From: Streptomyces sp. NBC_00344
GTDB taxonomy: Bacteria > Actinomycetota > Actinomycetes > Streptomycetales > Streptomycetaceae
Direction: 5' to 3'
Length of the DNA stretch: 64,000 nt
NCBI RefSeq assembly: GCF_036088315.1
Contig: NZ_CP107996.1
Location: forward strand, 6,933,001-6,997,000
A model generated the notes under the pieces. That model searched no databases. It was not told where the DNA came from and saw nothing but the letters and a program-made list of their open reading frames with translations. Within the stretch, counting starts at the first letter, position 1. Each line of letters opens with the position of its first letter. The position numbers and the translations under genes were made by a program. Of the stretch, positions 1 to 64,000 are shown in pieces.

Positions 1-154
1 GTCCCGCGCCGAGCGGCAGAACAACGGTCCGCACCGCAACCTCGACCGCCAGGGTGCCGCCGACCAGAAGGCGGAGCTGGTGCGCAAGATGCGTGAGAAG
101 GCGGGCGCAGCCGAGGGCTCCGGGCAGACGGGCGACGACACCGCACAGAGCTGA
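1..154 (+). CDS. C-terminal part of a small DUF6243-like protein
   Basis: The reading frame is open from the window edge (first full codon at 2) to TGA at 152-154. It encodes about 50 hydrophilic residues including SRAERQNNGPHRNLDRQ and AELVRKMREKAG. This closely resembles the end of small Streptomyces proteins called DUF6243, whose function is unknown; the match is from memory. The N-terminus lies outside the window. The protein is charged, has no membrane segment and is probably a small cytosolic protein. Confidence 0.6.
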   Translation, partial: SRAERQNNGPHRNLDRQGAADQKAELVRKMREKAGAAEGSGQTGDDTAQS

Positions 155-461
155 CGCACCGCCGCCGCAGGGCGGCGCCGCACGGGGCAGGGTCCGGACC
201 GCAACGCGCGGCTCGGGCCCTGCTTGCCGTACCGGGCGCGGCCGATACGCTCAGCTCTCGGCCGACCACCCGCGTCTCGGCCGACTACCCGGGGCAGCCG
301 CAGTGCAGCAGCCCCGTTACCGCCACCACCCCGAGCTCCACCAGCAGCGTGACCACCAGCGCGTTCCCTGTGCCCAGCCCGGGCGACCGAGGTGCTGGCC
401 CCTACATTCCAACCGCGCTGATCTCGGTAACCACGCTGATCCGGGTCAAGCCTGTTTCGAG
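155..461. other. intergenic, no gene seen
   Basis: This stretch lies between the stop of the first gene and the 3' end of the converging hydrolase remnant. No frame has coding character and no clear terminator was found. Confidence 0.5.
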
Positions 462-1240
462 TCAGCTCGAGCGCTCGACGCACGCGAGCCACGCAACGAG
501 GAGGGTGCGCAGGAGTTCCGGTTGCTCGTGGGGCAGGGCGTGCCCGCTTCGTCGACCACGGCGAGCGAGGCGTGCGGGTAGTGGTCGACGAGGTCGGCAG
601 CGGCGGCATATCCGACCGTCGAGTCCAGGCGCCCTGCCATGACCAGTGTCGGGCCCGCGTAAGCCGGCGCGTGATCGGTCGTGAGCGCCCACCGTTCGCC
701 GATTCGCCCGAGCGCGGCCTGGTCGACGAGCGCGGCGGCTGGGGCGACGTAACGTTCGTACCGTTCGAGCATCTCCAGGGTTTGGATCACAAAATAGCTT
801 CGGAAGACGTCATCGCCGATCTCACCCGACCCGGCGACAACGTGATGCTCCGGGACATCGCGCAGTCCCGGCAACAACGGACAGACAAGCGCCAGACCAG
901 CGACCTGCCCCGGTCGCGCCGCGGCCATCGCCTGCGCGTAGTACGCGCCAGCCGAGTGACCAATGAGGAGATACGCAGTCCCGCCAGTGACCTCGTCGGT
1001 GAAGTCGAGCATGGTTTCCAGGACGTCGTCGGCGCTGCGCAGCGTTTCGGGAGCGAATGTCCGGCCCATCCCAGGGAGGTCAGGATAGATCCGCCGGAGC
1101 CCGGCAACGCCGTCGAAAACCTGCTCGAAGCAAGCCTCAGCCTCGCGATGGTCGACGCCGGCGCCGTGCAGGACGAGCACGGGTCGACCGGCCCCGTGCT
1201 CCACGTAGTGGACCACCACCTGGCCCACTCGGATCTCCAT
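462..1240 (-). pseudogene. alpha/beta hydrolase, frameshifted before its catalytic His
   Basis: The ATG at 1240 (TTG at 1246 also in frame) opens an alpha/beta hydrolase of about 259 residues. It has the oxyanion region VLVLHGAG, a nucleophile elbow GHSAGAYYAQ and an acid strand GPTLVMAGRLDST. The last strand should read DEAGHALPHEQPELL. After DEAG the frame breaks at a short run of C (plus strand) at 543-545. The GHALPHEQPELL residues, with the catalytic His, continue in the neighbouring frame to a stop at 462. One missing base explains this. Left in frame, the protein would end in unrelated residues at 446 and lack the His. A sequencing error is the main alternative to real decay. The substrate is unknown. 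Confidence 0.75.
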
Positions 1241-2756
1241 CCCCAAAGGCTAACCCTGCCGCTGAGTCGGGCTTCGCCGATAGCGCGGATGAAATCCTGG
1301 GTGGTGCCGGGCGTGTCGGCCGCCCGGCCCATGGTGTTGGCGGGGTAGTCGGCGTCATCCAGACGACCGAACGAGTCGTCTGCTGTCCCTGCACCTCTCT
1401 GTGGAACACGCTGGAGGGGCCCTGGTGCCGTATGGCACCAGGGCCCCGAAGGAACTACACCATCTGCCGGTCCTGGTACTGCGCCGGCCTTCTGTTTCCG
1501 CATGCCCGCCCGGGAGAGGGTGTGGGATGCGGGGATCGCGGTTGCTTGACCGGAGACCACCTCACTGTCGATGTCCTGCGGTACCCGGGCTCGAGACTCT
1601 GCCCGGGCGATCCTGATGGCGCCTGACTCCTCCGTTCTTCCCTCTTGATCAACTACATGCCTGGTACTGCTCTTCCGCGTACTGCCCTGTGGCCTGCGAA
1701 AAGCGCCACTCTCCGTCAGCCAGCCCCGTCGCCCGTCCTGCGTCTGTCCTGGCTTGGAACCCCGCTGCCGAACCTCCCGGTGCGCGCGCCCGCAGCCGAC
1801 GCCTTCACCAAGGTGCTGCTCACGTGACTTCACTGCTGGGTACTGCACTTGCGGGTGCTGCGGTACTGCTGTCGGTAGCCCCTGATCGCTGCGGGCCACC
1901 CGGTCCGGTCGTCAGCCCCGTCGCCGTCCTGCAGCAATCCTGGCTTCGAAACTCCACCACCGCACCGTCCTGCGCACTGCAACTACGGGTACTGCTGCCC
2001 GGCAGTTCGTTTCTGCCGGACCCTGCGGTCTCTCTGGCTACGGGAGAAACCATAACCACACCACCACCCAATGTCTACTCCAGCCGACATAGATTTTTGA
2101 AGCTCGGGTGGAGAGATAGTCGGCTTCGGCCACGGAACAGGCGCCCAGCGGACCCACTCCGGCCAGGCCATACGCGACCTCGACGCCGCAAACACCACAG
2201 CCGCCCCGTCCGGCGGAGCCTGGCTGCTCCTGCGCCACGGCGCCAGGTTGCGTGCCGTGTATTCGGGCGCCGGAGTCTGCGCCCCGGCCGGCGGGGCCTC
2301 GGGTGGGCAGCTCGGAATCACACGTGAACGTCGCTGATATCCCAGCGACTTGCCCGATGCCCGGCGAGAGCTGGTCGTACCTTCGGCCGGCCCGATTTGT
2401 TGCTCGGGATGTGCGGGCCCGGGTGTCAGCGTCGGCCTCGGGCCCGCACTACTGGCACAGGGCTTTTGCGGATGCGGCTGACCGAAGCCCGGCCGGAGAT
2501 CGAACCGTCGGGACAGGCCCGGATGGCGTCGGCGTTCGCCGCCTCCACGACAGCCCACGACCAATGACCATGCTCACCCCTCGCGCCCCCTTAGCCGGCC
2601 GCCTTGCGCGGCACGATCGCGGGCAGTGCCGGGCAGAGCTGTTCAACTGGATCGTGCCGCATGGGGCTGTTGTGGGTGCTGTTTACGTATGGCTGCGAAC
2701 GGGGGAGTGGGGCAGGCGGGGACTGAACGGAGTACGGCGTTGGTCAGGAGACAGGA
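1241..2756. other. 1.5-kb non-coding stretch with repeats
   Basis: No convincing gene is present; open frames here have skewed composition and no family resemblance. It holds a perfect 14-bp hairpin (1416-1447), several copies of GGTACTGC or similar (about 1467-1990), an imperfect direct repeat (about 1718-1775 and 1911-1965), and at 2070-2087 a sequence shared with a palindrome at 8375. The sequence just before 2757 supplies the ribosome-binding site of the next gene. Confidence 0.5.
1416..1447. terminator. perfect 14-bp hairpin
   Basis: The arms GGGGCCCTGGTGCC (1416-1429) and GGCACCAGGGCCCC (1434-1447) pair perfectly around the loop GTAT. There is no T-run, as is common for actinobacterial terminators. 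No gene ends next to it, since the hydrolase remnant starts at 1240 and reads away. It could be a leftover terminator of a lost gene or a protein-binding palindrome. Confidence 0.5.
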
Positions 2757-3998
2757 ATGACACAGTCAGCGGCATCGCCGCCACGGACGCGGGCAGCGGC
2801 GCTTGGACGGGCCGCCCGGGCGAGGCAGTGGCTGCGCCGGGCTGCGGGTTCGGACGGACATGAGCGGCACACCCTGGAGCTGATCGGGAAAAGCACCCTT
2901 GCCGCCACCATCTCCTGGGTGATCGCCTACGGCGTGATGCAGGCGACGTCCCCGGCTTTTGCCCCGTTCTCAGCGATCCTGATCATGCAGGTCACGGTGT
3001 ACCAGTCGGTGACACAGGCGCTTCGCTACGTCTGCGCAGTGTCGGCGGGTGTGGCACTGCAGGCCGTGCTCGGCCTGCTGGCCGGCCCTGATGTGCTGAC
3101 GTTCGCGCTGGTGGCGCTCGTCGCCCTGAGTATCGGCCGGTGGCGGCCGTTGGGCTCCCAGGGGGCCCAGGTAGCCACTGCGGCCCTCTTCGCCTTCTCC
3201 ACCTACGTATCCGCGTCCAGTTCGGGACAAGCACTCACGCAGCTCGGCCAGATCATCCTGCTCGTCTTCATCGGATGCGGCGTGGGCGTCCTGGTGAACC
3301 TGCTCGTGCTGCCGCCACTGCGCTACCGCAGCGCCGAATACGGGGTTCACACCCTTGCGCAGTCGCTGTGCGACCTGATCAGCGATATCTACCCCGCCCT
3401 GAGAGAAGAGGAGGGGCTGGATAAGGAGCGCACCGCACAATGGCGGCAACGTGCCGCATCGCTGGGCTCCATCGTCACTCAGGCGCAATCGTCGATGAAC
3501 ACCGCGAGGGAGAGCATCTACTACAACCCCCGCCACGTGTTGCGGCGCAAGCACGGCCACCACGTGACCTTCGACGGCTACCAGGCAGTGGTCGACGCCC
3601 TGGAACGGGTGTCCTACCAGGTGGCGTCGATGACCCGAAGCCTCGACCAGGAGCAGGGTGAGGATGAGCGTACCGATCACGAGCAACGGCGCTTCTACCA
3701 CGCCTACGGAGACCTGCTGGCCTCCCTCGCCCGGATCACCGGCCTCTTCAGCGACATCGACGGAGACCGGCTGAAGGACCAGGCCCGGCAACTGTGCAAG
3801 ACCGCGAGCGACGCCCAAGAGCTCTACCAACAGCTCGCCCAGGACGCACAGGCCGGCTCACTGCGCGTCAGCGACCCGTCCTGCCCCTACGGCATCCTCC
3901 TTGCGGAAGCGGCCCGGCTGACGGACGAATTCCAGTACACCTGCGACGTCCTGCAGCACGGCGTCGACCACGCCGCACAACAGCAGGCCTCGCACTGA
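2757..3998 (+). CDS. FUSC family / aromatic acid exporter-like membrane protein
   Basis: The product has 413 residues. A good ribosome-binding site (AGGAGAC) stands just before the ATG. After a basic N-terminus of about 40 residues there are roughly six hydrophobic segments at about 45-190, for example TLAATISWVIAYGVM and IILLVFIGCGVGVLVNLLVLPPL (part). A long soluble helical region fills 195-413. This layout fits the FUSC/aromatic acid exporter (ArAE) family, which exports aromatic acids or other organic anions; the substrate cannot be read here. It stands alone, with the small DUF6131 gene downstream. Confidence 0.8.
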   Translation: MTQSAASPPRTRAAALGRAARARQWLRRAAGSDGHERHTLELIGKSTLAATISWVIAYGVMQATSPAFAPFSAILIMQVTVYQSVTQALRYVCAVSAGVALQAVLGLLAGPDVLTFALVALVALSIGRWRPLGSQGAQVATAALFAFSTYVSASSSGQALTQLGQIILLVFIGCGVGVLVNLLVLPPLRYRSAEYGVHTLAQSLCDLISDIYPALREEEGLDKERTAQWRQRAASLGSIVTQAQSSMNTARESIYYNPRHVLRRKHGHHVTFDGYQAVVDALERVSYQVASMTRSLDQEQGEDERTDHEQRRFYHAYGDLLASLARITGLFSDIDGDRLKDQARQLCKTASDAQELYQQLAQDAQAGSLRVSDPSCPYGILLAEAARLTDEFQYTCDVLQHGVDHAAQQQASH

Positions 3999-4174
3999 GG
4001 GCTGAAAAAGCACAGGCTCACTACGAACGGACCAAGGCGGGCTTCTCTCATCCCCGGCCCTAGTGTCCGTTCAGCTGAGATGTATCCAGGGGCCCGTCCT
4101 GCGCGGCCAGCACGACCTGAAAATGGGTGCATTACCATTCTATTGACTGGGCGATCCGTGATTGGAGGTTCGGC

Positions 4175-4330
4175 GTGATCATTCTCGGAGTCATTCTCCT
4201 TATCGTCGGTCTGGTGACTGGGCTGGGCATTCTGTGGACCATCGGAATGATCCTGGCGGTTATCGGGGTGGCCCTGTGGATTCTGGGTGCGGTGGGCCGC
4301 GCGGTTGGAGGGCGCAGGCACTACTGGTGA
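4175..4330 (+). CDS. small DUF6131-type membrane protein
   Basis: The GTG at 4175 is preceded by GGAGG at 4164-4168, which decides the start over an upstream in-frame ATG at 4127. The 51-residue product has two hydrophobic segments (IILGVILLIVGLVTGLGILW and IGMILAVIGVALWILGAVG) and a basic tail GRRHYW. This is the usual build of Streptomyces DUF6131 proteins, whose function is unknown. Confidence 0.75.
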   Translation: MIILGVILLIVGLVTGLGILWTIGMILAVIGVALWILGAVGRAVGGRRHYW

Positions 4331-4534
4331 ACGAGGTCAAGGCGCCGGCCCGAAGAGATTCGGTGCGAGACGGCCGGGTTGGAATGCGTGCAGCACGAAC
4401 TGGACTATCTGCCCGGTCGCGGGAGTCGCTGTGCCTGTCGGCCTCCGGCTCTCGGGACGACTGCACGCACATCCGGGGGACCGCCACGACTGTGTGCGCG
4501 CCGGGGTTTGGCGTTCCAAGGCTGACAATGGGGT

Positions 4535-4798
4535 ATGACGACCTACCAGGGGCCTGTGACCGTAGTGGCTGACGACGTGGATGTGACGATGCAAGCTGAC
4601 TTGTCCGTTGCAAAGGAGGGCCACTGGGGTGGTCGCCTGTCCGACTACGAAGACGCCGACATGTTCAAGGTGCTTGCCTCGGACTCGGCCCTCATGCGCC
4701 TTCCCGACGGGAAGCAAGGCCGCTTCGTACTGGAGGGCAAGCTCGCACCGGGCCAAACAGCGATGGGCGTACTCGGAAGCGGGCCCGCACCTTTCTGA
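4535..4798 (+). CDS. small conserved actinobacterial protein, function unknown
   Basis: This encodes 87 residues from ATG 4535, beginning MTTYQGPVTVVADD and ending in GSGPAPF. The pattern of a short beta-rich domain with HWGG and LRLPDGK-like (here MRLPDGKQG) motifs recurs in small Streptomyces proteins of unknown function. No signal peptide or membrane segment is seen. The ribosome-binding site is weak (AAGG at about 4518). It may be cotranscribed with nothing, since both flanks are long non-coding stretches. Confidence 0.6.
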   Translation: MTTYQGPVTVVADDVDVTMQADLSVAKEGHWGGRLSDYEDADMFKVLASDSALMRLPDGKQGRFVLEGKLAPGQTAMGVLGSGPAPF

Positions 4799-5278
4799 GA
4801 CCGCGCCTTCTGCCGGCCCGATGATGACTGGCGAAGCCGACCAGGAAAGACACCGGGCCTCTGCGTAGTGAGGGTGCATCGGAGTCGTTCCCACCCCGAT
4901 GCACATCATGGCTGCCGCTTCCGCCGACTTGACTGCCTTGCCGAAGCGTGTGATGGGCTAAGGGAGGCCGTGGGAATGTGGGCGCCTAATAGCGAGCTGG
5001 TGGTTCGATCACTCAGAATCCCGGTGCGCCTGCCGGATCGAGTGCCGGGGGGTTCGTGGTCTCTATTGCCGCACGAGCCTGGTTTCGGGCGCGCTCTCCC
5101 TTGGTGCAGCCCGGCTCCGCACTCGCGTCCCGTGCAGCAGCGACGCTGGCCGACCTCGACCTTGCTGGAAGGTGCCCGTGTTTCCTCTCTGTGCCCGGTG
5201 ACACGGGCACAGAGGCGGCAACCACCGCCGGGCCCGGTGTGCTCCCAGCAGCTGCAGGATCAGTGACGGTCAGCAGGC
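4799..5278. other. intergenic, no gene seen
   Basis: This lies between the small gene ending at 4798 and the 3' end of the phosphatase gene. Apart from the hairpin at 5187-5214 nothing coding or regulatory is evident. Confidence 0.5.
5187..5214 (-). terminator. hairpin downstream of the phosphatase gene
   Basis: CTCTGTGCCCG (5187-5197) pairs perfectly with CGGGCACAGAG (5204-5214) around a six-base loop. It lies about 65 bp past the stop of the phosphatase gene, the right place for a terminator of the rsbQ/phosphatase transcript. There is no clear T-tract. Confidence 0.55.
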
Positions 5279-6574
5279 TCATATCCGGTCTTCACCCGCA
5301 GGGATAGGCAGCGAGGCGGGCATGCCGAGGGCGAGGAGCGCGGTGTCGTCGTCGAGTCCGTCGCCGAAGCTGGTGAGCAGCCCTTTCAGAGCGGAAACCA
5401 GGTCTTTGGGGCCGGCCGGGGCCAGGGCAGCGGTGAAGGCGTGCAAGGCATCCTCACCATAGAGGTCGCGTTCCGGGCCGACCCTCGCTTCGGTCAGACC
5501 GTCTGTGTAGAGGAGCAGAGTGTCCCCGGGGGCGAGCGCGGTGCTGGCGGGCGTGAACTGTGCCTGGGGCAGAGCGCCGACGAGCATGCCGCCGGGTGTG
5601 GGCAGGAAGTGCGCGCTGCCGTCGGCGCGTTGGATCAGAGCGGAGGGGTGGCCGCCGGAGGCCAGGTGCACGCTGACACCGTCGCTGCCGGGGCGCAGGA
5701 CGCCGAATATCGCGGTGCAGTAGCGGGCCTCGCCGCTCGCGTACCGCTCGTGCAGGACGGTGTTCAGGGTGGTCAGCACGGTGACGGGGTCTGGGTCGTG
5801 CAGAGCGGCCGCCCGCAGGGTGTAGCGGGTCAGGGAGGTGACCGCGGCGGCCTGGGGACCTTTGCCGCACACGTCGCCGAGGAAGAACGCCCATTGGCCG
5901 GCACCGAGCGGGAACAGGTCGTAGAAGTCTCCGCCAAGAAGATCCGGAGAGGCGATGTGGTAGTAGGAACTGGCTTCCAGGCCCGGAACCGTGGGCAGCT
6001 CGGCGGGCAGCAGGCTTTGCTGGAGGACGGCGAGAGCTTCCTGGAGGCGTTGGCGGTCGGCCTCGGCCTGCAGTCGCGCTTCTTCGGCTGCCCGGCGTTC
6101 GCGTAGCAGCTCGGTCTCGTAGGCGCGGCGGTCACGGGCGTCGAAGATCGTGGTGCGGATGAGCATCGGCTCCCCGGCATCGCTGGTCTTCACCTTCGAG
6201 GTGACAAGCATCGGCATCCGCTGCCCGTCGGCGGCTTTGATGTCCAGGGCGATACCGCTGGCCTCGCCGTTCATCTGCAGCAGCGGGGCGAAGTGCGTCT
6301 CGTGGTAGAGCTTGCCGCCCACGGTGAGCAGATCGGGAAACCGCATCCGGCCCACCACCTGCTGCCGGGAGAGGCCCAGCCATTCCAGCAAGGTGGTGTT
6401 GATCTTCGCGATGGTGCCGTCCATCAGCGTCGACATGTAGCCGCACGGAGCCTGCTCGTACAGCTCCTCCGCACTGTCCTCCAGCAGGGCGGAGAAGGCC
6501 ACGTCGGTAGCGGCTACGTCCTCACCCGTGCTCGGTTCGTTGGGCTCCTGGCCGGTGCGGCACATCACCGGCAC
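5279..6574 (-). CDS. PAS domain/PP2C (SpoIIE) protein phosphatase, RsbP-like
   Basis: The 431-residue product has a PAS domain at about 30-150 (YEQAPCGYMSTL, then WLGLSRQQVVGR), a coiled-coil linker at about 150-195 (RRAAEEARLQAEADRQRLQE) and a SpoIIE/PP2C domain at about 200-415. Metal-ligand motifs are present: GGDFYDLF, GDVCGKG, YTDGLTEAR and DDDTALL. The order PAS, coiled coil, PP2C matches Bacillus RsbP, which dephosphorylates an anti-anti-sigma factor under energy stress. The ATG overlaps the end of the upstream rsbQ-like gene by 10 bp, so the two are probably translationally coupled. No anti-sigma or anti-anti-sigma gene is in this cluster, so the target must lie elsewhere. The paired sigma genes at 11090 and 13715 are possible end points; that is inference. 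Confidence 0.85.
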   Translation of the reverse strand: MPVMCRTGQEPNEPSTGEDVAATDVAFSALLEDSAEELYEQAPCGYMSTLMDGTIAKINTTLLEWLGLSRQQVVGRMRFPDLLTVGGKLYHETHFAPLLQMNGEASGIALDIKAADGQRMPMLVTSKVKTSDAGEPMLIRTTIFDARDRRAYETELLRERRAAEEARLQAEADRQRLQEALAVLQQSLLPAELPTVPGLEASSYYHIASPDLLGGDFYDLFPLGAGQWAFFLGDVCGKGPQAAAVTSLTRYTLRAAALHDPDPVTVLTTLNTVLHERYASGEARYCTAIFGVLRPGSDGVSVHLASGGHPSALIQRADGSAHFLPTPGGMLVGALPQAQFTPASTALAPGDTLLLYTDGLTEARVGPERDLYGEDALHAFTAALAPAGPKDLVSALKGLLTSFGDGLDDDTALLALGMPASLPIPAGEDRI

Positions 6575-7500
6575 TCACCCAGGAAGCCGATGATCGCCTC
6601 TGCCGTGGCCTCCGGTGCGCTCAGCTGCGGACAGTGCCCGGTTGCGTCCAGCGTGACCAGTCGGCTGCCAGGGATCGCGGCGTGGACGTAGGCGCCCACC
6701 TCTCGCGGGGCGATCACGTCCTGTACGCATTCCAGTACCAGCGTCGGTACCGCCACGCTGAGAAGATCCTTGCGGCTGTCGGACAGGAACGTGGTGCGGG
6801 CGAAGACCCGCGCGATGGCCGGGTCGGTCGCGCAGAAGGACGTGGTCAGCTCTTCACCCAGTTCCGGCCGGTCCGCGTTACCCATGATCACTGGAGCCAT
6901 CGCCGCCGACCATCCGAGGTAGTTCGACTCCAGCGACTCCAGCAGCTCATCGATGTCCCCGGCGCTGAACCCGCCCCGGTAGCCGTCCTCGTCAATGTAG
7001 CGGGGGGAAGGAGCGATCATCATCAGCCGGGAGATCCGCTTCGGCGCCTGGGCCGCCGCGAGCACACCGGCCATGGCGCTGACCGAATGTCCCACCAGCG
7101 CCACATCCCGCAGGTCCAGCTCTTCGAGGACCTCCACGATATCCCGGGCGTACCCGCCCAGTGAGCTGTACCGCTGCTCACTCCACGCCGAAGCATCCGA
7201 GCGGCCTGAGCCCACGTAGTCAAAGAGCACCACCCGGTAATCCTTCGCCAGTGCCGGGACGACCAGGCGCCACATGTTCTGATCACAGCCGAACCCGTGC
7301 ACAAGCACGAGCACCGGCCCGTCCGCACGGCCGGTGACGGTGACGTTATTCCTGCGACGGATATCCACGCTCTGCAGTCTTCCACTGCTCGGGGCTGGCG
7401 GGCCGGGGTGGCCGCCCCGGCCCGAATCGGCGCCGGCGCCGACAGCGGGGCCGCCGGTCCCGCTGCGGGTGTCGCGATCGTTCGTAGGTGTGGGGTTCAT
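6565..7500 (-). CDS. rsbQ: RsbQ-like alpha/beta hydrolase
   Basis: The core matches Bacillus RsbQ motif by motif: HGFGCDQNMW, LFDYVGSGRSD, the nucleophile elbow GHSVSAM, NYLGWS, TLVLECVQDVIAP (acid) and TGHCPQLS (catalytic His). RsbQ hydrolyses a small ligand and is needed for activation of its partner phosphatase RsbP. Here the partner-type gene follows directly and overlaps. The chosen ATG at 7500 has a Shine-Dalgarno (GGAAGGG) about 7 nt upstream and gives a low-complexity N-terminal extension of about 44 residues that RsbQ lacks. A GTG at 7368 would give a protein of normal RsbQ length. The Shine-Dalgarno of the ATG lies inside a perfect inverted repeat (7502-7544). Confidence 0.85.
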   Translation of the reverse strand: MNPTPTNDRDTRSGTGGPAVGAGADSGRGGHPGPPAPSSGRLQSVDIRRRNNVTVTGRADGPVLVLVHGFGCDQNMWRLVVPALAKDYRVVLFDYVGSGRSDASAWSEQRYSSLGGYARDIVEVLEELDLRDVALVGHSVSAMAGVLAAAQAPKRISRLMMIAPSPRYIDEDGYRGGFSAGDIDELLESLESNYLGWSAAMAPVIMGNADRPELGEELTTSFCATDPAIARVFARTTFLSDSRKDLLSVAVPTLVLECVQDVIAPREVGAYVHAAIPGSRLVTLDATGHCPQLSAPEATAEAIIGFLGECR

Positions 7501-7501
7501 T

Positions 7502-7544
7502 CGGGACCCTTCCTTGATACGGCACGTATCAAGGAAGGGTCCCG
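7502..7544 (-). promoter_or_regulatory. perfect 20-bp inverted repeat over the rsbQ ribosome-binding site
   Basis: CGGGACCCTTCCTTGATACG (7502-7521) is perfectly complementary to 7525-7544, with the loop GCA. It ends two bases before the rsbQ ATG, and its arm contains the Shine-Dalgarno. In RNA the stem would bury the ribosome-binding site. In DNA it would make a symmetric operator. It could also be a terminator for readthrough from upstream. Confidence 0.7.
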
Positions 7545-7824
7545 CAGCGGAGGGGAAGTGCGGGTAATCACAAGAACGGGCCGTAATGGAATGCGAAAGA
7601 AAATCTGTCTTGTGGTGAATTCGGTGCGGATGTAGATGCTTAAATGGGTGGCGTTATGCGGATCAGATATCAAGAATTAGCTGCGTGTATCTTTGGAGCG
7701 GCTCGCATCCATGGTGCAGGTCCCGGGATAGTAGTGATCCCGTGGCTGAGGCCAGTGCGGGAAAAGCTTGTAGCTGAAATCCGTGATGACCCCAGAGGTG
7801 CCGCACCACAGTCACAATGCTGTA

Positions 7825-8028
7825 TCAGGTGGGAATGATGTTCTCGGCGGTCAGGCCCTTCTGGCTCGGCGCGATATCGAAGGTGACCACCTGGCCTTCA
7901 AGCAGCTCACGGCAGCCTTGGGCGGTGATGTTCGAGAAGTGGGCGAAGACGTCAGCGCCGCCGCCATCCTGCTCGATGAAACCGAAGCCCTTGGCTGCGT
8001 TGAACCACTTCACGGTGCCAGACGCCAT
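7825..8028 (-). CDS. cold-shock protein, CspA family
   Basis: The 67-residue product begins [20 protein letters not shown] and contains DVFAHFSNI, the two RNA-binding motifs (RNP1/RNP2) of cold-shock domains, ending in [10 protein letters not shown]. It binds single-stranded RNA or DNA and relieves RNA structure. AGGAG (8036-8040) lies 8 nt upstream of the ATG at 8028, which decides this start over longer in-frame ones. The upstream 300 bp carries no gene and would hold the long 5' leader typical of cold-shock mRNAs. Confidence 0.92.
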
Positions 8029-8530
8029 GACGTATCTCCTTTGGGGCAGTGTGCCGGCGCCGTAAATTGCGGATACCGGGTCGCCGCGATGGTGCCCCGA
8101 CCGAAAAGTGACCGGAAATGCAAAAGCGCTTCCAGCGGCGAATGTACCGTCGGAGGCGCTTGGGGAACCACAACTGCGGTCGACAGTAGCATGCCAAAGC
8201 GTCATGGACGCATTAAATAACTCCATCCGTTCGTTGCGATAAGAACACTCCCAGCATGGCATCCTAAACCCTCACGTCGCGGTCATAGCTATTGATCCTC
8301 CCGGAGCGCAACGTTGCAGAAGAACAGTATGATCACGTTCGCGAAAAAAGACGACTACCGCGATGGCGATAATGTCTACTCCGGCCGGAGTAGATGTCCG
8401 GGTTTTCGATGGGTGGGCAGTCGTCCTCGACGGGCGAAGGGGTGCGAGGCGCACCGTCCCAGCACGGCGTCAGGTCCGGTGCGCTTCCCCGAGCGGCTCG
8501 GTGCGTACGGGCTCGAAGAGCTCTGCTGAT
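8029..8530. other. intergenic between cold-shock gene and rheA-like gene
   Basis: There are no genes here. It should contain the promoter and leader of the cold-shock gene. The stretch near 8300-8380 is AT-richer than its surroundings and includes the 20-bp palindrome at 8375-8394. Confidence 0.5.
8375..8394. promoter_or_regulatory. perfect 20-bp palindrome, operator-like
   Basis: TCTACTCCGGCCGGAGTAGA is a gapless perfect palindrome. The same left half with flank, AATGTCTACTCC then (A/G)GCCG, recurs at 2070-2087. Two related sites in one island suggest binding sites for one regulator. The regulator is not identified. Confidence 0.45.
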
Positions 8531-9178
8531 TCAGCGGCCGCCCCTGCCGGCCTGGCGAAGCCGGTCGGCATTGTGGGTGATGGTGTCGATGCGTGCGGCG
8601 AGGTCGGGGTGGCCGGCGAGGTGCGTGTGGGTGTCGGCGAGCGGCTTGATGAGGTTGGCGGCGTCGTCGTCCGCGAGTGCCTCGGCAAGGTTCGCCCGGG
8701 GCGTGTGCGCCGGCGCGGGGAGGTCGGTGAGTGCGGTGATCTGGCCGGCGAGTTGTCGCAGGTCAGCGGCGTTGTCCCGGGCCCAGGCGGTGACGCTGCG
8801 GTCGGCGGCGCGGTCATCGCGGGTGGCTTGTACGCGTTGTTCGCCCGTGCTGCCGGGAGCTCCCGGGCGTACGCGGAGATAGCGCCGCTCAGCGGCTTGC
8901 CGGCTGGCGACGCCCAGGGGGTGGGCCAGGTCGGCCCAGCTGGTGCCCGCGTCACGGGCCGCTTCGATGAGTCCGGGCTCCCATCCGGCGAGTTGCTCGC
9001 GGAGTTCGCGCAGCATGAGCAGGGCAGCCAGGGTCTCCTCCGAACTGGCCTGAGTGCCTTCTGGGCGTGCCGGAGGCCGGGCGTTCTGGGCGCTGCGGAC
9101 GGCTTCGTCGATCGCGTCCAGCGCTTCCGCGGCTGCGAGGAAGGAAGGGGGGTTGCTGGAGGACTGGGATGCGTTCAC
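8531..9178 (-). CDS. rheA: RheA-like repressor of hsp18 (HSP18 transcriptional regulator)
   Basis: This encodes about 215 residues from GTG 9178, with GAAGAGG just upstream. An ATG at 9226 would add 16 residues but lies inside the operator, so I prefer the GTG. The sequence is helical and includes ELREQLAGWEPGLIEAARDA, GTSWADLAHPLGVASRQAAE (helix-turn-helix-like) and EALADDDAANLIKPLADT. It matches proteins named HSP18 transcriptional regulator. In S. albus, RheA represses hsp18 and senses temperature itself. Its place divergent from an Hsp20 gene across a TGTCATC-N5-GATGACA site supports the call. Confidence 0.75.
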   Translation of the reverse strand: MNASQSSSNPPSFLAAAEALDAIDEAVRSAQNARPPARPEGTQASSEETLAALLMLRELREQLAGWEPGLIEAARDAGTSWADLAHPLGVASRQAAERRYLRVRPGAPGSTGEQRVQATRDDRAADRSVTAWARDNAADLRQLAGQITALTDLPAPAHTPRANLAEALADDDAANLIKPLADTHTHLAGHPDLAARIDTITHNADRLRQAGRGGR

Positions 9179-9194
9179 GGGGCCTCTTCTCAGT

Positions 9195-9213
9195 TGTCGC
9201 CCTTTGGGTGACA
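9195..9213. promoter_or_regulatory. second RheA-type operator, imperfect
   Basis: TGTCGCCC (9195-9202), a TTT spacer and GGGTGACA (9206-9213) form an inverted repeat with one mismatch. It has the same TGTC...GACA outer arms as the neighbouring site. It lies between the repressor GTG and the main operator and could be used for autoregulation. Confidence 0.5.
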
Positions 9214-9220
9214 CTGAACT

Positions 9221-9239
9221 TGTCATCGTCTGGATGACA
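9221..9239. promoter_or_regulatory. RheA-type operator TGTCATC-N5-GATGACA
   Basis: A perfect 7-bp inverted repeat with a 5-bp spacer sits in the divergent promoter region of the repressor and hsp20 genes. It is identical to the operator described for RheA of S. albus (recalled from the literature). Repressor binding here would shut both promoters at normal temperature. Confidence 0.8.
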
Positions 9240-9304
9240 TGTTACAACAGTGGCACACGAAGCGCATTGGCAGTTTCTGCCAGACCTGTGGAGGTGTTTT
9301 CGCG

Positions 9305-9739
9305 ATGTTGATGCGCACTGACCCGTTCCGCGAACTCGACCGGCTTGCCCAGCAGTTGACGGGCGTGACGGGTACCTGGTCCAGGCCCTCGGCGATGCCG
9401 ATGGACGCCTACCGGGAGGGCGAGGAATACGTGATCGCCCTCGACCTGCCCGGTGTCGCGAAGGACGCGATCGATATCGATGTCGAACGCAACATGCTCA
9501 CCGTCAAGGCCGAGCGCCGACCGGCGGTGAAGGCGGACGACGTGCAGATGGAGCTCTCCGAGCGGCCGCTGGGTGTCTTCTCCCGTCAGCTGGTGCTGGC
9601 CGACACCCTGGACACCGAGCGCATCACGGCCGACTACGACGCAGGGGTGCTGACGCTGCGCATCCCGATCGCCGAGCGCGCCAAGCCCCGCAAGATCTCG
9701 ATCGGCGGGCGACCCGCGCACACGGAGATCGGCGTCTGA
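9305..9739 (+). CDS. hsp18: Hsp20/alpha-crystallin small heat-shock protein (Hsp18-type)
   Basis: The 144-residue product starts at ATG 9305, with GGAGG about 10 nt upstream. It begins [17 protein letters not shown] and carries the alpha-crystallin domain at about 35-130 ([17 protein letters not shown], then the C-terminal [11 protein letters not shown]). It acts as an ATP-independent holdase for unfolding proteins. It is divergent from the RheA-like gene with the operator between. A terminator hairpin follows at 9768-9813. Confidence 0.93.
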
Positions 9740-9767
9740 GAAGCCGGCTCCCCGGCCACGCCGACGC

Positions 9768-9813
9768 CGGAGGACGGGCATCGCTCCCTGTCCCCTTCTG
9801 ATCCCGTCCTCCG
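9768..9813 (+). terminator. hairpin terminator after hsp20
   Basis: CGGAGGACGGG (9768-9778) pairs perfectly with CCCGTCCTCCG (9803-9813) across a 24-nt loop, about 30 bp after the hsp20 stop. There is no T-tract. Confidence 0.6.
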
Positions 9814-10019
9814 CGTTCCGTTCCGCGCACCAGGTGCGGAACCCGTCCGCCGAAACCTGCTCACGCCCCCGGGCTACGGCCTCCTCTGCGGCCGCCCGTC
9901 AGCGCACCCGAGCCCAGGCGCGACAGCCCAACCGGCATCAGCCGGGACGGCAGACACGAGTGCCAGTAACCCTTCCTGGCAGCAAAACGCCCTTGAATGA
10001 GAAAGGCGATCACTCCGCT

Positions 10020-10454
10020 ATGTTCCCGCTGCGTGAACCGGCCGCCGCCCGGACGGACATGACGTTTCACCAGATGCTGGAAAGAGTCCGTTATGAAGGC
10101 GCGTATCCCACCCGAGAACATGCCGAGGACGTCACACGCGCCGTGCTGGCCGCGCTGGGGCGCCAGCTGACCGGTGACGAACGCGTCGACCTCGCCGCCT
10201 GCCTGCCCGTCGAGGCCGCCCTCGTCTTCACCGGCCAGATCCCCGACAGCCAGCCGCTCACGGGCTGGGGCTTCGTCAAGGACCTGGCCACCCGCACAGG
10301 CGGCACGCCGGCAACCACCCGCTGGGACACCGGGGCCGTCCTCTCCGCCGTCGGCCACCTGGCCGGCCCTGGCCTCATGGACCGTATCCTTGCGCAACTC
10401 CCTTCCGGATGGGCGCTGCTCTTCGGCCGCGCGGAACTCATTCAGGCAGCATGA
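10020..10454 (+). CDS. DUF2267 domain protein
   Basis: This encodes 144 residues from ATG 10020. An ATG at 10059 (MTFHQMLERVRYEGAYPT) would give the domain alone and is a fair alternative. The body (AEDVTRAVLAALGRQLTGDE, then LPSGWALLFGRAELIQAA) is the helical DUF2267 repeat. DUF2267 proteins are small and helical, often near stress genes, and of unknown function. The C-terminal LLFGRAEL peptide recurs in a fragment at 12728. Confidence 0.8.
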   Translation: MFPLREPAAARTDMTFHQMLERVRYEGAYPTREHAEDVTRAVLAALGRQLTGDERVDLAACLPVEAALVFTGQIPDSQPLTGWGFVKDLATRTGGTPATTRWDTGAVLSAVGHLAGPGLMDRILAQLPSGWALLFGRAELIQAA

Positions 10455-11089
10455 CCGTTTCGGGCGGGAACCTGTAGCGGCAGCTGCTGTGTCCGGGGCG
10501 GATTTGAACGGTACGGGGGCTCCGGCGGGGACGTCGGAGCCCTGTCCGCGTCGACCACCCACGACTCCAGCTCGACCCGCACATTCGCAGGTTGCGCGCA
10601 GAGTTCGGGCAGCAGGGTCACTGGCTGACGGGAGCACCGCTACTGGCGACTCTTACTGGACCACGGTCCTGTACGTGGCCGGATCCGCGAAGCCGACTGG
10701 CACCAGCCGCAGCGAGGCAGATCCTTGCCCTCGTAGCACCCGGCCCACCCACCGCAGACACACAGGGCGTCACCGTCGGCCTCGTTTGAGGGCAACGGAA
10801 CATCCGTGGGCTGGTTGGGGGAGTCGGCGTCGAAGTGCCGGAGCTTCTCGTGTACTTCCTGCGCCCACCCGCGGTACATCACGCCGACAAGGACAGCTGC
10901 CACAGCGCCGCCGGTGCCAGAAGGTGAAGTGGCGAGGGCATGCACGTCAAGTATGACCGGGAGCAAGATCGGGAAGTCACTCGCGAACTGGGCAACCGGG
11001 CGTCGCGAGGGTTATAGAAAGCGGTAGGCGCGCCTGCGTACGAGCTGGGCACGCGCGATCTACCTCGAGCCGTCTAGGGAGTGATTTTC
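10455..11089. other. mostly non-coding stretch before the first sigma gene
   Basis: The small doubtful frame at 10640-10879 is the only candidate gene. The last 130 bp precede the sigma-factor gene and should hold its promoter, but I see no convincing -35/-10 pair. Confidence 0.4.
10640..10879 (-). CDS. possible small cysteine-rich protein
   Basis: This frame encodes 79 residues from ATG 10879: MYRGWAQEVHEKLRHFDADS, then an acidic stretch, then CVCGGWAGC and RCGWC. The pattern of five cysteines with charged flanks and GC-rich third positions looks coding in its first half. There is no clear ribosome-binding site and I recognise no family. It could be a chance frame. Confidence 0.3.
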   Translation of the reverse strand: MYRGWAQEVHEKLRHFDADSPNQPTDVPLPSNEADGDALCVCGGWAGCYEGKDLPRCGWCQSASRIRPRTGPWSSKSRQ

Positions 11090-11995
11090 GTGTCGTCCTC
11101 GCTGACCGCAGAGTCGTTGCCCGTACCGCCGGCTGAGACCGCCTCCTCAGTTGTCTCAAGCCCTGTGATCGGCGAACTACCGCCAGTCGAAGACCCGTTG
11201 AAGGTTGCGCCGAAGGATGCGCGGGCCCTGAGCAAGGTGTTCTTCGACCGGCTGCAGGTACTTGAAGAAGGCACGCACGAGTACCAGTACGCCCGGAACA
11301 CACTCATCGAGATGAACCTCTCCCTGGTTCACTTCGCGGCCTCCCGGTTCCGTAACCGGGGCAGCGGCGCCATGGAGGACATCGTCCAGGTCGGCACAAT
11401 CGGTCTGATCAAGGCCATCGACCGCTTCGACCTGTCCCGCGAAGTCGAGTTCACCTCCTTCGCGGTCCCGTACATCGTGGGCGAGATCAAGCGGTTCTTC
11501 CGCGACACCAGCTGGTCCGTCCACGTCCCGCGCCGCTTGCAGGAGCTGCGCGTCGACCTGGCCAAGGCGCAGGATTCCCTCTCCGTTGACCTGAACCGCC
11601 AGCCGACAGTGGCGGAGCTCGCCGCGCATCTGAAGCTGAGCGAAGAGGAGGTCGTCGAGGGGCTGATCGCATCCAACGGCTATACCGCCGGGTCGCTGGA
11701 CCTGCCCCAGGACAACAACCTTCAGCACCAGGGGCCCTCGGGCCGTACACAGGGCTTGGCCGATGTCGTCGGCGCGTGCGACCCAGCAATCGAACTTGTC
11801 GAGGACTTCCAGGCACTCGCCCCCCTCCTGACCACGCTCGACGAACGAGACCGCACCATCCTGACCCTGCGCTTCGGCCAGGAAATGACCCAGTCCCAGA
11901 TCGCCGCAGAACTGGGTCTTTCCCAGATGCACGTCTCCCGGCTGCTGACCCGAACGCTGACCAAACTCCGCAAGGGGATGCTCGCTCAGGACTGA
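11090..11995 (+). CDS. SigB/SigF/SigG family sigma factor (first copy)
   Basis: The product has 301 residues from GTG 11090, chosen because AGGGA (11076-11080) is well spaced to it. A GTG at 11081 overlaps that site. Region 2 is clear (LVHFAASRFRNRGSG, MEDIVQVGTIGLIKAIDRFD, VEFTSFAVPYIVGEIKRFF). Region 3 begins VPRRLQELRVDLAKA, and region 4 ends with MTQSQIAAELGLSQMHVSRL. This is a stress/differentiation sigma factor of the SigB/F/G class, normally controlled by an anti-sigma/anti-anti-sigma switch. The first 45 residues are acidic and Ser/Pro-rich. A close paralog lies 1.7 kb downstream in the same direction. Confidence 0.92.
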   Translation: MSSSLTAESLPVPPAETASSVVSSPVIGELPPVEDPLKVAPKDARALSKVFFDRLQVLEEGTHEYQYARNTLIEMNLSLVHFAASRFRNRGSGAMEDIVQVGTIGLIKAIDRFDLSREVEFTSFAVPYIVGEIKRFFRDTSWSVHVPRRLQELRVDLAKAQDSLSVDLNRQPTVAELAAHLKLSEEEVVEGLIASNGYTAGSLDLPQDNNLQHQGPSGRTQGLADVVGACDPAIELVEDFQALAPLLTTLDERDRTILTLRFGQEMTQSQIAAELGLSQMHVSRLLTRTLTKLRKGMLAQD

Positions 11996-12239
11996 GTTCT
12001 CTGCGCCGGGGCGAGGGCGTTGATTACCGCTGCACGTACAGGCCGAGGGCTAGTTCCTGCAGGCGCTGCGGACACACCGGCGGGGACCGACGTCGAGAGG
12101 GCCGACACCTCTCGTCTCGACATGGACAGGCGACTCGAGCCGGTGCTGCCGGTCAGTGTGCCGAGCCCGCGCGCCGTCGAAGCCACGCGCCGCGGTGACT
12201 CGCTGACCCCGACGCTACAGCCGAAAGGGGCGTCCGAAG

Positions 12240-12640
12240 CTACTTCCTGTAACTGCTCATCCACTCCCGGACCTCCTCCGGCGAGTGAGTGTGGCTTCCT
12301 GGATGCAGCCGACGTCGGAGACAATCTGGCCAGGGGGGCAGTAGCCGCACTGGAAGGCGTTCTCGTCGATGAAAGCCTGCTTGCAGGGGTGGAGTTGGCC
12401 GCTGCCGGTCAGGCCCTCGATCGTGGCGACCGTGGCGCACCTCCAGCCGGACCGCGAGGGTCAGGCAGGCGTTCTGCCTGTGCTCGTCGACGAGCACCGT
12501 GCACGCCCCGCAGGCCCCCGCGTCGCAGCGTTTCCTCGCCCCGGTCGAATCCAGGTGCTCGCGCTACAGCCAGCAGTGAGGTGACGGCGTCTCCAGCAGG
12601 AGGGCGCCCGGGCTGGCGGACAGCAGCCCGCAGGCAGGAC
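12240..12640 (-). pseudogene. 2Fe-2S subunit of a xanthine/aldehyde dehydrogenase (YagT-like), decayed
   Basis: Pieces in several frames read REHLDSTGARKRCDAGACGA then CTVLVDEHRQNACLTLAVR, IEGLTGSGQLHP, AFIDENAFQCGYC and HTHSPEEVREWMS. These are the two [2Fe-2S] motifs and linker of the molybdenum hydroxylase small subunit, in order. A TAG precedes REHLD, and at least three frame changes occur between 12300 and 12620, so the gene is dead. No large or FAD subunit is nearby. Confidence 0.7.
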
Positions 12641-12727
12641 TCCGACGATGTCATCGTCGGAGCCCCGTCATGTTCAACGCCGTCACCGCCAGCAGACGAC
12701 ATCGGACGTTCTCGGGCCGGGGACTGG

Positions 12728-12842
12728 TCAGGCGGCCTGGGTGAGTTCGGCGCGCCCGAACAGCAAGGCGTATCTCTCCTGGTACTGGGAGGGCTGGATG
12801 CCCTTGAGCGCGGACCCCACGATGGCGCTGTCCTGAACGTCT
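12728..12842 (-). pseudogene. C-terminal remnant of a second DUF2267 gene
   Basis: On the minus strand the frame ends QYQERYALLFGRAELTQAA and then stops. This almost repeats the end of the DUF2267 protein at 10454. Upstream of about 12842 no DUF2267 sequence continues. It looks like the tail of a deleted paralog. Confidence 0.5.
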
Positions 12843-12997
12843 GAACCTGAGTAGCGGGGCGGACGCATCACTGATGCCCGCTCGGGCTGGGGCGCGGGTG
12901 GGCTACCAGCCAGCAGACAAGGGTGTGGCCCGGCACGGGTGCCGGGCCACACACATCACACGGCCTCGGGAAAGCACGGCCGCAGGAGTCGCTGAGG

Positions 12998-13171
12998 TCA
13001 GCGCTTGAAGGTGTCCTTGGTCTTCTCCTTGGCCTGGCGGGCGTCGCCCATGGCCTGGTCGGCACGGCCTTCGGCGGTGAGACGTTCGTTACCCACGGTG
13101 CGGCCGGCGGCTTCCTTGACCTTGCCCTTGGCCTGCTCGGTCTTGGCCTGGGTCTTCTCGTTGGCAGCCAT
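12998..13171 (-). CDS. CsbD family stress protein
   Basis: The 57-residue product reads MAANEKTQAKTEQAKGKVKE, AAGRTVGNERLTAEGRADQ, ending KEKTKDTFKR. This is a typical CsbD: small, highly charged and helical, with K/A/E/G repeats. Bacillus csbD belongs to the SigB stress regulon; its molecular role is unknown. The ATG at 13171 is preferred because AAGG lies about 10 nt upstream. A GTG nine bases earlier would abut that site. It sits between the two sigma genes on the opposite strand. Confidence 0.85.
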   Translation of the reverse strand: MAANEKTQAKTEQAKGKVKEAAGRTVGNERLTAEGRADQAMGDARQAKEKTKDTFKR

Positions 13172-13279
13172 GTCACTCACACCTTGCTGTGGTCGACTTC
13201 AGGAACAACCACCGCCTCACCGCCATCGCCGCATCCAAACACCGCGCTCCGAAATCCACGCCCTGTAGGAACTGCGTAA

Positions 13280-13460
13280 GGGATGGGGATCAGGATGTTC
13301 GGGGCGCCCAGCCGGGCAGGCTCACCTCGTGGACCGTGATCATCGCTCTCATCGCCCTCATCGTTGGCTTCTTGGCTTCGTGATCCGTCCCACGAGGGCC
13401 GACGGTAAACGACGCGGCCGCCGGTACCGCTGGTATGCCGCAACCACCCAGGACGTCCAC
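13280..13460 (+). pseudogene. possible remnant of a small hydrophobic membrane protein
   Basis: One frame reads SWTVIIALIALIVGFLAS and stops near 13381. The next frame continues LLGFVIRPTRADGKRRGRRY then RWYA. Small Streptomyces membrane proteins often combine such a segment with a basic RRYRW tail. The frame change between the two halves suggests a broken gene. The evidence is thin. Confidence 0.3.
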
Positions 13461-13632
13461 CGCCGGTCTTCGACCTTTGCCCGCGGCTCGAGGGTGGCAG
13501 CAGACGCCCGGATGGCGCAGTTCTGACGGAACCCCAGGCCCGGCCCCCCTCGGCAGCACTGCGGAGGGGTTCTGCTCCTGCCACTGGTACCGAAGCTCGG
13601 CCGCAGAGCTAAGCTCCTTTGTCGGCGTACAG

Positions 13633-13657
13633 GTGTGAGACGGAGAGGCCCGGGTAG
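13633..13657 (+). promoter_or_regulatory. possible SigB-type promoter of the second sigma gene
   Basis: GTGT, a 15-nt spacer and GGGTAG lie about 58 bp before the ATG at 13715. The form approaches the Streptomyces SigB consensus (GNNT-N14-16-GGGTAY), with one deviation at the last base. This would make the gene part of a stress-sigma circuit. Confidence 0.35.
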
Positions 13658-13714
13658 ACGGCGCGTCGCGCGTGCAGATCCGTAGCGGTTGTCAGCTGGA
13701 GGAACACGATCACC

Positions 13715-14581
13715 ATGGCGATATCTGTAGAGGCCACGGCGGCAAAGACCGGTCTTCCGGCAACCCTCCCAGAGGTCACGGATCCGCAGAAGATCGCCCC
13801 GAAGGATGCCCGCGCGATCAGCAAGCTGTTCTTCGACCAGCTGCAGGTCCTCGAAGAGGGTACGGCGGAATACCAGTACGTGCGCAACACCTTGATCGAG
13901 ATGAATCTGTCACTGGTGCAATTCGCGGCCAACCGCTACCGCAACCGCGGCAGCGGCCAGATGGAAGACATCGTCCAGGTCGGCACGATCGGACTCATCA
14001 AGGCCATCGACCGGTTCGAGCTCACCCGCGAAGTCGAGTTCACCACCTTCGCGATCCCCTACATTGTTGGTGAGATCAAGCGATTCTTCCGGGACACCAC
14101 GTGGTCCGTCCACGTTCCCAGGCGCCTGCAGGAACTGCGTGTCACCCTCGCCAAGGCCAAGGAGGAATTCGCGACCACCCTGGGCAGGGACGCCACGATC
14201 GCCGAACTGGCCGCGTACCTCGAGATCAGCGAAGAGGACGTCACCGAAGGCCTCATCGCTTCCAATGGCTACACTGCCGGCTCCATCGACCTGCCCATCG
14301 AGGGAGGCAGCGACGCCGGTCCCAGCACAGCCGGCCGCACCTACGCCGATATCACCGGCAGCTGTGACCCCGGTATGGAACTGGTTGAGAACCTGCACGC
14401 ACTGGCCCCCCTGATGGAGACCCTGGACGAGCGCGAGCGTGCCATCGTGCAGATGCGCTTCGGCCAGGAAATGACCCAGTCCGAGATCGGCGCGAGCCTG
14501 GGAGTGTCCCAGATGCAGGTCTCACGCATACTCAGCCGCATCATCACCAGGCTCCGCGACGGTCTTCTCACCCAAGACTGA
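13715..14581 (+). CDS. SigB/SigF/SigG family sigma factor (second copy)
   Basis: This is a 288-residue paralog of the protein at 11090. They share APKDARA(I/L)SK(L/V)FFD, LQVLEEGT, NTLIEMNLSLV, the same region 2 (MEDIVQVGTIGLIKAIDRFE) and the region 4 helix-turn-helix (MTQSEIGASLGVSQMQVSRI). The N-terminus is shorter and lacks the Ser/Pro stretch. A ribosome-binding site GGAGGA lies 11 nt upstream. The copies differ throughout the region 3-4 linker, so the duplication is old or they came separately. Confidence 0.92.
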   Translation: MAISVEATAAKTGLPATLPEVTDPQKIAPKDARAISKLFFDQLQVLEEGTAEYQYVRNTLIEMNLSLVQFAANRYRNRGSGQMEDIVQVGTIGLIKAIDRFELTREVEFTTFAIPYIVGEIKRFFRDTTWSVHVPRRLQELRVTLAKAKEEFATTLGRDATIAELAAYLEISEEDVTEGLIASNGYTAGSIDLPIEGGSDAGPSTAGRTYADITGSCDPGMELVENLHALAPLMETLDERERAIVQMRFGQEMTQSEIGASLGVSQMQVSRILSRIITRLRDGLLTQD

Positions 14582-14832
14582 CCTTGCCCAGGCCGCCCCG
14601 CTGTAGTGAACCGCGCTGTTGCCATGCGGTCGGCGCCGTCGATGTAGGACGACAAGCGCGGTGGCGTTACAGAGCGCCGGCCGGCGACCCGGCCCTCACG
14701 CGACGCTGAGAACCCCGAGCGAGAGCGGCTCTGAGGCGCGGCCGCAGTGTGGAGCACGGCTCGTGCTCGGACTTCAGCCGACCCAGTGCCGCATCAGGCA
14801 AGGTTCGCCCTGGGCGGCGGCACGCCGACGGA

Positions 14833-15039
14833 ATGACACTCGTCGTCAGCGCGCGTCAGGGAGCTGTGCTGGTGGCTGGGCGAGTACGCGTCCGCGAGAG
14901 CGATGACGACGAGGGACAGCGCCTGCTGCGGACCATCCGCCGGGGCAGCGGGCCGGCGGTTACGTGGCGGCAGGTGAATCGGCCTGAACCCGCCCCGTAC
15001 TGGCGTACTGGAGATCCACGAGTCGGGCTCTGGTCATGA
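14833..15039 (+). pseudogene. N-terminal fragment of an IS630-type transposase
   Basis: The frame from ATG 14833 includes RVRVRESDDDEGQRLLRTI and RRGSGPAVTWRQ. It resembles the start of Streptomyces IS630-family transposases (DDDEG.RLLR..RRGSG..VTWRRAQ). Resemblance ends at about 14980, where the helix-turn-helix should continue, and the frame stops at 15039. No inverted repeats were found. Confidence 0.5.
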
Positions 15040-15290
15040 GTGGAAACGTCCTTCGGAAGTTCCCAGCGCGGGCTCCGCGTGGCGCATGGCCAGCGGAAGC
15101 CTATGCAGCCGAGCGACGTGGTGAGGGGATTCCCGCCGAAGTGGTCATGGACTTGGAATCCGACTCGTTCCTTGTCGTCCTGCCCGAGTAGCTCCCAGTC
15201 ACCGCGGTCGCCTGAGAAAACTCCACATCCCTTCCTGCGCGCGAAGGCTTCCAGTCCTATTTCCGGGTCCTCAGTCACGCCGCATACCCT

Positions 15291-16310
15291 GTGGGCATGC
15301 TGATCTATGCCCCGGTGGCACTGCTCCTCCTCCTGCTCTGCGCCCGGGTGCTGGGGGACCGCCGCCGGATCGGCAACGCCGTTCTGTTCGGGCTCCTGCT
15401 CGTCCTCGCCCTTGCGGCGTGGCTGATCGAGCTTTCCCGGGATCATCCCGTCCTCGCGAAGCATGTCGCGGTAGCACTGGTTGCCCTGCTGGCGCTGGGC
15501 GTAGTCACGCTTGCCTGTTGCCTGCTGGCCAACGGAGTGGTCATGGTGCGCAAGGAGGGGGCGAGCCCGGGGAATCTGCTGTCCCTGCTCTCCGGGACAG
15601 CACTGGTGTGCGTGCTGTCCCTTCTGGTCACAGCGGCGATCACGCAGCAGCGCACACTGCTGGTCGTGGCGGCGACGGCTGCCGCACTGTCGAGTTACAT
15701 CGGTTTCTTGTTCCTCTGTTATCTCGTGTATGCGTTTGTCTACGGACAGCTGCACATCACCCGCAAGGCCGACTATGTGGTGGTTCTCGGATCGGGTTTG
15801 GTCGGCGGAGCGACGCCGCCGCCCTTGCTGACGAGCCGGCTCGACCGGGGCCGCAAGGTTTACGAGCGCATCGCGGCACGGGGCCGACGGCCTGTACTTC
15901 TCGTCTCCGGTGGGCAGGGGCCCGACGAGGGGATACCCGAGTCGCACGCCATGGCCGACTACCTCGTCGAGCGTGGATTCCCAGCCGCCGCGATCGAGCG
16001 CGAGGACCGGTCGACGAGCACCGACGAGAATCTCTGCTTCAGTGCGACGATCATGGAGAGAGCAAATCCGAACTACCGATGCGTGATCGTCACCAGCAAC
16101 TACCACGCCTTTCGCGCTGCCGTGTCCGCCCGCCGGGCAGGGGTAAGGGGGCACGTAGTGGGCGCGCCGACGGCCGCATACTTCTGGCCCAGTGCGACGA
16201 TCCGTGAGTTCGTCGCACTGTTTGTCCTCTACCGGCGGACCAACCTCGCCGTGTGTCTGATCCTCCTGCTCGGTGGTTTCCTCGTGTGGTGGCTCAGGCC
16301 CCTTACATGA
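15291..16310 (+). CDS. YdcF/SanA-type (DUF218) membrane protein
   Basis: The product has 339 residues. Five or six hydrophobic segments fill residues 1-155. A DUF218 domain follows at about 160-310 with ADYVVVLGSGLVGG, LLVSGGQGPDEGIPESHAM, DRSTSTDENLCFS and VIVTSNYHAFRA. A final hydrophobic segment ends the protein. Such proteins act in envelope biology (SanA, ElyC), but the reaction is not settled. GTG 15291 and ATG 15297 are both possible starts and neither has a strong ribosome-binding site. The gene stands alone. Confidence 0.85.
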   Translation: MGMLIYAPVALLLLLLCARVLGDRRRIGNAVLFGLLLVLALAAWLIELSRDHPVLAKHVAVALVALLALGVVTLACCLLANGVVMVRKEGASPGNLLSLLSGTALVCVLSLLVTAAITQQRTLLVVAATAAALSSYIGFLFLCYLVYAFVYGQLHITRKADYVVVLGSGLVGGATPPPLLTSRLDRGRKVYERIAARGRRPVLLVSGGQGPDEGIPESHAMADYLVERGFPAAAIEREDRSTSTDENLCFSATIMERANPNYRCVIVTSNYHAFRAAVSARRAGVRGHVVGAPTAAYFWPSATIREFVALFVLYRRTNLAVCLILLLGGFLVWWLRPLT

Positions 16311-16406
16311 CCTCGCCCGCCTTACGCATCGCGAAAACGTCAACTTCGAGGACCCCTTCTGGGGCCAACCGGGGAGGGGATACCCTCACGTCTCGGTGCG
16401 TCGGCG

Positions 16407-17147
16407 CTACGGTTTGTGGGTTACCCAGAGCATTTCTGCTGGCCAGCGGTGTGCCCAGTCAGGCGGGTCGGTTTGGTTGTAGCCGTTGGCTGTTCCGGGT
16501 TCGGGCCGCGGCTCGATGAGGTCGTCGATGACGAGACCTGCGCCGCGCAGGACCTTGATCCAGTCGCCGTAGGTGAGCTGATAGCTGACCGCGCCCTGGC
16601 CTTCGGCGATGGTGTCCAGCCCGAAGTAGTCCTGGTGCAGCGTCGTGGTTACGCGGCTGGCGGCTTCGTCGTAGCAGGCTTCGAACCATGGGCTGGCGAC
16701 GTTGAACACCAGGCGCCCACCGCGGCGCAGGATGCGTGCGGCCTGCGGGACAGCCAGGTGCGGGGGCGCCCAGCTAAGCCCGCCGTAGTCACAGAACACC
16801 AGGTCGAAGCTGTAGGAGGCGAACGGGAGGTGTTCGGCGGCGCCTTGCACCAGCGGGTAGCGGGCCGCTCCCATCGCGCGAGCTGCCGCGGCGAGCTGAG
16901 CTTCGGACAGGTCGAGCCCGACCACGGTGGCGCCCTCAGCGGCGAGCGCCCTGGACCACTGGCCGGCGCCGCAGCCGAGTTCGAGTACGCGCTTGCCGGT
17001 GATGTCGCCCAGGGCGTGCAGGTGCGCGTCGGGGATGGCGTACGTGCCCCACAGCCGGGGCGTTGCGCCGATCTGCGGGTCGTGCTCGTGCTGGTAGGCG
17101 CCGCTGATCTGGTTCCAGAACCGCCGGTTGGCAGAAATGCTGTCCAC
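16407..17147 (-). CDS. class I SAM-dependent methyltransferase
   Basis: This encodes 246 residues from GTG 17147 (VDSISANRRFWNQISGAYQ), the usual start of this methyltransferase type. SAM-binding motif I is VLELGCGAGQWS, the acidic loop is VVGLDLSEAQL, and the later strands are DLVFCDYGGLSWAPPHL and ILRRGGRLVFNVASPW. The substrate is unknown. The ribosome-binding site is weak and longer in-frame extensions exist but look non-coding. No operon partner. Confidence 0.85.
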   Translation of the reverse strand: MDSISANRRFWNQISGAYQHEHDPQIGATPRLWGTYAIPDAHLHALGDITGKRVLELGCGAGQWSRALAAEGATVVGLDLSEAQLAAAARAMGAARYPLVQGAAEHLPFASYSFDLVFCDYGGLSWAPPHLAVPQAARILRRGGRLVFNVASPWFEACYDEAASRVTTTLHQDYFGLDTIAEGQGAVSYQLTYGDWIKVLRGAGLVIDDLIEPRPEPGTANGYNQTDPPDWAHRWPAEMLWVTHKP

Positions 17148-17579
17148 GCGCCGACTCAAGCACTGCCTGCCGGGGGCGGTCAACACGATTGTGCTGCGAC
17201 CGGGAAGGTTCACCGGTTCACGGGTGTCCTGTCTGGCTGCCGATGCGATTGGGTGGGTTCGATCGACCCGATCCAGCGTCAGGAGGCTTGGTGGCAGCAC
17301 GAGTTCAAGTCCCAGGAGCGCCGACTACGAGGGGCGGAAGCTGCAGCAGCTCGTCCGGCGGGGGAGCACGAACAGCGTGCGCTACCGGCGGGCGAGCTGC
17401 TGGCCTCTGCGGGCGGCAACACCGTCCCGGTCATCGCCCGTGAAGATCAATCTAGGGAAGACCGTCGCCGCGCTCATCGGTCCCACGATGACGCGGATCG
17501 TCGCCCTCCTCTCGGACATGCCCGCCATCGTGCTGTCACGGGTCGGCGAGGCATTGCTGCAGATGCCCCCGACGGTAGC

Positions 17580-17755
17580 CCTGCTCGCTGCTCGATTCGG
17601 CTGTAGTAGTCGACCGACATCCCGGCCAGCACCACCACCTCCTCGCGCCGCAGCCCGCCGGTGCGGCGCCGCTGCCCGCGGGGAAGCCCGACATCCTCCG
17701 GCTGCAACGCCGCACGACGCGCTCGAAGAAAATCCGCCGGCAACGCCCGGTCCAT
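17580..17755 (-). pseudogene. N-terminal fragment of an MmyB-type helix-turn-helix regulator
   Basis: From ATG 17755 the frame reads FLRARRAALQPEDVGLPRG, RRRTGGLRREEVVVLAGMS and VDYYSRIEQ. This is the XRE-type DNA-binding domain of MmyB-like regulators. After YYSRIEQ the normal continuation is lost and the frame runs on as nonsense to 17474. The ligand-binding half is missing. Between 17148 and 17580 I see no other recognisable gene. Confidence 0.6.
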
Positions 17756-17929
17756 CGTCCGACCTCCTCTGTTCGACAGGACGATCTTGGCGCGAACCGG
17801 AGACCGGATGAAGGGCAGTTCTAACCCCGGACAAGTTGTCCCTGGCTAGTGCTGTGACCACACAAGTCCGCCGGGACGGCGGCTTCGGCGGTTGCATGTA
17901 CGGTGACGTCCGATCCGACTGCAACCATG

Positions 17930-18080
17930 CCCGCTGAAGCTTGCCGTGGCTCGGGGAACCGGGCACGGCGGTGAACACCAGCAGCATGTGGCACTGCTCC
18001 GGATCCAACAGCATCTCGGCGTACAGCTCCAGCTCCTCCACCTCGGGGTGCAGGTAGCGTCCGGCGCCGCGCAGGCGGCG
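17930..18080 (-). pseudogene. C-terminal fragment of an MmyB-type regulator
   Basis: The minus strand reads RYLHPEVEELELYAEMLLDP then EQCHMLLVFTAVPGSPSHGK. This matches the end of the MmyB ligand-binding domain (HPEVG.LEL...LL.PE...L.V.TA.PG.PS). It lies upstream of the N-terminal fragment at 17755, so the two cannot be one simple gene. They are either two broken regulators or one rearranged one. Confidence 0.5.
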
Positions 18081-18445
18081 AGTCCGTCGAGTCCGTCGAG
18101 CAGATCCAGCCCGACCTGATCATCCCCACCGGCAAGCGCAAGGGACAGAACCCCATCCCTCGCCAGCATCTACCGGGCGCTGGCCGAGCACGAGAAGCCC
18201 CAGGCGTACCCGGAGGCAGTCGAGACGGCACGCGCTGACTTCTGTGCCGTGACACGGTAGTTGGAACCATGGGGGTGTGGTGTCCTTGCGATCCGGATCC
18301 CGTAGGTCACGCTTGTTGGAACCATGGTCACGCTGCTCGCAACCCGCGGTGAATTGCCATTCATGTGCGAATCAGTGTCGATAGACCTGTTCGAGACGCG
18401 CGAGCGAAGGCGCCTCACCCCGGCGGGTGATGACCGCCGTGCGCT
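18081..18445. other. non-coding stretch with a doubtful plus-strand fragment
   Basis: On the plus strand 18160-18260 reads RALAEHEKPQAYPEAVETAR then ADFCAVTR and a stop. It looks like the tail of a protein but I cannot name the family. Nothing else is supported. Confidence 0.3.
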
Positions 18446-19186
18446 TCACCAGGGCACTACGCCGGCGTCTTCGAAGAACTTGCCGGTCGGTCCGTCGTCG
18501 GGCAGGGTCGCGAGCTTTATGGCGATCGCCGCGCCCTGTTCGGGGGTGCGCACGCCGCGGAAGCCGTTGAGGTCGGTCGCGACGTAGCCGGGGCAGCCCA
18601 TGTTGATCAGGATGTTCGTGCCGCTCAACTCCCGGGCGTACTGCAGGGTGACGGCATTCAGGAACGTCTTCGACGGCGCGTATGCCACGGCCACCGGCCC
18701 CGTCGTCAGCTCAGCGGCGGTTCCTGACTGCCGGGTGAGGGAGCCGACACTGCTGGACATGTTCACGATCCGCGGCGAGGCAGAGCGGCGCAGCAAAGGC
18801 AGCATCGCGTTGGTGACGCGGATGACGCCGATCACGTTGGTCTCCACGACCGTCCGGATGGTGACGGGATCGACCCGGGTGGGCTCCTGCGGCATCCCGC
18901 CGGTGATACCGGCGTTGTTGACGAGCACGTCGAGGCGCCCGGCCTGTTCCTCGATCAGCCGCGCGGCGGCGGTCACGCTCGCGTCGTCGGTCACGTCCAG
19001 GGGTACGCCGAACGCGTCGACGCCGACCGCGCGCAGTTGCTCCACCGCTGCCTCACGGCGCCGATCGTTTCGGGCACCGACACCAACGCTCCAGCCGAGG
19101 GCGCCCAGGCCCACGGCGATCTCGTAGCCAATTCCCTTGTTCGCACCGGTGACCAGCGCAATCGTTCGTTCGCTCATAGGGGCCAT
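18446..19186 (-). CDS. short-chain dehydrogenase/reductase (SDR)
   Basis: This 246-residue classical SDR has the NAD(P)-binding motif TGANKGIG, NNAG, the catalytic Ser region (NMSSSVGS) and YAPSK, the active-site YxxxK. The substrate is unknown. Two starts are possible (ATG 19186 with AGGG close by, or ATG 19177). It is divergent from a LysR-family gene with a palindromic box between them, so it is probably that regulator's target. Confidence 0.88.
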   Translation of the reverse strand: MAPMSERTIALVTGANKGIGYEIAVGLGALGWSVGVGARNDRRREAAVEQLRAVGVDAFGVPLDVTDDASVTAAARLIEEQAGRLDVLVNNAGITGGMPQEPTRVDPVTIRTVVETNVIGVIRVTNAMLPLLRRSASPRIVNMSSSVGSLTRQSGTAAELTTGPVAVAYAPSKTFLNAVTLQYARELSGTNILINMGCPGYVATDLNGFRGVRTPEQGAAIAIKLATLPDDGPTGKFFEDAGVVPW

Positions 19187-19235
19187 GCTGCCCTCGGACC
19201 CCGCCGGGGGTCCAAGACCGATCGGATGGTCAACG

Positions 19236-19250
19236 ATACCGACAGGGTAT
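19236..19250. promoter_or_regulatory. LysR-type operator (ATACC-N5-GGTAT)
   Basis: This perfect inverted repeat has the T-N11-A form typical of LysR regulators (T19237 to A19249). It lies 23 bp before the regulator ATG in the 86-bp gap between divergent genes. Confidence 0.6.
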
Positions 19251-19272
19251 TGAACTGGGGTAGCGTGGCTTC

Positions 19273-20121
19273 ATGGAGACCCGGGAACTGCGGTATTTCG
19301 TCGCCGTCGCCGAGGAGCTGCACTTCGGGCGCGCAGCGCAGCGACTCGGGATCGCGCAGCCGCCCTTGTCACGGGCCATCCAGCAACTCGAACGCCGACT
19401 CGGGGCAGCGCTGCTGGATCGGACCAGCCGTACCGTCACGCTGACCGAGGCCGGCTCAGTGCTGTTGGTCGAGGGCCGGGCGGCCCTCGCTGCAGTCGAC
19501 GCCGCCGAGCGCCGGACCCGCCGCGCCGCCCTTTCCGCGACCGGCGGTCCCGGCCTGGTCCTGGTGACGAAAGCCAGCGCGTCCCGTGAACTGCTGGCGA
19601 AACCGCTCGACGCGTACGCCGCCGAACCCGGCGCAGTCCCCGTCGATGTCATCCTGTGCGGCCCGGCCGAGCAGGAACGACTCCTGCGCGAGGGCCGGGC
19701 CGACGTGGCGTTGCTGCACCGGCCGTTCGACTCGACAGCCGGGTTCCACACCGAAGAGCTCAGCACGGAGAGCCAGGTGGTGGTCCTGCCGGCCGGGCAT
19801 CCGCTCACCGTCCGCGCCCATGTACTCATGGCCGACATCACCGGCCTGCCGGGCCTGCCTCTGCCACGCTGGCCCGACCCCGACGGCACCTACCCGCCCG
19901 GCCCCGGCCCGCAGGTCCGCGACCACGCACAGTTGCTGCAGCTCGTCGCGCTCGGCCGGGCCTGCGCGGTCTCACCGGAGTCGTGCCGAGCCCAACTGCA
20001 CAGTGACCTCGCCGCCGTGCCCGTGCTGGACGCGCCGAAAGTCACCACCGTCATCGCCTGGCCCCCGCACAGCCGGTCCAGAGCCGTCGCCGACTTTGTC
20101 CGGACTGCGACACGTCTCTAA
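19273..20121 (+). CDS. LysR family transcriptional regulator
   Basis: This encodes 282 residues. The N-terminal winged helix reads ELRYFVAVAEELHFGRAAQR and QPPLSRAIQQLERRLGAALL. The effector-binding domain follows from about 90 (VILCGPAEQERLLREGRADV, then VVVLPAGHPLTVRAHV). It is divergent from the SDR gene, the standard arrangement for a regulator and its target, with the operator in between. Confidence 0.9.
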   Translation: METRELRYFVAVAEELHFGRAAQRLGIAQPPLSRAIQQLERRLGAALLDRTSRTVTLTEAGSVLLVEGRAALAAVDAAERRTRRAALSATGGPGLVLVTKASASRELLAKPLDAYAAEPGAVPVDVILCGPAEQERLLREGRADVALLHRPFDSTAGFHTEELSTESQVVVLPAGHPLTVRAHVLMADITGLPGLPLPRWPDPDGTYPPGPGPQVRDHAQLLQLVALGRACAVSPESCRAQLHSDLAAVPVLDAPKVTTVIAWPPHSRSRAVADFVRTATRL

Positions 20122-20137
20122 GGGCACGGCCCTGCTG

Positions 20138-20299
20138 ATGGCCACCGGCATGCCCGTCGCGCAGATCGGCCTGCGCCCCTGGTACGCGGAGAGGCTGATG
20201 GCGCACATCGGCGCGCAGATGAAGGACGAGGAGCACGCCATCACCAAGCGCGCCGTCGCGGCGTACGAGGAGCGAAAGGCGGTCCGCGATGCCCGATGA
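20138..20299 (+). CDS. small protein or C-terminal remnant, unknown
   Basis: From ATG 20138 the frame encodes 53 residues: MATGMPVAQIGLRPWYAERL, MAHIGAQMKDEEHAITKR, ending KAVRDAR. The amphipathic, charged composition looks coding. The frame stays open upstream into the LysR region, so the true 5' end may have been lost. Its stop overlaps the next ATG by 11 nt, suggesting an old operon. I recognise no family. Confidence 0.4.
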   Translation: MATGMPVAQIGLRPWYAERLMAHIGAQMKDEEHAITKRAVAAYEERKAVRDAR

Positions 20300-20522
20300 A
20301 CCGGACAAGACCCCACGGCTCGACGTGCCGGTCGGCAAGTTCGAGGACATCGAAGACCGCAAGGCGAAGCTCGCACAGCTGACGGCCCAGGTCGACGCGC
20401 TCACCGGGGGCGGCGGCGCGGAACCGGGCGAGGCCTCCGACGACGAGGCGGCAGCCGGCCGAGAGGCTGACGACGAGGCGGAGGCAGAGGACGAGTGGCA
20501 GAACCCGCCGTTCATCCTGAAG
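20289..20522 (+). pseudogene. truncated acidic protein of unknown function
   Basis: The frame starts MPDEPDKTPRLDVPVGKFED, continues ...RKAKLAQLTAQVDALTG, then a very acidic stretch (DDEAEAEDEWQNPPFILK). It appears cut at an AAGCTT at 20520-20525, after which nicotinamidase sequence begins in another frame. The open frame continues as nonsense to 20840. It is overlapped by the small gene upstream. Confidence 0.4.
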
Positions 20523-20523
20523 C

Positions 20524-20832
20524 TTGATCGTCGTGGATGTGCAGAAAGACTTCTGCGAGGGAGGCAGTGTCCCCGTGGCGGGAGGCGCCCGGATTGCCAC
20601 CAAGATCGCCGATCTGGTGGACTGGCTGCGCGAGCGGGGGGTGGAGGACGTCGACGTGGTGGGCATCGCGACGGACCACTGTGTGCGCGCCACGGCGCTG
20701 GACGCCGTGAAGGCCGGCTTCCGCGCCCGCGTACGTCTGGACTACTCGGTCCGTGTCGCACCGGACACGACGGCCGCGGCCGTGGACGACTTCCGCCAGG
20801 CCGGTATCGCTGTATCCGGGAGGCACCGGTAG
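20524..20832 (+). pseudogene. pncA: nicotinamidase (isochorismatase family), internally deleted
   Basis: The sequence reads LIVVDVQKDFCEGGSVPVAG (catalytic Asp), then ADLVDWLRERGVEDVDVVGI and ATDHCVRATALDAV (catalytic Cys), and ends at the normal C-terminus. About 90 residues between GGARIATKI and DLVDWLRERG, which carry the catalytic Lys and metal-binding His residues, are missing. The frame is kept. The N-terminal residues before LIVVDV are also missing and only a TTG could start it. Nicotinamidase normally hydrolyses nicotinamide to nicotinate in NAD salvage; this remnant cannot. Confidence 0.75.
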
Positions 20833-20850
20833 CGCAGTAGCTCCCAGCAG

Positions 20851-20880
20851 CACCGGCCCCGGTCCGGTCCGGGGCCGGTG
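20851..20880. terminator. perfect 12-bp hairpin terminator
   Basis: CACCGGCCCCGG pairs with CCGGGGCCGGTG around the loop TCCGGT, 18 bp after the nicotinamidase stop. It is probably that gene's original terminator and may also end the facing gene at 21017. Confidence 0.7.
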
Positions 20881-21016
20881 TCTTCCTGCGACCCGCGCTG
20901 GCAGTTTGTCGTGCATCACCACCGGGACGTTGCGGTCCGGCTCATCCGAGGCCTGTCGGCCGCGGCCGGCCAAGGTTGTCGATCGGGGGCAGTGCGCTGT
21001 CGGCCCGCGTCCGTTG

Positions 21017-21691
21017 TCAGGTGTACAGACGGTGTGCGGAGTCGGTGGCCGGCGCCTGGTGGTCTTCGGTGGTGTAGGCGAAGTTCAGGACGGTCCGGCG
21101 GGAGCCAGGGCGGTTCAGGGGTGTGACGCGGTGGGCCGTGAGGTCGCTGCGCAGCAGGTAGGCGTCCCCCGCTTGGTGGTGGATCTGCCGTGTTCCGGGC
21201 TCGTCCAGTGCGGTCAGATCCTGGTGGCCGGGGTTGAACTCGAGCAGACCGCCGTCGGCGGTCTCTGGTGGCGCCGCGATGAAGAGGACCAGGGCCAGGG
21301 GGTAGTCGTCGGTATGGGCCCCGTGGGTGTCGCCCGGGTTGTGGAGGATGTTCAGCACGTGCCGTTCCACCTCCTCCTCCACAGGCAGCACGTCTGTGCC
21401 GTGGACGGCGGCCAGGAGCGCGAGGAGTGCGGTGTCGCGGTACAGGGTGCTGATGAGTGTGGACTCCTGGGCGATGTGGTGGCCGCCCAGGGTGGTCATG
21501 TGCCGGGGGCTGTCGTCCATGCATTCCATGCGGAAGTCGCGGCGGGTTGCTGCGGCCTCGAGCCGGTCTGTCTCCTCGCGCAGCGTCTGCAGCCCTCGGC
21601 TCGTGAGGAGGCCGGGGAGCGGCAGGTAGCCGGTCTCTGCGAAGCGGATGCGTAGCGGTACGGGGTGTGAGGGCAGTGTGAGCACGGGCAC
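21017..21691 (-). CDS. Fe(II)/2-oxoglutarate oxygenase related to HalD/BesD
   Basis: The 224-residue product resembles the amino-acid halogenase family HalD/BesD: ECMDDSPRHMTTLGGHHI, GDTHGAHTDDYPLAL, LLRSDLTAHRVTPL and a final RRTVLNFAY. In halogenases the iron-binding Asp of the HxD motif is replaced by Gly (HxG) to make room for halide. Here the motif reads H-T-D and the distal His is present, so a hydroxylase is expected. The substrate is unknown but may be a free amino acid. Start GTG 21691; ribosome-binding site weak. Stands alone. Confidence 0.75.
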   Translation of the reverse strand: MPVLTLPSHPVPLRIRFAETGYLPLPGLLTSRGLQTLREETDRLEAAATRRDFRMECMDDSPRHMTTLGGHHIAQESTLISTLYRDTALLALLAAVHGTDVLPVEEEVERHVLNILHNPGDTHGAHTDDYPLALVLFIAAPPETADGGLLEFNPGHQDLTALDEPGTRQIHHQAGDAYLLRSDLTAHRVTPLNRPGSRRTVLNFAYTTEDHQAPATDSAHRLYT

Positions 21692-22119
21692 AGCGTTACC
21701 CGCTTCACCACCGGTGTGAAACGCAGGGGGTCGCCAGCTTGCCGCCGCCGGGCTCAGGACCGCGAGGTGGGACGTGGTGGCGGGGCGACCGCTGCAGGTC
21801 GGGCGTGGCCAGCGGCCGTCTGCCGGCTCCTGGCCTTCTTGTTGTCAGGGGCTCGGGGGCAGTTGTTCGCCGGTCGCCGGTTTTGGGGCATGCAGGGCCC
21901 CGCTGGCGTGGAGGTGGTCCGGGGAAGTCCGGGCCCTGCTCATGCGGCACTCAATGCGCCGCTGAGCGATCCGGTCCGGGGCCGCCAAGCTGCCGGCACG
22001 GTCGGATCGGTCGGTGCCGATAAACAGGCCCCGGCGGGCCGGCCGCGGGCGTGGAGACGTGAAAGCGACTGCGGGTGTCTCGCCCCTGGCCGACCGGCGG
22101 CCCGCAGCAGACCGTGGGC
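21692..22119. other. intergenic, no gene seen
   Basis: This lies between the oxygenase start and the end of the second SDR. Composition is GC-rich and repetitive on both strands, with no coding signal. Confidence 0.45.
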
Positions 22120-22944
22120 TCAGGCCTGCGCCGACTCCGCCACCGGCTGCCACCTCTCCCACGTCGCAATGCGTTGTTCGTAGTCGGCCTTCGCGATGCC
22201 AAGCGGTGCCGTACCGAAGAAGCACCGCAGCGGCGGCTCGTCGGCATCCACGATCTTCAACACGGCGGCGGCGGACGCCTGCGGGTCACCAGGAGCGCCG
22301 ACACGCTTGCGGCGCTGCTCCTGGACCTGCTGGTGGTAGTCGGCGTACACCGGCAACTCTGCCGAAGTGCGCGATGAGGAACCGGCCCAGTCGGTGGCGA
22401 AACCGCCGGGCTCGATCAGCGTGACTTTGATGCCGAACCCCGCCACCTCCTGGGCAAGCGACTGGCTGATCCCCTCAAGCGCCCACTTCGACGCGTGGTA
22501 GATGCCGACCAGCGGGAAGGCACTGATCCCACCGATCGAGGAGACCTGCAGGATGTGACCGCTGCCCTGCTCGCGCAGGAACGGCAGGGCTGCCTGCGTC
22601 ACCCACAGTGCCCCGAAGAGATTGGTCTCCAACTGCGCGCGGGCTTCTGCCTCGGTGAGCTCCTCCACCATCCCGAAGTGGCCGTAGCCCGCGTTGTTGA
22701 CCACCACGTCGAGGCGCCCGAAGCGCTCGTGGGCCTGCCGCACGGCGGCGAAGTCGGCATCTCGGTCCGTGACGTCAAGTCGCAGGGGAAGAAATCGCTC
22801 TCCGTAGGTCGCGACGAGATCGTCCAGCGTGGACAGATCGCGCGCTGTCGCAGCCACCGAGTCGCCGCGTTCTAGCGCCGCGGTCGCCCACTCGCGCCCG
22901 AAACCCCGTGAAGCACCGGTGATGAACCAGATCTTATGCGTCAT
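22120..22944 (-). CDS. short-chain dehydrogenase/reductase (SDR), second
   Basis: The 274-residue product starts at ATG 22944, with GAGGAAC 6 nt upstream. It has TGASRGFG, NNAGYGHF, SSIGG and YHASK, the classical SDR set, and a C-terminal extension (RRKRVGAPGDPQASAAAVLK, then FFGTAPLGIAKADYEQR) seen in SDRs of the uncharacterised oxidoreductase type. The substrate is unknown. No partner genes. Confidence 0.9.
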   Translation of the reverse strand: MTHKIWFITGASRGFGREWATAALERGDSVAATARDLSTLDDLVATYGERFLPLRLDVTDRDADFAAVRQAHERFGRLDVVVNNAGYGHFGMVEELTEAEARAQLETNLFGALWVTQAALPFLREQGSGHILQVSSIGGISAFPLVGIYHASKWALEGISQSLAQEVAGFGIKVTLIEPGGFATDWAGSSSRTSAELPVYADYHQQVQEQRRKRVGAPGDPQASAAAVLKIVDADEPPLRCFFGTAPLGIAKADYEQRIATWERWQPVAESAQA

Positions 22945-24089
22945 GACGTGTTCCTCATCAATTCTGTCGCCTGCTTCGCCGTCCATCGCGGCGTTGCCTT
23001 CGTTCTCGCCCCCGTGATAGCAGCTCCGACACCACGTGCGAGTCACACGAGCGGGGTCGGCCCCGGCGATCACTCGTCCGTGTGCCTGGCCACACCGCTC
23101 GCCGACCTTCGACAGTACGCCCGGGGATTCCACTCGTGGGGACCCGGTCGGAACTCCAGGCCGAGGGTTCTCGTGATTGGTTGGGCGGCCCGCGACCTCC
23201 GCCCCGCCGTGAACCGACCCGCTTTCACACCGAACCTCTCGGACTTGTTTCCGTCATCTCGGAACCCCTGGTCGCCGGCCTGGCCTCGCCGCAGCAGTGC
23301 TCCCGACCAGCACCGCCATGACGCCCAGTTGACGGCTCCGCAGGCCAACCTCTGGGGGACTGTCCAGTCAACGGCTCTGCCCCATAATTGGGGGTGACGA
23401 AGCGTGACCGCAGACGTTGGCATGGCATGCGCGACGTCGGCTCCCTTCCGCGGCGGGTCAGCAGGGCAAGGATCGCGCGTTCGCGCCGTTGTCCTGGAGC
23501 TACCGGGTTGTCGGGAGTCAGGGAGTGGATGCGTGGTATCGGCGAGAGAGGCAGACCGCATCACCTCACAGAACCGCGACGACCTGCGCAGCTTCGCAAC
23601 CCGCTCCGCCGACCGGCACGGATGTACGGTCCCCGTGCTGCCAAAACCATCGGCCGACCGGCCCGGCCGATGTGCCGGGTCAACCCAGCCCATTCGTCCG
23701 AAGAACTACACCCCTTCCCTTGGCACCTCGGCTCCAGCAAGAGGCTCCTGGCGCTTCAATTGGCCGACCGGGCCAACTGAAGCGCCACCGCGGACGACGA
23801 TGTATCAGCGCGGCGCTCGGGCCGTCAGCCATCTGGACTTAATTGGATTGTCAGGGCATCAGCTAAGTCATATTTCTGGACAAGCCAGTTGGCCCCCCCG
23901 ATCTGTTCCACACCGGCGACACCGTGCACGCCGCCGGAACCTCGTCCTCCTCCACCACATTGGCTTCGGCGTCGAATTCACTCCGTGGAACGCCGGCTGC
24001 TCTTACCTGGCCAACCTCGCTGCATTGACCCGCCGTCGGATGGGGAGCAACAAGGCGTCATACCGCCGTAACAGTGGAGGCAGGGGAGC
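22945..24089. other. 1.1-kb stretch without a supported gene
   Basis: Open frames exist on both strands, but none shows a family, start site or codon pattern I would trust. It contains the hairpin at 23750-23786. The last 200 bp are less GC-rich. Confidence 0.45.
23750..23786. terminator. 16-bp near-perfect hairpin
   Basis: GGCGCTTCAATTGGCC (23750-23765) and GGCCAACTGAAGCGCC (23771-23786) pair at 15 of 16 positions around a 5-nt loop. In minus-strand RNA the odd pair becomes G-U, so it folds best on that strand. No gene ends beside it. Confidence 0.45.
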
Positions 24090-24669
24090 ATGGGGACAGC
24101 GCTGCTGATGGCATTGGCCGCCTTGGGCGCCGCGGTCGTCGTCACGGGCCTGGTACGCGCAAGGGCGACGCGAAGCACTGGCCGAGAAAGCGCGGCTCGC
24201 TGAAGAGGAGCGGCGGCACGCGCGTCGGTCATTGGACGCGGTCTGGGCAATGGACGACCGGGAGTTCGAGGAGTACATCGCGGAGTTGTGCCGCCGGGAC
24301 GGCTGTACCGACGTCAAACGGGTCGGCGGCGCTGGTGATCTGGGCGCGGACGTGATTGGGTACCTGCCCGACGGGCGGAAGATCGTCATTCAGTGCAAGC
24401 GCTACGCCAGGCATCGGACGGTCGGCAGCCGCGACATTCAGACGTTCAACGGCACCGCCCGCGCCGAACACGGCGCCGACGTCCCGATCTTTGTCGCCTC
24501 CTGCGTCTTCACCGATCCCGCCCGCAAGTTCGCCGCCCGCCAGCACCTGACGCTCATCGACGTCAACCTGCTCGGCTTCTGGAACAGCGGCACCGCCCTG
24601 ACCTCCTTCCTGGACCTGGACATCGGCCGCTCCGGTACCAATCGCCGACTCCAGCCCGACCACGACTGA
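24090..24669 (+). pseudogene. membrane-anchored Mrr-type restriction endonuclease, probably frameshifted
   Basis: ATG 24090 opens MGTALLMALAALGAAVVVTG LVRAR, an N-terminal membrane segment. The frame then changes near 24150-24165, and the neighbouring frame carries a coiled stretch (REALAEKARLAEEERRHARR) and an Mrr nuclease domain. That domain has EFEEYIAELCRRDGC, GGAGDLGADVIG and IVIQCKRY, with D...QxK catalytic residues, and ends at 24669. Mrr-like enzymes cut modified foreign DNA. From TTG 24232 a soluble 145-residue nuclease domain could still be made, so the enzyme may survive without its anchor. A sequencing error would also explain the frame change. Confidence 0.65.
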
Positions 24670-24786
24670 CAGCGCGCGATCACGGTTCGATTCGCCAGGC
24701 CCACCGGTGGCGATGACGGGATCGCATCTGTGCGGCCCAGGTGCCCAGGGCAAGACCGCTGGTGACGGTGTCAGCCTGAGCCATGG

Positions 24787-25194
24787 TCACTCGGGAAGAT
24801 TCAGCTGCCAGGAGACGCCGAAGCGGTCGTTGATCCAGCCGAACTTGGCGCTGAAGCCGTACGAGTCCAGTGGCATGAGCTCCGTGCCCCGTTCGGCGAG
24901 GGCACCGTAGAGGCGCTCGATCTCGGCCTCGGTGTCGCACTCGACGAACAGCGACACCGCAGGGGTGAACCCGAAGTCGTGCTTGACGTAGCTGTCGATA
25001 CACATGAACCGCTGTCCGGCGAGCGAGAACGTGGCGCGCTCAATTGTGCCTGCCGCGCCGGGGCCGTTGGCGCCGTAGCGGGAGATGTCGACGATCTCGG
25101 CGTCCTCGAACAGCGACGTGTAGAAGGTCAGTGCTTCCTCTGCCCTGCCTTCGAACATGAGGAAAGTGGTGATCTTCTGTGGCATTGACGCCAT
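24787..25194 (-). CDS. VOC family protein (PhnB-like)
   Basis: The 135-residue product starts at ATG 25194, with GGAGGG 7 nt upstream. It begins MPQKITTFLMFEGRAEEALT after three residues and ends FGWINDRFGVSWQLNLPE. This is the PhnB/3-demethylubiquinone methyltransferase-like branch of the vicinal-oxygen-chelate fold. Function is unknown; such proteins often bind small molecules or metals. Single gene. Confidence 0.88.
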   Translation of the reverse strand: MASMPQKITTFLMFEGRAEEALTFYTSLFEDAEIVDISRYGANGPGAAGTIERATFSLAGQRFMCIDSYVKHDFGFTPAVSLFVECDTEAEIERLYGALAERGTELMPLDSYGFSAKFGWINDRFGVSWQLNLPE

Positions 25195-25407
25195 GGTGCT
25201 GCCCTCCGGGTACAGGCGTTGGTCTCTCGAGGAGGAGGCTAGGACCTGTCTGTGACATCCGGCGCATGGACACGGCCGGCACCGTCGTCTCGGTGGTCGG
25301 CTCACCTGCTCGGTGTTCGCGAGTTCGTCACGGCGGGCGGGGATGCGGGCTTCCCGCCTGGATGCCACCACCAGTGAGGAGCGGCCCGACGCGATCCGAA
25401 GATTGGC

Positions 25408-26379
25408 TCAGGCGCTGCCCCTCTGCAGAATCTCAACGTTGGACAGGTGCCGATGTCGGTGATGAGCGGCTGCGGTCGCGGCCAGAGACAGCCGGTCGAG
25501 GGCGAGGTAGGCGGCGCCGAGGAGCTCGGCGGCCAGCGCTTCACGGACGGGGTCGTCGCCCGACGCCCAGTGCAGATCGCGCCCCAGCACCAGGGCCTCC
25601 GCGGGGTCTCCCGCAGCGCAGCGACGTCGCGCTTCCGCGGCGCAGCTTTCCAGGGCTACCGGGTCCTCGAAGACGCTGTGCATGTAGGTGGCGAAGCGGG
25701 CCTCGTCGGCCGCGTTGTGTGCCGGCCGGTCGAGGGCGGTCGCGCCGGACACGAGGGCGCCGGCATCGTCCAGGGTCGTGACCCGGTTCTTGTCGACGGC
25801 CTGGCGGACGAAGTCGTACCGGTGGGAGTAACTGATCCCGATCTCAGGGCGGTGCTCGCTCTCGTAGCCGGCCAGAGCCCGGCGCAGCAACCCGAGTTGC
25901 TCCAGCTTCGCAGCCACCTCCATGTCCTCCTGGTCGTCGTCGGCCACGTCGGTCCAGCAGCGTTCCAGGATGGCACGGACCGTCTGCAGGGGCGTCTCGG
26001 CTCGCTTGTCGATCCCTCCGCCGTCATGGGTGTAGTACGACGCGACTGCGTCGCAGGTGCGCCCGTCGTCGGTCCACAACCCGTAGTGCAGGCCGTCGGA
26101 GTTGCCGTACATGAATGTCAGGAACTCCGGCGGGTCCCGGTAGAAGCGGCCGTGCAGCCGAACATCAAGACCCGCACGAGGTTGCAGATCATCCGCGAAC
26201 AGATCCAGGATCCCCGCCGGCCCTACCGAGATGTCCGCCAGAGCCTGCTGCTCGGCCGGCCCCACAACGGCGCAGAACTCCCAGAACCGGAAGATGGAAT
26301 CGGGCAACTCGATGCCCCAGTCCCGCTGAATGCGCTCCGCGATCCTCGATCGATCGCCAAACCCTCGGCCGTTCGACAC
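25408..26379 (-). CDS. ADP-ribosylation family protein (DUF2228-like)
   Basis: This encodes 323 residues from GTG 26379, which has GGAGG at the right distance. The ATG six bases earlier touches that site and is less likely. Motifs are RIAERIQRDWGIELPDSIFR, LDVRLHGRFYRDPPEFLTFM and GLHYGLWTDDGRTCDAVASY. They match bacterial proteins called ADP-ribosylation family protein (HPF1/DUF2228-like N-terminal region). The C-terminal 120 residues are Ala-rich helices (LGRDLHWASGDDPVREALAA). The actual activity here is unproven. Confidence 0.7.
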   Translation of the reverse strand: MSNGRGFGDRSRIAERIQRDWGIELPDSIFRFWEFCAVVGPAEQQALADISVGPAGILDLFADDLQPRAGLDVRLHGRFYRDPPEFLTFMYGNSDGLHYGLWTDDGRTCDAVASYYTHDGGGIDKRAETPLQTVRAILERCWTDVADDDQEDMEVAAKLEQLGLLRRALAGYESEHRPEIGISYSHRYDFVRQAVDKNRVTTLDDAGALVSGATALDRPAHNAADEARFATYMHSVFEDPVALESCAAEARRRCAAGDPAEALVLGRDLHWASGDDPVREALAAELLGAAYLALDRLSLAATAAAHHRHRHLSNVEILQRGSA

Positions 26380-26955
26380 TTGCATCCTCCACGGCCAGGG
26401 GCACATGTCACTGATACTGCAGGTTGAGGGTAACGAAGCAGTTGATGCCGCCGGCCGGCAGGCTGGTCACGCACGGAACGGAGTCGCCGGCCAGGCAGCG
26501 GGTCGTTCGTACCTGGGATCGTCCTGCGGCGAAGGCCGTGGACGCTCACTTGCGTAAGTCGTACCGGCGACAAGCTCCTCCTCGACGGGGTCGACCTGCG
26601 CATCACAGTGGACCCGGCCGCCTTCCGTGCTTGGCTGGTGCGCTGCAGGTCAAGAAGTCCGGATGCCGCCACCGTCCCGCATGCCGTCCTCGCCAGGCAG
26701 CACGGCAGCTGTAACCGGCCGCCACTCCGCCCGCGGCTCCGGCCCGGGCCGTGAGCACCGCCGACGACCAGCGCGACCGCCTGCTGGACGGACGCGCCGA
26801 CGTTGCACTGTGGCCCGCTGCACGGACACCCGACGGCGGACGACGGTCTGCCGCTGCGGCCCAGACCAGCCCATCGGCGCGGGACTTGGTGCGGCCGAAG
26901 CCGTTGTAGGAGACGTCCGGGTGGGGTCGGAGCAGTCGACCTCACGGCGGTGCCC
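26380..26955. other. intergenic, one doubtful plus-strand fragment
   Basis: On the plus strand, about 26545-26640, a frame reads TGDKLLLDGVDLRITVDPAA then FRAWLV without a start codon. It has coding character but no recognised family. The rest shows nothing. Confidence 0.35.
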
Positions 26956-27972
26956 TTACCTCGATGGGACGGGTTGGACGGGCACAGGAGTGCGTTTCGC
27001 GGCTCGGCTGACGATGGACGTCTCGACGTGGGTGATGCCCAGGCCGACCAGGTCGCGGGAGAGGAAGCCGTAGAGGGCCGTCAGGTCCCGGAAGTACGCA
27101 GCCGCGTGCAGGTTCGAGGGCCCCGATGTCGCGAACGCGCCGTGCACCGAGGGGTGGTCGGCCAGCGCCTGCCCGGCGGCGGCCAGATGGTCGGGGGCCA
27201 CGTGCAGCAGGAGTTTGGCCTCGATCGCCAGCCCGAGGCGGCGTGGATCGACCAGGACCTGAGTGATCAGACGGCCCTGGGCGGCCAGTTGGGTGAGGCG
27301 CCGGCGCACCGTGCTCTCCGGGTGGCCGGTGCGCGCGGCCAGGGCCGCGGCGGTCAGGCGCGCGTCGGGCGTGAGGGCGTCGACGAGGGACTGTTCCAGA
27401 ACATCGGTGTCGACGCCGTACGGGCCCGGGGCACCGGAAGCGGTCGGCCCGGGGGCCCGCCCACCGGAGCTCAGCGCCGCGCGTTCGGGCGCGGTCAGTA
27501 CCTGGTGGCGCCACTCGGAGGTGAGCCGGAAGACGTGCAGGATCGTGGCGCTCTCCAGGGACGTCACCGCCTGAGTGGAGGGCAGCTGGCGGAAGACCAA
27601 CGGGTCACGTGAGCCCGGTTCGGTGCGGGCGACGGCGAAGATCTCGTCGCCCGATGTGGTGACGTCGATGAAGGGGATGTCCTCGCGTGCGGCGAGCGCG
27701 GCCACGATCGTGTCGAGCTTTCCCCGCAGGACCCGGATGCGCAGGAACAGGGCCCCGGCCGATCCTCCGTTGCGCGGTCGCGCGACTGGTGAGATCACTA
27801 CACGCATGGTGCCGTCTGCTCCGAGTGCGTGCAGGCGGCGGCGCACGGTGGCGGGGCTGAGTCCCAGCACGTGCGCCGCCCGCTCCGCGGTGAGGCGACC
27901 GTCCCACTGCAACGCGGCCACCAGCCGCTGATCCATGAGGTTCAGTACGGGATCCGCCGATGTGCGCGCCAT
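26956..27972 (-). CDS. Lrp/AsnC family regulator with two complete modules
   Basis: The 338-residue product starts at ATG 27972. It holds two HTH-RAM units: helix-turn-helix one (RLVAALQWDGRLTAERAAHV, then LGLSPATVRRRLHAL) with its sensor domain, and helix-turn-helix two (TAAALAARTGHPESTVRRRL) with a second sensor domain ending near 338. This doubled type is common in Streptomyces. The ligand is likely an amino acid or related small molecule. It is divergent from a short leader ORF, terminator and truncated hydrolase gene at 28103-28579, which it may have controlled. Confidence 0.88.
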   Translation of the reverse strand: MARTSADPVLNLMDQRLVAALQWDGRLTAERAAHVLGLSPATVRRRLHALGADGTMRVVISPVARPRNGGSAGALFLRIRVLRGKLDTIVAALAAREDIPFIDVTTSGDEIFAVARTEPGSRDPLVFRQLPSTQAVTSLESATILHVFRLTSEWRHQVLTAPERAALSSGGRAPGPTASGAPGPYGVDTDVLEQSLVDALTPDARLTAAALAARTGHPESTVRRRLTQLAAQGRLITQVLVDPRRLGLAIEAKLLLHVAPDHLAAAGQALADHPSVHGAFATSGPSNLHAAAYFRDLTALYGFLSRDLVGLGITHVETSIVSRAAKRTPVPVQPVPSR

Positions 27973-28102
27973 GAAGACAAGTTTCGCCCATTCCGTCGCC
28001 CTGTGGCAGCCGATCCGGGGACAAGGCCCCAAGCATGGATGTCATCCACTCCGCCCGTCCCTGACGAACGTCGGCGGACCCGAGCTACGGAAGGAGCAAT
28101 CG

Positions 28103-28147
28103 ATGATCCTCGACCCGCGCATCTGGTTTCCCAGCCTGACCGCCTGA
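28103..28147 (+). CDS. possible 14-residue leader peptide
   Basis: GGAGC stands 5 nt before an ATG that encodes MILDPRIWFPSLTA and stops inside a tandem repeat. A terminator with a T-tract follows at 28220-28259 and a hydrolase gene at 28301. The layout (strong ribosome-binding site, short ORF, terminator, gene) is that of an attenuator. No codon run points to a particular amino acid. Confidence 0.45.
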   Translation: MILDPRIWFPSLTA

Positions 28148-28182
28148 CCGCCTGACCGCCTGACCGCCTGACCGCCTGACCG
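28135..28182. repeat. six tandem copies of CCTGACCG
   Basis: There are six exact 8-bp units in a row, starting inside the leader ORF and ending before the terminator. Because 8 is not a multiple of 3, a change in copy number upstream of the stop would alter the reading frame of the leader peptide's end. It looks like a slippage-prone tract. Confidence 0.85.
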
Positions 28183-28219
28183 CCGGCACGTCCAGTGCGG
28201 CAGCCGGCGGTCCGGCGAT

Positions 28220-28259
28220 GGGGGCCTGCGGTGCGACGACGCTGCAGGCCCCCGTTTTT
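28220..28259 (+). terminator. intrinsic terminator with T-tract, possible attenuator
   Basis: GGGGGCCTGC (28220-28229) pairs with GCAGGCCCCC (28244-28253), followed by GTTTTT. It is a textbook intrinsic terminator, rare for this genome, lying between a short ORF and the hydrolase start at 28301. Confidence 0.75.
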
Positions 28260-28300
28260 CACAGCACCTCGAGAACGACGGATCCACCACGGAGGCCCAA

Positions 28301-28579
28301 GTGCCCGCGTTCAAGCAACGGGAAAAAGTACGCGTCGCCAGCGGCGGCACCTCGTGCGCCGCCTGGCACTATCCGGGGTCCAACGGCGGCTGCGTGATCA
28401 TGGCCGGCGGAACCTCGGTGATAGAGGAACCGGCCTCGGACCTGTTCGTCACGGCGCCAGGTCAGGGGTGTTCGGCGTGCTGGAGGATGCCGCCGAGTGA
28501 GAAGCAGAGGGCGCCGGTGAGGGTGCCCCAGTTGGCGATGTCGGCGTTGATCAGGCTGCCGGTGGCAGGGCGGGTGTAG
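28301..28579 (+). pseudogene. N-terminal fragment of an alpha/beta hydrolase
   Basis: GTG 28301, with GGAGG 5 nt upstream, opens KVRVASGGTSCAAWHYPGSN, GGCVIMAGGTSVIEEPASDL, F. This is the start of a dienelactone-hydrolase-like protein (CAAWHYPG.NG.CVIMAGG..V.KEPG.D.F). Resemblance ends at about 28455, and the catalytic region is absent. The frame then runs antisense through the facing membrane-protein gene to 28579. A deletion has joined this gene to its neighbour. Confidence 0.65.
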
Positions 28580-29304
28580 GCGGCGAATGCCGAGACCAGG
28601 AACAGGACGGAGCCGGACTGGTTCACGGCGACGATCCACCAGCCGAGGCTGCGTTGTCGGATGCACGGCCGCCCGTGGCAGATCTCGACGAACGCGAGGT
28701 GGCCGGAGATGAGGAAGAGCACGCAGCCGATCACGTCGGGAGACCAGACCAGTCGGTTGATCTGCTGGGCGGTCAGGCCTTGCAGGAAGGAGTCCAGCAG
28801 GTTGACGGCGAACACCAGGGTGCCGGCGAACAGGACGAACGCGCTCAGCCAGTCGACGTGTTTCGGCTCGTAGCTCCACCACCGCCAGCGCCGGGTGACC
28901 AGGGCGCCTTCGCCCCCTGACACGGGGCGCGGGGCGTTGATGACCTGGAGCAGGGACACGTACCCGCCGATGTTGAAGAACAGGCCGCCGGCGAAGTAGA
29001 TCGACGCGCAGGTGGTGGCGTCGCCGGAGCCGAACTGGGCGACGGCGGCGCCGGCCGCGAAGAGTGCCCCGCCGATGATGAAGGCGGTGGCGGCGATCGC
29101 GTTGAGGCTGCGCAAGCGAGCGACGGCGGTGGTGTCGGCGCTGGTGTGATGGGCGGTGGCCGCTCCGCGCGGGTGGACGGCGATGAGTCCGCGGCGCCGG
29201 GCGAGCCGGGATTCCCAGATGGCAGTGCCGCCGCCGGGCGGGTGCCAGGTGAGCCGGGTGGTGAACGGTCCCGCGCCGTCGGCGCGCTTCTCGGGCTGTC
29301 CCAC
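28462..29304 (-). CDS. integral membrane protein, unknown function
   Basis: The 280-residue product has a soluble N-terminus of about 65 residues (GPFTTRLTWHPPGGGTAIWE). About six hydrophobic segments follow: ATAFIIGGALFAAGAAVAQF, ASIYFAGGLFFNIGGYVSLL, WLSAFVLFAGTLVFAVNLLD, VIGCVLFLISGHLAFVEI, SVLFLVSAFAAY and LTGALCFSLGGIL. It resembles a conserved actinobacterial membrane protein without assigned function. The 3' end abuts the truncated hydrolase, but the protein looks complete. Confidence 0.7.
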   Translation of the reverse strand: MGQPEKRADGAGPFTTRLTWHPPGGGTAIWESRLARRRGLIAVHPRGAATAHHTSADTTAVARLRSLNAIAATAFIIGGALFAAGAAVAQFGSGDATTCASIYFAGGLFFNIGGYVSLLQVINAPRPVSGGEGALVTRRWRWWSYEPKHVDWLSAFVLFAGTLVFAVNLLDSFLQGLTAQQINRLVWSPDVIGCVLFLISGHLAFVEICHGRPCIRQRSLGWWIVAVNQSGSVLFLVSAFAAYTRPATGSLINADIANWGTLTGALCFSLGGILQHAEHP

Positions 29305-29459
29305 AGGCCGAGACTAGACGGCCTCCGCTCCCTCGCCCGTGCGCAACGCCGTAGGCAGCGCCGGGCCGACAGGGTGCGTTCGGGCATCAGGGCAGGTCCG
29401 CACTAGGCCTCGGCACCGTGGGATCTGTAAGAGGGTGCGTGCAGGTAGCGTTCCTCAAT

Positions 29460-29560
29460 TCCTCGTGCTGCTGGCCAGACTCCGGGCGGCCAAGCAGCTC
29501 GACCGGTCGAGGGCGGTGATCGACTCGTCCCATGTGCGGGCTGCTCGCTTGTGGTCCAGG
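29460..29560 (+). mobile_element. internal fragment of an IS5-type transposase
   Basis: The plus strand reads LLARLRAAKQLDRSRAVIDS then SHVRAARLW. This is the catalytic-Asp region of IS5-family transposases (QLDWSRAVIDSSHVRAARRG). Both flanks are unrelated, and no ends of the element remain. Confidence 0.6.
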
Positions 29561-29578
29561 CTGACCGCCGCTCCTCGT

Positions 29579-29717
29579 TCTGGTGGTCGCATTCGAGGGG
29601 CAGGAACGGCCCGAACGGGGCGCCGACCTTCAAGCCCATGAGCGCGGCGAGGAACTCGGCAGGCAGGTGCCGGTCGCTTGCGTAGACGGCAGTGTGGTTC
29701 AGCTGGACGCCGGCCAC
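29579..29717 (-). pseudogene. N-terminal fragment of a VOC (glyoxalase-like) protein
   Basis: From ATG 29717: MAGVQLNHTAVYASDRHLPA, EFLAALMGLKVGAPFGPFLP, LECDHQN. This matches the first strand-helix-strand of VOC proteins (LNHT.V...D...A.FLA..LGL.VG.P.GPF.P). After about 29580 the frame is unrelated and runs into the transposase scrap. Confidence 0.6.
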
Positions 29718-30256
29718 TGGCAGCTCGGTTTCAAGCCTTAGGCGCTGCCGTCATGACGGCCCTGGCGTCGCATGCTCGCGGCCATGGCGTGCTTACCGTC
29801 TTCCCTGCCTATGCCGGTGAGGCCGTCGCGCGCATCTACGTCCAACCGGGTCCCGCCCGGCCGGTAGTACTTTGCTGATTTCCAACCAACCGGCTCGTGG
29901 CCAGCAGGGCCAAGGTTTGGAAGCACAGCCGCCATGCTTGATCCCGCGGGTCCCCTCTGAGCAGCCTTTGAGGCCTTAAAATTGTTCATGCCGTAGGTCT
30001 CGGGGCGTTCGACGACGTAGCCGCGTTCGCATTGGGCTCCGGCCGAACGAGTGCCACGAGGTGGGGGGGCGTTCACGGCTCGCCAGCGGGCCGTTGCGGC
30101 GGTGTCAGCTGAGGCACCGGCAAAGCAGGACCATCCGTCCCCCAGGCGGCGCGGACGCGGGCTTCTAGCGGCCGTCGCGGTTTCACCGTGCGCTCTCTGG
30201 ACAGCGGTGGTCCAATTGGGTTACTCGGGCACCGACCCCGGTCTGCGGAGGCCGCC
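29718..30256. other. intergenic, no gene supported
   Basis: Open frames here are of poor quality. The final bases carry GGAGG (30247-30251), the ribosome-binding site of the next gene. I see no clear promoter. Confidence 0.45.
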
Positions 30257-30805
30257 ATGCGCTACCGACTCGCAGTACTCCCCGCGGCCGCTGTGCTGTC
30301 TGGGGCGGTATTTGTCGGCGGGAGCGGCGCTCCCGCCGCCGCCCACCAACCGGCTCCGCACGCCACAGCCCCCGGTTCAGGCAAGGTGAAGATCGGCGAC
30401 ACGCTCACTCTCCACGGTATGAAGGACAACGAGAAGATCACCGTCACTCTGAGGCAGTGGCGAGCGCCTGCCGTCGGCGCCGACGAGTTCAACAAGCCGT
30501 CGCCCGGCAAGAAGTGGGTCGCAGCGCAAGTTGAGTTGAAGAACACCGGCAGTGCCGAATACTCCGACAGCCCTACGAACGGCATGCAGGTCGCCGACAG
30601 TCAGGGCCAGCATTTCGACACGTGGATCGGAGCGGAGCTGGCGGCCGGACCTACGCTGGATTCCGGCGTCAAGCTTTCGAAGGGGGAGAAGGCGCTGGGC
30701 TGGGCGGTCTTCCAAGTCCCGAGCAACTCGAGAATCGTCACGATGCAGTTCACCATGGACAGTGGATTCGCCGATCAGACCGGTGAATGGAAACTTGTCA
30801 AATAG
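30257..30805 (+). CDS. secreted DUF4352-type protein
   Basis: This encodes 182 residues from ATG 30257, with GGAGG 5 nt upstream. A Sec signal peptide is clear (MRYRLAVLPAAAVLSGAVFV, then GGSGAPAAA, cut before HQP). The mature part is a beta-sandwich of the DUF4352 type: VKIGDTLTLHGMKDNEKITV, KKWVAAQVELKNTGSAEYSD, and a final FQVPSNSRIVTMQFTMDSGF. Such proteins are exported; there is no lipobox Cys, so it is probably free rather than lipid-anchored. Function unknown. Confidence 0.82.
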   Translation: MRYRLAVLPAAAVLSGAVFVGGSGAPAAAHQPAPHATAPGSGKVKIGDTLTLHGMKDNEKITVTLRQWRAPAVGADEFNKPSPGKKWVAAQVELKNTGSAEYSDSPTNGMQVADSQGQHFDTWIGAELAAGPTLDSGVKLSKGEKALGWAVFQVPSNSRIVTMQFTMDSGFADQTGEWKLVK

Positions 30806-30837
30806 CCCGCCTGCGGTTCGGTGGTGACCACCGGACC

Positions 30838-31130
30838 GCGACGAGGACCTCACTCGGCGCCGCCCGCACCGGCCTGGCCGCCGCCGGCTACGACCAGGTC
30901 GAGGTGGTCTGCGGCGACGGCGCCCTCGGTGACCCGAGCGGCAAGATATACGAGAGATCATCGTCACCGTCGGCGCCTGGGGGATCTCCACTGCCCGGTG
31001 GTCTCAGCCTGCCATCGCCGGCCACGTTGTCGTCCCCCTGCGTCTCCACAGCAGCGGCCTGACCCGCTCGCTCGCCTTCGAACACACCGACGGCGGGCTG
31101 ATGGCTGCCGTGTGTGGCTGTCATGGGATG
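30838..31130 (+). pseudogene. protein-L-isoaspartate O-methyltransferase-like remnant
   Basis: Two frames together read TGLAAAGYDQVEVVCGDGAL GDPSGKIYE, then IIVTVGAWGISTARW and VVVPLRLHSSGLTRSLAFEH. These are consecutive parts of PCMT-type methyltransferases such as those of FxLD lanthipeptide systems (GYD.VEVVCGDG..G.P...YDRIIVTVGAW). The frame changes near 30950, and the start and end are missing. Confidence 0.55.
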
Positions 31131-31407
31131 TGTCCCATCGCCGCCGCACAGAGCAGACTGGTGGCTATCATCAAGGCCTTTCGTGACACGGTCACACCAG
31201 GCGTCGGCGGGCAGCGAGAACAGCAGGGGCGGCGTCCGCTGCATGGCCGAGAGGACGGCGGCCTGCCAGGTCGTGGGAAGCAATGTGATGACCGCAACCA
31301 GCGGAATGGCTACCCAGCTGAGCGAGGAGCCGCGCACGTCGCTGGCTTGGCTGGTCCAGTAGTGCCGGAGGTCGCGGTGCCGCCGCCATAGGTTGGCCTG
31401 ACGGAGG
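31131..31407. other. fragmentary sequence, unassigned
   Basis: On the minus strand a frame through 31150-31410 reads RQANLWRRHRDLRHYWTSQA, SDVRGSSLSWVAIPLVAVIT and LLPTTWQAAVLSAM. It looks like part of a membrane protein without a start or family. It may be another remnant. Confidence 0.3.
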
Positions 31408-32613
31408 TCATGCGTTGCCGTCCGCCACAGTCGCTGCCGCAGGTGTGCTGTACGCGTAGGGCGTGAAGTGTGCCGGGGTGTGGTCGATGGGCAGATTCGG
31501 TCGCCAGGCGGTGAGGATCTGGGCGCTGCACACGAATAGGCCGTCGGGGAGCTGGTCGAGCGGGTACCAGGCCCAGTCGCCGACCGTCTCGTCCGGCTGG
31601 GTGGACGGCTTCCCCTGCCAGACGTTGACCAGAGCGCCGACGGTGAGGCGCACGATGTCTTCGACATGATCGACGAGCGTGCCCAGGAGCGTGACGTCTT
31701 CGAGCCGGGCGTGCAGCCCGGTCTCCTCGGCGAGTTCGCGGACCACGGTCTGCTCAAGGCACTCGCCTGGTTCGACGGTGCCGCCCGGAAGTTCGAGTGT
31801 GCCGCGGTGGTGGCGGCCAAGCAGTACGCCCTGCTCGCTCAGGACGATGGCGCCTACGCCGATGGCGGCGTGCGGCACGGGCGGGCGCGTCGTGCGGGGG
31901 CGGCTGGAGAGGCGCGTGGGCCGTGCGGGCAGGCGGCGGGCACGGATCAGCTGCTGCACGACGGGCGCGCTCTGGTCGGGATGGTGCAGCAGGTCGATGG
32001 CCTCGACGCGGAAGCCGTACTCGGTGAGGAGGCCGTCCCATAGGTGTGGTGCCAGGACCCACATCTGGGTGGGGAGGGGCGGGTCGTCCCGGAGCAGAAT
32101 CATCTGCTCGCGCGGTTCGACCGTTGTGGACGGGCCGCGGTCGTGCAGGTCGGTGTGCAGGAGGGAGAGGATCAGCGGCGCTCCGGAGCGCAGGCCGGCG
32201 TGGAGGGCGGGCAGGACACGGTGCGGGTCGAGGAAGGCCAGGGTGCCGATGGCGTACGCGGCATCGAAGGGTTCGGTGCTTGCGAGGTAGTCGACCACGT
32301 CGCCCTCGACGAACTCCGCGCCGGCTACGTGCGCGTGGGTAGAGGTGGCGCGCTCGTGCTGTGTGGGCGACAGCTCGATCCCTGTCACGTGCGCACCATG
32401 GTCCTGCGCGAGGTGTACGGCGTGATGTCCGGCTCCGGAACCGATGTCCAGGACCCGCCGGCCGGCGATATCGCCGAGGATCTCGATCCCCGGGCCAACA
32501 CCCTCCCAGGGTGCCCAGTTCATCTGCTGGGGGACGGGCGGGGTGTAGGCGCGTGTGAGCTGGCGCTGGCCGTAGACGGTCCAAGCTTGTGTGTTGATGT
32601 CCTCGATGGGCAC
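31408..32613 (-). CDS. bifunctional SAM-dependent methyltransferase/Nudix hydrolase
   Basis: The 401-residue product starts at GTG 32613, preceded by AGGAGG. Residues about 1-235 form a class I methyltransferase (VLDIGSGAGHHAVHLAQDHG, FVEGDVVDYLAS, FDAAYAIGTLAFLDPH). Residues about 245-375 form a Nudix domain with an intact Nudix box (GGTVEPGECLEQTVVRELAE ETG). This fusion is known in Streptomyces. The joint substrate is unknown. Stands alone. Confidence 0.88.
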   Translation of the reverse strand: MPIEDINTQAWTVYGQRQLTRAYTPPVPQQMNWAPWEGVGPGIEILGDIAGRRVLDIGSGAGHHAVHLAQDHGAHVTGIELSPTQHERATSTHAHVAGAEFVEGDVVDYLASTEPFDAAYAIGTLAFLDPHRVLPALHAGLRSGAPLILSLLHTDLHDRGPSTTVEPREQMILLRDDPPLPTQMWVLAPHLWDGLLTEYGFRVEAIDLLHHPDQSAPVVQQLIRARRLPARPTRLSSRPRTTRPPVPHAAIGVGAIVLSEQGVLLGRHHRGTLELPGGTVEPGECLEQTVVRELAEETGLHARLEDVTLLGTLVDHVEDIVRLTVGALVNVWQGKPSTQPDETVGDWAWYPLDQLPDGLFVCSAQILTAWRPNLPIDHTPAHFTPYAYSTPAAATVADGNA

Positions 32614-32919
32614 GGGACCTCCTGGGGCGGAATGGGGGCATGTGGTTCAGCCGAGGCGGGTGACGAGGTACTGGAGGAGGTGGCTGCTGCGGGCCCGCTC
32701 GGCTCCGCAGGCGCGCATCCGCCGAGCGGCCAACGGATTTGCGCTACATCAACCATCCGATGTCGCGTACCTCTGACTCCCCGCGATGGCCACATAACAG
32801 ATCCAACAATGTGAGCCGAAGGCCTTATCGAGGTTCTCACCCCGACGGCCGGCCACGATGCCGGACTCTCACGAACTGCGGCAATCAGTGCGAGCATTTC
32901 GCGCTACGCACACGCTGTG
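32614..32919. other. intergenic before the IS5-type element
   Basis: There is no gene here. It contains the upstream region of the methyltransferase/Nudix gene and ends at the inverted repeat at 32920. Confidence 0.4.
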
Positions 32920-32987
32920 GGTCTTAGAACCCCTAACGGAATGACCTCACTGGGTTGGCTGGTGAGCGCGCTTGGTACTGTCCGGCA

Positions 32988-33323
32988 GTGACTTTGACGG
33001 ACCTTGGAGACGGATTCCGCGACGCTGAGCAGCGGCAGTGTGTTCAGGCAATGATTGCCAGTCGCCTTGCGGATGATCGCGAGCCGCAGGAGGTTCGATA
33101 TCTCATGCGCTTCTGGTGGCAGCTGAGCATGCCGTACCAGGAGGTATCGGTTGCGGAACTGGCCCTGAATGTCGGCCAGCAGAAGCTGGACGTCGTGATG
33201 GAACTGATCAGCGCCATCAGGTCGTCCCACGAAGAGATGGACGCATGGCTAGCCGGCGCAGTGCAGACGTTCCCGGTGCTTCAGGACCATGGCTTCAGCG
33301 CCTCCTTGGACAGCAGCGATTGA
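32988..33323 (+). CDS. passenger gene in the IS5-type element, unknown function
   Basis: This encodes 111 residues from GTG 32988 (VTLTDLGDGFRDAEQRQCVQ). It is helical and charged (SRLADDREPQEVRYLMRFWW, VSVAELALNVGQQKLDVVME, LISAIRSSHEEMDAWLAG), has no signal peptide or membrane segment, and is less GC-rich than neighbours. I recognise no family. It is intact while the transposase beside it is broken. It ends two bases before the transposase stop on the other strand. Confidence 0.6.
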   Translation: MTLTDLGDGFRDAEQRQCVQAMIASRLADDREPQEVRYLMRFWWQLSMPYQEVSVAELALNVGQQKLDVVMELISAIRSSHEEMDAWLAGAVQTFPVLQDHGFSASLDSSD

Positions 33324-33325
33324 GG

Positions 33326-34133
33326 CTAGAGCGTCGTCAGGCGTAGCCAGCAGATCAGTGCGCATCCGAGGGTGAGGAAGGCTTCGTGGATGTCGTCGCG
33401 GATCTCCCAGCGGATCCGTAGGCGGCGGAACCAGTGCAGGCGAGCGAAGGCACGCTCCACAACCTAGCGTTGGGTGCCGAGCCCGGAGCCGTGCTCGGTG
33501 CCGCGGCGGGCGATGACCGGCTTCACGCCGAGGTCCCGGACACGCTTGCGGTACGTGTCGTGGTCGTAGCCGCGGACCCCGAGTACAACCTCTGGTCGGC
33601 GGCGCGGTCGGGCGCGCTTGCCGCGCACGGGCGGTACGGCCTGCAGAAGCGGGATGAGTGAGTGACATCGTTGCGGTTCCCGCCAGTCAGCGTGGCCGCA
33701 TGTGGGATGCCGGAAGCGTCGGTGATCACGTGGTGGTTGCTGCCGACTCTGCCCCGGTCAGCAGGGCTTCTTCCCGTCTTGGAGTCCCTTTTAAGGCCCG
33801 GATGCAGGAGCCGTCGACCGCCGCCCGGAAAAGTCCAGGGCGTTGGCGCCGCGGAGCTTAGCGAGGAGAACCTCGTGTAGCTGGGGCCACACACCGGCCT
33901 CGGTCCACTCGGCCAGGCGGCGCCAGCAAGTCATGCCCGAGCCGAAGCCGAGTTCCTGCGGCAAGTGTTCCCAGGCGATCCCGGTATGCAGTACGAACAG
34001 GATCCGCTGGACCACTAGCCGGTCCGGATGCCCCCTGCCCCGCATGACATACCCTGCGTTCCACCTTGGGCAACAGCGGGTCGACCACCGCCCACAGCTC
34101 GTCATCGACGTCCCATGGCTTCGGCCGAGCCAT
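33326..34133 (-). pseudogene. IS5-type transposase, multiply frameshifted
   Basis: Across three frames the minus strand reads MARPKPWDVDDELWAVVDPL, LFVLHTGIAWEHLPQELGFG, SGMTCWRRLAEWTEAGVWPQ, then ASGIPHAATLTGGNRNDVT and CALICWLRLTTL. This is the full order of an IS5-family DDE transposase. At least three frame changes and the damaged region around the first catalytic Asp (33830) make it inactive. Confidence 0.8.
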
Positions 34134-34202
34134 CCCACACCCCCGGATCAACGTTCCCGAAGTGATCCAATGACCTGGAAGATCATTTCGTTAGGAGTTC
34201 TT

Positions 34203-34250
34203 AGACCATGTCCTACAAACGGCTCCTCAACCTCACCATGTAGGACATGG
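34203..34250. mobile_element. two fused ends of a second IS5-type element
   Basis: CCATGTCCTAC (34206-34216) and GTAGGACATGG (34240-34250) are perfect inverted repeats. Between them are codons for SYKRLLNLTM and a stop, the last residues of the transposase whose larger remnant ends at 49443 (YRRFLNLTM). It looks like an element reduced to its ends, lying directly against the first element. Confidence 0.5.
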
Positions 34251-34573
34251 GTACGGCACCTACGAGACTCCGGCTATCCAGGCATGGCTGACCAGCCCCC
34301 CGGTTCCATCAGCCCCCAAGTCGCCCACCTGTTCCCGGAAAGGGCGAAGCTGTACGGCGCAGCCCCGCCACCGCCCAACCGGGCCCCACTGTTTGCTGTA
34401 CACACCAGTTGAGGGCTTTACTGACCATGTCGCGGGCCGGAAATGCCCACTTGGGGTGCGCGGAGGGGATCGTGTGGGTTGGGAAGAGATCCGCTGGCGG
34501 TCCTGGTGTGGGGCTCCTGCCCTTCGGTGAGTCCGGGTCCTGGAGGCGCGTCTGATACTCCTACACTCACGGG
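34251..34573. other. intergenic, no gene seen
   Basis: There is no coding signal between the element ends and the zinc-ribbon gene. Confidence 0.4.
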
Positions 34574-34798
34574 ATGAATAACTACACGTGTACCCATTGC
34601 GGCACTGTCGGTCTGATGGATGGATTCATCGAGGACGCCGGAGAGCACTCGAGCGGCTACGCGCGCTGGATCGAGGGCGCGTTGGAGCGAGGGGTTTTCG
34701 GGGGTGCCAAGCGGATGGGCCGGCCTCGGCGGCAGATAGAGGCGTTCCGCTGCCCCAAGTGCGGGCACCTTGAGCTGTTCGCCACCGGCGAGGTGTAG
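34574..34798 (+). CDS. small zinc-ribbon protein, unknown function
   Basis: The 74-residue product has CTHCGTVGLMDGFIEDAGE near the start and FRCPKCGHLELFATGEV at the end, giving four cysteines in two CxxC pairs, a zinc ribbon. The middle (GYARWIEGALERGVFGGAKR) is typical of a small family in Streptomyces with no assigned role. The start at ATG 34574 has no strong ribosome-binding site. Confidence 0.7.
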   Translation: MNNYTCTHCGTVGLMDGFIEDAGEHSSGYARWIEGALERGVFGGAKRMGRPRRQIEAFRCPKCGHLELFATGEV

Positions 34799-35360
34799 TT
34801 GGCCCTCGTTGTGCGCGGCCGCCCGTTCTGGCGGCCTGTGAGGAGCCAGGCGCCGCCCGTGGCTCCGAATTCCGGGGCCGGCTCCGAGCGTGCCTGCCCC
34901 GACGGCTGACGGGTTTCGAATCGTCGGCGCGCAGCCGACCTCCGCCAGAACTAGTGAGCTGACCAGCGTGGTCGGGCCCGACCATAGGGCCGGGCCGGCC
35001 CATGCGCACGTTGTGGGCTGCGGCGCTGACCTGCGGGCCGCCGGGCGTCCGCGTGGTGTCCGGTCCAGTTGGTTGAAGTGTGGGATGGGCCGGTGGTGTT
35101 GATGCGGCCGGCCCCGGCCCAATGTGCTGCCCCGTAAGGACGGCATGCGCGGCGGGGCACGCTCCCGTTTCCCTGAACTGATCGACGCCCTGTCGGGCCT
35201 GCCGCAGGTGTGGTGCTCGATGGGGAAGTTGTCGCCGCGTCCGCCGACTAGCGACAGCGCGGTTACGGATCAAGCGTTCCTCGAAGCTTGGGCCAGGCAC
35301 CCCCCATAGGTCCTGGCAGGCGCTCATATTACGGGCAACTCGCCCATCTTTGGACACCGA
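34799..35360. other. intergenic, no gene seen
   Basis: GC-rich with no supported frame. The right end meets an IS5 transposase scrap. Confidence 0.4.
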
Positions 35361-35657
35361 TTACGGAAACCGGACATGGCGGTCAGTCAGGCGCCCGTCG
35401 TACGGAGCGCAGCCGTTCGTTTTGCAGTCCCGGAAGACGGACACTCGCGTACGGCTATCTCCGCCGAGGCGAGAGGTGGCTTGGTATTCCCACCGAATCC
35501 CGGTTTGCAGCACGAACAGCACCCCGCACAGCGTCTGCCGGTCCGGCACCCTCGACCGACCGGCCATCAGCTTCGGCCCCTGCTCCGGTAACAACAGCTC
35601 GATCATCGCCCACAGTTCATCCGAAACGACCCACGGACGCGACTCCCTCTTGTCCAA
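35361..35657 (-). pseudogene. N-terminal fragment of an IS5-type transposase
   Basis: From ATG 35657: MDKRESRPWVVSDELWAMIE, LLLPEQGPKLMAGRSRVPDR, QTLCGVLFVLQTGIRWEY. This is the N-terminal domain of an IS5-family transposase of a different subtype from the one at 33326. It diverges after WEYQ and is lost by about 35480. Confidence 0.65.
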
Positions 35658-35719
35658 GTACAGGCAAACGAGCAGCCAGTTTCGGCAGTCACACCATCAG
35701 TGACTTCTGTCAGGACCTC

Positions 35720-37854
35720 TTAGTCGGCGGTTGGGCGCCAGCGAGTGGCTGCGGTGTTTGCCATGCGCCAGCCCCAGAGGCAGAGCAGAAGAGTGCATGT
35801 TGTCGCCCCGCTGGCGAGGACGACGTAGAGGCTTGTGGGCACGGGCTGTCTGCCGCCGACGGATATGGGGGCGGTGAGACAGACAGAGATAAAGCTTCCG
35901 ACAGCGCTGGCGAGCATAGAAGGGAAGAGCACGTACCAGCCGGCGATGATCCCGTAGGTCCGGTGGCCGTCGGTGAGGACTGACAGAGGCGTGACGTCGC
36001 GTCCCAGTCGCAGAAGCTCTGCCAGCACGCTGAAACCGATGGCGAGGATCGTGATGGCTGATCCGATGAGGCCGAGGAGGCGAACCCATTGTGCTGAGGA
36101 GGCCAGGTCGTTGGATCCGAGGAGCCAGCTGTTGCCGAGGGGCTCGGCTGTCGCTCGCATGCCGAGATGTGCATGGGCCAGCGCTTTGAACTGAGGCACT
36201 GAGAGATCGTCGCCGGTAACGGAGACGGCGATCAGAATTTGATGTGTCAGGCGCGTTCTGTGTTGTCTTCTCGATCGGCGCGACTCGTGCCGTGACGGGA
36301 CCGTGGCTGCCACCGACGGCCCAGCGAAGGAGTTCAGCGATCCGATTATCGCGGTCCATGGGGTTGATCGCTGCGGCGTGTTTCGCGTACGGCAGGTTCA
36401 CTGCATTGAGGGCTGAGCAGGAGCCGGTGAAGGCGGTTGCTCCGGCTTGATCACTGCTGGCGAGCAGCAATTCGATCTCAGCGGGAAGTGCGGTGGCGAA
36501 GTCATGTATGCGGGATGGCGTGGGGGAGGAGAGGGTGACCAGGGAGGACCCCACGCGTCCCTGCGTGGAGAGCGCGTTGGCTGCGTTCTCGCCGAGCAGC
36601 CCGGTCCAGAGCTGGATCTGTGCAACCAGTCCGATCATCACGACCAGCGCGGCGACGAAGCGGGCCGCGACTCGTGTCTGGGCGGCCAGTCGGCGCCCTG
36701 CAATGATCATGCCCGGTTGACCGGCCGTTCGGCCTATTGCAGCGATTCGCACTCCGCTCCAGCCTGTGAGCGCGGCGATGACGGAGGGCAGAGTTGCCAG
36801 CACAGCCGCTACCCCGACTGCGTAGACCGGCAGCCGCAGATCGTCGCTTGCCAGTTCCGAGCCGCGCACGGCCAGGAGCAGGGCAAGGGGGAACAGCCAC
36901 GGAAGCCAGGCCCTTTGACGCTGGAACCTGGCGGTGGGCTGCGTGTTCCCGTGTCTGTGAGGACGCCGGGGTGCAGTAGTACGGCTGCGGCTATGACGGT
37001 GCACGGCGCGACAGACCAGCGCCTGCCAGTGGCCAGCTTGCGTTGCGTACGTCGTACTTGCTGAGGGTGCAATCGACCCAGGGGAAAGGGAGATCGACAA
37101 GGAATGCAGGGCTGATGAGCGCGGATGCTGCGGCAGGGCCAAGCGCCGCGGGAACAGCTGCTTCCCCTGCCGTGAAGAAGATGCGTGCGGTCTTCGTTGC
37201 TCCCAGCGCCTCGAAGAGAACCAGCCCTCTCACCCTGGCGGCCGAGCCCGTACGTACGCTGGCGATCACGAGCGCGCCAGCCGGTAGCAGTATCAGGCCC
37301 GCTAGGCCGACTGTAAAGATTGGAAAGGCTGGAATGAACATGCTTTCACCGAAAGGTGCTGTACTGTCGCGCGGCGCGCCGAAGGACCGGACGGGATGCA
37401 TATCTGCCCGATCGAGGCGGGCCACCCGAGGTCGGATATAGGCGAAGCGCTCCTCAGGGGCTTCTAGACCAGCCTCGCCGATTGTGCCTGAGAGGTGTTC
37501 GTACCGGTGCTGGATTCCCTCGCGGTCTCCGGCCTTGAGCAAAGCCGGGGACAGTACAGCCTCGCCAGGACGCGGCCAGTGCGTGAGGCCCGGCGGTGGG
37601 GGTGCAGTGGCTGTCTCGGGCTCAATGTAGACCACTGAATGCTGGCGCCCGGCGACGTCGTCGGTGCCCACGCCCACAGGGCGATCGCCTCCCCCCTGGT
37701 TGTTCTGTAGGAACAGTGGGGCCCGGTGCGCACCGCGCATCTCGCGTCCGCCGTACGTCGCGTGGGCGAGCACGGGGCTCGCCAGTGCGAGCGTGAAGAA
37801 ACATTCTGCAAGAAAAATGCCCCAGAACCGCAGGCGTCCTCCATCTGCTGACAT
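35720..37854 (-). pseudogene. FtsX/MacB-type ABC transporter permease, frameshifted
   Basis: Three frames in succession carry one large permease. From ATG 37854: LRFWGIFLAECFFTLALASP and, near 37290, FTVGLAGLILLPAGALVIAS with VRGLVLFEALGATKTARIFF. A second frame (about 36950-36270) has LPWLFPLALLLAVRG, GVAAVLATLPSVIAALTGW and ARFVAALVVMIGLVAQIQL. A third (36313-35720) has GLIGSAITILAIGFSVLAEL and the last segments to a stop. The layout of several membrane segments around a large extracytoplasmic part fits FtsX-like permeases. At least two frame changes disable it. Confidence 0.65.
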
Positions 37855-37963
37855 CGTTGTTGCAGCCCAGCGCGCAGAAGTTGGAGGGCGAAGCTTCGGT
37901 GCTTCACTTGTCTGTCCCCGCTTCCGCGCCTTGTTGGCAGGGCGACAGCAGGCCGTCATGCAG

Positions 37964-38330
37964 TCAGAGTTGGCGCTGTGCGCGTGATGCCACCATGTCG
38001 TCGTGCGTGACCAGGACCAGCCCGCACTGCCAGCGTTCCGGCAGGGCGTAGAGCAGATCGGCGACCGCGTGGCGGGCAGTTGTGTCCAGGGCACCGGTGG
38101 GTTCGTCGGCGAGTAGCAGCGATGGCTTGTTGATCAGCGCAGGGGCGACAGCGACCCTTTGGCGGCCACTGGAGAGAGCCTGTGTCTGATGCTTCTGGCG
38201 CAACGTCTAGTTCGCCCAGCAGCTTTTTCGCCGATGTGAAAGCTTCGTAGCGCGGCGTCTTCGCGAATATGGCGGCAATGGCCACGTTTTCCAGTGGTGA
38301 GTTCGGGCAATAGTGGCTTTCCGCTCAGAG
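37964..38330 (-). pseudogene. ABC transporter ATP-binding protein, decayed
   Basis: The minus strand reads, across frames, KLLYALSGKPLLPELTTG (after the missing Walker A), TPRYEAFTSAKKLLGELDV, then LSSGRQRVAVAPALINKPSL LLADEPTGALDT (signature and Walker B) and GLVLVTHDDMVASRAQ. The 5' part including Walker A is gone, and small deletions damage the signature motif (LSSGR for LSGGQ). It is the partner of the broken permease downstream. Confidence 0.7.
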
Positions 38331-38703
38331 CGTACAGGAGTTTCGATTTCAGTTGTTCGTGTACATAGCGTACAGAAGACGTGACTGTATCACTCGTTGT
38401 GCTGGGGTGATTGCTTGGAGCGATTGAAGTGCATAAGGCATGAATGGGCAACCTTGCGTGGTATTTGACGCATTCGCTGCACCGTAGCGTCGCCCGTAGA
38501 GGCATTCTTTAGGTTATTTATGTATTATGTCCAACTTAGCCGCTTTAAGTCCCGCTTTCTTGGTTTAAGTCCGCTCGAGACTCTTGATCTTGCGATGGCG
38601 CATGCATATATTCATCTCGCGGTCTTCACGGATCGTCACAGATTCTTGCTATGTGTGAAGAAGTTCGGGGGGCGTCGCCGGAAGGTGGCGTTGAGGGGGA
38701 GTT
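38331..38703. other. low-GC stretch before the RHS gene
   Basis: No gene is seen. Base composition drops well below the surroundings for about 350 bp, with AT-rich words such as TTTATGTATTATG near 38516. It contains the promoter region of the RHS gene. Low GC here and again after the RHS gene suggests the toxin module came in with its own flanks. Confidence 0.5.
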
Positions 38704-41700
38704 GTGCTTTCGGCTGCGTCGGCGCGTGTGCGTGTGCTGGTCATGGTGTTGGTGCTGGCTGTAGTCGCGGCTGGTGGCTGGCTGGTCCAGGTTTCATCGG
38801 ATGAGGCTGTGGCGGCGACGACGGCCAGTGCGGTGAGTGGGCCGCGGCCGACGGGGCATCAGAGGCCGGTGTCGCTCGCAGAGCGGCGTGCGCAGACCAA
38901 GGATCGGGCCAAGGCGACGAAGTTGCATGCGCTGGCGTCCGCACGGAGCAGGCCCGCAACGGCGAAGCAGTTGGCGTTGCTGACGAAGGATCAGCAGCGG
39001 ATGAAGGCTGTCGGTCTGAGGACGAACGCCGCGACAGCTCCTCGCCGGACGGCTGCGAATACGCTGTCCGCGGCGGCGCAGACCGCTGCCGCCGGGTCCT
39101 ATTCCAGTGGTGCGTTGTACCAGGTCACAGCGGATCCGTTTGGGAACGCGGCGGCGCAGCAGGGCGGGTTCCTGGAGTCGTTGGGCAATCACATCGGTGC
39201 GGCGGTACCGGGCGAACCGCTGCAACTGTCGGCTGCGATCTGGCAGACCGGTGGCGCCGACAGTGAGGTGCATCCGGTCAAGGTGCGCTGGAAGGTCGTC
39301 GACTACTGCACCGACGCGGCCGACAAAATCCTCGACTTCGGGCAGACGGTTCAGGCTCCGACGCTCAATACCGGCCGGACGTTCCCCGTGGCCAACGCCT
39401 CCGTCACGCTCCCGGCAACTGGCTGTACGAACCCGTCCCCGTCGTACTTCGTCTATGTCTGCACGACAGTCACCGATGATGCTGCGGACACGGAGTCCTG
39501 CGGTTCCTACAACCAGTTCTACATCGTCCCTGTGCTCCCCGAGGGCGCGGCCTGCGGGTCGCTGTGCGGGGACGCGAGTGGCGCACCGGGTACGACCGTC
39601 ACCCGTGCGGACCCGGTGAACACCGCGACCGGCGCCTTCAGCGAGGCCTTCACCGATGCGCAGGTCCCCGCCCCCGGCGTGCCGTTCGCCGCATCGCGCG
39701 TGTACTCCTCGGACAACACGACCACCGGCGCTCTGGGCAAGGGCTGGCAACTCCCCTGGGAGACGAGGCTCCAGATCGAAGCTGACGGGGACGCGGTCCT
39801 GACCGGCGAAGGCGGAGCACGCCACACGTACACCAACGATTCCGGGGGAGCGTTCACCGCACCCGGTGAGGTCCGTTCGACACTCGCCGTCGACGGCAGT
39901 GGATACAGACTCACCACGGCCGACCACACCACCTACGGCTTCGACGCCGGCGGCCGGCTGACCGGGTTGAAGGACCGTACCGGTCGTGGCCTGTCCCTGG
40001 CCTACACGGGCACGAAGCCCACGAAGATCACGGATGCGGCGGGGCATGCTGCGGTCCTGGCCTATGTAGGGGACCGGCTGGACACGGTGACACTCGCGGA
40101 CGGCCGCTTGGTCGACTACGACTACACCAACGACCAGTTGAGCAGTGTGAAGGCGCTCGATGGCGCCACCGAGCACTACGGGTATGACACAGCCGGACTT
40201 CTGAACAAGGTCACGGACGCCCGGAGCGAGGACGTCACGAAAAATGTGTACGACACCCAGGGCCGCGTCTCTACCCAGACCGACGCGCTGCAGCACACCA
40301 CGAAGTTCGCGTACACGAAGAACGGCCAGTTCGACCAGGTCGACACCACCGCCGCGGACGAAGGCGTGTGGACGGACCTCTACTACAAGAGCGTCCTCTT
40401 CACCCAGATAGACCCCCTCGGTAACAAGACGTATTTCCGTTACGACCAGCACTTCAACCGCACCAGCGCTATCGATGCGGAGATGCGTGAGACAAAGTGG
40501 GACTTCGACACAACGGGCCGGATGCGAAGCCGGGCCACGGGGGCCTCCGACGAGGCATGGACGTACGACGCCAACGGCAACGTCGCCACGCACCAGGACG
40601 GCGAGTACAACACCACCATCTTCGGATACAACACGAACAACCAGCTGACCTCCGTCAAGGACCCGCTGCAGAAAACGTCGACGTACCTGTACGACCCGAC
40701 CAGCGGGATGCTCGAGACGGCGACCTCCGCGCGTAAGAAGACCACCGTCTATGACGTCGATGACACCACCGGCCAGCTGAAGTCGGTCACGACGCCCAAG
40801 GGCAACAAGACCACATACGCCTACGATGACTACGGTCGTCTCAAAACGTCGGTAGACCCGCGCGGCAACGTCAGCGGTGGAGACCCGACGAAGTACACAA
40901 CCGTCTACACCTACGACGATGCCGACCGCCTCAAGACCGTCACCGACGCCAAGCAGCACAAGACCGTCTTCGACTACGACCTGGCAGGAAACCTGCACCA
41001 GGTCACCGACGCCAAGCTGCGCGTCACCCTCTACGACTACGACGACAACGGGCGTCTTTCCACGGTCACCGACCCGGCAAAGAAGACCACCGTCACTGGC
41101 TATGACGAGGTCGGCCGCATAGCCTCGGTCACCGACCGCACGCTCGGCAAGACCTCCTACACCTATGACAAGGCCGGCCGCCGGCTCACGATGGTCACCG
41201 CCCGCGGCAACGCGACCGGAGCAGACGCGAAGGCGTTCACCTGGACCTTCGGATACGACAAGGTCGGCAATCGCAAGACGGTCACGGACCCGCGCACCAA
41301 GACCACCGCATTCACCTGGGACGCCGACAACCCGCCTCTGTCCACGACGGATCCGCTGAACCACACGCGCAGCGTCACCTACGACGACAACGGCAGCGTC
41401 GTCAAAACCACTGACGCGCTGAATCACGGCACAACCCTCGCCTACGACGACGACAACAGACTCGCCTCGTCCAAGACGCAGTACAGCTAAGCCACAACCT
41501 ACGAGTACGACGATGACGGCAACCTGTCCGCCCAGGTTGCCCCGGAGACCGACGAGCGCACGACATACGGCTACGACGACGACGGCAATCACAGCACCAC
41601 TGTCGACCCGCGCGGCAACGTCGCCGGCGCCGACCCGGCAAAGTACACATGGACCTACGGATACGACCCGGCCGGACAGCCCACCTCGGTCACCGACCCG

Positions 41701-44193
41701 CTCGGCCACCAGCACAAGACGGGCTACGACGCCGTCGGCAACATCGACTCGACCACCGACGCCCGCGGCAAGCAGACCGTGTACGGGTACGACGAGCTGA
41801 ACCGTCCCAACAAGGTCACCAATCCGGACACCGGAAGCACCACCACCACCTACAACCTCGCCGGATTCCTGGACACCAGCACCGACGCCAAAACCCACCT
41901 CACCACCTACGGCTACGACGACGAGGGCCGTCTGAAGTCGGTCAAGAACCCACTGAGCAAGACCGTCGGCTACGGCTACGACCCTGACGGCAACCGCACC
42001 ACGGTCACCAACGCGCGTAAGCAGACCATCACCACCACCGTCGACGCCCGCGGCCTGCCCACCAAGGTCGCCTACTCCGACGGCACACCAACCGTCAGCT
42101 ACGGCTACGACGACGCCAGCCGCATCACGGGTGTCACCGACGCAACCGGCTCGCGCACCGTGACGTACGACGAAGACGACAAGATCAAAACAATCACGGC
42201 ACCAGGCGCCACCAAGCCGTTCACCTACAACTGGAACTCCGACGACACCCTGCTCAACCGCGCCTACCCCGACGGGCGTACCACCGGCTACGCCTACGAC
42301 AAGGACGGCCGGACCAAGTCCCAGACCACCAACGGCAAGGCCACCGGCTACGGCTACGACAAGGCCGGAAACCTCACCTCGGTCACGCTTCCCACCACCA
42401 CCGCGCGCAGCGAAGCCCGCACGTACGACACCGCCGGCCAGCTGGCCACCATGACCACCCCGGCAGCCGGCACGCACAGCTTCAGCTACGACGAGAACGG
42501 CCGCCTCACCGCCGACAAGCCCGGCACCGGCTACCCGGTCCGCTACGGCTACGACGATGCCGGCCGCATGAACCGCCAGTGCACCGACACATCCACCACC
42601 TCATGCGTCGCCGGAACCACCGGAAGCCGCTACAGCTACGACAAGGTCGGCAACCTCGCCACATCGGCCACCTCGACGTCCACGACCACCAACACCTACA
42701 ACGACGCCGACCAGCTCACCGCCACCGCCTCCGGCACAACCACCACCAGCTACAGCTACGACGACGACGGAAACCAGACCAAGGACGGTGCCGACACCAT
42801 CGGCTACGACCCCCTGGGCCGCGTCAAATCCGCCACCATCGGCACCAGCGCCTACACCTTCGGCTACGACGCCGACGGCAACCGCACCACCACCAACAAG
42901 AGCGGCACCCTCGCCCGCACCTCCCGCTGGGACATCAACAACGCGCTCCCGCAGATCGCCACCGACACCGACAGCACCGGCGGCCTCCTCGCGGACTACC
43001 AGTACGACCCCAACGGCACCGCCCGCGCCCTGAACAAGAGCGACAGCACCTACTACCTCACCCACGACCGCCAGGACTCCGTCAGCACCGTCTACGACGC
43101 AGCCGGCACCGACAACTACCGCTACACTTACAGCGCCTGGGGCACCTCCACCGGAAAAGCCACCATCACCGGCGGACAGACCAGCATCTTCGGCTACACC
43201 GGCCAATACAAAGACCAATACCTCACCGGCCGCCTCCAGCTCCGCGACCGCAGCTACGACCCCTCACAGCGCCGCTTCACCACACAAGACCCCCTCCCCG
43301 CAGGGCTCGGCGACCCCAACCACTCCGACTACAACTACGCCGACAACGACCCCGCCGACGAGTCCGACCCCTCCGGCGACTGCCCCATGTGCATCGGCGC
43401 AGCCATCGGCGGCGTCCTCGGCGGCGGCATCTACGCCCTCACCCACCAGGACGACTTCAACTGGGGCGACTTCGCCGTCGCCACCGGCAAGGGCGCCCTC
43501 ATCGGAGCCGGCGCAGCCTTCCTCGCCCCCGCAGGCGCAGGAGTCGCCGCAGGTCTCGGCCTCGAAGGCGGCGCAGGCCTCGCTGTCACCGTGGGCGTCG
43601 ATGCCGCAGTCGGTGCCGGATATACCTGGGCGGTCAACACGGCCCAATGCCAACCCACTACGCCAGCAGATCTACTACTCGGCGCCGCTGGCGGAGGGCT
43701 GGGTTCACTTGCGGGTCCAGCATGGCGCGGGCTTAGAGGAAGCTTCGCGCGCGGGTCTCTCGACGCGATGGACGGATCGATTCCGGCTGGCAGCAACGTG
43801 GCTCACGGAGCTACTTATACCCGCATCGGTGACGATCCACGAAGCATTCGCAACTCGGTGAACGTAGCCAACGGTGGCGAGCATGACGTGATCGCACACG
43901 GTTCCCCAGATGGGTACTTGGACTTGGACGAGGGCATGGTCAATGGAGGACAGCTCGTGGACGCCATAACCAATAACCCCGCCTACAATGGGTGCGCCAT
44001 TAGACTCATGGTGTGTCACTCCGGGGCTAGCGAATCCGGGATCGCGCAACAGGTTGCCAATGAGATGGGCGTTACGGTGCGTGCACCAACTCGCCAAGTG
44101 GGTACGAACCCTGCGCTCGGCAGAGGGCAACAACCACAGGTCGCGCCCGGCGGGTATTGGCGAATATATCTCCCGATCCTGGAAGTAAGGTAG
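38704..44193 (+). pseudogene. secreted RHS/YD-repeat polymorphic toxin gene with one in-frame stop
   Basis: GTG 38704 follows GAGGGGGAG. The frame is continuous for 1829 codons except for one TAA at 41488-41490 (codon 929). A signal peptide or membrane anchor (VRVLVMVLVLAVVAAGGWLV) is followed by a soluble domain and a pre-repeat region (DPVNTATGAFSEAFTDAQVP). About 30 or more YD repeats follow (GYDxxGRLxSVTD pattern) to the core end DPLPAGLGDPNHSDYNYADN near codon 1540. Then comes a Gly/Ala-rich hydrophobic part (1555-1650) and a C-terminal tip of about 130 residues. The tip has HDVIAHGSPDGYLDLDEGMV, NGCAIRLMVCHSGASESGIA and QQVANEMGVTVRAPT. The spaced His and Cys suggest a cysteine-peptidase-like toxin; that is inference. 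Readthrough or a sequencing error would restore the protein. Confidence 0.85.
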
Positions 44194-44203
44194 CTGTAAC
44201 GTA

Positions 44204-44626
44204 ATGAAGTATTTGGGGTTTTTCCGAGAAATCGGACCCGAGAACCTTTCCGTATATGCGGAGAGCATTGAACTTGCTAAGCGGCGGGAGGTTGATTATC
44301 GGAAAGTCGAGATAATTGCATACCTGGAGTCGGGGCACCCGCTGCTTGATGTCATGGAGAGCTGTCCGGATGTGCTGGATTCGAAGCTCTCTATTAGAGG
44401 AGGGTCGTCCGTACTTACTGACGGTGAATGGATTTGGAGGTGGGATTTGATCCATTACGTGCGGCGGTACGACCTTGGACTGCAGGATGACTTCGTCAGT
44501 TACGTACGCGATAATTCATATCGAGTTCCAGAAGTGTCCTCAGGTGTGTTGGTTGCGCTGTCGAGTGAAGTTAATAACCTGCTGGGGTTTCACTCTGACC
44601 CGGGAGCGAAGCCGAATCGTCCCTAA
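44204..44626 (+). CDS. candidate immunity protein for the RHS toxin
   Basis: The 140-residue product starts at ATG 44204, 10 nt after the RHS stop. It is small and acidic: MKYLGFFREIGPENLSVYAE, HPLLDVMESCPDVLDSKLSI, LTDGEWIWRWDLIHYVRRYD, VSYVRDNSYRVPEVS. It has no signal peptide, so it is cytosolic. GC content is clearly below that of neighbours. Position, size and composition are those of polymorphic-toxin immunity genes. I know no named domain for it. Confidence 0.7.
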   Translation: MKYLGFFREIGPENLSVYAESIELAKRREVDYRKVEIIAYLESGHPLLDVMESCPDVLDSKLSIRGGSSVLTDGEWIWRWDLIHYVRRYDLGLQDDFVSYVRDNSYRVPEVSSGVLVALSSEVNNLLGFHSDPGAKPNRP

Positions 44627-45155
44627 AGTGGTGCGGAAGCCCGTGTCTGGGCAGGTGAAGCCGGGGTGCCCTTGTGGGGCTGGCATACGGTCAGGGCATG
44701 GTCGTTTGGGGGCGCCTACGGCTTGGGCTGCGTAGTGGAGATCATTGCCGTGTTGCCCAGGTCGTAGATGGCGCGCACTCCCTCGCGCGTCCTGCGCGGA
44801 GCGAAGCCGAGTTCGCCTCTGGTCTCACCAAAGGCATCAAGGGTCTCGCCAGATTAGCGAGTGGGAGTGTGTCAGACTCTCGCTGGTTTTCCGTTACGTT
44901 CCCGAAGCTGATCGGCCCAAGATCTACTTCGAAGTGCACGAAAGCCTCCCAGGATCTTCTCGGCCAGGCGAAAGGTGCCAGTGGCCACGAGCCTTCCTGG
45001 GGAGACTCCTGGTGGGCTCTTAGCTTGTCCTTTATCTTCCGGCCCCGAACGGTGTCTCGAACTGAGTCGCTCACCTGGGGATTCGCAGGATAGGAGAGCG
45101 GCTTTCGTCTGCTTCTGTGCTCCGTCACGAGGAGAACCAGTCGAAGGCCGTTGTC
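44627..45155. other. intergenic with the left end of a transposase element
   Basis: There is no supported gene. The last 100 bp (GCTCACCTGGGGATTCGC at about 45068) recur at about 58441 in front of another copy of the same transposase, so they belong to the element. Confidence 0.5.
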
Positions 45156-46612
45156 ATGAGTGTGGTGTGCCCGGATGTCCGGAGAGAATCGTTCGCGGAA
45201 GCGTCACGCTTCCGAGCAGAGTTCTACGCGTGTCTGACCGCCCGGCGTGACGAACTGTTCGAACTGACCGACGCACTGTTGTGCGTCGACGGGCGGGTCA
45301 CCTCGCCGGTGGACCTGACCATGGTGCCCGAGCACCGGCGTGCGCACGGCGCGCTGTACGGAGCTCTCAACCGGGGCCAGATCGACGCCGGGAGGCTGCG
45401 GACCTTGCTCGCTGGGCTGCCGTTGCCCCGGTTCGAGGGCGGGCGCCTGGTCCTGGCGGGCGACGTGTCGCCGTGCCTTCGCTCGGACGCACCGTGCTCG
45501 GCGGACCGGTTGTTCTGCCACGTCTACGGCCGGGCGAAGTCCGCCTCTCAGTTCATCCCAGGGTGGCCGTACTCCTTCGTCGCGGTCCTCGAACCGGGAG
45601 CCACCTCGTGGACGTCGGTCCTGGACGTGGTCCGACTCGGACCCGAAGATGATGCGACCGCAGTCACCGCCGCCCAGCTCCGCACCGTGGCCGAGCGGGC
45701 TCATCTCAGCCGGCCAATGGGCGCCCGGTGACCCGGACATCACGATCGTTATGGACGCGGGTTACGACGTCACCCGCCTGGCCTGGGTCCTGCGGGATCT
45801 TCCTGTCGAGTTGGTCGGGCGGGTCCGCAGCGACCGAGTGATGCGGCTGCCGAAGCCCTCGGCCAAGGAATACGCCCTGGCCTAGTCCCACGGCGGACGG
45901 CCGCCGAAGCACGGCAAGGAGATCCGCTTCGCCCACCCCGAGACCTGGCCCGAAGCGGCGATCACCACCGTCACCGACACCGCCAACTACGGCAAGGCCG
46001 AGGCTCAGGCGTGGGACCGTATTCACCCGAGGTTGACCCACCTCTCGGCCTGGCTGGAGCACGACGGTGAACTCCCCGTCGTTGAGGGCACTTTGGTCCG
46101 GCTGAAGGTAGCACCTCTCCAAGGAACCGGAAGCACCGCCGGTCTGGCTGTGGTCCTCCAAGACCGGCGCCGCTCCGATAGACGTGGATCTGTGGTGGCA
46201 GGTGTTCCTCCGGAGATTCGACCTTGAGCACACCTTCAGGTTCACAAAGCAGACTCTCGGCTGGACCACCCCGAAGGTCCGTACTCCCGAGGCCGCGGAC
46301 CGGTGGACATGGCTCGTCGTCGCGGCCCACACCCAACTCCGTCTCGCCCGGCCGATGGCCGCCGACCCCCGCCGGCCCTGGGAGAAACCGACCGAATTCG
46401 ACCGGCTCACCCCCGCCCGGGGCCGCCGGGGGTTCAGGAACATCCGCGCCCATCTGCTCTGTCCGGCCCGCGTTCCCCAACCCCGTGGCATCGGCCCCGG
46501 ACGCCCACCCGGCACCAAGAACCGGCACCCCGCACCCCGCTACGACGTCGGCAAAACCGTCAAGCGCCCCGAGACCGTCAAGGCCATCGGCAGACCCGGC
46601 CGATCCTGGTAG
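45156..46612 (+). pseudogene. NF041680-type transposase, frameshifted and interrupted
   Basis: From ATG 45156: FAEASRFRAEFYACLTARRD, ELFELTDALLCVDGRV, HRRAHGALYGALNRGQ. A frame change near 45700 leads to GQWAPGDPDITIVMDAGYDV and LRDLPVELVGRVRSDRVMRL. A TAG follows at 45883-45885, then RIHPRLTHLSAWLEHDGELP and FDLEHTFRFTKQTLGWTTPK. The C-terminus ends near 46612. This is a full-length transposase with at least two frame changes and one stop, hence inactive. Confidence 0.8.
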
Positions 46613-46759
46613 ATATAGAGCAAGCCAAGTCCGTTCCGTCGCCCAAGTACGCTGCTCCTATGAACGGTCGGGAGAACAAGTGGGGCCGATAGTCGGCCGT
46701 GACGGGGCTGCGGTGGCTGGCCGGTGGCCTGTCAGTGGCGCCTGGCACCATGGCCACCC

Positions 46760-47377
46760 ATGAACGCTGAATCGGCCGAACGCTCCTGGCTCCGCGACTT
46801 CCACCGCGGCTTCCTGCTTGAGGGCTACACCCTGACGCTGGTTCGCGGGCTCACTCCGCGTGAGTACCTCGACCGCATCGGCGCCCAGCCGCAGGAAGAC
46901 TGCGACGGCTTCGATAACTTCATCGCCCGGGACCGCGAATTCCAGGACGATCAGGACGACTGGGGCGACCGCATGTTCGTCGGCGCCGCCCTGGTCCATG
47001 ACGAAGACGCCGACTGGATCCTGGCCCTCGAGATCAACGGCGGCATCGAGATCCACACCGATGCAATGAAGCACGCCACTCGCGGCACCCGCGGCGTCTC
47101 GCACTTCCTCAGCCCGAACGCCATGTCCCTGTTCTCCTGGTGGGAGGACGGTGAGCTGCGCACTCGCTTCGAAGGCCCCCTCCATCGAGAAGGCAGCACA
47201 CCGGACCACCTCCTCGACCTCATGCGCCAGACGGGGTTCGACCTCGAAGCCGGCGCCTACGACCTGGAGAACTATGTCGCACTCGCGGAAGAGCTCAGCG
47301 GAGTCCACCTGACCGCGAACATGCTCGAATACGGCACCTACTCCACGGGCACCGTTGAGATCCCCACCGAGCACTGA
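46760..47377 (+). CDS. DUF6461 protein
   Basis: The 205-residue product starts at ATG 46760 (MNAESAERSWLRDFHRGFLL). It contains GYTLTLVRGLTPREYLDRIG, GDRMFVGAALVHDEDADWIL and MSLFSWWEDGELRTRFEG. These match DUF6461, a common actinobacterial family of unknown function whose members may respond to or protect against secreted toxins; that is a guess. Intact amid remnants. The ribosome-binding site is weak. Confidence 0.72.
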   Translation: MNAESAERSWLRDFHRGFLLEGYTLTLVRGLTPREYLDRIGAQPQEDCDGFDNFIARDREFQDDQDDWGDRMFVGAALVHDEDADWILALEINGGIEIHTDAMKHATRGTRGVSHFLSPNAMSLFSWWEDGELRTRFEGPLHREGSTPDHLLDLMRQTGFDLEAGAYDLENYVALAEELSGVHLTANMLEYGTYSTGTVEIPTEH

Positions 47378-47539
47378 ACCGGCGTCGTCATCGACGTCAC
47401 CGATACGCACGACACCCGCACACCTACATCAGCCTCCCCAACCCCGCGCACGATCAGCGTTAGATCGGCTGCAAGGCCATGCGGGTAGATAAGGAACAAG
47501 CTGAGGGCCTCTCGATGGGGCGTGCCGTCGAGGCGTTGA

Positions 47540-48068
47540 GTGAAGTCGCTCCCCGCCTTCCGGGCTCTCCGGATCCGGATGCACCTGCCGCACGTGAACC
47601 CGGACAACGTCTGGGCCGAGGATCTGGCCATCGGGCAGCGGCGACTGCTCAACCGCGAGGAGGACAACGCCTTCTGGGCCTGCGCCATCATCGAGGTTCT
47701 GCGGCACACCGGCGTCCACGCCGAGGAGATGCTGGAACTGAGCCACCACAGCCTGGTCCAATACCGGCTGCCGACCACCGGGGAGATCGTCCCCCTGCTG
47801 CAGATCGCCCCGTCCAAGACAGACGCCGAACGGCTGCTGGTGGTCAGCCCCGAACTGGCCGACGTGCTCAGCGCGATCATCTGCCGGATCCGCGACACCG
47901 GCGGCGCCGTGCCGCTGGTCCGGACCCGTGACTACCACGAACACGTCTGGATGCCGCCGGCCCCGCTGTTGTTCCAGCACTGCGTCGCCGCCGAACCACA
48001 GCGCATCGCCCGCGAGCGTGTCAGCGCGTTGCTGGATGATGCCCTGTCCCGCACCGGCCTGGTCGATT
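47540..48068 (+). pseudogene. tyrosine recombinase (integrase) fragment
   Basis: The frame reads REEDNAFWACAIIEVLRHTG, VHAEEMLELSHHSLVQYRLP, QIAPSKTDAERLLVVSPELA, then QRIARERVSALLDDALSRTG LVDS. It covers the first half of the catalytic domain, including the conserved Arg-containing HTGVHAEE region. The N-terminal domain and everything after 48068 (the HxxR and Tyr motifs) are missing. The frame runs on to 48355 as antisense of the next fragment. Confidence 0.7.
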
Positions 48069-48361
48069 CGGCGCCACTGCACAGTGCCCGCTGGGGTCGA
48101 TGCGATGACTGCCCGGCTCAACTGCTCGCCCAGGGTTTGGCGTTGTCCTGGCAGCGATGGGCCCTGGTCCGTATCGACCAGGGCGATCGGGAGGTGGTGC
48201 AGGTTCCCCCTCAAGTTGAGAATGCCACCCATGTAGAGCAGCGACAGGAACAGTGCCACCAGCGCGGACAGGATGGTCGGCACGAGCCAAATTTTGCCGC
48301 GACGTGCCACAACGGCGGCGCGTGCACGTGGCTGCTGCTGCCCGGAACCCGCTGAGGTCAT
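48069..48361 (-). pseudogene. DUF3533 membrane protein, N-terminal fragment
   Basis: From ATG 48361: KIWLVPTILSALVALFLSLL, YMGGILNLRGNLHHLPIALV, DTDQGPSLPGQRQTLGEQLS, ending in PAGTVQWRRIDQ. This is the first membrane segment and start of the extracellular part of DUF3533 (ABC-2-like) proteins. It is cut at the integrase junction near 48068. Confidence 0.65.
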
Positions 48362-48509
48362 GGCACTCCATCAGGTATCCCGGTCCTGTGCTGTCCCGGA
48401 CCTGGCTGTCGTCTTGAGGCCGCACACACGTGCCCCTGGCGCTCACGCGTTCGCAGTGCGTACGCACCGGTCGCGCCTACAGCGACCATATCCCCATGGC
48501 TGCCAACGC

Positions 48510-48830
48510 CCCTCCCGACACGACCGCGGCCGCGCCCACCAGCCGGGGCCGATGTCGGAGGCCCTGATGCCAACGGCGCTCGCGCGCTTGTTGATCTGAA
48601 GGCCGTTCGGGGCCGGCCGGGGATCGAGGTTGTGCGGGGCGAGCAGTGCGGTGCGGCGCAGGGAGCCTCGATGCTCTGCCCGGCACTCACGACGAGCAGC
48701 GCATGCGATCCGGCGCCGACCAGTCCGAGCGCGCCCCGTCTGCTCACGGACGGGCGGGCCAGTGCGGGTGCGACGAGCCCGTACGGATTGGACGGTTCCG
48801 GTTCGGTTTGCCCCGTGTCCGTGGCCAGGA
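48510..48830 (-). pseudogene. molybdopterin-dependent oxidoreductase fragment
   Basis: Two frames read NPYGLVAPALARPSVSRRGA, LGLVGAGSHALLVVSAGQSI, then LRRTALLAPHNLDPRPAPNG and LQINKRASAVGIR. They correspond to the membrane segment and start of the soluble domain of actinobacterial membrane-anchored molybdopterin oxidoreductases. The frame changes near 48670, and both ends are missing. Confidence 0.5.
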
Positions 48831-48834
48831 CCGA

Positions 48835-49125
48835 GCGCAGGGTGCGGGAGCATCCAGGATGTGGCGGTTGCGCAGGCAGTCGCGGTGGGCGGCGACGCAG
48901 GTCTCCACGGCTCGGCCGAGGCCCTGCCACAGATGGAACCGGTCTGCGACCTGCAAGGCGTCGGGGGCCCGCGCCGGGCCCCCTCGGCGTAGGCGCCCGC
49001 CCGGTCCCGGCAGATAATCTCCACGCCGGGGTGGCGGATCAGCCACGCGGCCAGCGGCCCGGCTTCACGCGTCGGGAGGACATCGACCACGCGATGATCT
49101 TCGACACTGGTCAAGACTGCTGTCC
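48835..49125 (-). pseudogene. ISL3-type transposase fragment
   Basis: Across two frames: VLTSVEDHRVVDVLPTREAG, PLAAWLIRHPGVEIICRDRA, GAYAEGARRGAPDALQVADR, FHLWQGLGRAVETCVAAHR. This is the middle of ISL3-family transposases (DRAGAYAEGA...A.QVADRFHL). The N-terminal zinc-finger part and the C-terminal part are missing. Confidence 0.7.
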
Positions 49126-49129
49126 CATT

Positions 49130-49443
49130 TCCACATGGGACACGAATCCCACGCTGCCGAATCCACACCGGTCCGCCCTCACGCTGACAAGGCATACGAC
49201 GTCCCTCACCTGCGTAAATGGCTGTGGGGCAAGCACATCGGAGTCCGGATTGCCCGCAAGGGAGTCGAGTCCAGCGAGCGGCTCGGCCGACGCAGATGGG
49301 TCACCGAGCGCACCATGTCCTGGCTGACTGGCTACCGCAGACTCAACCACCGCTACGAGCGGAATCCAGGCAACTACCTGGCCTTTCTCGGACTCGCCGC
49401 CACGCTCTGCTGCTACAGACGGTTCCTCAACCTCACCATGTAG
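49130..49443 (+). pseudogene. C-terminal fragment of an IS5-type transposase
   Basis: The frame reads PHADKAYDVPHLRKWLWGKH, IGVRIARKGVESSERLGRRR, WVTERTMSWLTGYRRLNHRY and ends RRFLNLTM. This includes the final Glu region of the DDE domain. The end GTAGGACATGG at 49440 matches the inverted repeat at 34240. Confidence 0.75.
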
Positions 49444-49561
49444 GACATGGTCTAAGCCGGACGAGATAGCGCCGGAGGAGAAGAACCTCGTGCGTAAGCA
49501 GCGCGACCGGCCAGTGGAGGTACTGGCCGGGGGACCACAAGGCACGCCACAGTCACCGTGA

Positions 49562-50335
49562 CACGGGTACAGCGACGCCGCCGGAGTCATCGACGCCGTG
49601 GGCCCCCAAGTCGACGCCCACCGCGTCGGACAACGGGTCTGGGTATACGGCGCCCAGTCCTACCGCCCCTTCGGCACCGCCGCCCAGTACACCGTCGTAC
49701 CTGACCACCAAGCCGGACCTCTGCCCGACCACCTCAGTGACGAGCTGGGGGCGAGCTTCGGCATCTCCGGCATCACCGCCCACCGCGCCGTCTTCGCCGA
49801 CGGCCCGGTCGACGGCCAACTGGTTCTGGTCCACGGAGTTCTCGGCGGCGTCGGCTCCCTGGCCGCCCAGCTCGCTCGCTGGGCCGGCGCCACCGTGATC
49901 GCCACCGTCCGCCGCACCGCGGACCTCAACCACGTCGACCCGGCCGTCGCCCACGCCATCGCCCTGGACACTGGCGACCCCGCCGCTTCCATCCGCGCGT
50001 ACGCGCCGCAGGGCGTCGACCGGATCATCGAGGTCGCGCTGTCCGACAACGCCGATCTCGACAACGCCGTCGCTGCCAACAACGCCGTCATCGCCGCCTA
50101 CGCCACCCGCTCGGACCGCACTGAGATCCCCTTCTGGCCTTTGCTGTTCAACAACGTCACCCTGCGGCTGCTCGGCAGCGACGACTTTCCCGGCGAGGCC
50201 AAGCGCCAGCCCGCCCGCGACCTCACCTCCGCCGCCGTCGGCGACTGTTACCCGCTGGACGACATCGCCAAGGCTCACGACCGCGTCGACGCCGGCGGTG
50301 CCCACGGCCGCATCCTGCTCACCATCCCCCGATAG
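49562..50335 (+). pseudogene. zinc-independent quinone oxidoreductase (MDR family), N-terminally truncated
   Basis: Resemblance starts HGYSDAAGVIDAVGPQVDAH (after a TGA at 49559) and continues to a normal end. It has the NADPH-binding stretch VLVHGVLGGVGSLAAQLARW AGATVIA and DDIAKAHDRVDAGGAHGRIL. About 60-70 N-terminal residues of the usual 320 are missing. GTG 49598 could start a shortened protein, but the catalytic domain would be incomplete. Confidence 0.7.
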
Positions 50336-50373
50336 CGCAGACTCGGAACACTGCCCTGCTCAACTGCCTAGCT

Positions 50374-50613
50374 CTACGGGTCGGCCCGTCGCGCTGCCAA
50401 GTATTCGGACCAGTTCCCGCCGGCGAGGGTGGCCCAGCGTTCGGCTGTCTTGGGGTGGATGCCGAGCAGGTCGGCGATGACCATGGGCGGCAGGTCTATC
50501 AGGGCGTCCATCATGGCGGTGTTCCGTGCAGCGCGGGCGGGCAGACCGTGGTGTCTCAAGGTGTCGGCGAGGCCGAGGGGGTTGCGCGGACGTCCAGGGC
50601 TGTGACCGGGCAA
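50374..50613 (-). pseudogene. C-terminal tail of an integrase-associated protein
   Basis: The minus strand reads LADTLRHHGLPARAARNTAM, MDALIDLPPMVIADLLGIHP, KTAERWATLAGGNWSEYLAA. It has a helix-turn-helix-like end seen at the C-terminus of Streptomyces phage-type integrase partner proteins (from memory). No N-terminal part is present. Confidence 0.5.
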
Positions 50614-50760
50614 GAGGTGAAGGCGTCGACCTTGACTGGAAGAGGGACTTCTACCGGGGCACCGACGCGGGCAGGAAGGAACTCGCCAAGGATGTGTGCG
50701 CCATGGCCAACACCGTCGGGGGCCTGGTCGTCGTCGGCGTAGACGACGGTAAGCAGGATC
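50604..50760 (+). pseudogene. AlbA_2/Schlafen-type domain fragment
   Basis: The frame reads EGVDLDWKRDFYRGTDAGRK, ELAKDVCAMANTVGGLVVVG, VDDGKQDQ. This is the start of the AlbA_2 (divergent AAA_4) domain: E...L(D/E)(F/W)K then D..A.AN..GG.(L/I).(I/V)G(V/I)(D/E)D. After GKQDQ the frame diverges and ends at 50822. Confidence 0.6.
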
Positions 50761-50822
50761 AGCTCTTCATCGCCTCGTCCTCGTCCAACAGCTCCAAGTC
50801 CGACTCGGGACCCGCGGACTGA

Positions 50823-51363
50823 AAGCCTTCTGGTGCACCTACTGCGAGGACTACACCCACATCAAATCCGTCGTCAACGTCACCACCACCGACCCCGAGA
50901 AGACCGCCCTGACCTCCGTGCTCGACACCTGCAGCTCCTGAGACCCCGGCACGACGCGAGCAGCGTGAAGCGGTCTCGACAGCTGCAGTACTGGGGCCAG
51001 TAGCCCCGTGACCTACGGCGTCTGATGGCCATCCGCGCGCAGTTCACGCGGGTGGCCATCGGCGGTGTGCTGTCGTCACAGGGTCGTAGAGGGTCGCGGC
51101 CTGCAAGGTGGCGTGGTTGCTGTCCCGACCCTCGGCTTTCAGCGTCAGGGGGGTGGCCTCGTGACTGGCGCAGCGGGGGATGCGGAGGCGGGGCTGGCGA
51201 GAGCGATGAGGGAGAGCGCGGCCGCACCGCGCAGCAGGTGGTTGATCACGCCCGACTTCATACCGGTCAGGTCGCGCTCCGCCGGCTGGGCCGCAGCGAG
51301 CCCACCCGCCTGGGGGTACATGCTCACTGCAGAACGGGACCTCTTCGCCACACGACTTGGGGC
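50823..51363. other. fragmentary stretch with two partial coding pieces
   Basis: On the plus strand 50825-50941 reads AFWCTYCEDYTHIKSVVNVT then TTDPEKTALTSVLDTCSS and a stop, probably the end of a lost gene. On the minus strand near 51260 a signal peptide-like piece, MKSGVINHLLRGAAALSLIA then LASPASASP, starts but does not continue. Neither is complete. Confidence 0.35.
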
Positions 51364-51840
51364 TTAGCCGTGGGTCAAGCAGTCCAGTTCGCTGCTGATC
51401 GCATCCCGCAGCACATCGTGTTGCGGGCCAAGCCTGAACTGCTCGTCACTCCACCGGTCACGCGGATACAGCCACACCGGCTTGCCTACTAGCTCGGCCG
51501 GCTCCCATTCGAATCGCGGCCAGACATGGGCATGCAAGAACGGGTCTGTGTTGCCAAGGATCTCCAGGTTGACCCGGCGGAAGCCGGGGTCCAGCCGCCG
51601 GCAGGCCCGCTCAACCGCTTCTCCGAGTTGGTCCATGTTGGACAGAAACGACAGTCGCTTGGCCCTAGGCAGGTCAGATAGCCGTTGAACATCCGGTTCG
51701 TCCGCGAGGAGAACTGAATACCCGGGCAGAAACTGAACGTCGCCGATCGCGGCGAAGCCAGAGTCAAGCCGCCGCAGCACAGTCGGATTCTGGCCCCGCA
51801 GAGCAGCCCCGATCCTGTCCATCCGCCAGTCACCAGTCAT
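51364..51840 (-). CDS. HIT family hydrolase
   Basis: The 158-residue product (MTGDWRMDRIGAALRGQNPT) carries the HIT-type active site in FLHAHVWPRF (His-x-His-x-hydrophobic). It has the family's VLRRLDSGFAAIGDVQFLPG YSVLL N-terminal strand pattern. It is similar to proteins named diadenosine tetraphosphate hydrolase. It probably hydrolyses a nucleotide phosphoanhydride or phosphoramidate. Complete and alone. Confidence 0.78.
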   Translation of the reverse strand: MTGDWRMDRIGAALRGQNPTVLRRLDSGFAAIGDVQFLPGYSVLLADEPDVQRLSDLPRAKRLSFLSNMDQLGEAVERACRRLDPGFRRVNLEILGNTDPFLHAHVWPRFEWEPAELVGKPVWLYPRDRWSDEQFRLGPQHDVLRDAISSELDCLTHG

Positions 51841-52416
51841 GGCCCGAACCTACCCACAGGTGATCAAGACCTGCTCTTCGCCCCCACCCACCGAGCCGAA
51901 TAGCGCAGGGTTGAAACACCGACTCTTCCCCAGTCGCACGGTCGCTCGTGCTGCCGCACACCCCATGGATGGTCCGCTGCTGGCTGGCTCTCCGTTCTGA
52001 CCCGCTACTGCACCTGGAAGTGTTCGCGGGCGTACGCGCGCAGCTCCTTCATGGGCTGCTCAGGTCGTCCGTCAAGGCGGCTGATCAATGCACACGCCAG
52101 GTCAACGCAGCGCGTCGACGCCGAGGTCACGGCCGAAGCTCTTCGCCCTGCACAGCACCCTCGCGTTCCAACCGAACCCACGGATCTACCGACCTGAAGC
52201 AGACCGGTGTCCCTGCGGGTTCAGGCTGAAGGACCTTCGGTTTCCTTGAACCCACGGGGATCAAAGGGGATCGCCGAGATAAGCTCAAAAGGGGCGGGAT
52301 GATCTTGAAGCCCCGAGCGCCGGGCCCGTCCCGTATTTCAGAGGGACACCTACGCTGTTCTGCCAGCGACAGAACACCGGCCGGACAGGGCTCGACGATC
52401 ACTACAGTCCAGTCTC
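51841..52416. other. intergenic, no gene supported
   Basis: One low-quality plus-strand frame (51948-52229) has no recognised family. The last 100 bp should hold the promoter of the decayed hydrolase gene. Confidence 0.4.
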
Positions 52417-53059
52417 ATGACGACGATTACGACGCGTACGGTCGAGTACTCGGCCGACGGTTTGACGATGATCGGGCACCTCGCGCTCCCGGCCGGTGTC
52501 GACCGCCGGCCCGCAGTGCTGCTCGGGCCAGAGGGCATGGGGCTCAGCGACGTCGAGTGCCGCCGGGCCGATGCTCTCGCCGAGCTGGGGTATGTAGCGC
52601 TGGCCTTCGACCTTCACGGCGGGCGCTATTTGGGTGACCCCGAGGAGATGCTGGCCCGTTGCATGCCACTGCTCGCTGATCCCGACCGGATGCGACGCAT
52701 CGGCCATGCGGCGCTCGACGAGTTGCGCACCGAAACCCGGACCGACCCCGACCGGACCGCCGCCATCGGCTACGGCACCGGGGTCGGAAGACCCGATCAT
52801 GCCGCCCGCGCAACGGAACGCGTTCACCGCCGAGATGCAGGCCGCGGGCGTCGACTGGCGCCTCACTGTCTACGGCGGCGCCTTGCACGCCTTCCATCAC
52901 CCGCCGGTCGACCACCCCTTGGCCCCCGGCGTCGGCTACCACCCACAGCACGCGCAGCGAGCCTGGCGCGACGTCGTCGACTTGCTGGCCGAGTGCCTGC
53001 CCGTGACGGAGTTTCCCTGCGGATCCCGCTCATCAGCTGCGATAGGTTGCCCGCCATGA
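52417..53059 (+). pseudogene. dienelactone hydrolase family protein, internally deleted
   Basis: From ATG 52417: EYSADGLTMIGHLALPAGVD, PAVLLGPEGMGLSDVECRRA, ALAFDLHGGRYLGDPEEM, AAIGYGTG. The frame then changes, and GSEDPIMPPAQRNAFTAEMQ, AAGVDWRLTVYGGALHAFHH (catalytic His) and VGYHPQHAQRAWRDVVDLLA follow in the next frame to TGA 53057-53059. About 40 residues around the nucleophile are missing at the junction near 52785. The stop overlaps the ATG of the next gene (ATGA). Confidence 0.72.
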
Positions 53060-53604
53060 CTGAGCTCGGACCCGTTGCCTGGCCACCTTCCCCGATAAGG
53101 ACCGAACGGCTCGTGCTCCGCGAGTCCGAGGTCCGGGACCGTGCGGCATTCATTGAACTGTTCGCCTTGCCAGAGGTGCGCACCTATCTCGGTGGCCCTC
53201 GACCGCGTGACGAGCTCGAACGCGCGGTGCCTGAACTGCCCGGTCGGCGCCCTGGCCTTTTCGTGATCGATCTCGACGGAGCGATGATCGGCTCGATCAC
53301 GCTGGATCGGCGCGACGCGGAGCGTCCAGGGCCCGTCCGTCCGGACGCCGGGGAGGCGGAGCTCGGCTATATGTTCCTGCCGGAGGCGTGGGGATGCGGG
53401 TATGCCGCCGAGGCGTGCGCGGCGGCGCTCGGCTGGTTCGCCAACGTGCTTCCTGGCAAGCCGGTGGTGCTCTGCACTCAGACTGCCAACGTCCGCTCGA
53501 TGCGCCTCGCGGCGAAGTTGGGGTTCACCGAGGTGCAACGGTTCGAGGAGTGGGGCGCCGAGCAGTGGTTCGGCGTGTGGTCCCCGGCCACGGTGCCTGG
53601 TTGA
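53056..53604 (+). CDS. GNAT family N-acetyltransferase
   Basis: This encodes 182 residues from ATG 53056. GNAT motifs are present: IRTERLVLRESEVRDRAAF, GYMFLPEAWGCGYAAEACAA (acetyl-CoA loop) and TQTANVRSMRLAAKLGFTEV. It belongs to the RimJ/RimL-like branch that acetylates small molecules or protein N-termini; the substrate is unknown. Its ATG overlaps the stop of the broken hydrolase, so it was probably coupled to it and may now be less well translated. Confidence 0.88.
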   Translation: MTELGPVAWPPSPIRTERLVLRESEVRDRAAFIELFALPEVRTYLGGPRPRDELERAVPELPGRRPGLFVIDLDGAMIGSITLDRRDAERPGPVRPDAGEAELGYMFLPEAWGCGYAAEACAAALGWFANVLPGKPVVLCTQTANVRSMRLAAKLGFTEVQRFEEWGAEQWFGVWSPATVPG

Positions 53605-53834
53605 GCTTGGACTTGGGCCTGCCTGGCGGCCTTCGAGGGCAGCGCCGGCGGATGAAGTGGCGAAGCAGCGAGTGGGAGACGCAGACTTCGTAGTCGTCCA
53701 TGAGCCACAGCCATATCGGGGGTTGGGGAACATCGGAACGAAAACTGGCGCTAAGCCTTGATCAGTCCTGGTGGACGGCTGACGGAGCGTCGGAGACCGG
53801 ACCCGTCTGAAGTCTTCCCACGGATAACGCCCTA

Positions 53835-54657
53835 TTATCTGCGGGAGTGTGTCTGCCCTTCCCACAAGGCGCGCATTGCCTCTTCGATCGGCGCCAGCGG
53901 GTCCTTTCCCGACATGGTCGATAGGGCAGTGCCGAACTTCTGACGAGCGTTGCGTAGTTCACCGAGCATGGTGCCCAGAGTGGCCCGGCTGTTGTTGGGC
54001 TGTACGACCGAGTGCGCCGCAGCCTCCACAGCTTTGATGGCCTCGCTGTAGGCGTGAACTGGCTTTGGCATGCGCCCGTAAGCGGCCTGCCACGCAGCGG
54101 TCAGATGCTCGCCAGCAGAGCCAGCAGAGCCAGCAGAGCCAGCAGAGCCAGCAGAGCCAGCAGAGCCAGCAGAGCCAGCAGAGCCAGCAGAGCCAGTCTG
54201 AGACGTCGCTTCGGCGACAGTCTGTTGTACGGCGTCGCCCACGGCTGGCATGACGCGCTCTTCCAAGCGGTCGCCTGTGTCCGCCACGCGATACGCCGAC
54301 CCTCCCTCGTTCAAAATCCTCACGAGGGCATCAACCCAGCCCTTGGACAGGCGGCCCTCGCCAATGAGGTCCAGCACCTGGTCCACCACGTCGAGCAGAG
54401 CGTCATCGGTGGAGCTGGTCAAAGGTTCGAGGTACCTGGCGACGCCTGAATGCTCCTGAGATGGAGGGAGACGCAGTCAGCAGAAGGACGGTGCGGACCG
54501 CCTCCGTGTCAACTCCTCCACGGAACCCGAACGCTTCGGACACCCACGACTGCAAGGGTTCGACGAGGTACTGGGGCGCCCCCTCATGCGGTCCGTCGAA
54601 GGTGGGCGCGGATCTTCCTGTACGGACGGAGAAACGAGGACGCGATGGCATGGTCAT
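53835..54657 (-). pseudogene. abortive-infection-like protein with an SAG repeat, frameshifted
   Basis: From ATG 54657: RPRFSVRTGRSAPTFDGPHE, GAPQYLVEPLQSWVSEAFGF, then a frame change near 54460, and EPLTSSTDDALLDVVDQVLD, LIGEGRLSKGWVDALVRILN, ending PLAPIEEAMRALWEGQTH. It resembles Streptomyces proteins of about 280-350 residues whose C-terminal half recalls abortive-infection families; that link is weak. Between the halves of the C-terminal domain, nine SAG triplets come from a 9-bp tandem repeat. From ATG 54422 a 195-residue C-terminal protein could still be made. Confidence 0.55.
54111..54191. repeat. nine tandem copies of GCCAGCAGA
   Basis: Nine exact 9-bp units lie in frame within the minus-strand gene and encode nine Ser-Ala-Gly triplets. 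Unit length keeps the frame, so copy number can change without killing the gene. Confidence 0.9.
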
Positions 54658-54872
54658 AGCGGGACGGTACCGGCGGCCTTGAGCGCCTTGCACTGCATAT
54701 CGCACCAGATCATCGTGGCGCGGGCAGCGAAGCAGGGGTGTCGCTCGGCAGCAAGGAGTCGCGGCCGGCTGCCAGCTCCGGCAGGTACTTTGTCCGCCCG
54801 TCCTGCTACAGCACTTCGCCCCGGCACGGGCGTTGATCGGCTCGTACCAGGGCGGGCAGGAGTTCAGCGGCG

Positions 54873-55061
54873 TTATTGGCCGCTGCTGACTTCAAACTCC
54901 TCTCCGGTTTCATCAGTAACCGAGATTCCCTGCCAGAAGTTGACCCTCACGCCCTTGTGGCTGCTCGAGCCTGGAGCTTGATCTGCAAAGGCGGGTCCTG
55001 CCAACGACAACGCAGCCACCGTGAGGGCAAGAGCGGCGATCGCACGCGTAGTGATCTTCAT
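54873..55061 (-). CDS. small secreted protein
   Basis: The 62-residue product has a clear signal peptide (MKITTRAIAALALTVAALSL then AGPAFA, cut before DQA) and a short mature part (SSHKGVRVNFWQGISVTDET, ending EFEVSSGQ). Function unknown. The mature part of about 35 residues is short, so the 3' end may be truncated. Confidence 0.5.
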   Translation of the reverse strand: MKITTRAIAALALTVAALSLAGPAFADQAPGSSSHKGVRVNFWQGISVTDETGEEFEVSSGQ

Positions 55062-55273
55062 GGGCTGCTAACGAGTCCAGGTATGAGCGGTCACGGAGGC
55101 GCCTTCTTGGCCCTGTTCTCGTATAGCTACCGCCAGGTGGCGTCTAGCGCTGAGTAACTACTTGCGGCTGCGGCGACAAGGGCGGTGTCGGGCCCCATCA
55201 TGGCCGCCCCTGACTCCTCGCGCGCCTGACGAACGGCGCTGCTCGTGTCAGTGCCCTGGGGCAGGATCGAAGG

Positions 55274-56425
55274 ATGACCGATCTTGTACAGAACCCGTTC
55301 GACCCCGGAAACGACTGGAGCAATCGCACACGGCACCGATTCACTGGCTTGTCAGCAGAGCTGACTGACCTGGTCCTGCACTTGGGCACCACCTCCGAGT
55401 TCTGGGACTACCGCTACAAGGTCGACACCGTCTGGAAGCGTCGAGCCAAGGCCCTGCTCAAGACATCCGGCGCCCGCGAGCTGGTCCAGTACGCTGTCCG
55501 GGAACTGGCCCAGTCAGGCTCCTTCCACGGAATGACCGATCCGCGACACGTCATCAGAGAGCTCGGACAGGCGAAGCCGCCTTCCCCGGCTCGGAGCCTG
55601 GCGATCGGTGCAACGCTCGCCGCAGGCTGGCTCGCTGGGGATACAAGCGAACTCGCCGATAACCTCGCAGTGGTGGGCCGGAAGAACGCACAGGCCATGG
55701 ACACCTATTACCGGGTGGACGACGACATCGCTGGCGCCGCATTCATGGCCCTGGGCGAACTGCCCGGCCGGGACGCATTGGAGGAACTATGGGCACTGCA
55801 CTATTGGGTCGTCCCGGCCCGGCACTCGCACAAGGTCCTGGTGAAGTCCGTAAAGAAGGCCGCCACCCGCGCCGGGGTCCCGCCCCACGAGCTGGCCGAA
55901 CGCACCGTGCCGCGTCATGGACTGGAACCGGACGGGACGCTGACGCTCGGCTGGATCGGGCGCGGCGCACGCTGGTGGAACGCCGCGCTTGACGCGGTCA
56001 TCACGGTCCACGACAGCGGGCAGGTGACCGTCGACTGGATAGACGACGAGAAAGCAACGCGCACGCGCACCACGGCACCTTTCCGATCCCCCACCGGCTA
56101 CAAGACGCGGACCCGAGCCGAAAGCGTCGACGGGGTGCGGCTTCACGCTCAAGACATAGTGAAGACCCTGGCCGCAGAGCGGCTCCGACTCACCACCGCG
56201 GCCTTTGAAAAGCGCACCTGGCTCTGGTCGGACTGGTCGCGGTACTACCGTGACCACCCGATCACCAGCGTCGTCACGCGTTCGTTGGAATGGGAGTACG
56301 AGACACCTGGCGAACACGGCTACCGGCACCTCGGCACCAGTGCCGCCGGCGTCGAGATCGAGCCCACAGCACGGGTCCGGCTGCGGCCCGCCGGCCCCGG
56401 ATCAATCACCGGCCGAGCTGCCTGA
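55274..56425 (+). pseudogene. DUF4132 protein, C-terminally truncated
   Basis: The 383-residue frame starts MTDLVQNPFDPGNDWSNRTR with a ribosome-binding site (CAGGA). It carries HEAT-like helices and then the DUF4132 signature region: VDWIDDEKATRTRTTAPFRS, RLTTAAFEKRTWLWSDWSRY, YRDHPITSVVTRSLEWEYE. Known DUF4132 proteins are about 800-1100 residues and continue after this region. Here resemblance stops at ARVRL near 56390 and the frame ends 12 codons later. A stable N-terminal product may still be made. Confidence 0.65.
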
Positions 56426-56602
56426 GCTGGGCACCGGGGCCGACGCGGAACGCCCAGTATTGTGCGGCAGCGGCCACACGGTGGCGTTCCTCGGGATCGA
56501 AGGGTCTCGAGAGTCCCGTCGAGGGCGGGGCAAGAACGTGGTCACTCTGGGAGTGGCGTCCAGCGATCATTAATCGAACACGCGCACCCTTGCCGTGTGA
56601 CC

Positions 56603-56857
56603 ATGTACCCCTTTCCTGATGATCTCCGGGCAGCTCAGACGGAGCTCCATGTGACTCGTGCTGCGTATGAGGCGCTGTTGCGGGAGCTGCCGCGGTCGGT
56701 GGAGCCGGTCGAGGCGGTGGAGGACAGGGAGCACTGGTATCGGCGCAACCATCCGCTCCCGGCGTCGCCCGGGTACACATCCGAGCAGCGCCAGCAGGTT
56801 GAGGATCTGCACGCCCGGCTGCTCGATACGTCGGCCCGGGTCGGCACCCACCCGTGA
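56603..56857 (+). CDS. small helical protein, unknown
   Basis: The 84-residue product starts at ATG 56603 (GTG 56597 also possible): MYPFPDDLRAAQTELHVTRA, AYEALLRELPRSVEPVEAVE, then DREHWYRRNHPLPASPGYTS and a helical end. It looks like a small accessory gene of Streptomyces mobile elements. It is followed at once by a short overlapping frame (56855-56940) and the next gene, suggesting one operon. Confidence 0.55.
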   Translation: MYPFPDDLRAAQTELHVTRAAYEALLRELPRSVEPVEAVEDREHWYRRNHPLPASPGYTSEQRQQVEDLHARLLDTSARVGTHP

Positions 56858-56940
56858 TTGGGGGAGCCCGGGCGGCGGCCTTGTGCGAGGCCCGGATGCG
56901 GCTCAAGGCCGTCACCGGGCCTGCCGGGGCGGCGACGTAG

Positions 56941-57411
56941 ATGGCGGCCGGTCCGCCGCCGAGCATCACGGTCGTGCTCCCGGATCGGCAGGAGATCCGG
57001 GGGCGTCTGTATGCCCGACGGCAGGTGGAGAGCGGTGAGTGGCGCTACCAGGTCGGGGTGCCGATGTGGCGCCACGAGCAGGCGGAGGTCATCGCGGCCG
57101 AGTACCGGGTGTGGGTGTCTCCGGAGCAGTTGCGGCCGCTCGAAGGTGTCCGGTACGACCAGGTGCCTATCCGCGGTCTGCCGCCGGATCAGGAGCCGGC
57201 TCCGGCCGGCCCGCGGTGGGGATGGCGCGTCGTGCCGCTGCTCGACAACCGCCGCAGGACGCTCGGTCAGGTCGTCCATGTCCACGACTGCACCGAGGCA
57301 GAGGGTGGGCGCGACGCCGACCTGGACGAAGCGCTCGACGCGTTGCGCCGGCCGGGAGGCCAGGCATGCCAGGAGTGCGCTGCGGCAGAGGCGCTACTGC
57401 CGCTTCAGTGA
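56941..57411 (+). CDS. DUF6233-like protein
   Basis: The 156-residue product reads ITVVLPDRQEIRGRLYARRQ, VESGEWRYQVGVPMWRHEQA, AAEYRVWVSPEQLRPLEGVR and YDQVPIRGLPPD. It resembles the core of DUF6233 proteins, common in Streptomyces accessory DNA, function unknown. The usual N-terminal part (about 60 residues) is absent; a fragment could correspond to the frame just upstream. The C-terminus has a CQEC pair. Confidence 0.6.
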   Translation: MAAGPPPSITVVLPDRQEIRGRLYARRQVESGEWRYQVGVPMWRHEQAEVIAAEYRVWVSPEQLRPLEGVRYDQVPIRGLPPDQEPAPAGPRWGWRVVPLLDNRRRTLGQVVHVHDCTEAEGGRDADLDEALDALRRPGGQACQECAAAEALLPLQ

Positions 57412-57486
57412 GGGACTGCCGGAGCGCGCGCTCAGCTTGTTCTTTAACATTTGGCGGAGCCTCATGACGCTGGTAGGTTCTCCGCG

Positions 57487-58356
57487 GTGACTTTGATGGA
57501 GACGCAGGGCCTCGTGTCGATGACCGACGAGGCGCAGTTACGTTGGATGGCGCTGGGGGACACGACTCGGCAGCCGCCCGTGGTCATGCTCCATGGTGGT
57601 CCGGGGCTGCCGGACTATCTGGGCGATGTCGCCCCCATGGTCGCGGACCTCGCGCCCGTGTACCGGTACGACCAGCGTGGCACGGGCCAATCCCCGTGGC
57701 GGGGCCGCCATTCCTTCGCCCGGCATGTCGACGATCTCGCCGAGCTGCTCGACGCATGGGACGTGCCCAAGGTCGTACTGATTGGGCACTCCTACGGCAC
57801 TGACCTGGCGAGCCGGTTCTGTCTGACGCACTCTGACCGGGTTGCCGCGATGATGCTGATGTGCGGGCCATTCGTCGGTGATTGGCGTACCGGGGATCGG
57901 GCGGAGCGCGGCCGTCGTATGTCCGCAGCGCAGCAGGAGCGGCTACGCGACTTGGAGGAGTTGCCGCACCGCACGGAGGAGCAGGAAGTCGAGCTGCTCA
58001 CGCTGGCTTGGTTCACCGACCACTCCGATCGCGAACAGGGGTGGCACTGGGCCGCGCAGGGTGCCCGGCGGCGTCGCCCCGTCAACTGGGCTATGAACGG
58101 TGAACTTGGCAGGGAAGGACGTGCGGACCCGCTCGATGAGCATCTTGCCGAGCTGCGCTTGTGCCTGCCCGCGCGAACGGAGCTTCTCGGTGGGGCCGAC
58201 GATCCCCGCCCTATGTCGGCTCTTGAATCACTCGCGCTCCGGCTCAGTCTTCCGCTGACGCTGATCGAGGGCGCTGGGCACGAGCCCTGGTTGGAGCAGC
58301 ACGACGCCGTGCGTGCGCACCTTCGGCGATTCGTGCAAGGCACGGTGGGCGCATAG
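57487..58356 (+). CDS. proline-iminopeptidase-like alpha/beta hydrolase
   Basis: This encodes 289 residues from GTG 57487 (ATG 57496 also possible). Oxyanion motif HGGPGLPDYL, YRYDQRGTGQS (typical of proline iminopeptidases), nucleophile elbow GHSYGTDLA and catalytic His in GAGHEPW. The cap region is shorter than in true iminopeptidases, so the substrate is open. Leu18 is encoded by TTA (57538-57540), a codon that in Streptomyces needs the bldA tRNA, so expression may be tied to development. Confidence 0.85.
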   Translation: MTLMETQGLVSMTDEAQLRWMALGDTTRQPPVVMLHGGPGLPDYLGDVAPMVADLAPVYRYDQRGTGQSPWRGRHSFARHVDDLAELLDAWDVPKVVLIGHSYGTDLASRFCLTHSDRVAAMMLMCGPFVGDWRTGDRAERGRRMSAAQQERLRDLEELPHRTEEQEVELLTLAWFTDHSDREQGWHWAAQGARRRRPVNWAMNGELGREGRADPLDEHLAELRLCLPARTELLGGADDPRPMSALESLALRLSLPLTLIEGAGHEPWLEQHDAVRAHLRRFVQGTVGA

Positions 58357-58426
58357 GGCTTCGATCGGTTTGCCGGCTGGCCTCATTCCAGGTTGTCGGC
58401 GCTGCAGCGGATCCGGTGCCGAAATG

Positions 58427-58676
58427 GACCTCGAACTAGGCCGCTCACCTGGGGATTCGCCGGACATGGGGGGGCTTCGTCTGATCCTGTGCTCCGACCA
58501 CGGTGCACGTGACCAAGACGAAGGCTGTGAGGGTGAGTCTGCTGCCAGATGCTGTCCGGAGGGAAGCGTTCGCTGAAGCGACGCGCTTCCGGGGCGAGTT
58601 CTACGAGTGTCTGACCGCCCGGTGCGATGAGTTGTTCGAGCTGATGGACGCGGTGCTGTGCGCGGACGGTGCGTGA
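58427..58676 (+). mobile_element. left end and N-terminal fragment of an NF041680-type element
   Basis: GCTCACCTGGGGATTCGC at about 58441 repeats the sequence before the copy at 45156. GTG 58527 then opens LPDAVRREAFAEATRFRGEF, YECLTARCDELFELMDAVLC ADGA and a stop at 58674-58676. Only the first 50 residues of the transposase remain. Confidence 0.7.
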
Positions 58677-58731
58677 AGTCTCCGCCTTCCCCGAGCGGGG
58701 CTGGCTGGCCGGACACTGTCGTTGCCGCCGG

Positions 58732-59118
58732 TCAGCCGGTGAAGGACTCGGGTCCGAAGCGGCCCCACGCAATGAATGCTGCAAGCGCGAGATAGATCAG
58801 GTTCAGCATCACGAACTTGGCTTCGCCGCGTCGGCCGTGGGTGATCATCGCGCCGATCATCAGCAAGACCCAGCAGACGGCAGTCACCGGCACCAGGACC
58901 GGTGCGATGTCGAGGGCGGCGGGCAGGATCAGGCCTGCCGCGGCCAGGATCTCGAGGACGCCGAGGGTCTTGACGAAGCGGGCGCTGGCGTCTCCGGTCC
59001 ATCCCCCGCCCGGGGCCGCAGCCAGTCTTTCCTTGGGCACGAATGTCTTGGTGATGCCGCCGGCCAGGGCCACTGCGGCCAGCAGTCCGGCAGCGATCCA
59101 CAGCGCGAGGTTCATCAT
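58732..59118 (-). CDS. DoxX family membrane protein
   Basis: The 128-residue product has a strong ribosome-binding site (AAGGAG). Four hydrophobic segments include MNLALWIAAGLLAAVALAGG, TLGVLEILAAAGLILPAAL, LVPVTAVCWVLLMIGAMITH and LNLIYLALAAFIAWG, with the DoxX-type RFVKTLGVLEILAA motif. DoxX-like proteins are linked to redox or quinone functions; the role is unknown here. Complete and alone. Confidence 0.88.
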   Translation of the reverse strand: MMNLALWIAAGLLAAVALAGGITKTFVPKERLAAAPGGGWTGDASARFVKTLGVLEILAAAGLILPAALDIAPVLVPVTAVCWVLLMIGAMITHGRRGEAKFVMLNLIYLALAAFIAWGRFGPESFTG

Positions 59119-59551
59119 CTACTCCTTGATCGAGGATTGCCTGCACCTCGTACGACGAGACAGGAACCCCGCCCGTGACATCTGCGAACCCCCGGGCATG
59201 TGAAGGCGGGCGGCGCGCACGGCCTCCCTGGGCATGTCCTCATCCCGGCCATCAGTGAGCGGGAGCAATCCGAGCTGCAGCATCAGGAACCGGACGCTTT
59301 CTGACCGGCTCGTAGTGACCGGTGCGTTCTGGCCCGCCCGTTCTTCGAAGCCTGGTCAGCGTTGACGGCGGTCGGTCAACGCTGAACTGTTCGCCTCTCC
59401 CCCGGACTTGCGTCAGCGGCATCATGGGGAGCCGCTGGCTTTCCCGTTTGAGAGGCACCGTCGAACTGGTCGTCGGCGAAGTACGCTCCTGGCACCACGC
59501 ACCATGGATCTGGGTCGACCTCACCTGCGCCCTGCAATGACGAGCCGGGCA
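59119..59551. other. intergenic, no gene supported
   Basis: A plus-strand piece (59430-59540) ends WHHAPWIWVDLTCALQ but has no recognised family. Nothing else seen. Confidence 0.4.
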
Positions 59552-59908
59552 TCAGGACTCGGCGGCGGCACTCTCACGTTCGGCGAGGAACATGTCGAGC
59601 AGTTCGAAGAGCACCTTGAGGACGTGTGTTTCCCGCTCCGGCGAGAGGTCCCATCCGCCGTTCCAGCCGGGGATGGCCACCTGCAGGATCTGGGCTTCCC
59701 AGACGAGGTTGCCGCTGGCCTCGTAATTTCTCATCAACCACTCGCGCCAGCCGTCCAGGCCGGCCCCGCCGTGACGGCGGGCCGCCTGTTCGTAACCCAC
59801 TATGAAGGCCACCACACCGGTCAGGGACGGGCGGCCGATGAACATACCGGTCCGTTTGGCGAACTGGGCGAAGTACTCACGCTCGCTCATGTCGATCAGT
59901 GTTGTCAC
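59552..59908 (-). CDS. conserved actinobacterial protein, unknown function
   Basis: This encodes 118 residues from GTG 59908, which has AGGA 7 nt upstream; ATG 59890 is the alternative. VTTLIDMSEREYFAQFAKRT, GMFIGRPSLTGVVAFIVGYE, LDGWREWLMRNYEASGNLVW and a helical acidic end. It resembles small proteins found near toxin-immunity or accessory loci; function is unknown. Single gene. Confidence 0.7.
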   Translation of the reverse strand: MTTLIDMSEREYFAQFAKRTGMFIGRPSLTGVVAFIVGYEQAARRHGGAGLDGWREWLMRNYEASGNLVWEAQILQVAIPGWNGGWDLSPERETHVLKVLFELLDMFLAERESAAAES

Positions 59909-60084
59909 CCCAGAATCCTGCTGTCCCCTGCACCAGCTGTCGACCAGCAGCACCAACTGGGCCACGTACCTCAGGCACCCTCGCCAATTGCCCGGGCAAC
60001 TCACGACGATCCAATACGTGATGCCGTCAGTAAACCGTGGTGGGAACAGGCTTGTAGCTTGATTGCCATCACAGTGGCATTGAT

Positions 60085-60335
60085 CGACTCGACTTGGCCT
60101 TCTCTCCACCGCCGGCTGGCTGCGGTACCTTGCCCCGGAACTCGATCCGCTGCTGCTTTTGGATCCCGAGGGTGTCCCCTGGGGACCGAAGAGCACGTCC
60201 TTCATCACAGACCGTCTGGTCACTACTGCTCACGCAGTAGTCGAGCGGGGCGCGAAGTTAGTCGTGGTGCCCTGCAATACCGCCACTGTCACTGCGATCG
60301 ACGCCCTGCGCCGGGAGTTCGAGAAGGACTGCCAG
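60085..60335 (+). pseudogene. murI: glutamate racemase, N-terminal fragment
   Basis: The sequence reads VALIDS, then in a shifted frame LGLLSTAGWLRYLAPELDPL, LLLDPEGVPWGPKSTSFITD, RLVTTAHAVVERGAKLVVVP CNTATVTAIDALRREFE. This is the N-terminal domain of a racemase of the MurI type, with the first catalytic Cys in PCNTAT. Two bases are missing after IDS (about 60099). It is cut at about 60335, where a transposase fragment begins on the other strand. Confidence 0.65.
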
Positions 60336-60660
60336 CAGAGGTCGATGTCCGCTTCGGTTGCGTCGGTGCGCGACCACCACAGCCAGACCGGCTTGTTGAC
60401 TCCGCCGCTGGGCAGCTTCTCCACGACAAGACGGATGACGGTGCTCTCGATGACGGGCAGCGGCCCGCCGTGGTCGAGCCACGCGGCCCGGCGGGTTAGC
60501 CGCGGGTGCAGCCGGTCCCACGCCTGCGCGGTCGCCTTCCCGTAGAGCCGGGTGTCCGTGCCCGTCACGGCCTGCTCGGTGCCCCAGGTTGCGGGATCGC
60601 CGAAGACGAACTCGCCGCCGTGCTTGGGTGGCCGGCCGCCCTTGGGGTGGGCGGTGGAAC
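60335..60660 (-). mobile_element. internal fragment of an NF041680-type transposase
   Basis: The minus strand reads GRPPKHGGEFVFGDPATWGT, GKATAQAWDRLHPRLTRRAA, WLDHGGPLPVIESTVIRLVV, NKPVWLWWSRTDATEADIDL, CWQSF. It corresponds to the middle of the transposase at 45156 and ends inside the racemase gene. Confidence 0.7.
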
Positions 60661-60761
60661 TCTTCGCGGGATGGTGTCGGACCCCGCATCTGTAGGACAG
60701 GACACGTCCGGGCGGCTGGTGTTTCCGCCTCCTGGGAACTACGGCCCATAGGCTGCGTCAC

Positions 60762-61187
60762 ATGAACGTTGCCTTCATCACGAGTACGGCGGTCGTTGTC
60801 GCTGACCCGCCGCAGAGCCGCAAACTCTTCATTGACGCCCTTGGGCTCCCGCTGGTGGGTGAAGGCGATGGCTACTACTCCAGTGGGAGCATTCCGGGCA
60901 GTAAGCACTTCGGCGTGTGGCCGCTCTCGCAGGCAGCCGAGGCGTGCTTTGGCACGGCGGCGTGGCCCGCCGACCGGGTGGTCCCTCAGGCGTCGATCGA
61001 GTTCGAGGTCGAGGATGCAGATGCTGTCGCAGCGGCTGGCGGGGAGCTTGAGCGCGCGGGCTTCGACCTGCTTCACCCAGCCCGTACGGAGCCGTGGGGA
61101 CAGACGGTGACCCGGCTTCTCACGGACGATGGCTTGATCGTCGGTATCTCCTATGCCCCCTCGCTTCACGACGAAGAACGGGCCTGA
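60762..61187 (+). CDS. VOC family protein (glyoxalase-like)
   Basis: This encodes 141 residues from ATG 60762: MNVAFITSTAVVVADPPQSR, KLFIDALGLPLVGEGDGYYS, IEFEVEDADAVAAAGGELER and TRLLTDDGLIVGISYAPSLH. It has the two-module VOC fold of glyoxalase/bleomycin-resistance type. The ligand is unknown. Complete and alone. Confidence 0.85.
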   Translation: MNVAFITSTAVVVADPPQSRKLFIDALGLPLVGEGDGYYSSGSIPGSKHFGVWPLSQAAEACFGTAAWPADRVVPQASIEFEVEDADAVAAAGGELERAGFDLLHPARTEPWGQTVTRLLTDDGLIVGISYAPSLHDEERA

Positions 61188-61341
61188 GCTTCGAGTTCCA
61201 CGCGCCGTAGGAGTGCGGTGACCTGTTCCGCGGGAGTGGTTTGCGGGAGATGATCATGCACGGCATCGGCAACGTCCTGTTCCCCGTACGCGCGGGGATG
61301 GTCCCGTGGCTGTAAGGACGAGCTTTGATGTCGCGTCGGTG

Positions 61342-61920
61342 TCATCGGCCGTCCGCACGAGTGCTGTGTGTCGTGGTCGGGAGGTCGTCGGGCAGCAGGG
61401 AGAAGAGGATCAGGTCGACCCGGCCGGTGTGAACGTAACCTGCGTTTCGCAAGATGCCTTCACGGTGAAAGCCGGCTTTGAGCGCGGCTTTCTGGGAAGC
61501 GGTGTTCTCGGTCGCGGCTCGGAGCTCCAGACGCTGGAACTGCTGGTCGGTCAGAAGCCACCGAGCCAGGGCCCGAGTGGCTTCGGCGGCTGTGCCGTTG
61601 CCGCGCGCCCAGGGGGAAATCCAGTAGCCGACCTCGGTCACCCGAGCTCGCCAGTCGGTCTTCTTCAGCCCGGTGGTGCCCATCAGCCGCCCGGTGTGGG
61701 AGTCGGTGATCGCAAAGTGGATGCCGTCGCCGGATTCGCGAAGGGCGGGGGCCACTGCCGTGCACCAAGCGGTGGCGTCGTCCAGGGTGTAGGGCTGAGG
61801 GAGGGGGAGCCATTGCTGGGTGAGCGGGTCCGAGCAGCTCACTTGGGTGTCGCGGATATCGCTGCTGCTGAATGGGCGAAGGGTCAGTCCATCGGTATGG
61901 AGCACCGTCTCGGGGAACAT
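61342..61920 (-). CDS. GNAT family N-acetyltransferase (RimJ/RimL-like)
   Basis: The 192-residue product starts at ATG 61920, with CGGAG upstream. LHTDGLTLRPFSSSDIRDTQ, VGYWISPWARGNGTAAEATR (acetyl-CoA loop) and LRAATENTASQKAALKAGFH REGILR. The order fits RimJ/RimL-like acetyltransferases. The substrate is unknown. Single gene. Confidence 0.88.
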   Translation of the reverse strand: MFPETVLHTDGLTLRPFSSSDIRDTQVSCSDPLTQQWLPLPQPYTLDDATAWCTAVAPALRESGDGIHFAITDSHTGRLMGTTGLKKTDWRARVTEVGYWISPWARGNGTAAEATRALARWLLTDQQFQRLELRAATENTASQKAALKAGFHREGILRNAGYVHTGRVDLILFSLLPDDLPTTTHSTRADGR

Positions 61921-62149
61921 GTGTGGCTCCGCTCATTCCTGATCACTGGCGCGGAAGACGGTAACAGTGCCAGCCCGGACTTCTGTCTCAGCGAACCTAG
62001 GCGCGCGACTGAGGGCGCTGGGGGTGCTGGGTGGCTGTACCGGCTGGGGTGGATCGTGCAGAGCCATGTAGCGAGTTGTCGTCCGTAGACGCGGTGCACG
62101 GACGCTGTCGGCGTCCGCTGCGGGACTGTGTGACGGGCCGATTCGAGGA

Positions 62150-62390
62150 GGTCGCTCCGGTGCACGTTTCGCTGGTCGCGCGGTCAGCGTCACTTCCCGG
62201 GCTGGTACTGGGCAGCGACGACCGGGCGGCACGTCGGCTTCGAGTCGTGGCTGGAGCGGGACCGGCTGCTGCTGATGGATTTCGACCCGAGCGTGGTGGG
62301 GATCGGCTCGCAGCCGTTCTGCACGCCTTCTTCCCTCGCGATACCATCCCTCCGCCACGCAACCCCGGGGACACCGACGCCGAGACACGA
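62150..62390 (+). pseudogene. TnsA-like endonuclease domain protein, fragment
   Basis: RFEEVAPVHVSLVARSASLP gives way, after a frame change near 62200, to HFPGWYWAATTGRHVGFESW, LERDRLLLMDFDPSVVGIGS, QPF. This matches Streptomyces proteins with a TnsA-type endonuclease N-terminal domain (YWSATTGAHVGYESWLERD). Resemblance ends at QPF (about 62325), so the catalytic core is incomplete. Confidence 0.6.
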
Positions 62391-62540
62391 CGGAGCCTGA
62401 TCGCCCCCTACTTGCTCTACTGCTGAGGTTGGAATCGTGGCGTCTGAAGGGGGACATTCCTTGCTCAACGCGGTACGCCTCGGGCACGCAGTATCCATAA
62501 CGCACCAGTGCTGGCAGCAGGTTGAGGCCGCAGACGACGC

Positions 62541-63173
62541 ATGACAGGCTCATGCCCCGTGATCGATGATTTCGCGAAAGACTACCTACACAACGATCTG
62601 CGAGTGATTCGCGAGGCGATGCTCTGGAAGCTCGACGGGCTCGGCGAGTACGACATCCGCCGCCCCGTGACCTCGACGGGCACGAACCTTCTCGGCCTGG
62701 TCAAGCACCTGTCGATTTGGGAGTCCAGGTACTTCGGCGAGGTCTTCGACCGGCCGTTCCCCGAACCTCTGCCCCGGTGGGACGATGCCGGGGAACGAGG
62801 TGCGGACATGTGGGCGACCGAGCACGAGACGCGCGAGGAGATCGTCGACCGTTACCGTCGCGTCTGGGAGCACTCAGACGCGACGATCACCGCCCTCGCC
62901 ATCGATTCTCCCGGCTACGTGCCCTGGTGGCCACGCCCCAACGTGAAACTGTTCAACATCCTGGTCCACATACTCACCGAGACCAGCCGGCACGCCGGAC
63001 ACGCCGACATCCTGCGCGAACAACTCGACAAGTCGACAGGCACAACAGCCCAGTACGCGGCTCCACAACGCGACGCGGCCTTTTGGGAAGCCCAGTGCGC
63101 AGAGATCGAGCGAGCCGCCAAAGCGGCCGTCACCAATCCCGATCACACTGGTCCCTACGACACCACGCTTTGA
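62541..63173 (+). CDS. DinB family protein (DUF664-like)
   Basis: The 210-residue product contains LHNDLRVIREAMLWKLDGLG, NLLGLVKHLSIWESRYFGEV and LVHILTETSRHAGHADILRE. His residues in the KHL and HAGHAD helices are the metal ligands of the DinB four-helix bundle. DinB-like proteins include thiol-dependent transferases and DNA-damage-inducible proteins; the role here is unknown. Start ATG 62541 has no strong ribosome-binding site and GTG 62559 is possible. Confidence 0.85.
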   Translation: MTGSCPVIDDFAKDYLHNDLRVIREAMLWKLDGLGEYDIRRPVTSTGTNLLGLVKHLSIWESRYFGEVFDRPFPEPLPRWDDAGERGADMWATEHETREEIVDRYRRVWEHSDATITALAIDSPGYVPWWPRPNVKLFNILVHILTETSRHAGHADILREQLDKSTGTTAQYAAPQRDAAFWEAQCAEIERAAKAAVTNPDHTGPYDTTL

Positions 63174-63530
63174 AGGTCAGCGGGCCCCATCGGTCCAGGC
63201 ACCGACCTTTCGTCTCAACTAACCAAGTCCACCCGTCTCATCCAACCTAGTCCACGCAGGTCAGCGTCGCGTGGACGACTAGCTTCCTTGAGACAGGACA
63301 TGCCCAGAGACGCGTTGCCGCATCGAGGTGGCATGCCTTCTGAGTGGTACGTCGTACGCGCGCCTTGTGACCCCCTGAGACCGGCCCTGTCCGTGCGGGT
63401 GCCTCCGGTCAGCACGGGTAGGGCCGCCAACTCCGCTCCCTATCAAATCCTGGGCTGGTCGGGCGCGTTCGGAGCGGCTACCCCATCTGCACAGCGAACC
63501 CCCTGATCAAGTCAACTGGAGGTTCGGGGC
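63174..63530. other. intergenic, no gene seen
   Basis: This lies between the DinB gene and the structured leader. No coding signal. It should include the promoter of the last gene, but I cannot assign one. Confidence 0.45.
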
Positions 63531-63577
63531 GTTGATCGTCTGCGTGTTCGACCTGTCGCAGCGTGTTAATCTGAACG

Positions 63578-63840
63578 GGACGCGGTAAAACGCGTCCACC
63601 CCCCTTTTCGAAGGGGGTAGAGACTCGATGAGCAGTCCTCCATCGAGACCCGCCAGATGTCTTCTGTACCGGGCCGTCGCCCCGGAAAACGAAGCGACGT
63701 GAGCTATGTCGTAAAGGCTGCACGACAGAACTCGACCAGGCCCCCTCCTTGTGGACGGGGGGCCTCTCAAGCCCGCCCGTTCAAAGGGGGGTCGGTCGAG
63801 TCTGTCTTGGCCGGTCCCCTCCTCCATTAGTCGAGGAAGA
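63578..63840 (+). ncRNA. hairpin-rich leader RNA (unknown class)
   Basis: Consecutive hairpins are readable: GGACGCG/CGCGTCC (63578-63597), CCCCCTT-TTCG-AAGGGGG with a UUCG loop (63600-63617), CTCGATG/CATCGAG (63624-63647), CCGGG/CCCGG (63669-63685) and CGACGT/ATGTCG (about 63695-63711). A further one is AGGCCCCC/GGGGGCCT (63738-63765), enclosed by ACTCGACC/GGTCGAGT (63730-63737 with 63794-63801). AAAGGGGGGT (63783-63792) can pair instead with ACCCCCCTTT (63598-63607). CCTC (63821) can cover the ribosome-binding site GAGG (63833). It matches no riboswitch class I know. Being just a GC-rich spacer is the alternative. Confidence 0.5.
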
Positions 63841-63844
63841 ATAA

Positions 63845-64000
63845 GTGACCGGTAATCAGAAGAAACTGATCGCAGTTGCCTGCTGCGTGATCACGTCCCT
63901 GCTTCTCGCCGATGCCTGCAAGGACGTGACCGCCGCGCTTGGCGCATCGACACTCGCCAGCGTCTCTGCTGGCGGAGGGGCGTTCGGCTTGTCCTGCGGC
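63845..64000 (+). CDS. small membrane or secreted protein, 3' end outside window
   Basis: GTG 63845, with GAGGAAG 5 nt upstream, opens VTGNQKKLIAVACCVITSLL, LADACKDVTAALGASTLASV and SAGGGAFGLSCG, and runs off the window. A basic start followed by a hydrophobic segment suggests a signal peptide or anchor. No family recognised. It lies directly behind the structured leader and may be controlled by it. Confidence 0.6.
   Translation, partial: MTGNQKKLIAVACCVITSLLLADACKDVTAALGASTLASVSAGGGAFGLSCG

Follow-up and report, generated by a model that had tools for sequence, protein, structure and literature searches.

Two mutually exclusive folds in a structured Streptomyces leader, one of which would hide the ribosome-binding site of a small membrane-protein gene

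The DNA analyzed here (the window; 64,000 nucleotides, C1:6933001-6997000, from a contig of 7,001,830 bases) contains near its right edge a long structured leader, followed on the plus strand by a small gene with a GTG start codon (63845..64000), which runs past the window end (L003:3846-4091). The right end of the contig is 4.8 kb away from this locus, and an identical 501-base copy is found, in inverted orientation, 4.8 kb from the left end, an arrangement that fits terminal inverted repeats. Beyond the window end, the minus strand (L003:5838-8645) encodes a large helicase with four helicase-associated domains, near the chromosome end. The gene behind the leader encodes an 81-aa protein predicted by a structure model as two long helices (residues 3-31 and 36-60; mean pLDDT 75), in agreement with the small membrane or secreted protein that the initial annotation had placed there. 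Named relatives of the protein are from Streptomyces. Pfam assigned it to no family, and NCBIfam and Pfam searches over 23 members of the protein family gave scattered weak matches only.

An extended -10-like element, TGTTAATCT (63564..63572, plus strand), was taken from the sequence as the presumed promoter and would put the RNA start at about 63579. Because a stricter scan for sigma-70 consensus promoters found none in the window, we infer a start near 63579 from this element and regard it as plausible. Promoter-like elements also occur upstream of several related leaders.

The region around the leader (63560-63860, 301 nt) folds at -146.3 kcal/mol, as compared with -110.3 +/- 5.4 kcal/mol in 100 dinucleotide shuffles, none of which was as stable (0/100; z -6.66). 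This confirms the strong fold of the roughly 260-nt leader recognized in the initial annotation. The hairpins listed there are present in the sequence, including those at 63578-63597 and 63600-63617 (the latter with a UUCG loop closed by a U-A pair), and so is the suggested cover over the ribosome-binding site, a hairpin that spans both the Shine-Dalgarno (SD) sequence at 63833-63839 and the GUG start at 63845. The reverse strand of the same 301 nt folds equally well (z -6.83), and the strand therefore had to be decided by comparison of relatives. In the window, the surplus stability resides mostly in the 3' half of the leader (z -6.32 for the 3' module, z -2.27 for the 5' domain).

Folding together with the comparison of related leaders divides this RNA into several parts, all on the plus strand. 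The 5' part (63579..63714), which includes the UUCG hairpin, is structure without demonstrated conservation. It is followed by helix P1, which pairs GACAGAACUCGACC (63724..63737) with GGUCGAGUCUGUC (63794..63806) and closes over two hairpins: P2 (63738..63768), which varies within the family and is missing from the subtype represented by loci L072, L079 and L080, and P3 (63771..63793 in the family register), whose 3' arm is GGUGG-like. In the minimum free energy (MFE) fold of the window the bases of P3 pair otherwise, still upstream, and imposing the family register there carries a penalty of 6.4 kcal/mol. A short linker separates the 3' strand of P1 from the anti-SD arm of P4 (63810..63853), the hairpin over the SD sequence GAGGAAG and the start codon, in which 63810-63817 pair with 63845-63853 and 63818-63824 with 63833-63839. 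A further helix, ALT, would form between GGGGGUCGGUC (63787..63797), in which the P3 3' arm continues into the start of the P1 3' strand, and GGCCGGUCCCC (63809..63819), which also serves as the anti-SD/anti-start arm of P4. Because ALT uses bases of both, it excludes P1/P3 and the outer part of P4.

Plain DNA searches recovered no relatives of this leader: in 295 genomes of the genus eight matched, comprising the genome of the window itself and seven short matches judged to be chance, and a search of plasmids and phages gave no leader relative. A scan of genome contigs with the single protein found nothing, and a second scan with a closer protein alignment was therefore used, which gave two loci, one of them on the same contig as G260. 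Queries P0010 and P0003 had no match in plasmids, nor did P0010 in phages and viral contigs. A profile search with the 81-aa protein, by comparison, detected distant relatives in 46/392 genus genomes (E <= 0.001), and upstream of some of these lay a shared leader anatomy that the DNA search had missed, with the common order CUCGACC ... GGUGGCCGGUCGAG ... ACCGGUCACC ... SD ... start.

Ten of these leaders were aligned (alignment A5), and a covariance model, R1, was built on P1 and P3. At E <= 0.05, R1 matched 18 of the 392 genus genomes, of which 12 were accepted (G262 with the 3' half only), so that the element is rare in the sampled genus by this strict model; G064, G132, G189, G222, G294 and G375 were read as chance or coding matches. 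Among 249 genomes of the family six matched, and the two accepted, G000 and G480, correspond to the window's own genome and to L102; G222, G565, G570 and G633 were again read as chance or coding. In 120 more widely drawn genomes five matched, two of them outside the family (G420 and G424). The gains from R1 include L073 as well as L072, L079 and L080, where the small membrane protein behind the leader is a more distant one. Of these, L073 (L073:1501-1653) consists of the 3' half of the leader, with a 5' half that resembles unrelated coding sequence, and it looks decayed because its gene frame stops after 24 codons and the 5' half of the leader is missing. R1 also has a weak match on the minus strand of the window (63711-63805, E 4e-5).

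The working set comprised 19 leaders from 18 genomes. A related leader before small membrane-protein genes thus occurs in 17 other genomes, 16 of the same genus and one from a different genus in this family; this last leader, L102, precedes a different small membrane protein and retains P1, P2, P3 and the SD hairpin. P1, a P2 of variable form, P3 and P4 are common to most of the leaders. The 32 loci L032-L063 yielded leaders at 12 (L032-L035, L038, L040, L042, L043, L047, L052, L053 and L063), of which L033 is the second copy of the window's leader and entered the tests as the window; L062 is a duplicate of L032. Left out, as having no visible motif, were 19 loci (L036, L037, L039, L041, L044-L046, L048-L051 and L054-L061), all of which still encode relatives of the protein (profile E <= 0.001). 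The L017 leader was added from a separate protein search of relatives. Four leaders (L047, L053, L052 and L017) were selected by eye for the ALT motif, and since R1 recovers one of them at E <= 1 (L053, E 0.11), their kinship is argued from ALT and from the protein. In G182 the leader and its gene occur twice in tandem, the two units having diverged in sequence (L034:496-626 and 1339-1503). The encoded proteins of the set measure about 60-100 aa, and in 17/19 leaders a frame of 63-97 codons with at least two hydrophobic stretches begins at the expected start; the membrane protein of L047 begins 4 nt downstream of the start position assigned in the set.

The presumed leaders measure 270-293 nt in L032, L035, L038 and L040; across all 14 leaders examined the range is 178-364 nt. 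A -35-like element, TTGYGATCA, was found upstream of 5/17 leaders (shuffled mean 0.024), the window not among them; its carriers are L032, the first unit of L034, L038, L040 and L102. This element could also be an operator, XRE-type regulators being nearby in some of the loci. Domain stabilities were computed for 14 leaders, leaving out L034b, L063, L052, L017 and L073, for which there was no promoter guess or which were incomplete. The 3' module had z-scores of -3.7 to -8.7 in the nine leaders of the CUCGACC/CUCAACC type tested, L102 among them, as compared with merely -1.2 to -2.3 in the five leaders L047, L053, L072, L079 and L080. Judged by comparison of these sequences, the conserved element is the 3' half of the leader (63715-63856).

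When folded as single sequences, 8/13 leaders (L032, both units of L034, L035, L038, L040, L042 and L063) formed P1, P2, P3 and the SD hairpin. For the window, the fold had P1 and the SD hairpin but joined P2 and P3 differently; L043 lacked the SD hairpin, L047 and L053 folded with ALT, and L052 paired otherwise. RNAalifold, applied to ten leaders with no structure supplied, returned the ALT helix, with double changes at 4 of its 13 pairs. Since single folds show the first arrangement and RNAalifold the second, the family encodes both states. RNAalifold on an 18-row alignment (A6) returned a 5-pair helix only, with no double changes, a poor result that probably stems from misregistered G-runs.

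The nine-pair core of ALT was canonical in 166/171 cells across the 19 leaders, with double changes at 5/9 pairs, while shuffling of partners gave 159.3 +/- 1.4 canonical cells and never reached 166 (0/5000). Once the four eye-picked leaders were removed, 131/135 cells were canonical, again with double changes at 5 pairs and 0/5000 shuffles as good; support was weaker in the eleven leaders of the CUCGACC/CUCAACC type, with 96/99 cells, three double-change pairs and 21/5000 shuffles. In L102, ALT has a U-A pair at a position where most others have C-G. The covariation that the initial annotation had recommended looking for is therefore found, in helices other than the 10-bp pair for which it was sought.

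We then compared duplex energies of strands taken from the same leader with those of strands taken from different leaders (20000 permutations, floor p 5e-5), in a test that, like the count of core cells, ignores phylogeny and for which the strands were placed by eye. Cognate pairing was stronger for ALT (-21.9 vs -18.7 kcal/mol; 18 leaders, p 5e-5), P1 (-21.0 vs -16.5 kcal/mol; 16 leaders, p 5e-5) and P4 (-16.8 vs -14.6 kcal/mol; 18 leaders, p 2.5e-4), as well as for P3 (n=13, p 0.012). When each cluster was represented by a single leader and L102 was added, ALT (n=15), P1 (n=13) and P4 (n=15) each reached p 5e-5. In the ten leaders of the CUCGACC/CUCAACC type alone, p was 0.010 for ALT, 1e-4 for P1 and 3e-4 for P4; P3 in a group of ten leaders gave p 2e-4. 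ALT remained significant without L047, L053, L052 and L017 (n=12, p 2.5e-4). These comparisons show that the strands of P1, P3, P4 and ALT pair better with partners from their own leader than with those from other leaders. At the level of sequence, mutually exclusive helices of the kind found in expression platforms are conserved in relatives.

A stretch of about 50 bases holds the two arms of ALT as an inverted repeat, which could in principle act at the DNA level, as an operator for a protein rather than as RNA. The ALT cells of the 19 leaders include 31 G-U and 1 A-C, and because the G-U cells would be mismatches on the other strand, selection appears to act on the RNA of the plus strand; this asymmetry, along with the cognate pairing to the SD region, makes an operator almost certainly the wrong explanation.

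The initial annotation had envisaged a different switch, in which a helix between 63598-63607 and 63783-63792 competes with the UUCG hairpin. The two segments, ACCCCCCUUU and AAAGGGGGGU, are fully complementary over 10 bp (-17.5 kcal/mol as an isolated duplex), and in 3/16 leaders (the window, L038 and L042) the best partner within the 5' domain beats at least 96% of shuffles, the other leaders beating fewer. This helix joins a C-run to a G-run, and when the bases of the 5' part were shuffled 200 times, an equal partner for the G-run arose in 3.5% of cases. Forcing it gives -126.9 vs -139.9 kcal/mol, a penalty of 13 kcal/mol, and over 16 leaders the 5' domain has no cognate preference for the P3/P1 3' strand (-19.7 vs -19.3 kcal/mol, p 0.28). 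The 5' domain is, moreover, poorly structured in most relatives (z above -2 in 11/14 leaders examined). We find this pairing scarcely credible as the switch. The complementarity itself holds but is not conserved, and the idea of switch-like alternative pairing survives with other partners, namely P1/P3 and the SD hairpin on one side and ALT on the other.

Taken together, these patterns suggest that the leader is probably a cis-acting translational switch for the small two-helix membrane protein, off by default. In the OFF state, P1 would close a junction of P2 and P3, leaving the anti-SD arm free to form P4, which would hide the start codon together with the Shine-Dalgarno site. If P1/P3 were opened by a signal, for which a small molecule, a protein, an RNA or RNA processing may be considered, this would allow the shared 3' strand (GGUGGCCGGU-like) to capture the anti-SD arm (ACCGGUCACC-like), forming ALT, which would block the outer part of P4 and expose the start region (ON). 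That the element is transcribed, that a change of state regulates translation, and that it does so in this direction are points we infer. As one of the two exclusive folds hides the ribosome-binding site, the leader probably represents an undescribed on/off control.

The predicted energetics bear on the default state. In the MFE folds of 17 leaders, the ALT 5' strand was paired upstream (OFF) in 14, and ALT was formed in 3. The energy cost of ALT ranged from 0 to 25 kcal/mol among leaders (mean 7.8), and in the window ALT was 13.8-17.7 kcal/mol less stable than OFF, so that a spontaneous equilibrium switch is not expected there. P1 and P3 are transcribed before the anti-SD arm, and a leader that is off by default, with a signal opening P1/P3, is the simplest reading. 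Among the 14 leaders whose MFE fold is OFF, forcing ALT made the SD stretch more likely to be unpaired in 12, often modestly, and less likely in L052 and L102. The gain is often small because the inner SD stem can persist, and opening of the start codon and the outer stem may be more important.

The strong preference for OFF in the window would also be expected if the leader simply sequestered the start region constitutively and sensed no signal, with a possibly toxic protein kept silent until RNA processing or the loss of an antisense RNA releases it. Type I toxin-antitoxin mRNAs (of the hok and tisB kind) encode a small hydrophobic protein behind a structured leader that hides the start region, and the present locus shares with them both the small, two-helix hydrophobic protein and the long leader concealing SD and start. 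It differs from them in the size of the proteins and in its covarying anti-sequestor, and the covariation of ALT across leaders is unneeded for simple sequestration. We therefore consider constitutive sequestration unlikely.

ALT is in addition a GC-rich hairpin, located downstream of the presumed promoter and ahead of the gene, and could be a terminator with P1/P3 as the antiterminator. Such transcription attenuation appears quite improbable, given that no T-run follows ALT, that there are 0 terminator-like sites with a T-run in 63300-64000, and that a terminator leaves unexplained the specific pairing of the anti-SD arm with the SD region in P4.

Ribosome-mediated attenuation would call for an upstream reading frame, and the window does contain one of 57 aa (63657-63830) that ends 14 nt before the start codon. 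Frames in 16 leaders nevertheless differ in start, stop and sequence, with a shared frame confined to the closely related L072, L079 and L080, and we rejected a conserved upstream frame as the control. L038 and L052 have no frame of at least 8 codons, a convincing SD was not seen, and we regard this explanation as very improbable.

The leader, for which we favor a translational switch, matched no RNA family in Rfam 15. Covariance models of Rfam 15 at the gathering threshold gave 0 matches in the whole window and 13 relative loci, and at E up to 10 the window had four matches, far below threshold, in line with the statement of the initial annotation that the leader fits no known riboswitch or ncRNA class. 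T-box leaders contain a GGUGG-containing strand and exert translational control in actinobacteria, a likeness to the present leader that is superficial only; Rfam includes T-box models, and none of them matched in the scans of the window and the relative loci. Translational riboswitches have expression platforms with a sequestor and an anti-sequestor, and the present leader resembles them in that the closing P1 competes with an SD-freeing helix and an anti-SD hairpin lies at the start codon. It is unlike them in its variable P2, the lack of an Rfam match and a gene without an obvious metabolite.

A full-text literature search, in which subscription papers were thinly covered, returned no description of this leader. 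A further comparison is with the dauA, livJ and pntA riboswitch candidates, which are rare Streptomyces-centered RNAs upstream of genes, as is the leader studied here (PMC11109978). According to this source, SD nucleotides are part of the dauA junction and of the pntA P2 stem, and the candidates precede STAS, LIVBP and pntA genes, so that their downstream genes differ from that of the present leader.

Within the main group the CUCGACC of P1 is kept, while P2 and the loops differ between leaders; because P2 is variable, no clear conserved ligand-binding core emerges. The more specific proposal that the leader is an undescribed riboswitch class, rare in Streptomycetaceae, whose candidate three-way junction senses a small molecule or ion and controls translation of the family of two-helix small membrane proteins, is tentative, and we hold it to be possible but rather doubtful. 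Were the switch model to hold, it would add a cis-regulatory RNA family, as yet unnamed, whose two-state anatomy is clear and whose test mutations are defined, and would tie an uncharacterized family of small membrane proteins to tight, off-by-default control. Such control would suggest that the protein is costly or harmful without a particular signal, the identity of which would reveal the protein's role.

Gene neighbors differ between leader loci. An XRE-type regulator, recognized by its Pfam HTH in L088 and L093 and by eye in L090, precedes the gene at these three loci together with small proteins, one of which Pfam assigned to DUF7848 in L088. The gene adjoins CutA1 in L091 and a DUF6777/PASTA protein in L092, and in L094/L095 it is flanked on one side by a kinase-like gene and on the other by a group that includes a cysG-like gene (by eye). 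A subgroup of the membrane proteins (L044, L049, L054, L059 and L061) has a different leader upstream of the gene, with an upstream ORF of ~50 codons (MHxLGxxGSTAW...PMF-stop, by eye in some) and the sequence TTCTGACxGAACTCGGAAGGATC between this ORF and the gene. A third leader type, GGCGCTC(T/C)GACG..., precedes yet another subgroup (L050, L051, L056 and L057), with a GGGAGGG- or GGAGGG-like stretch immediately 5' of the gene.
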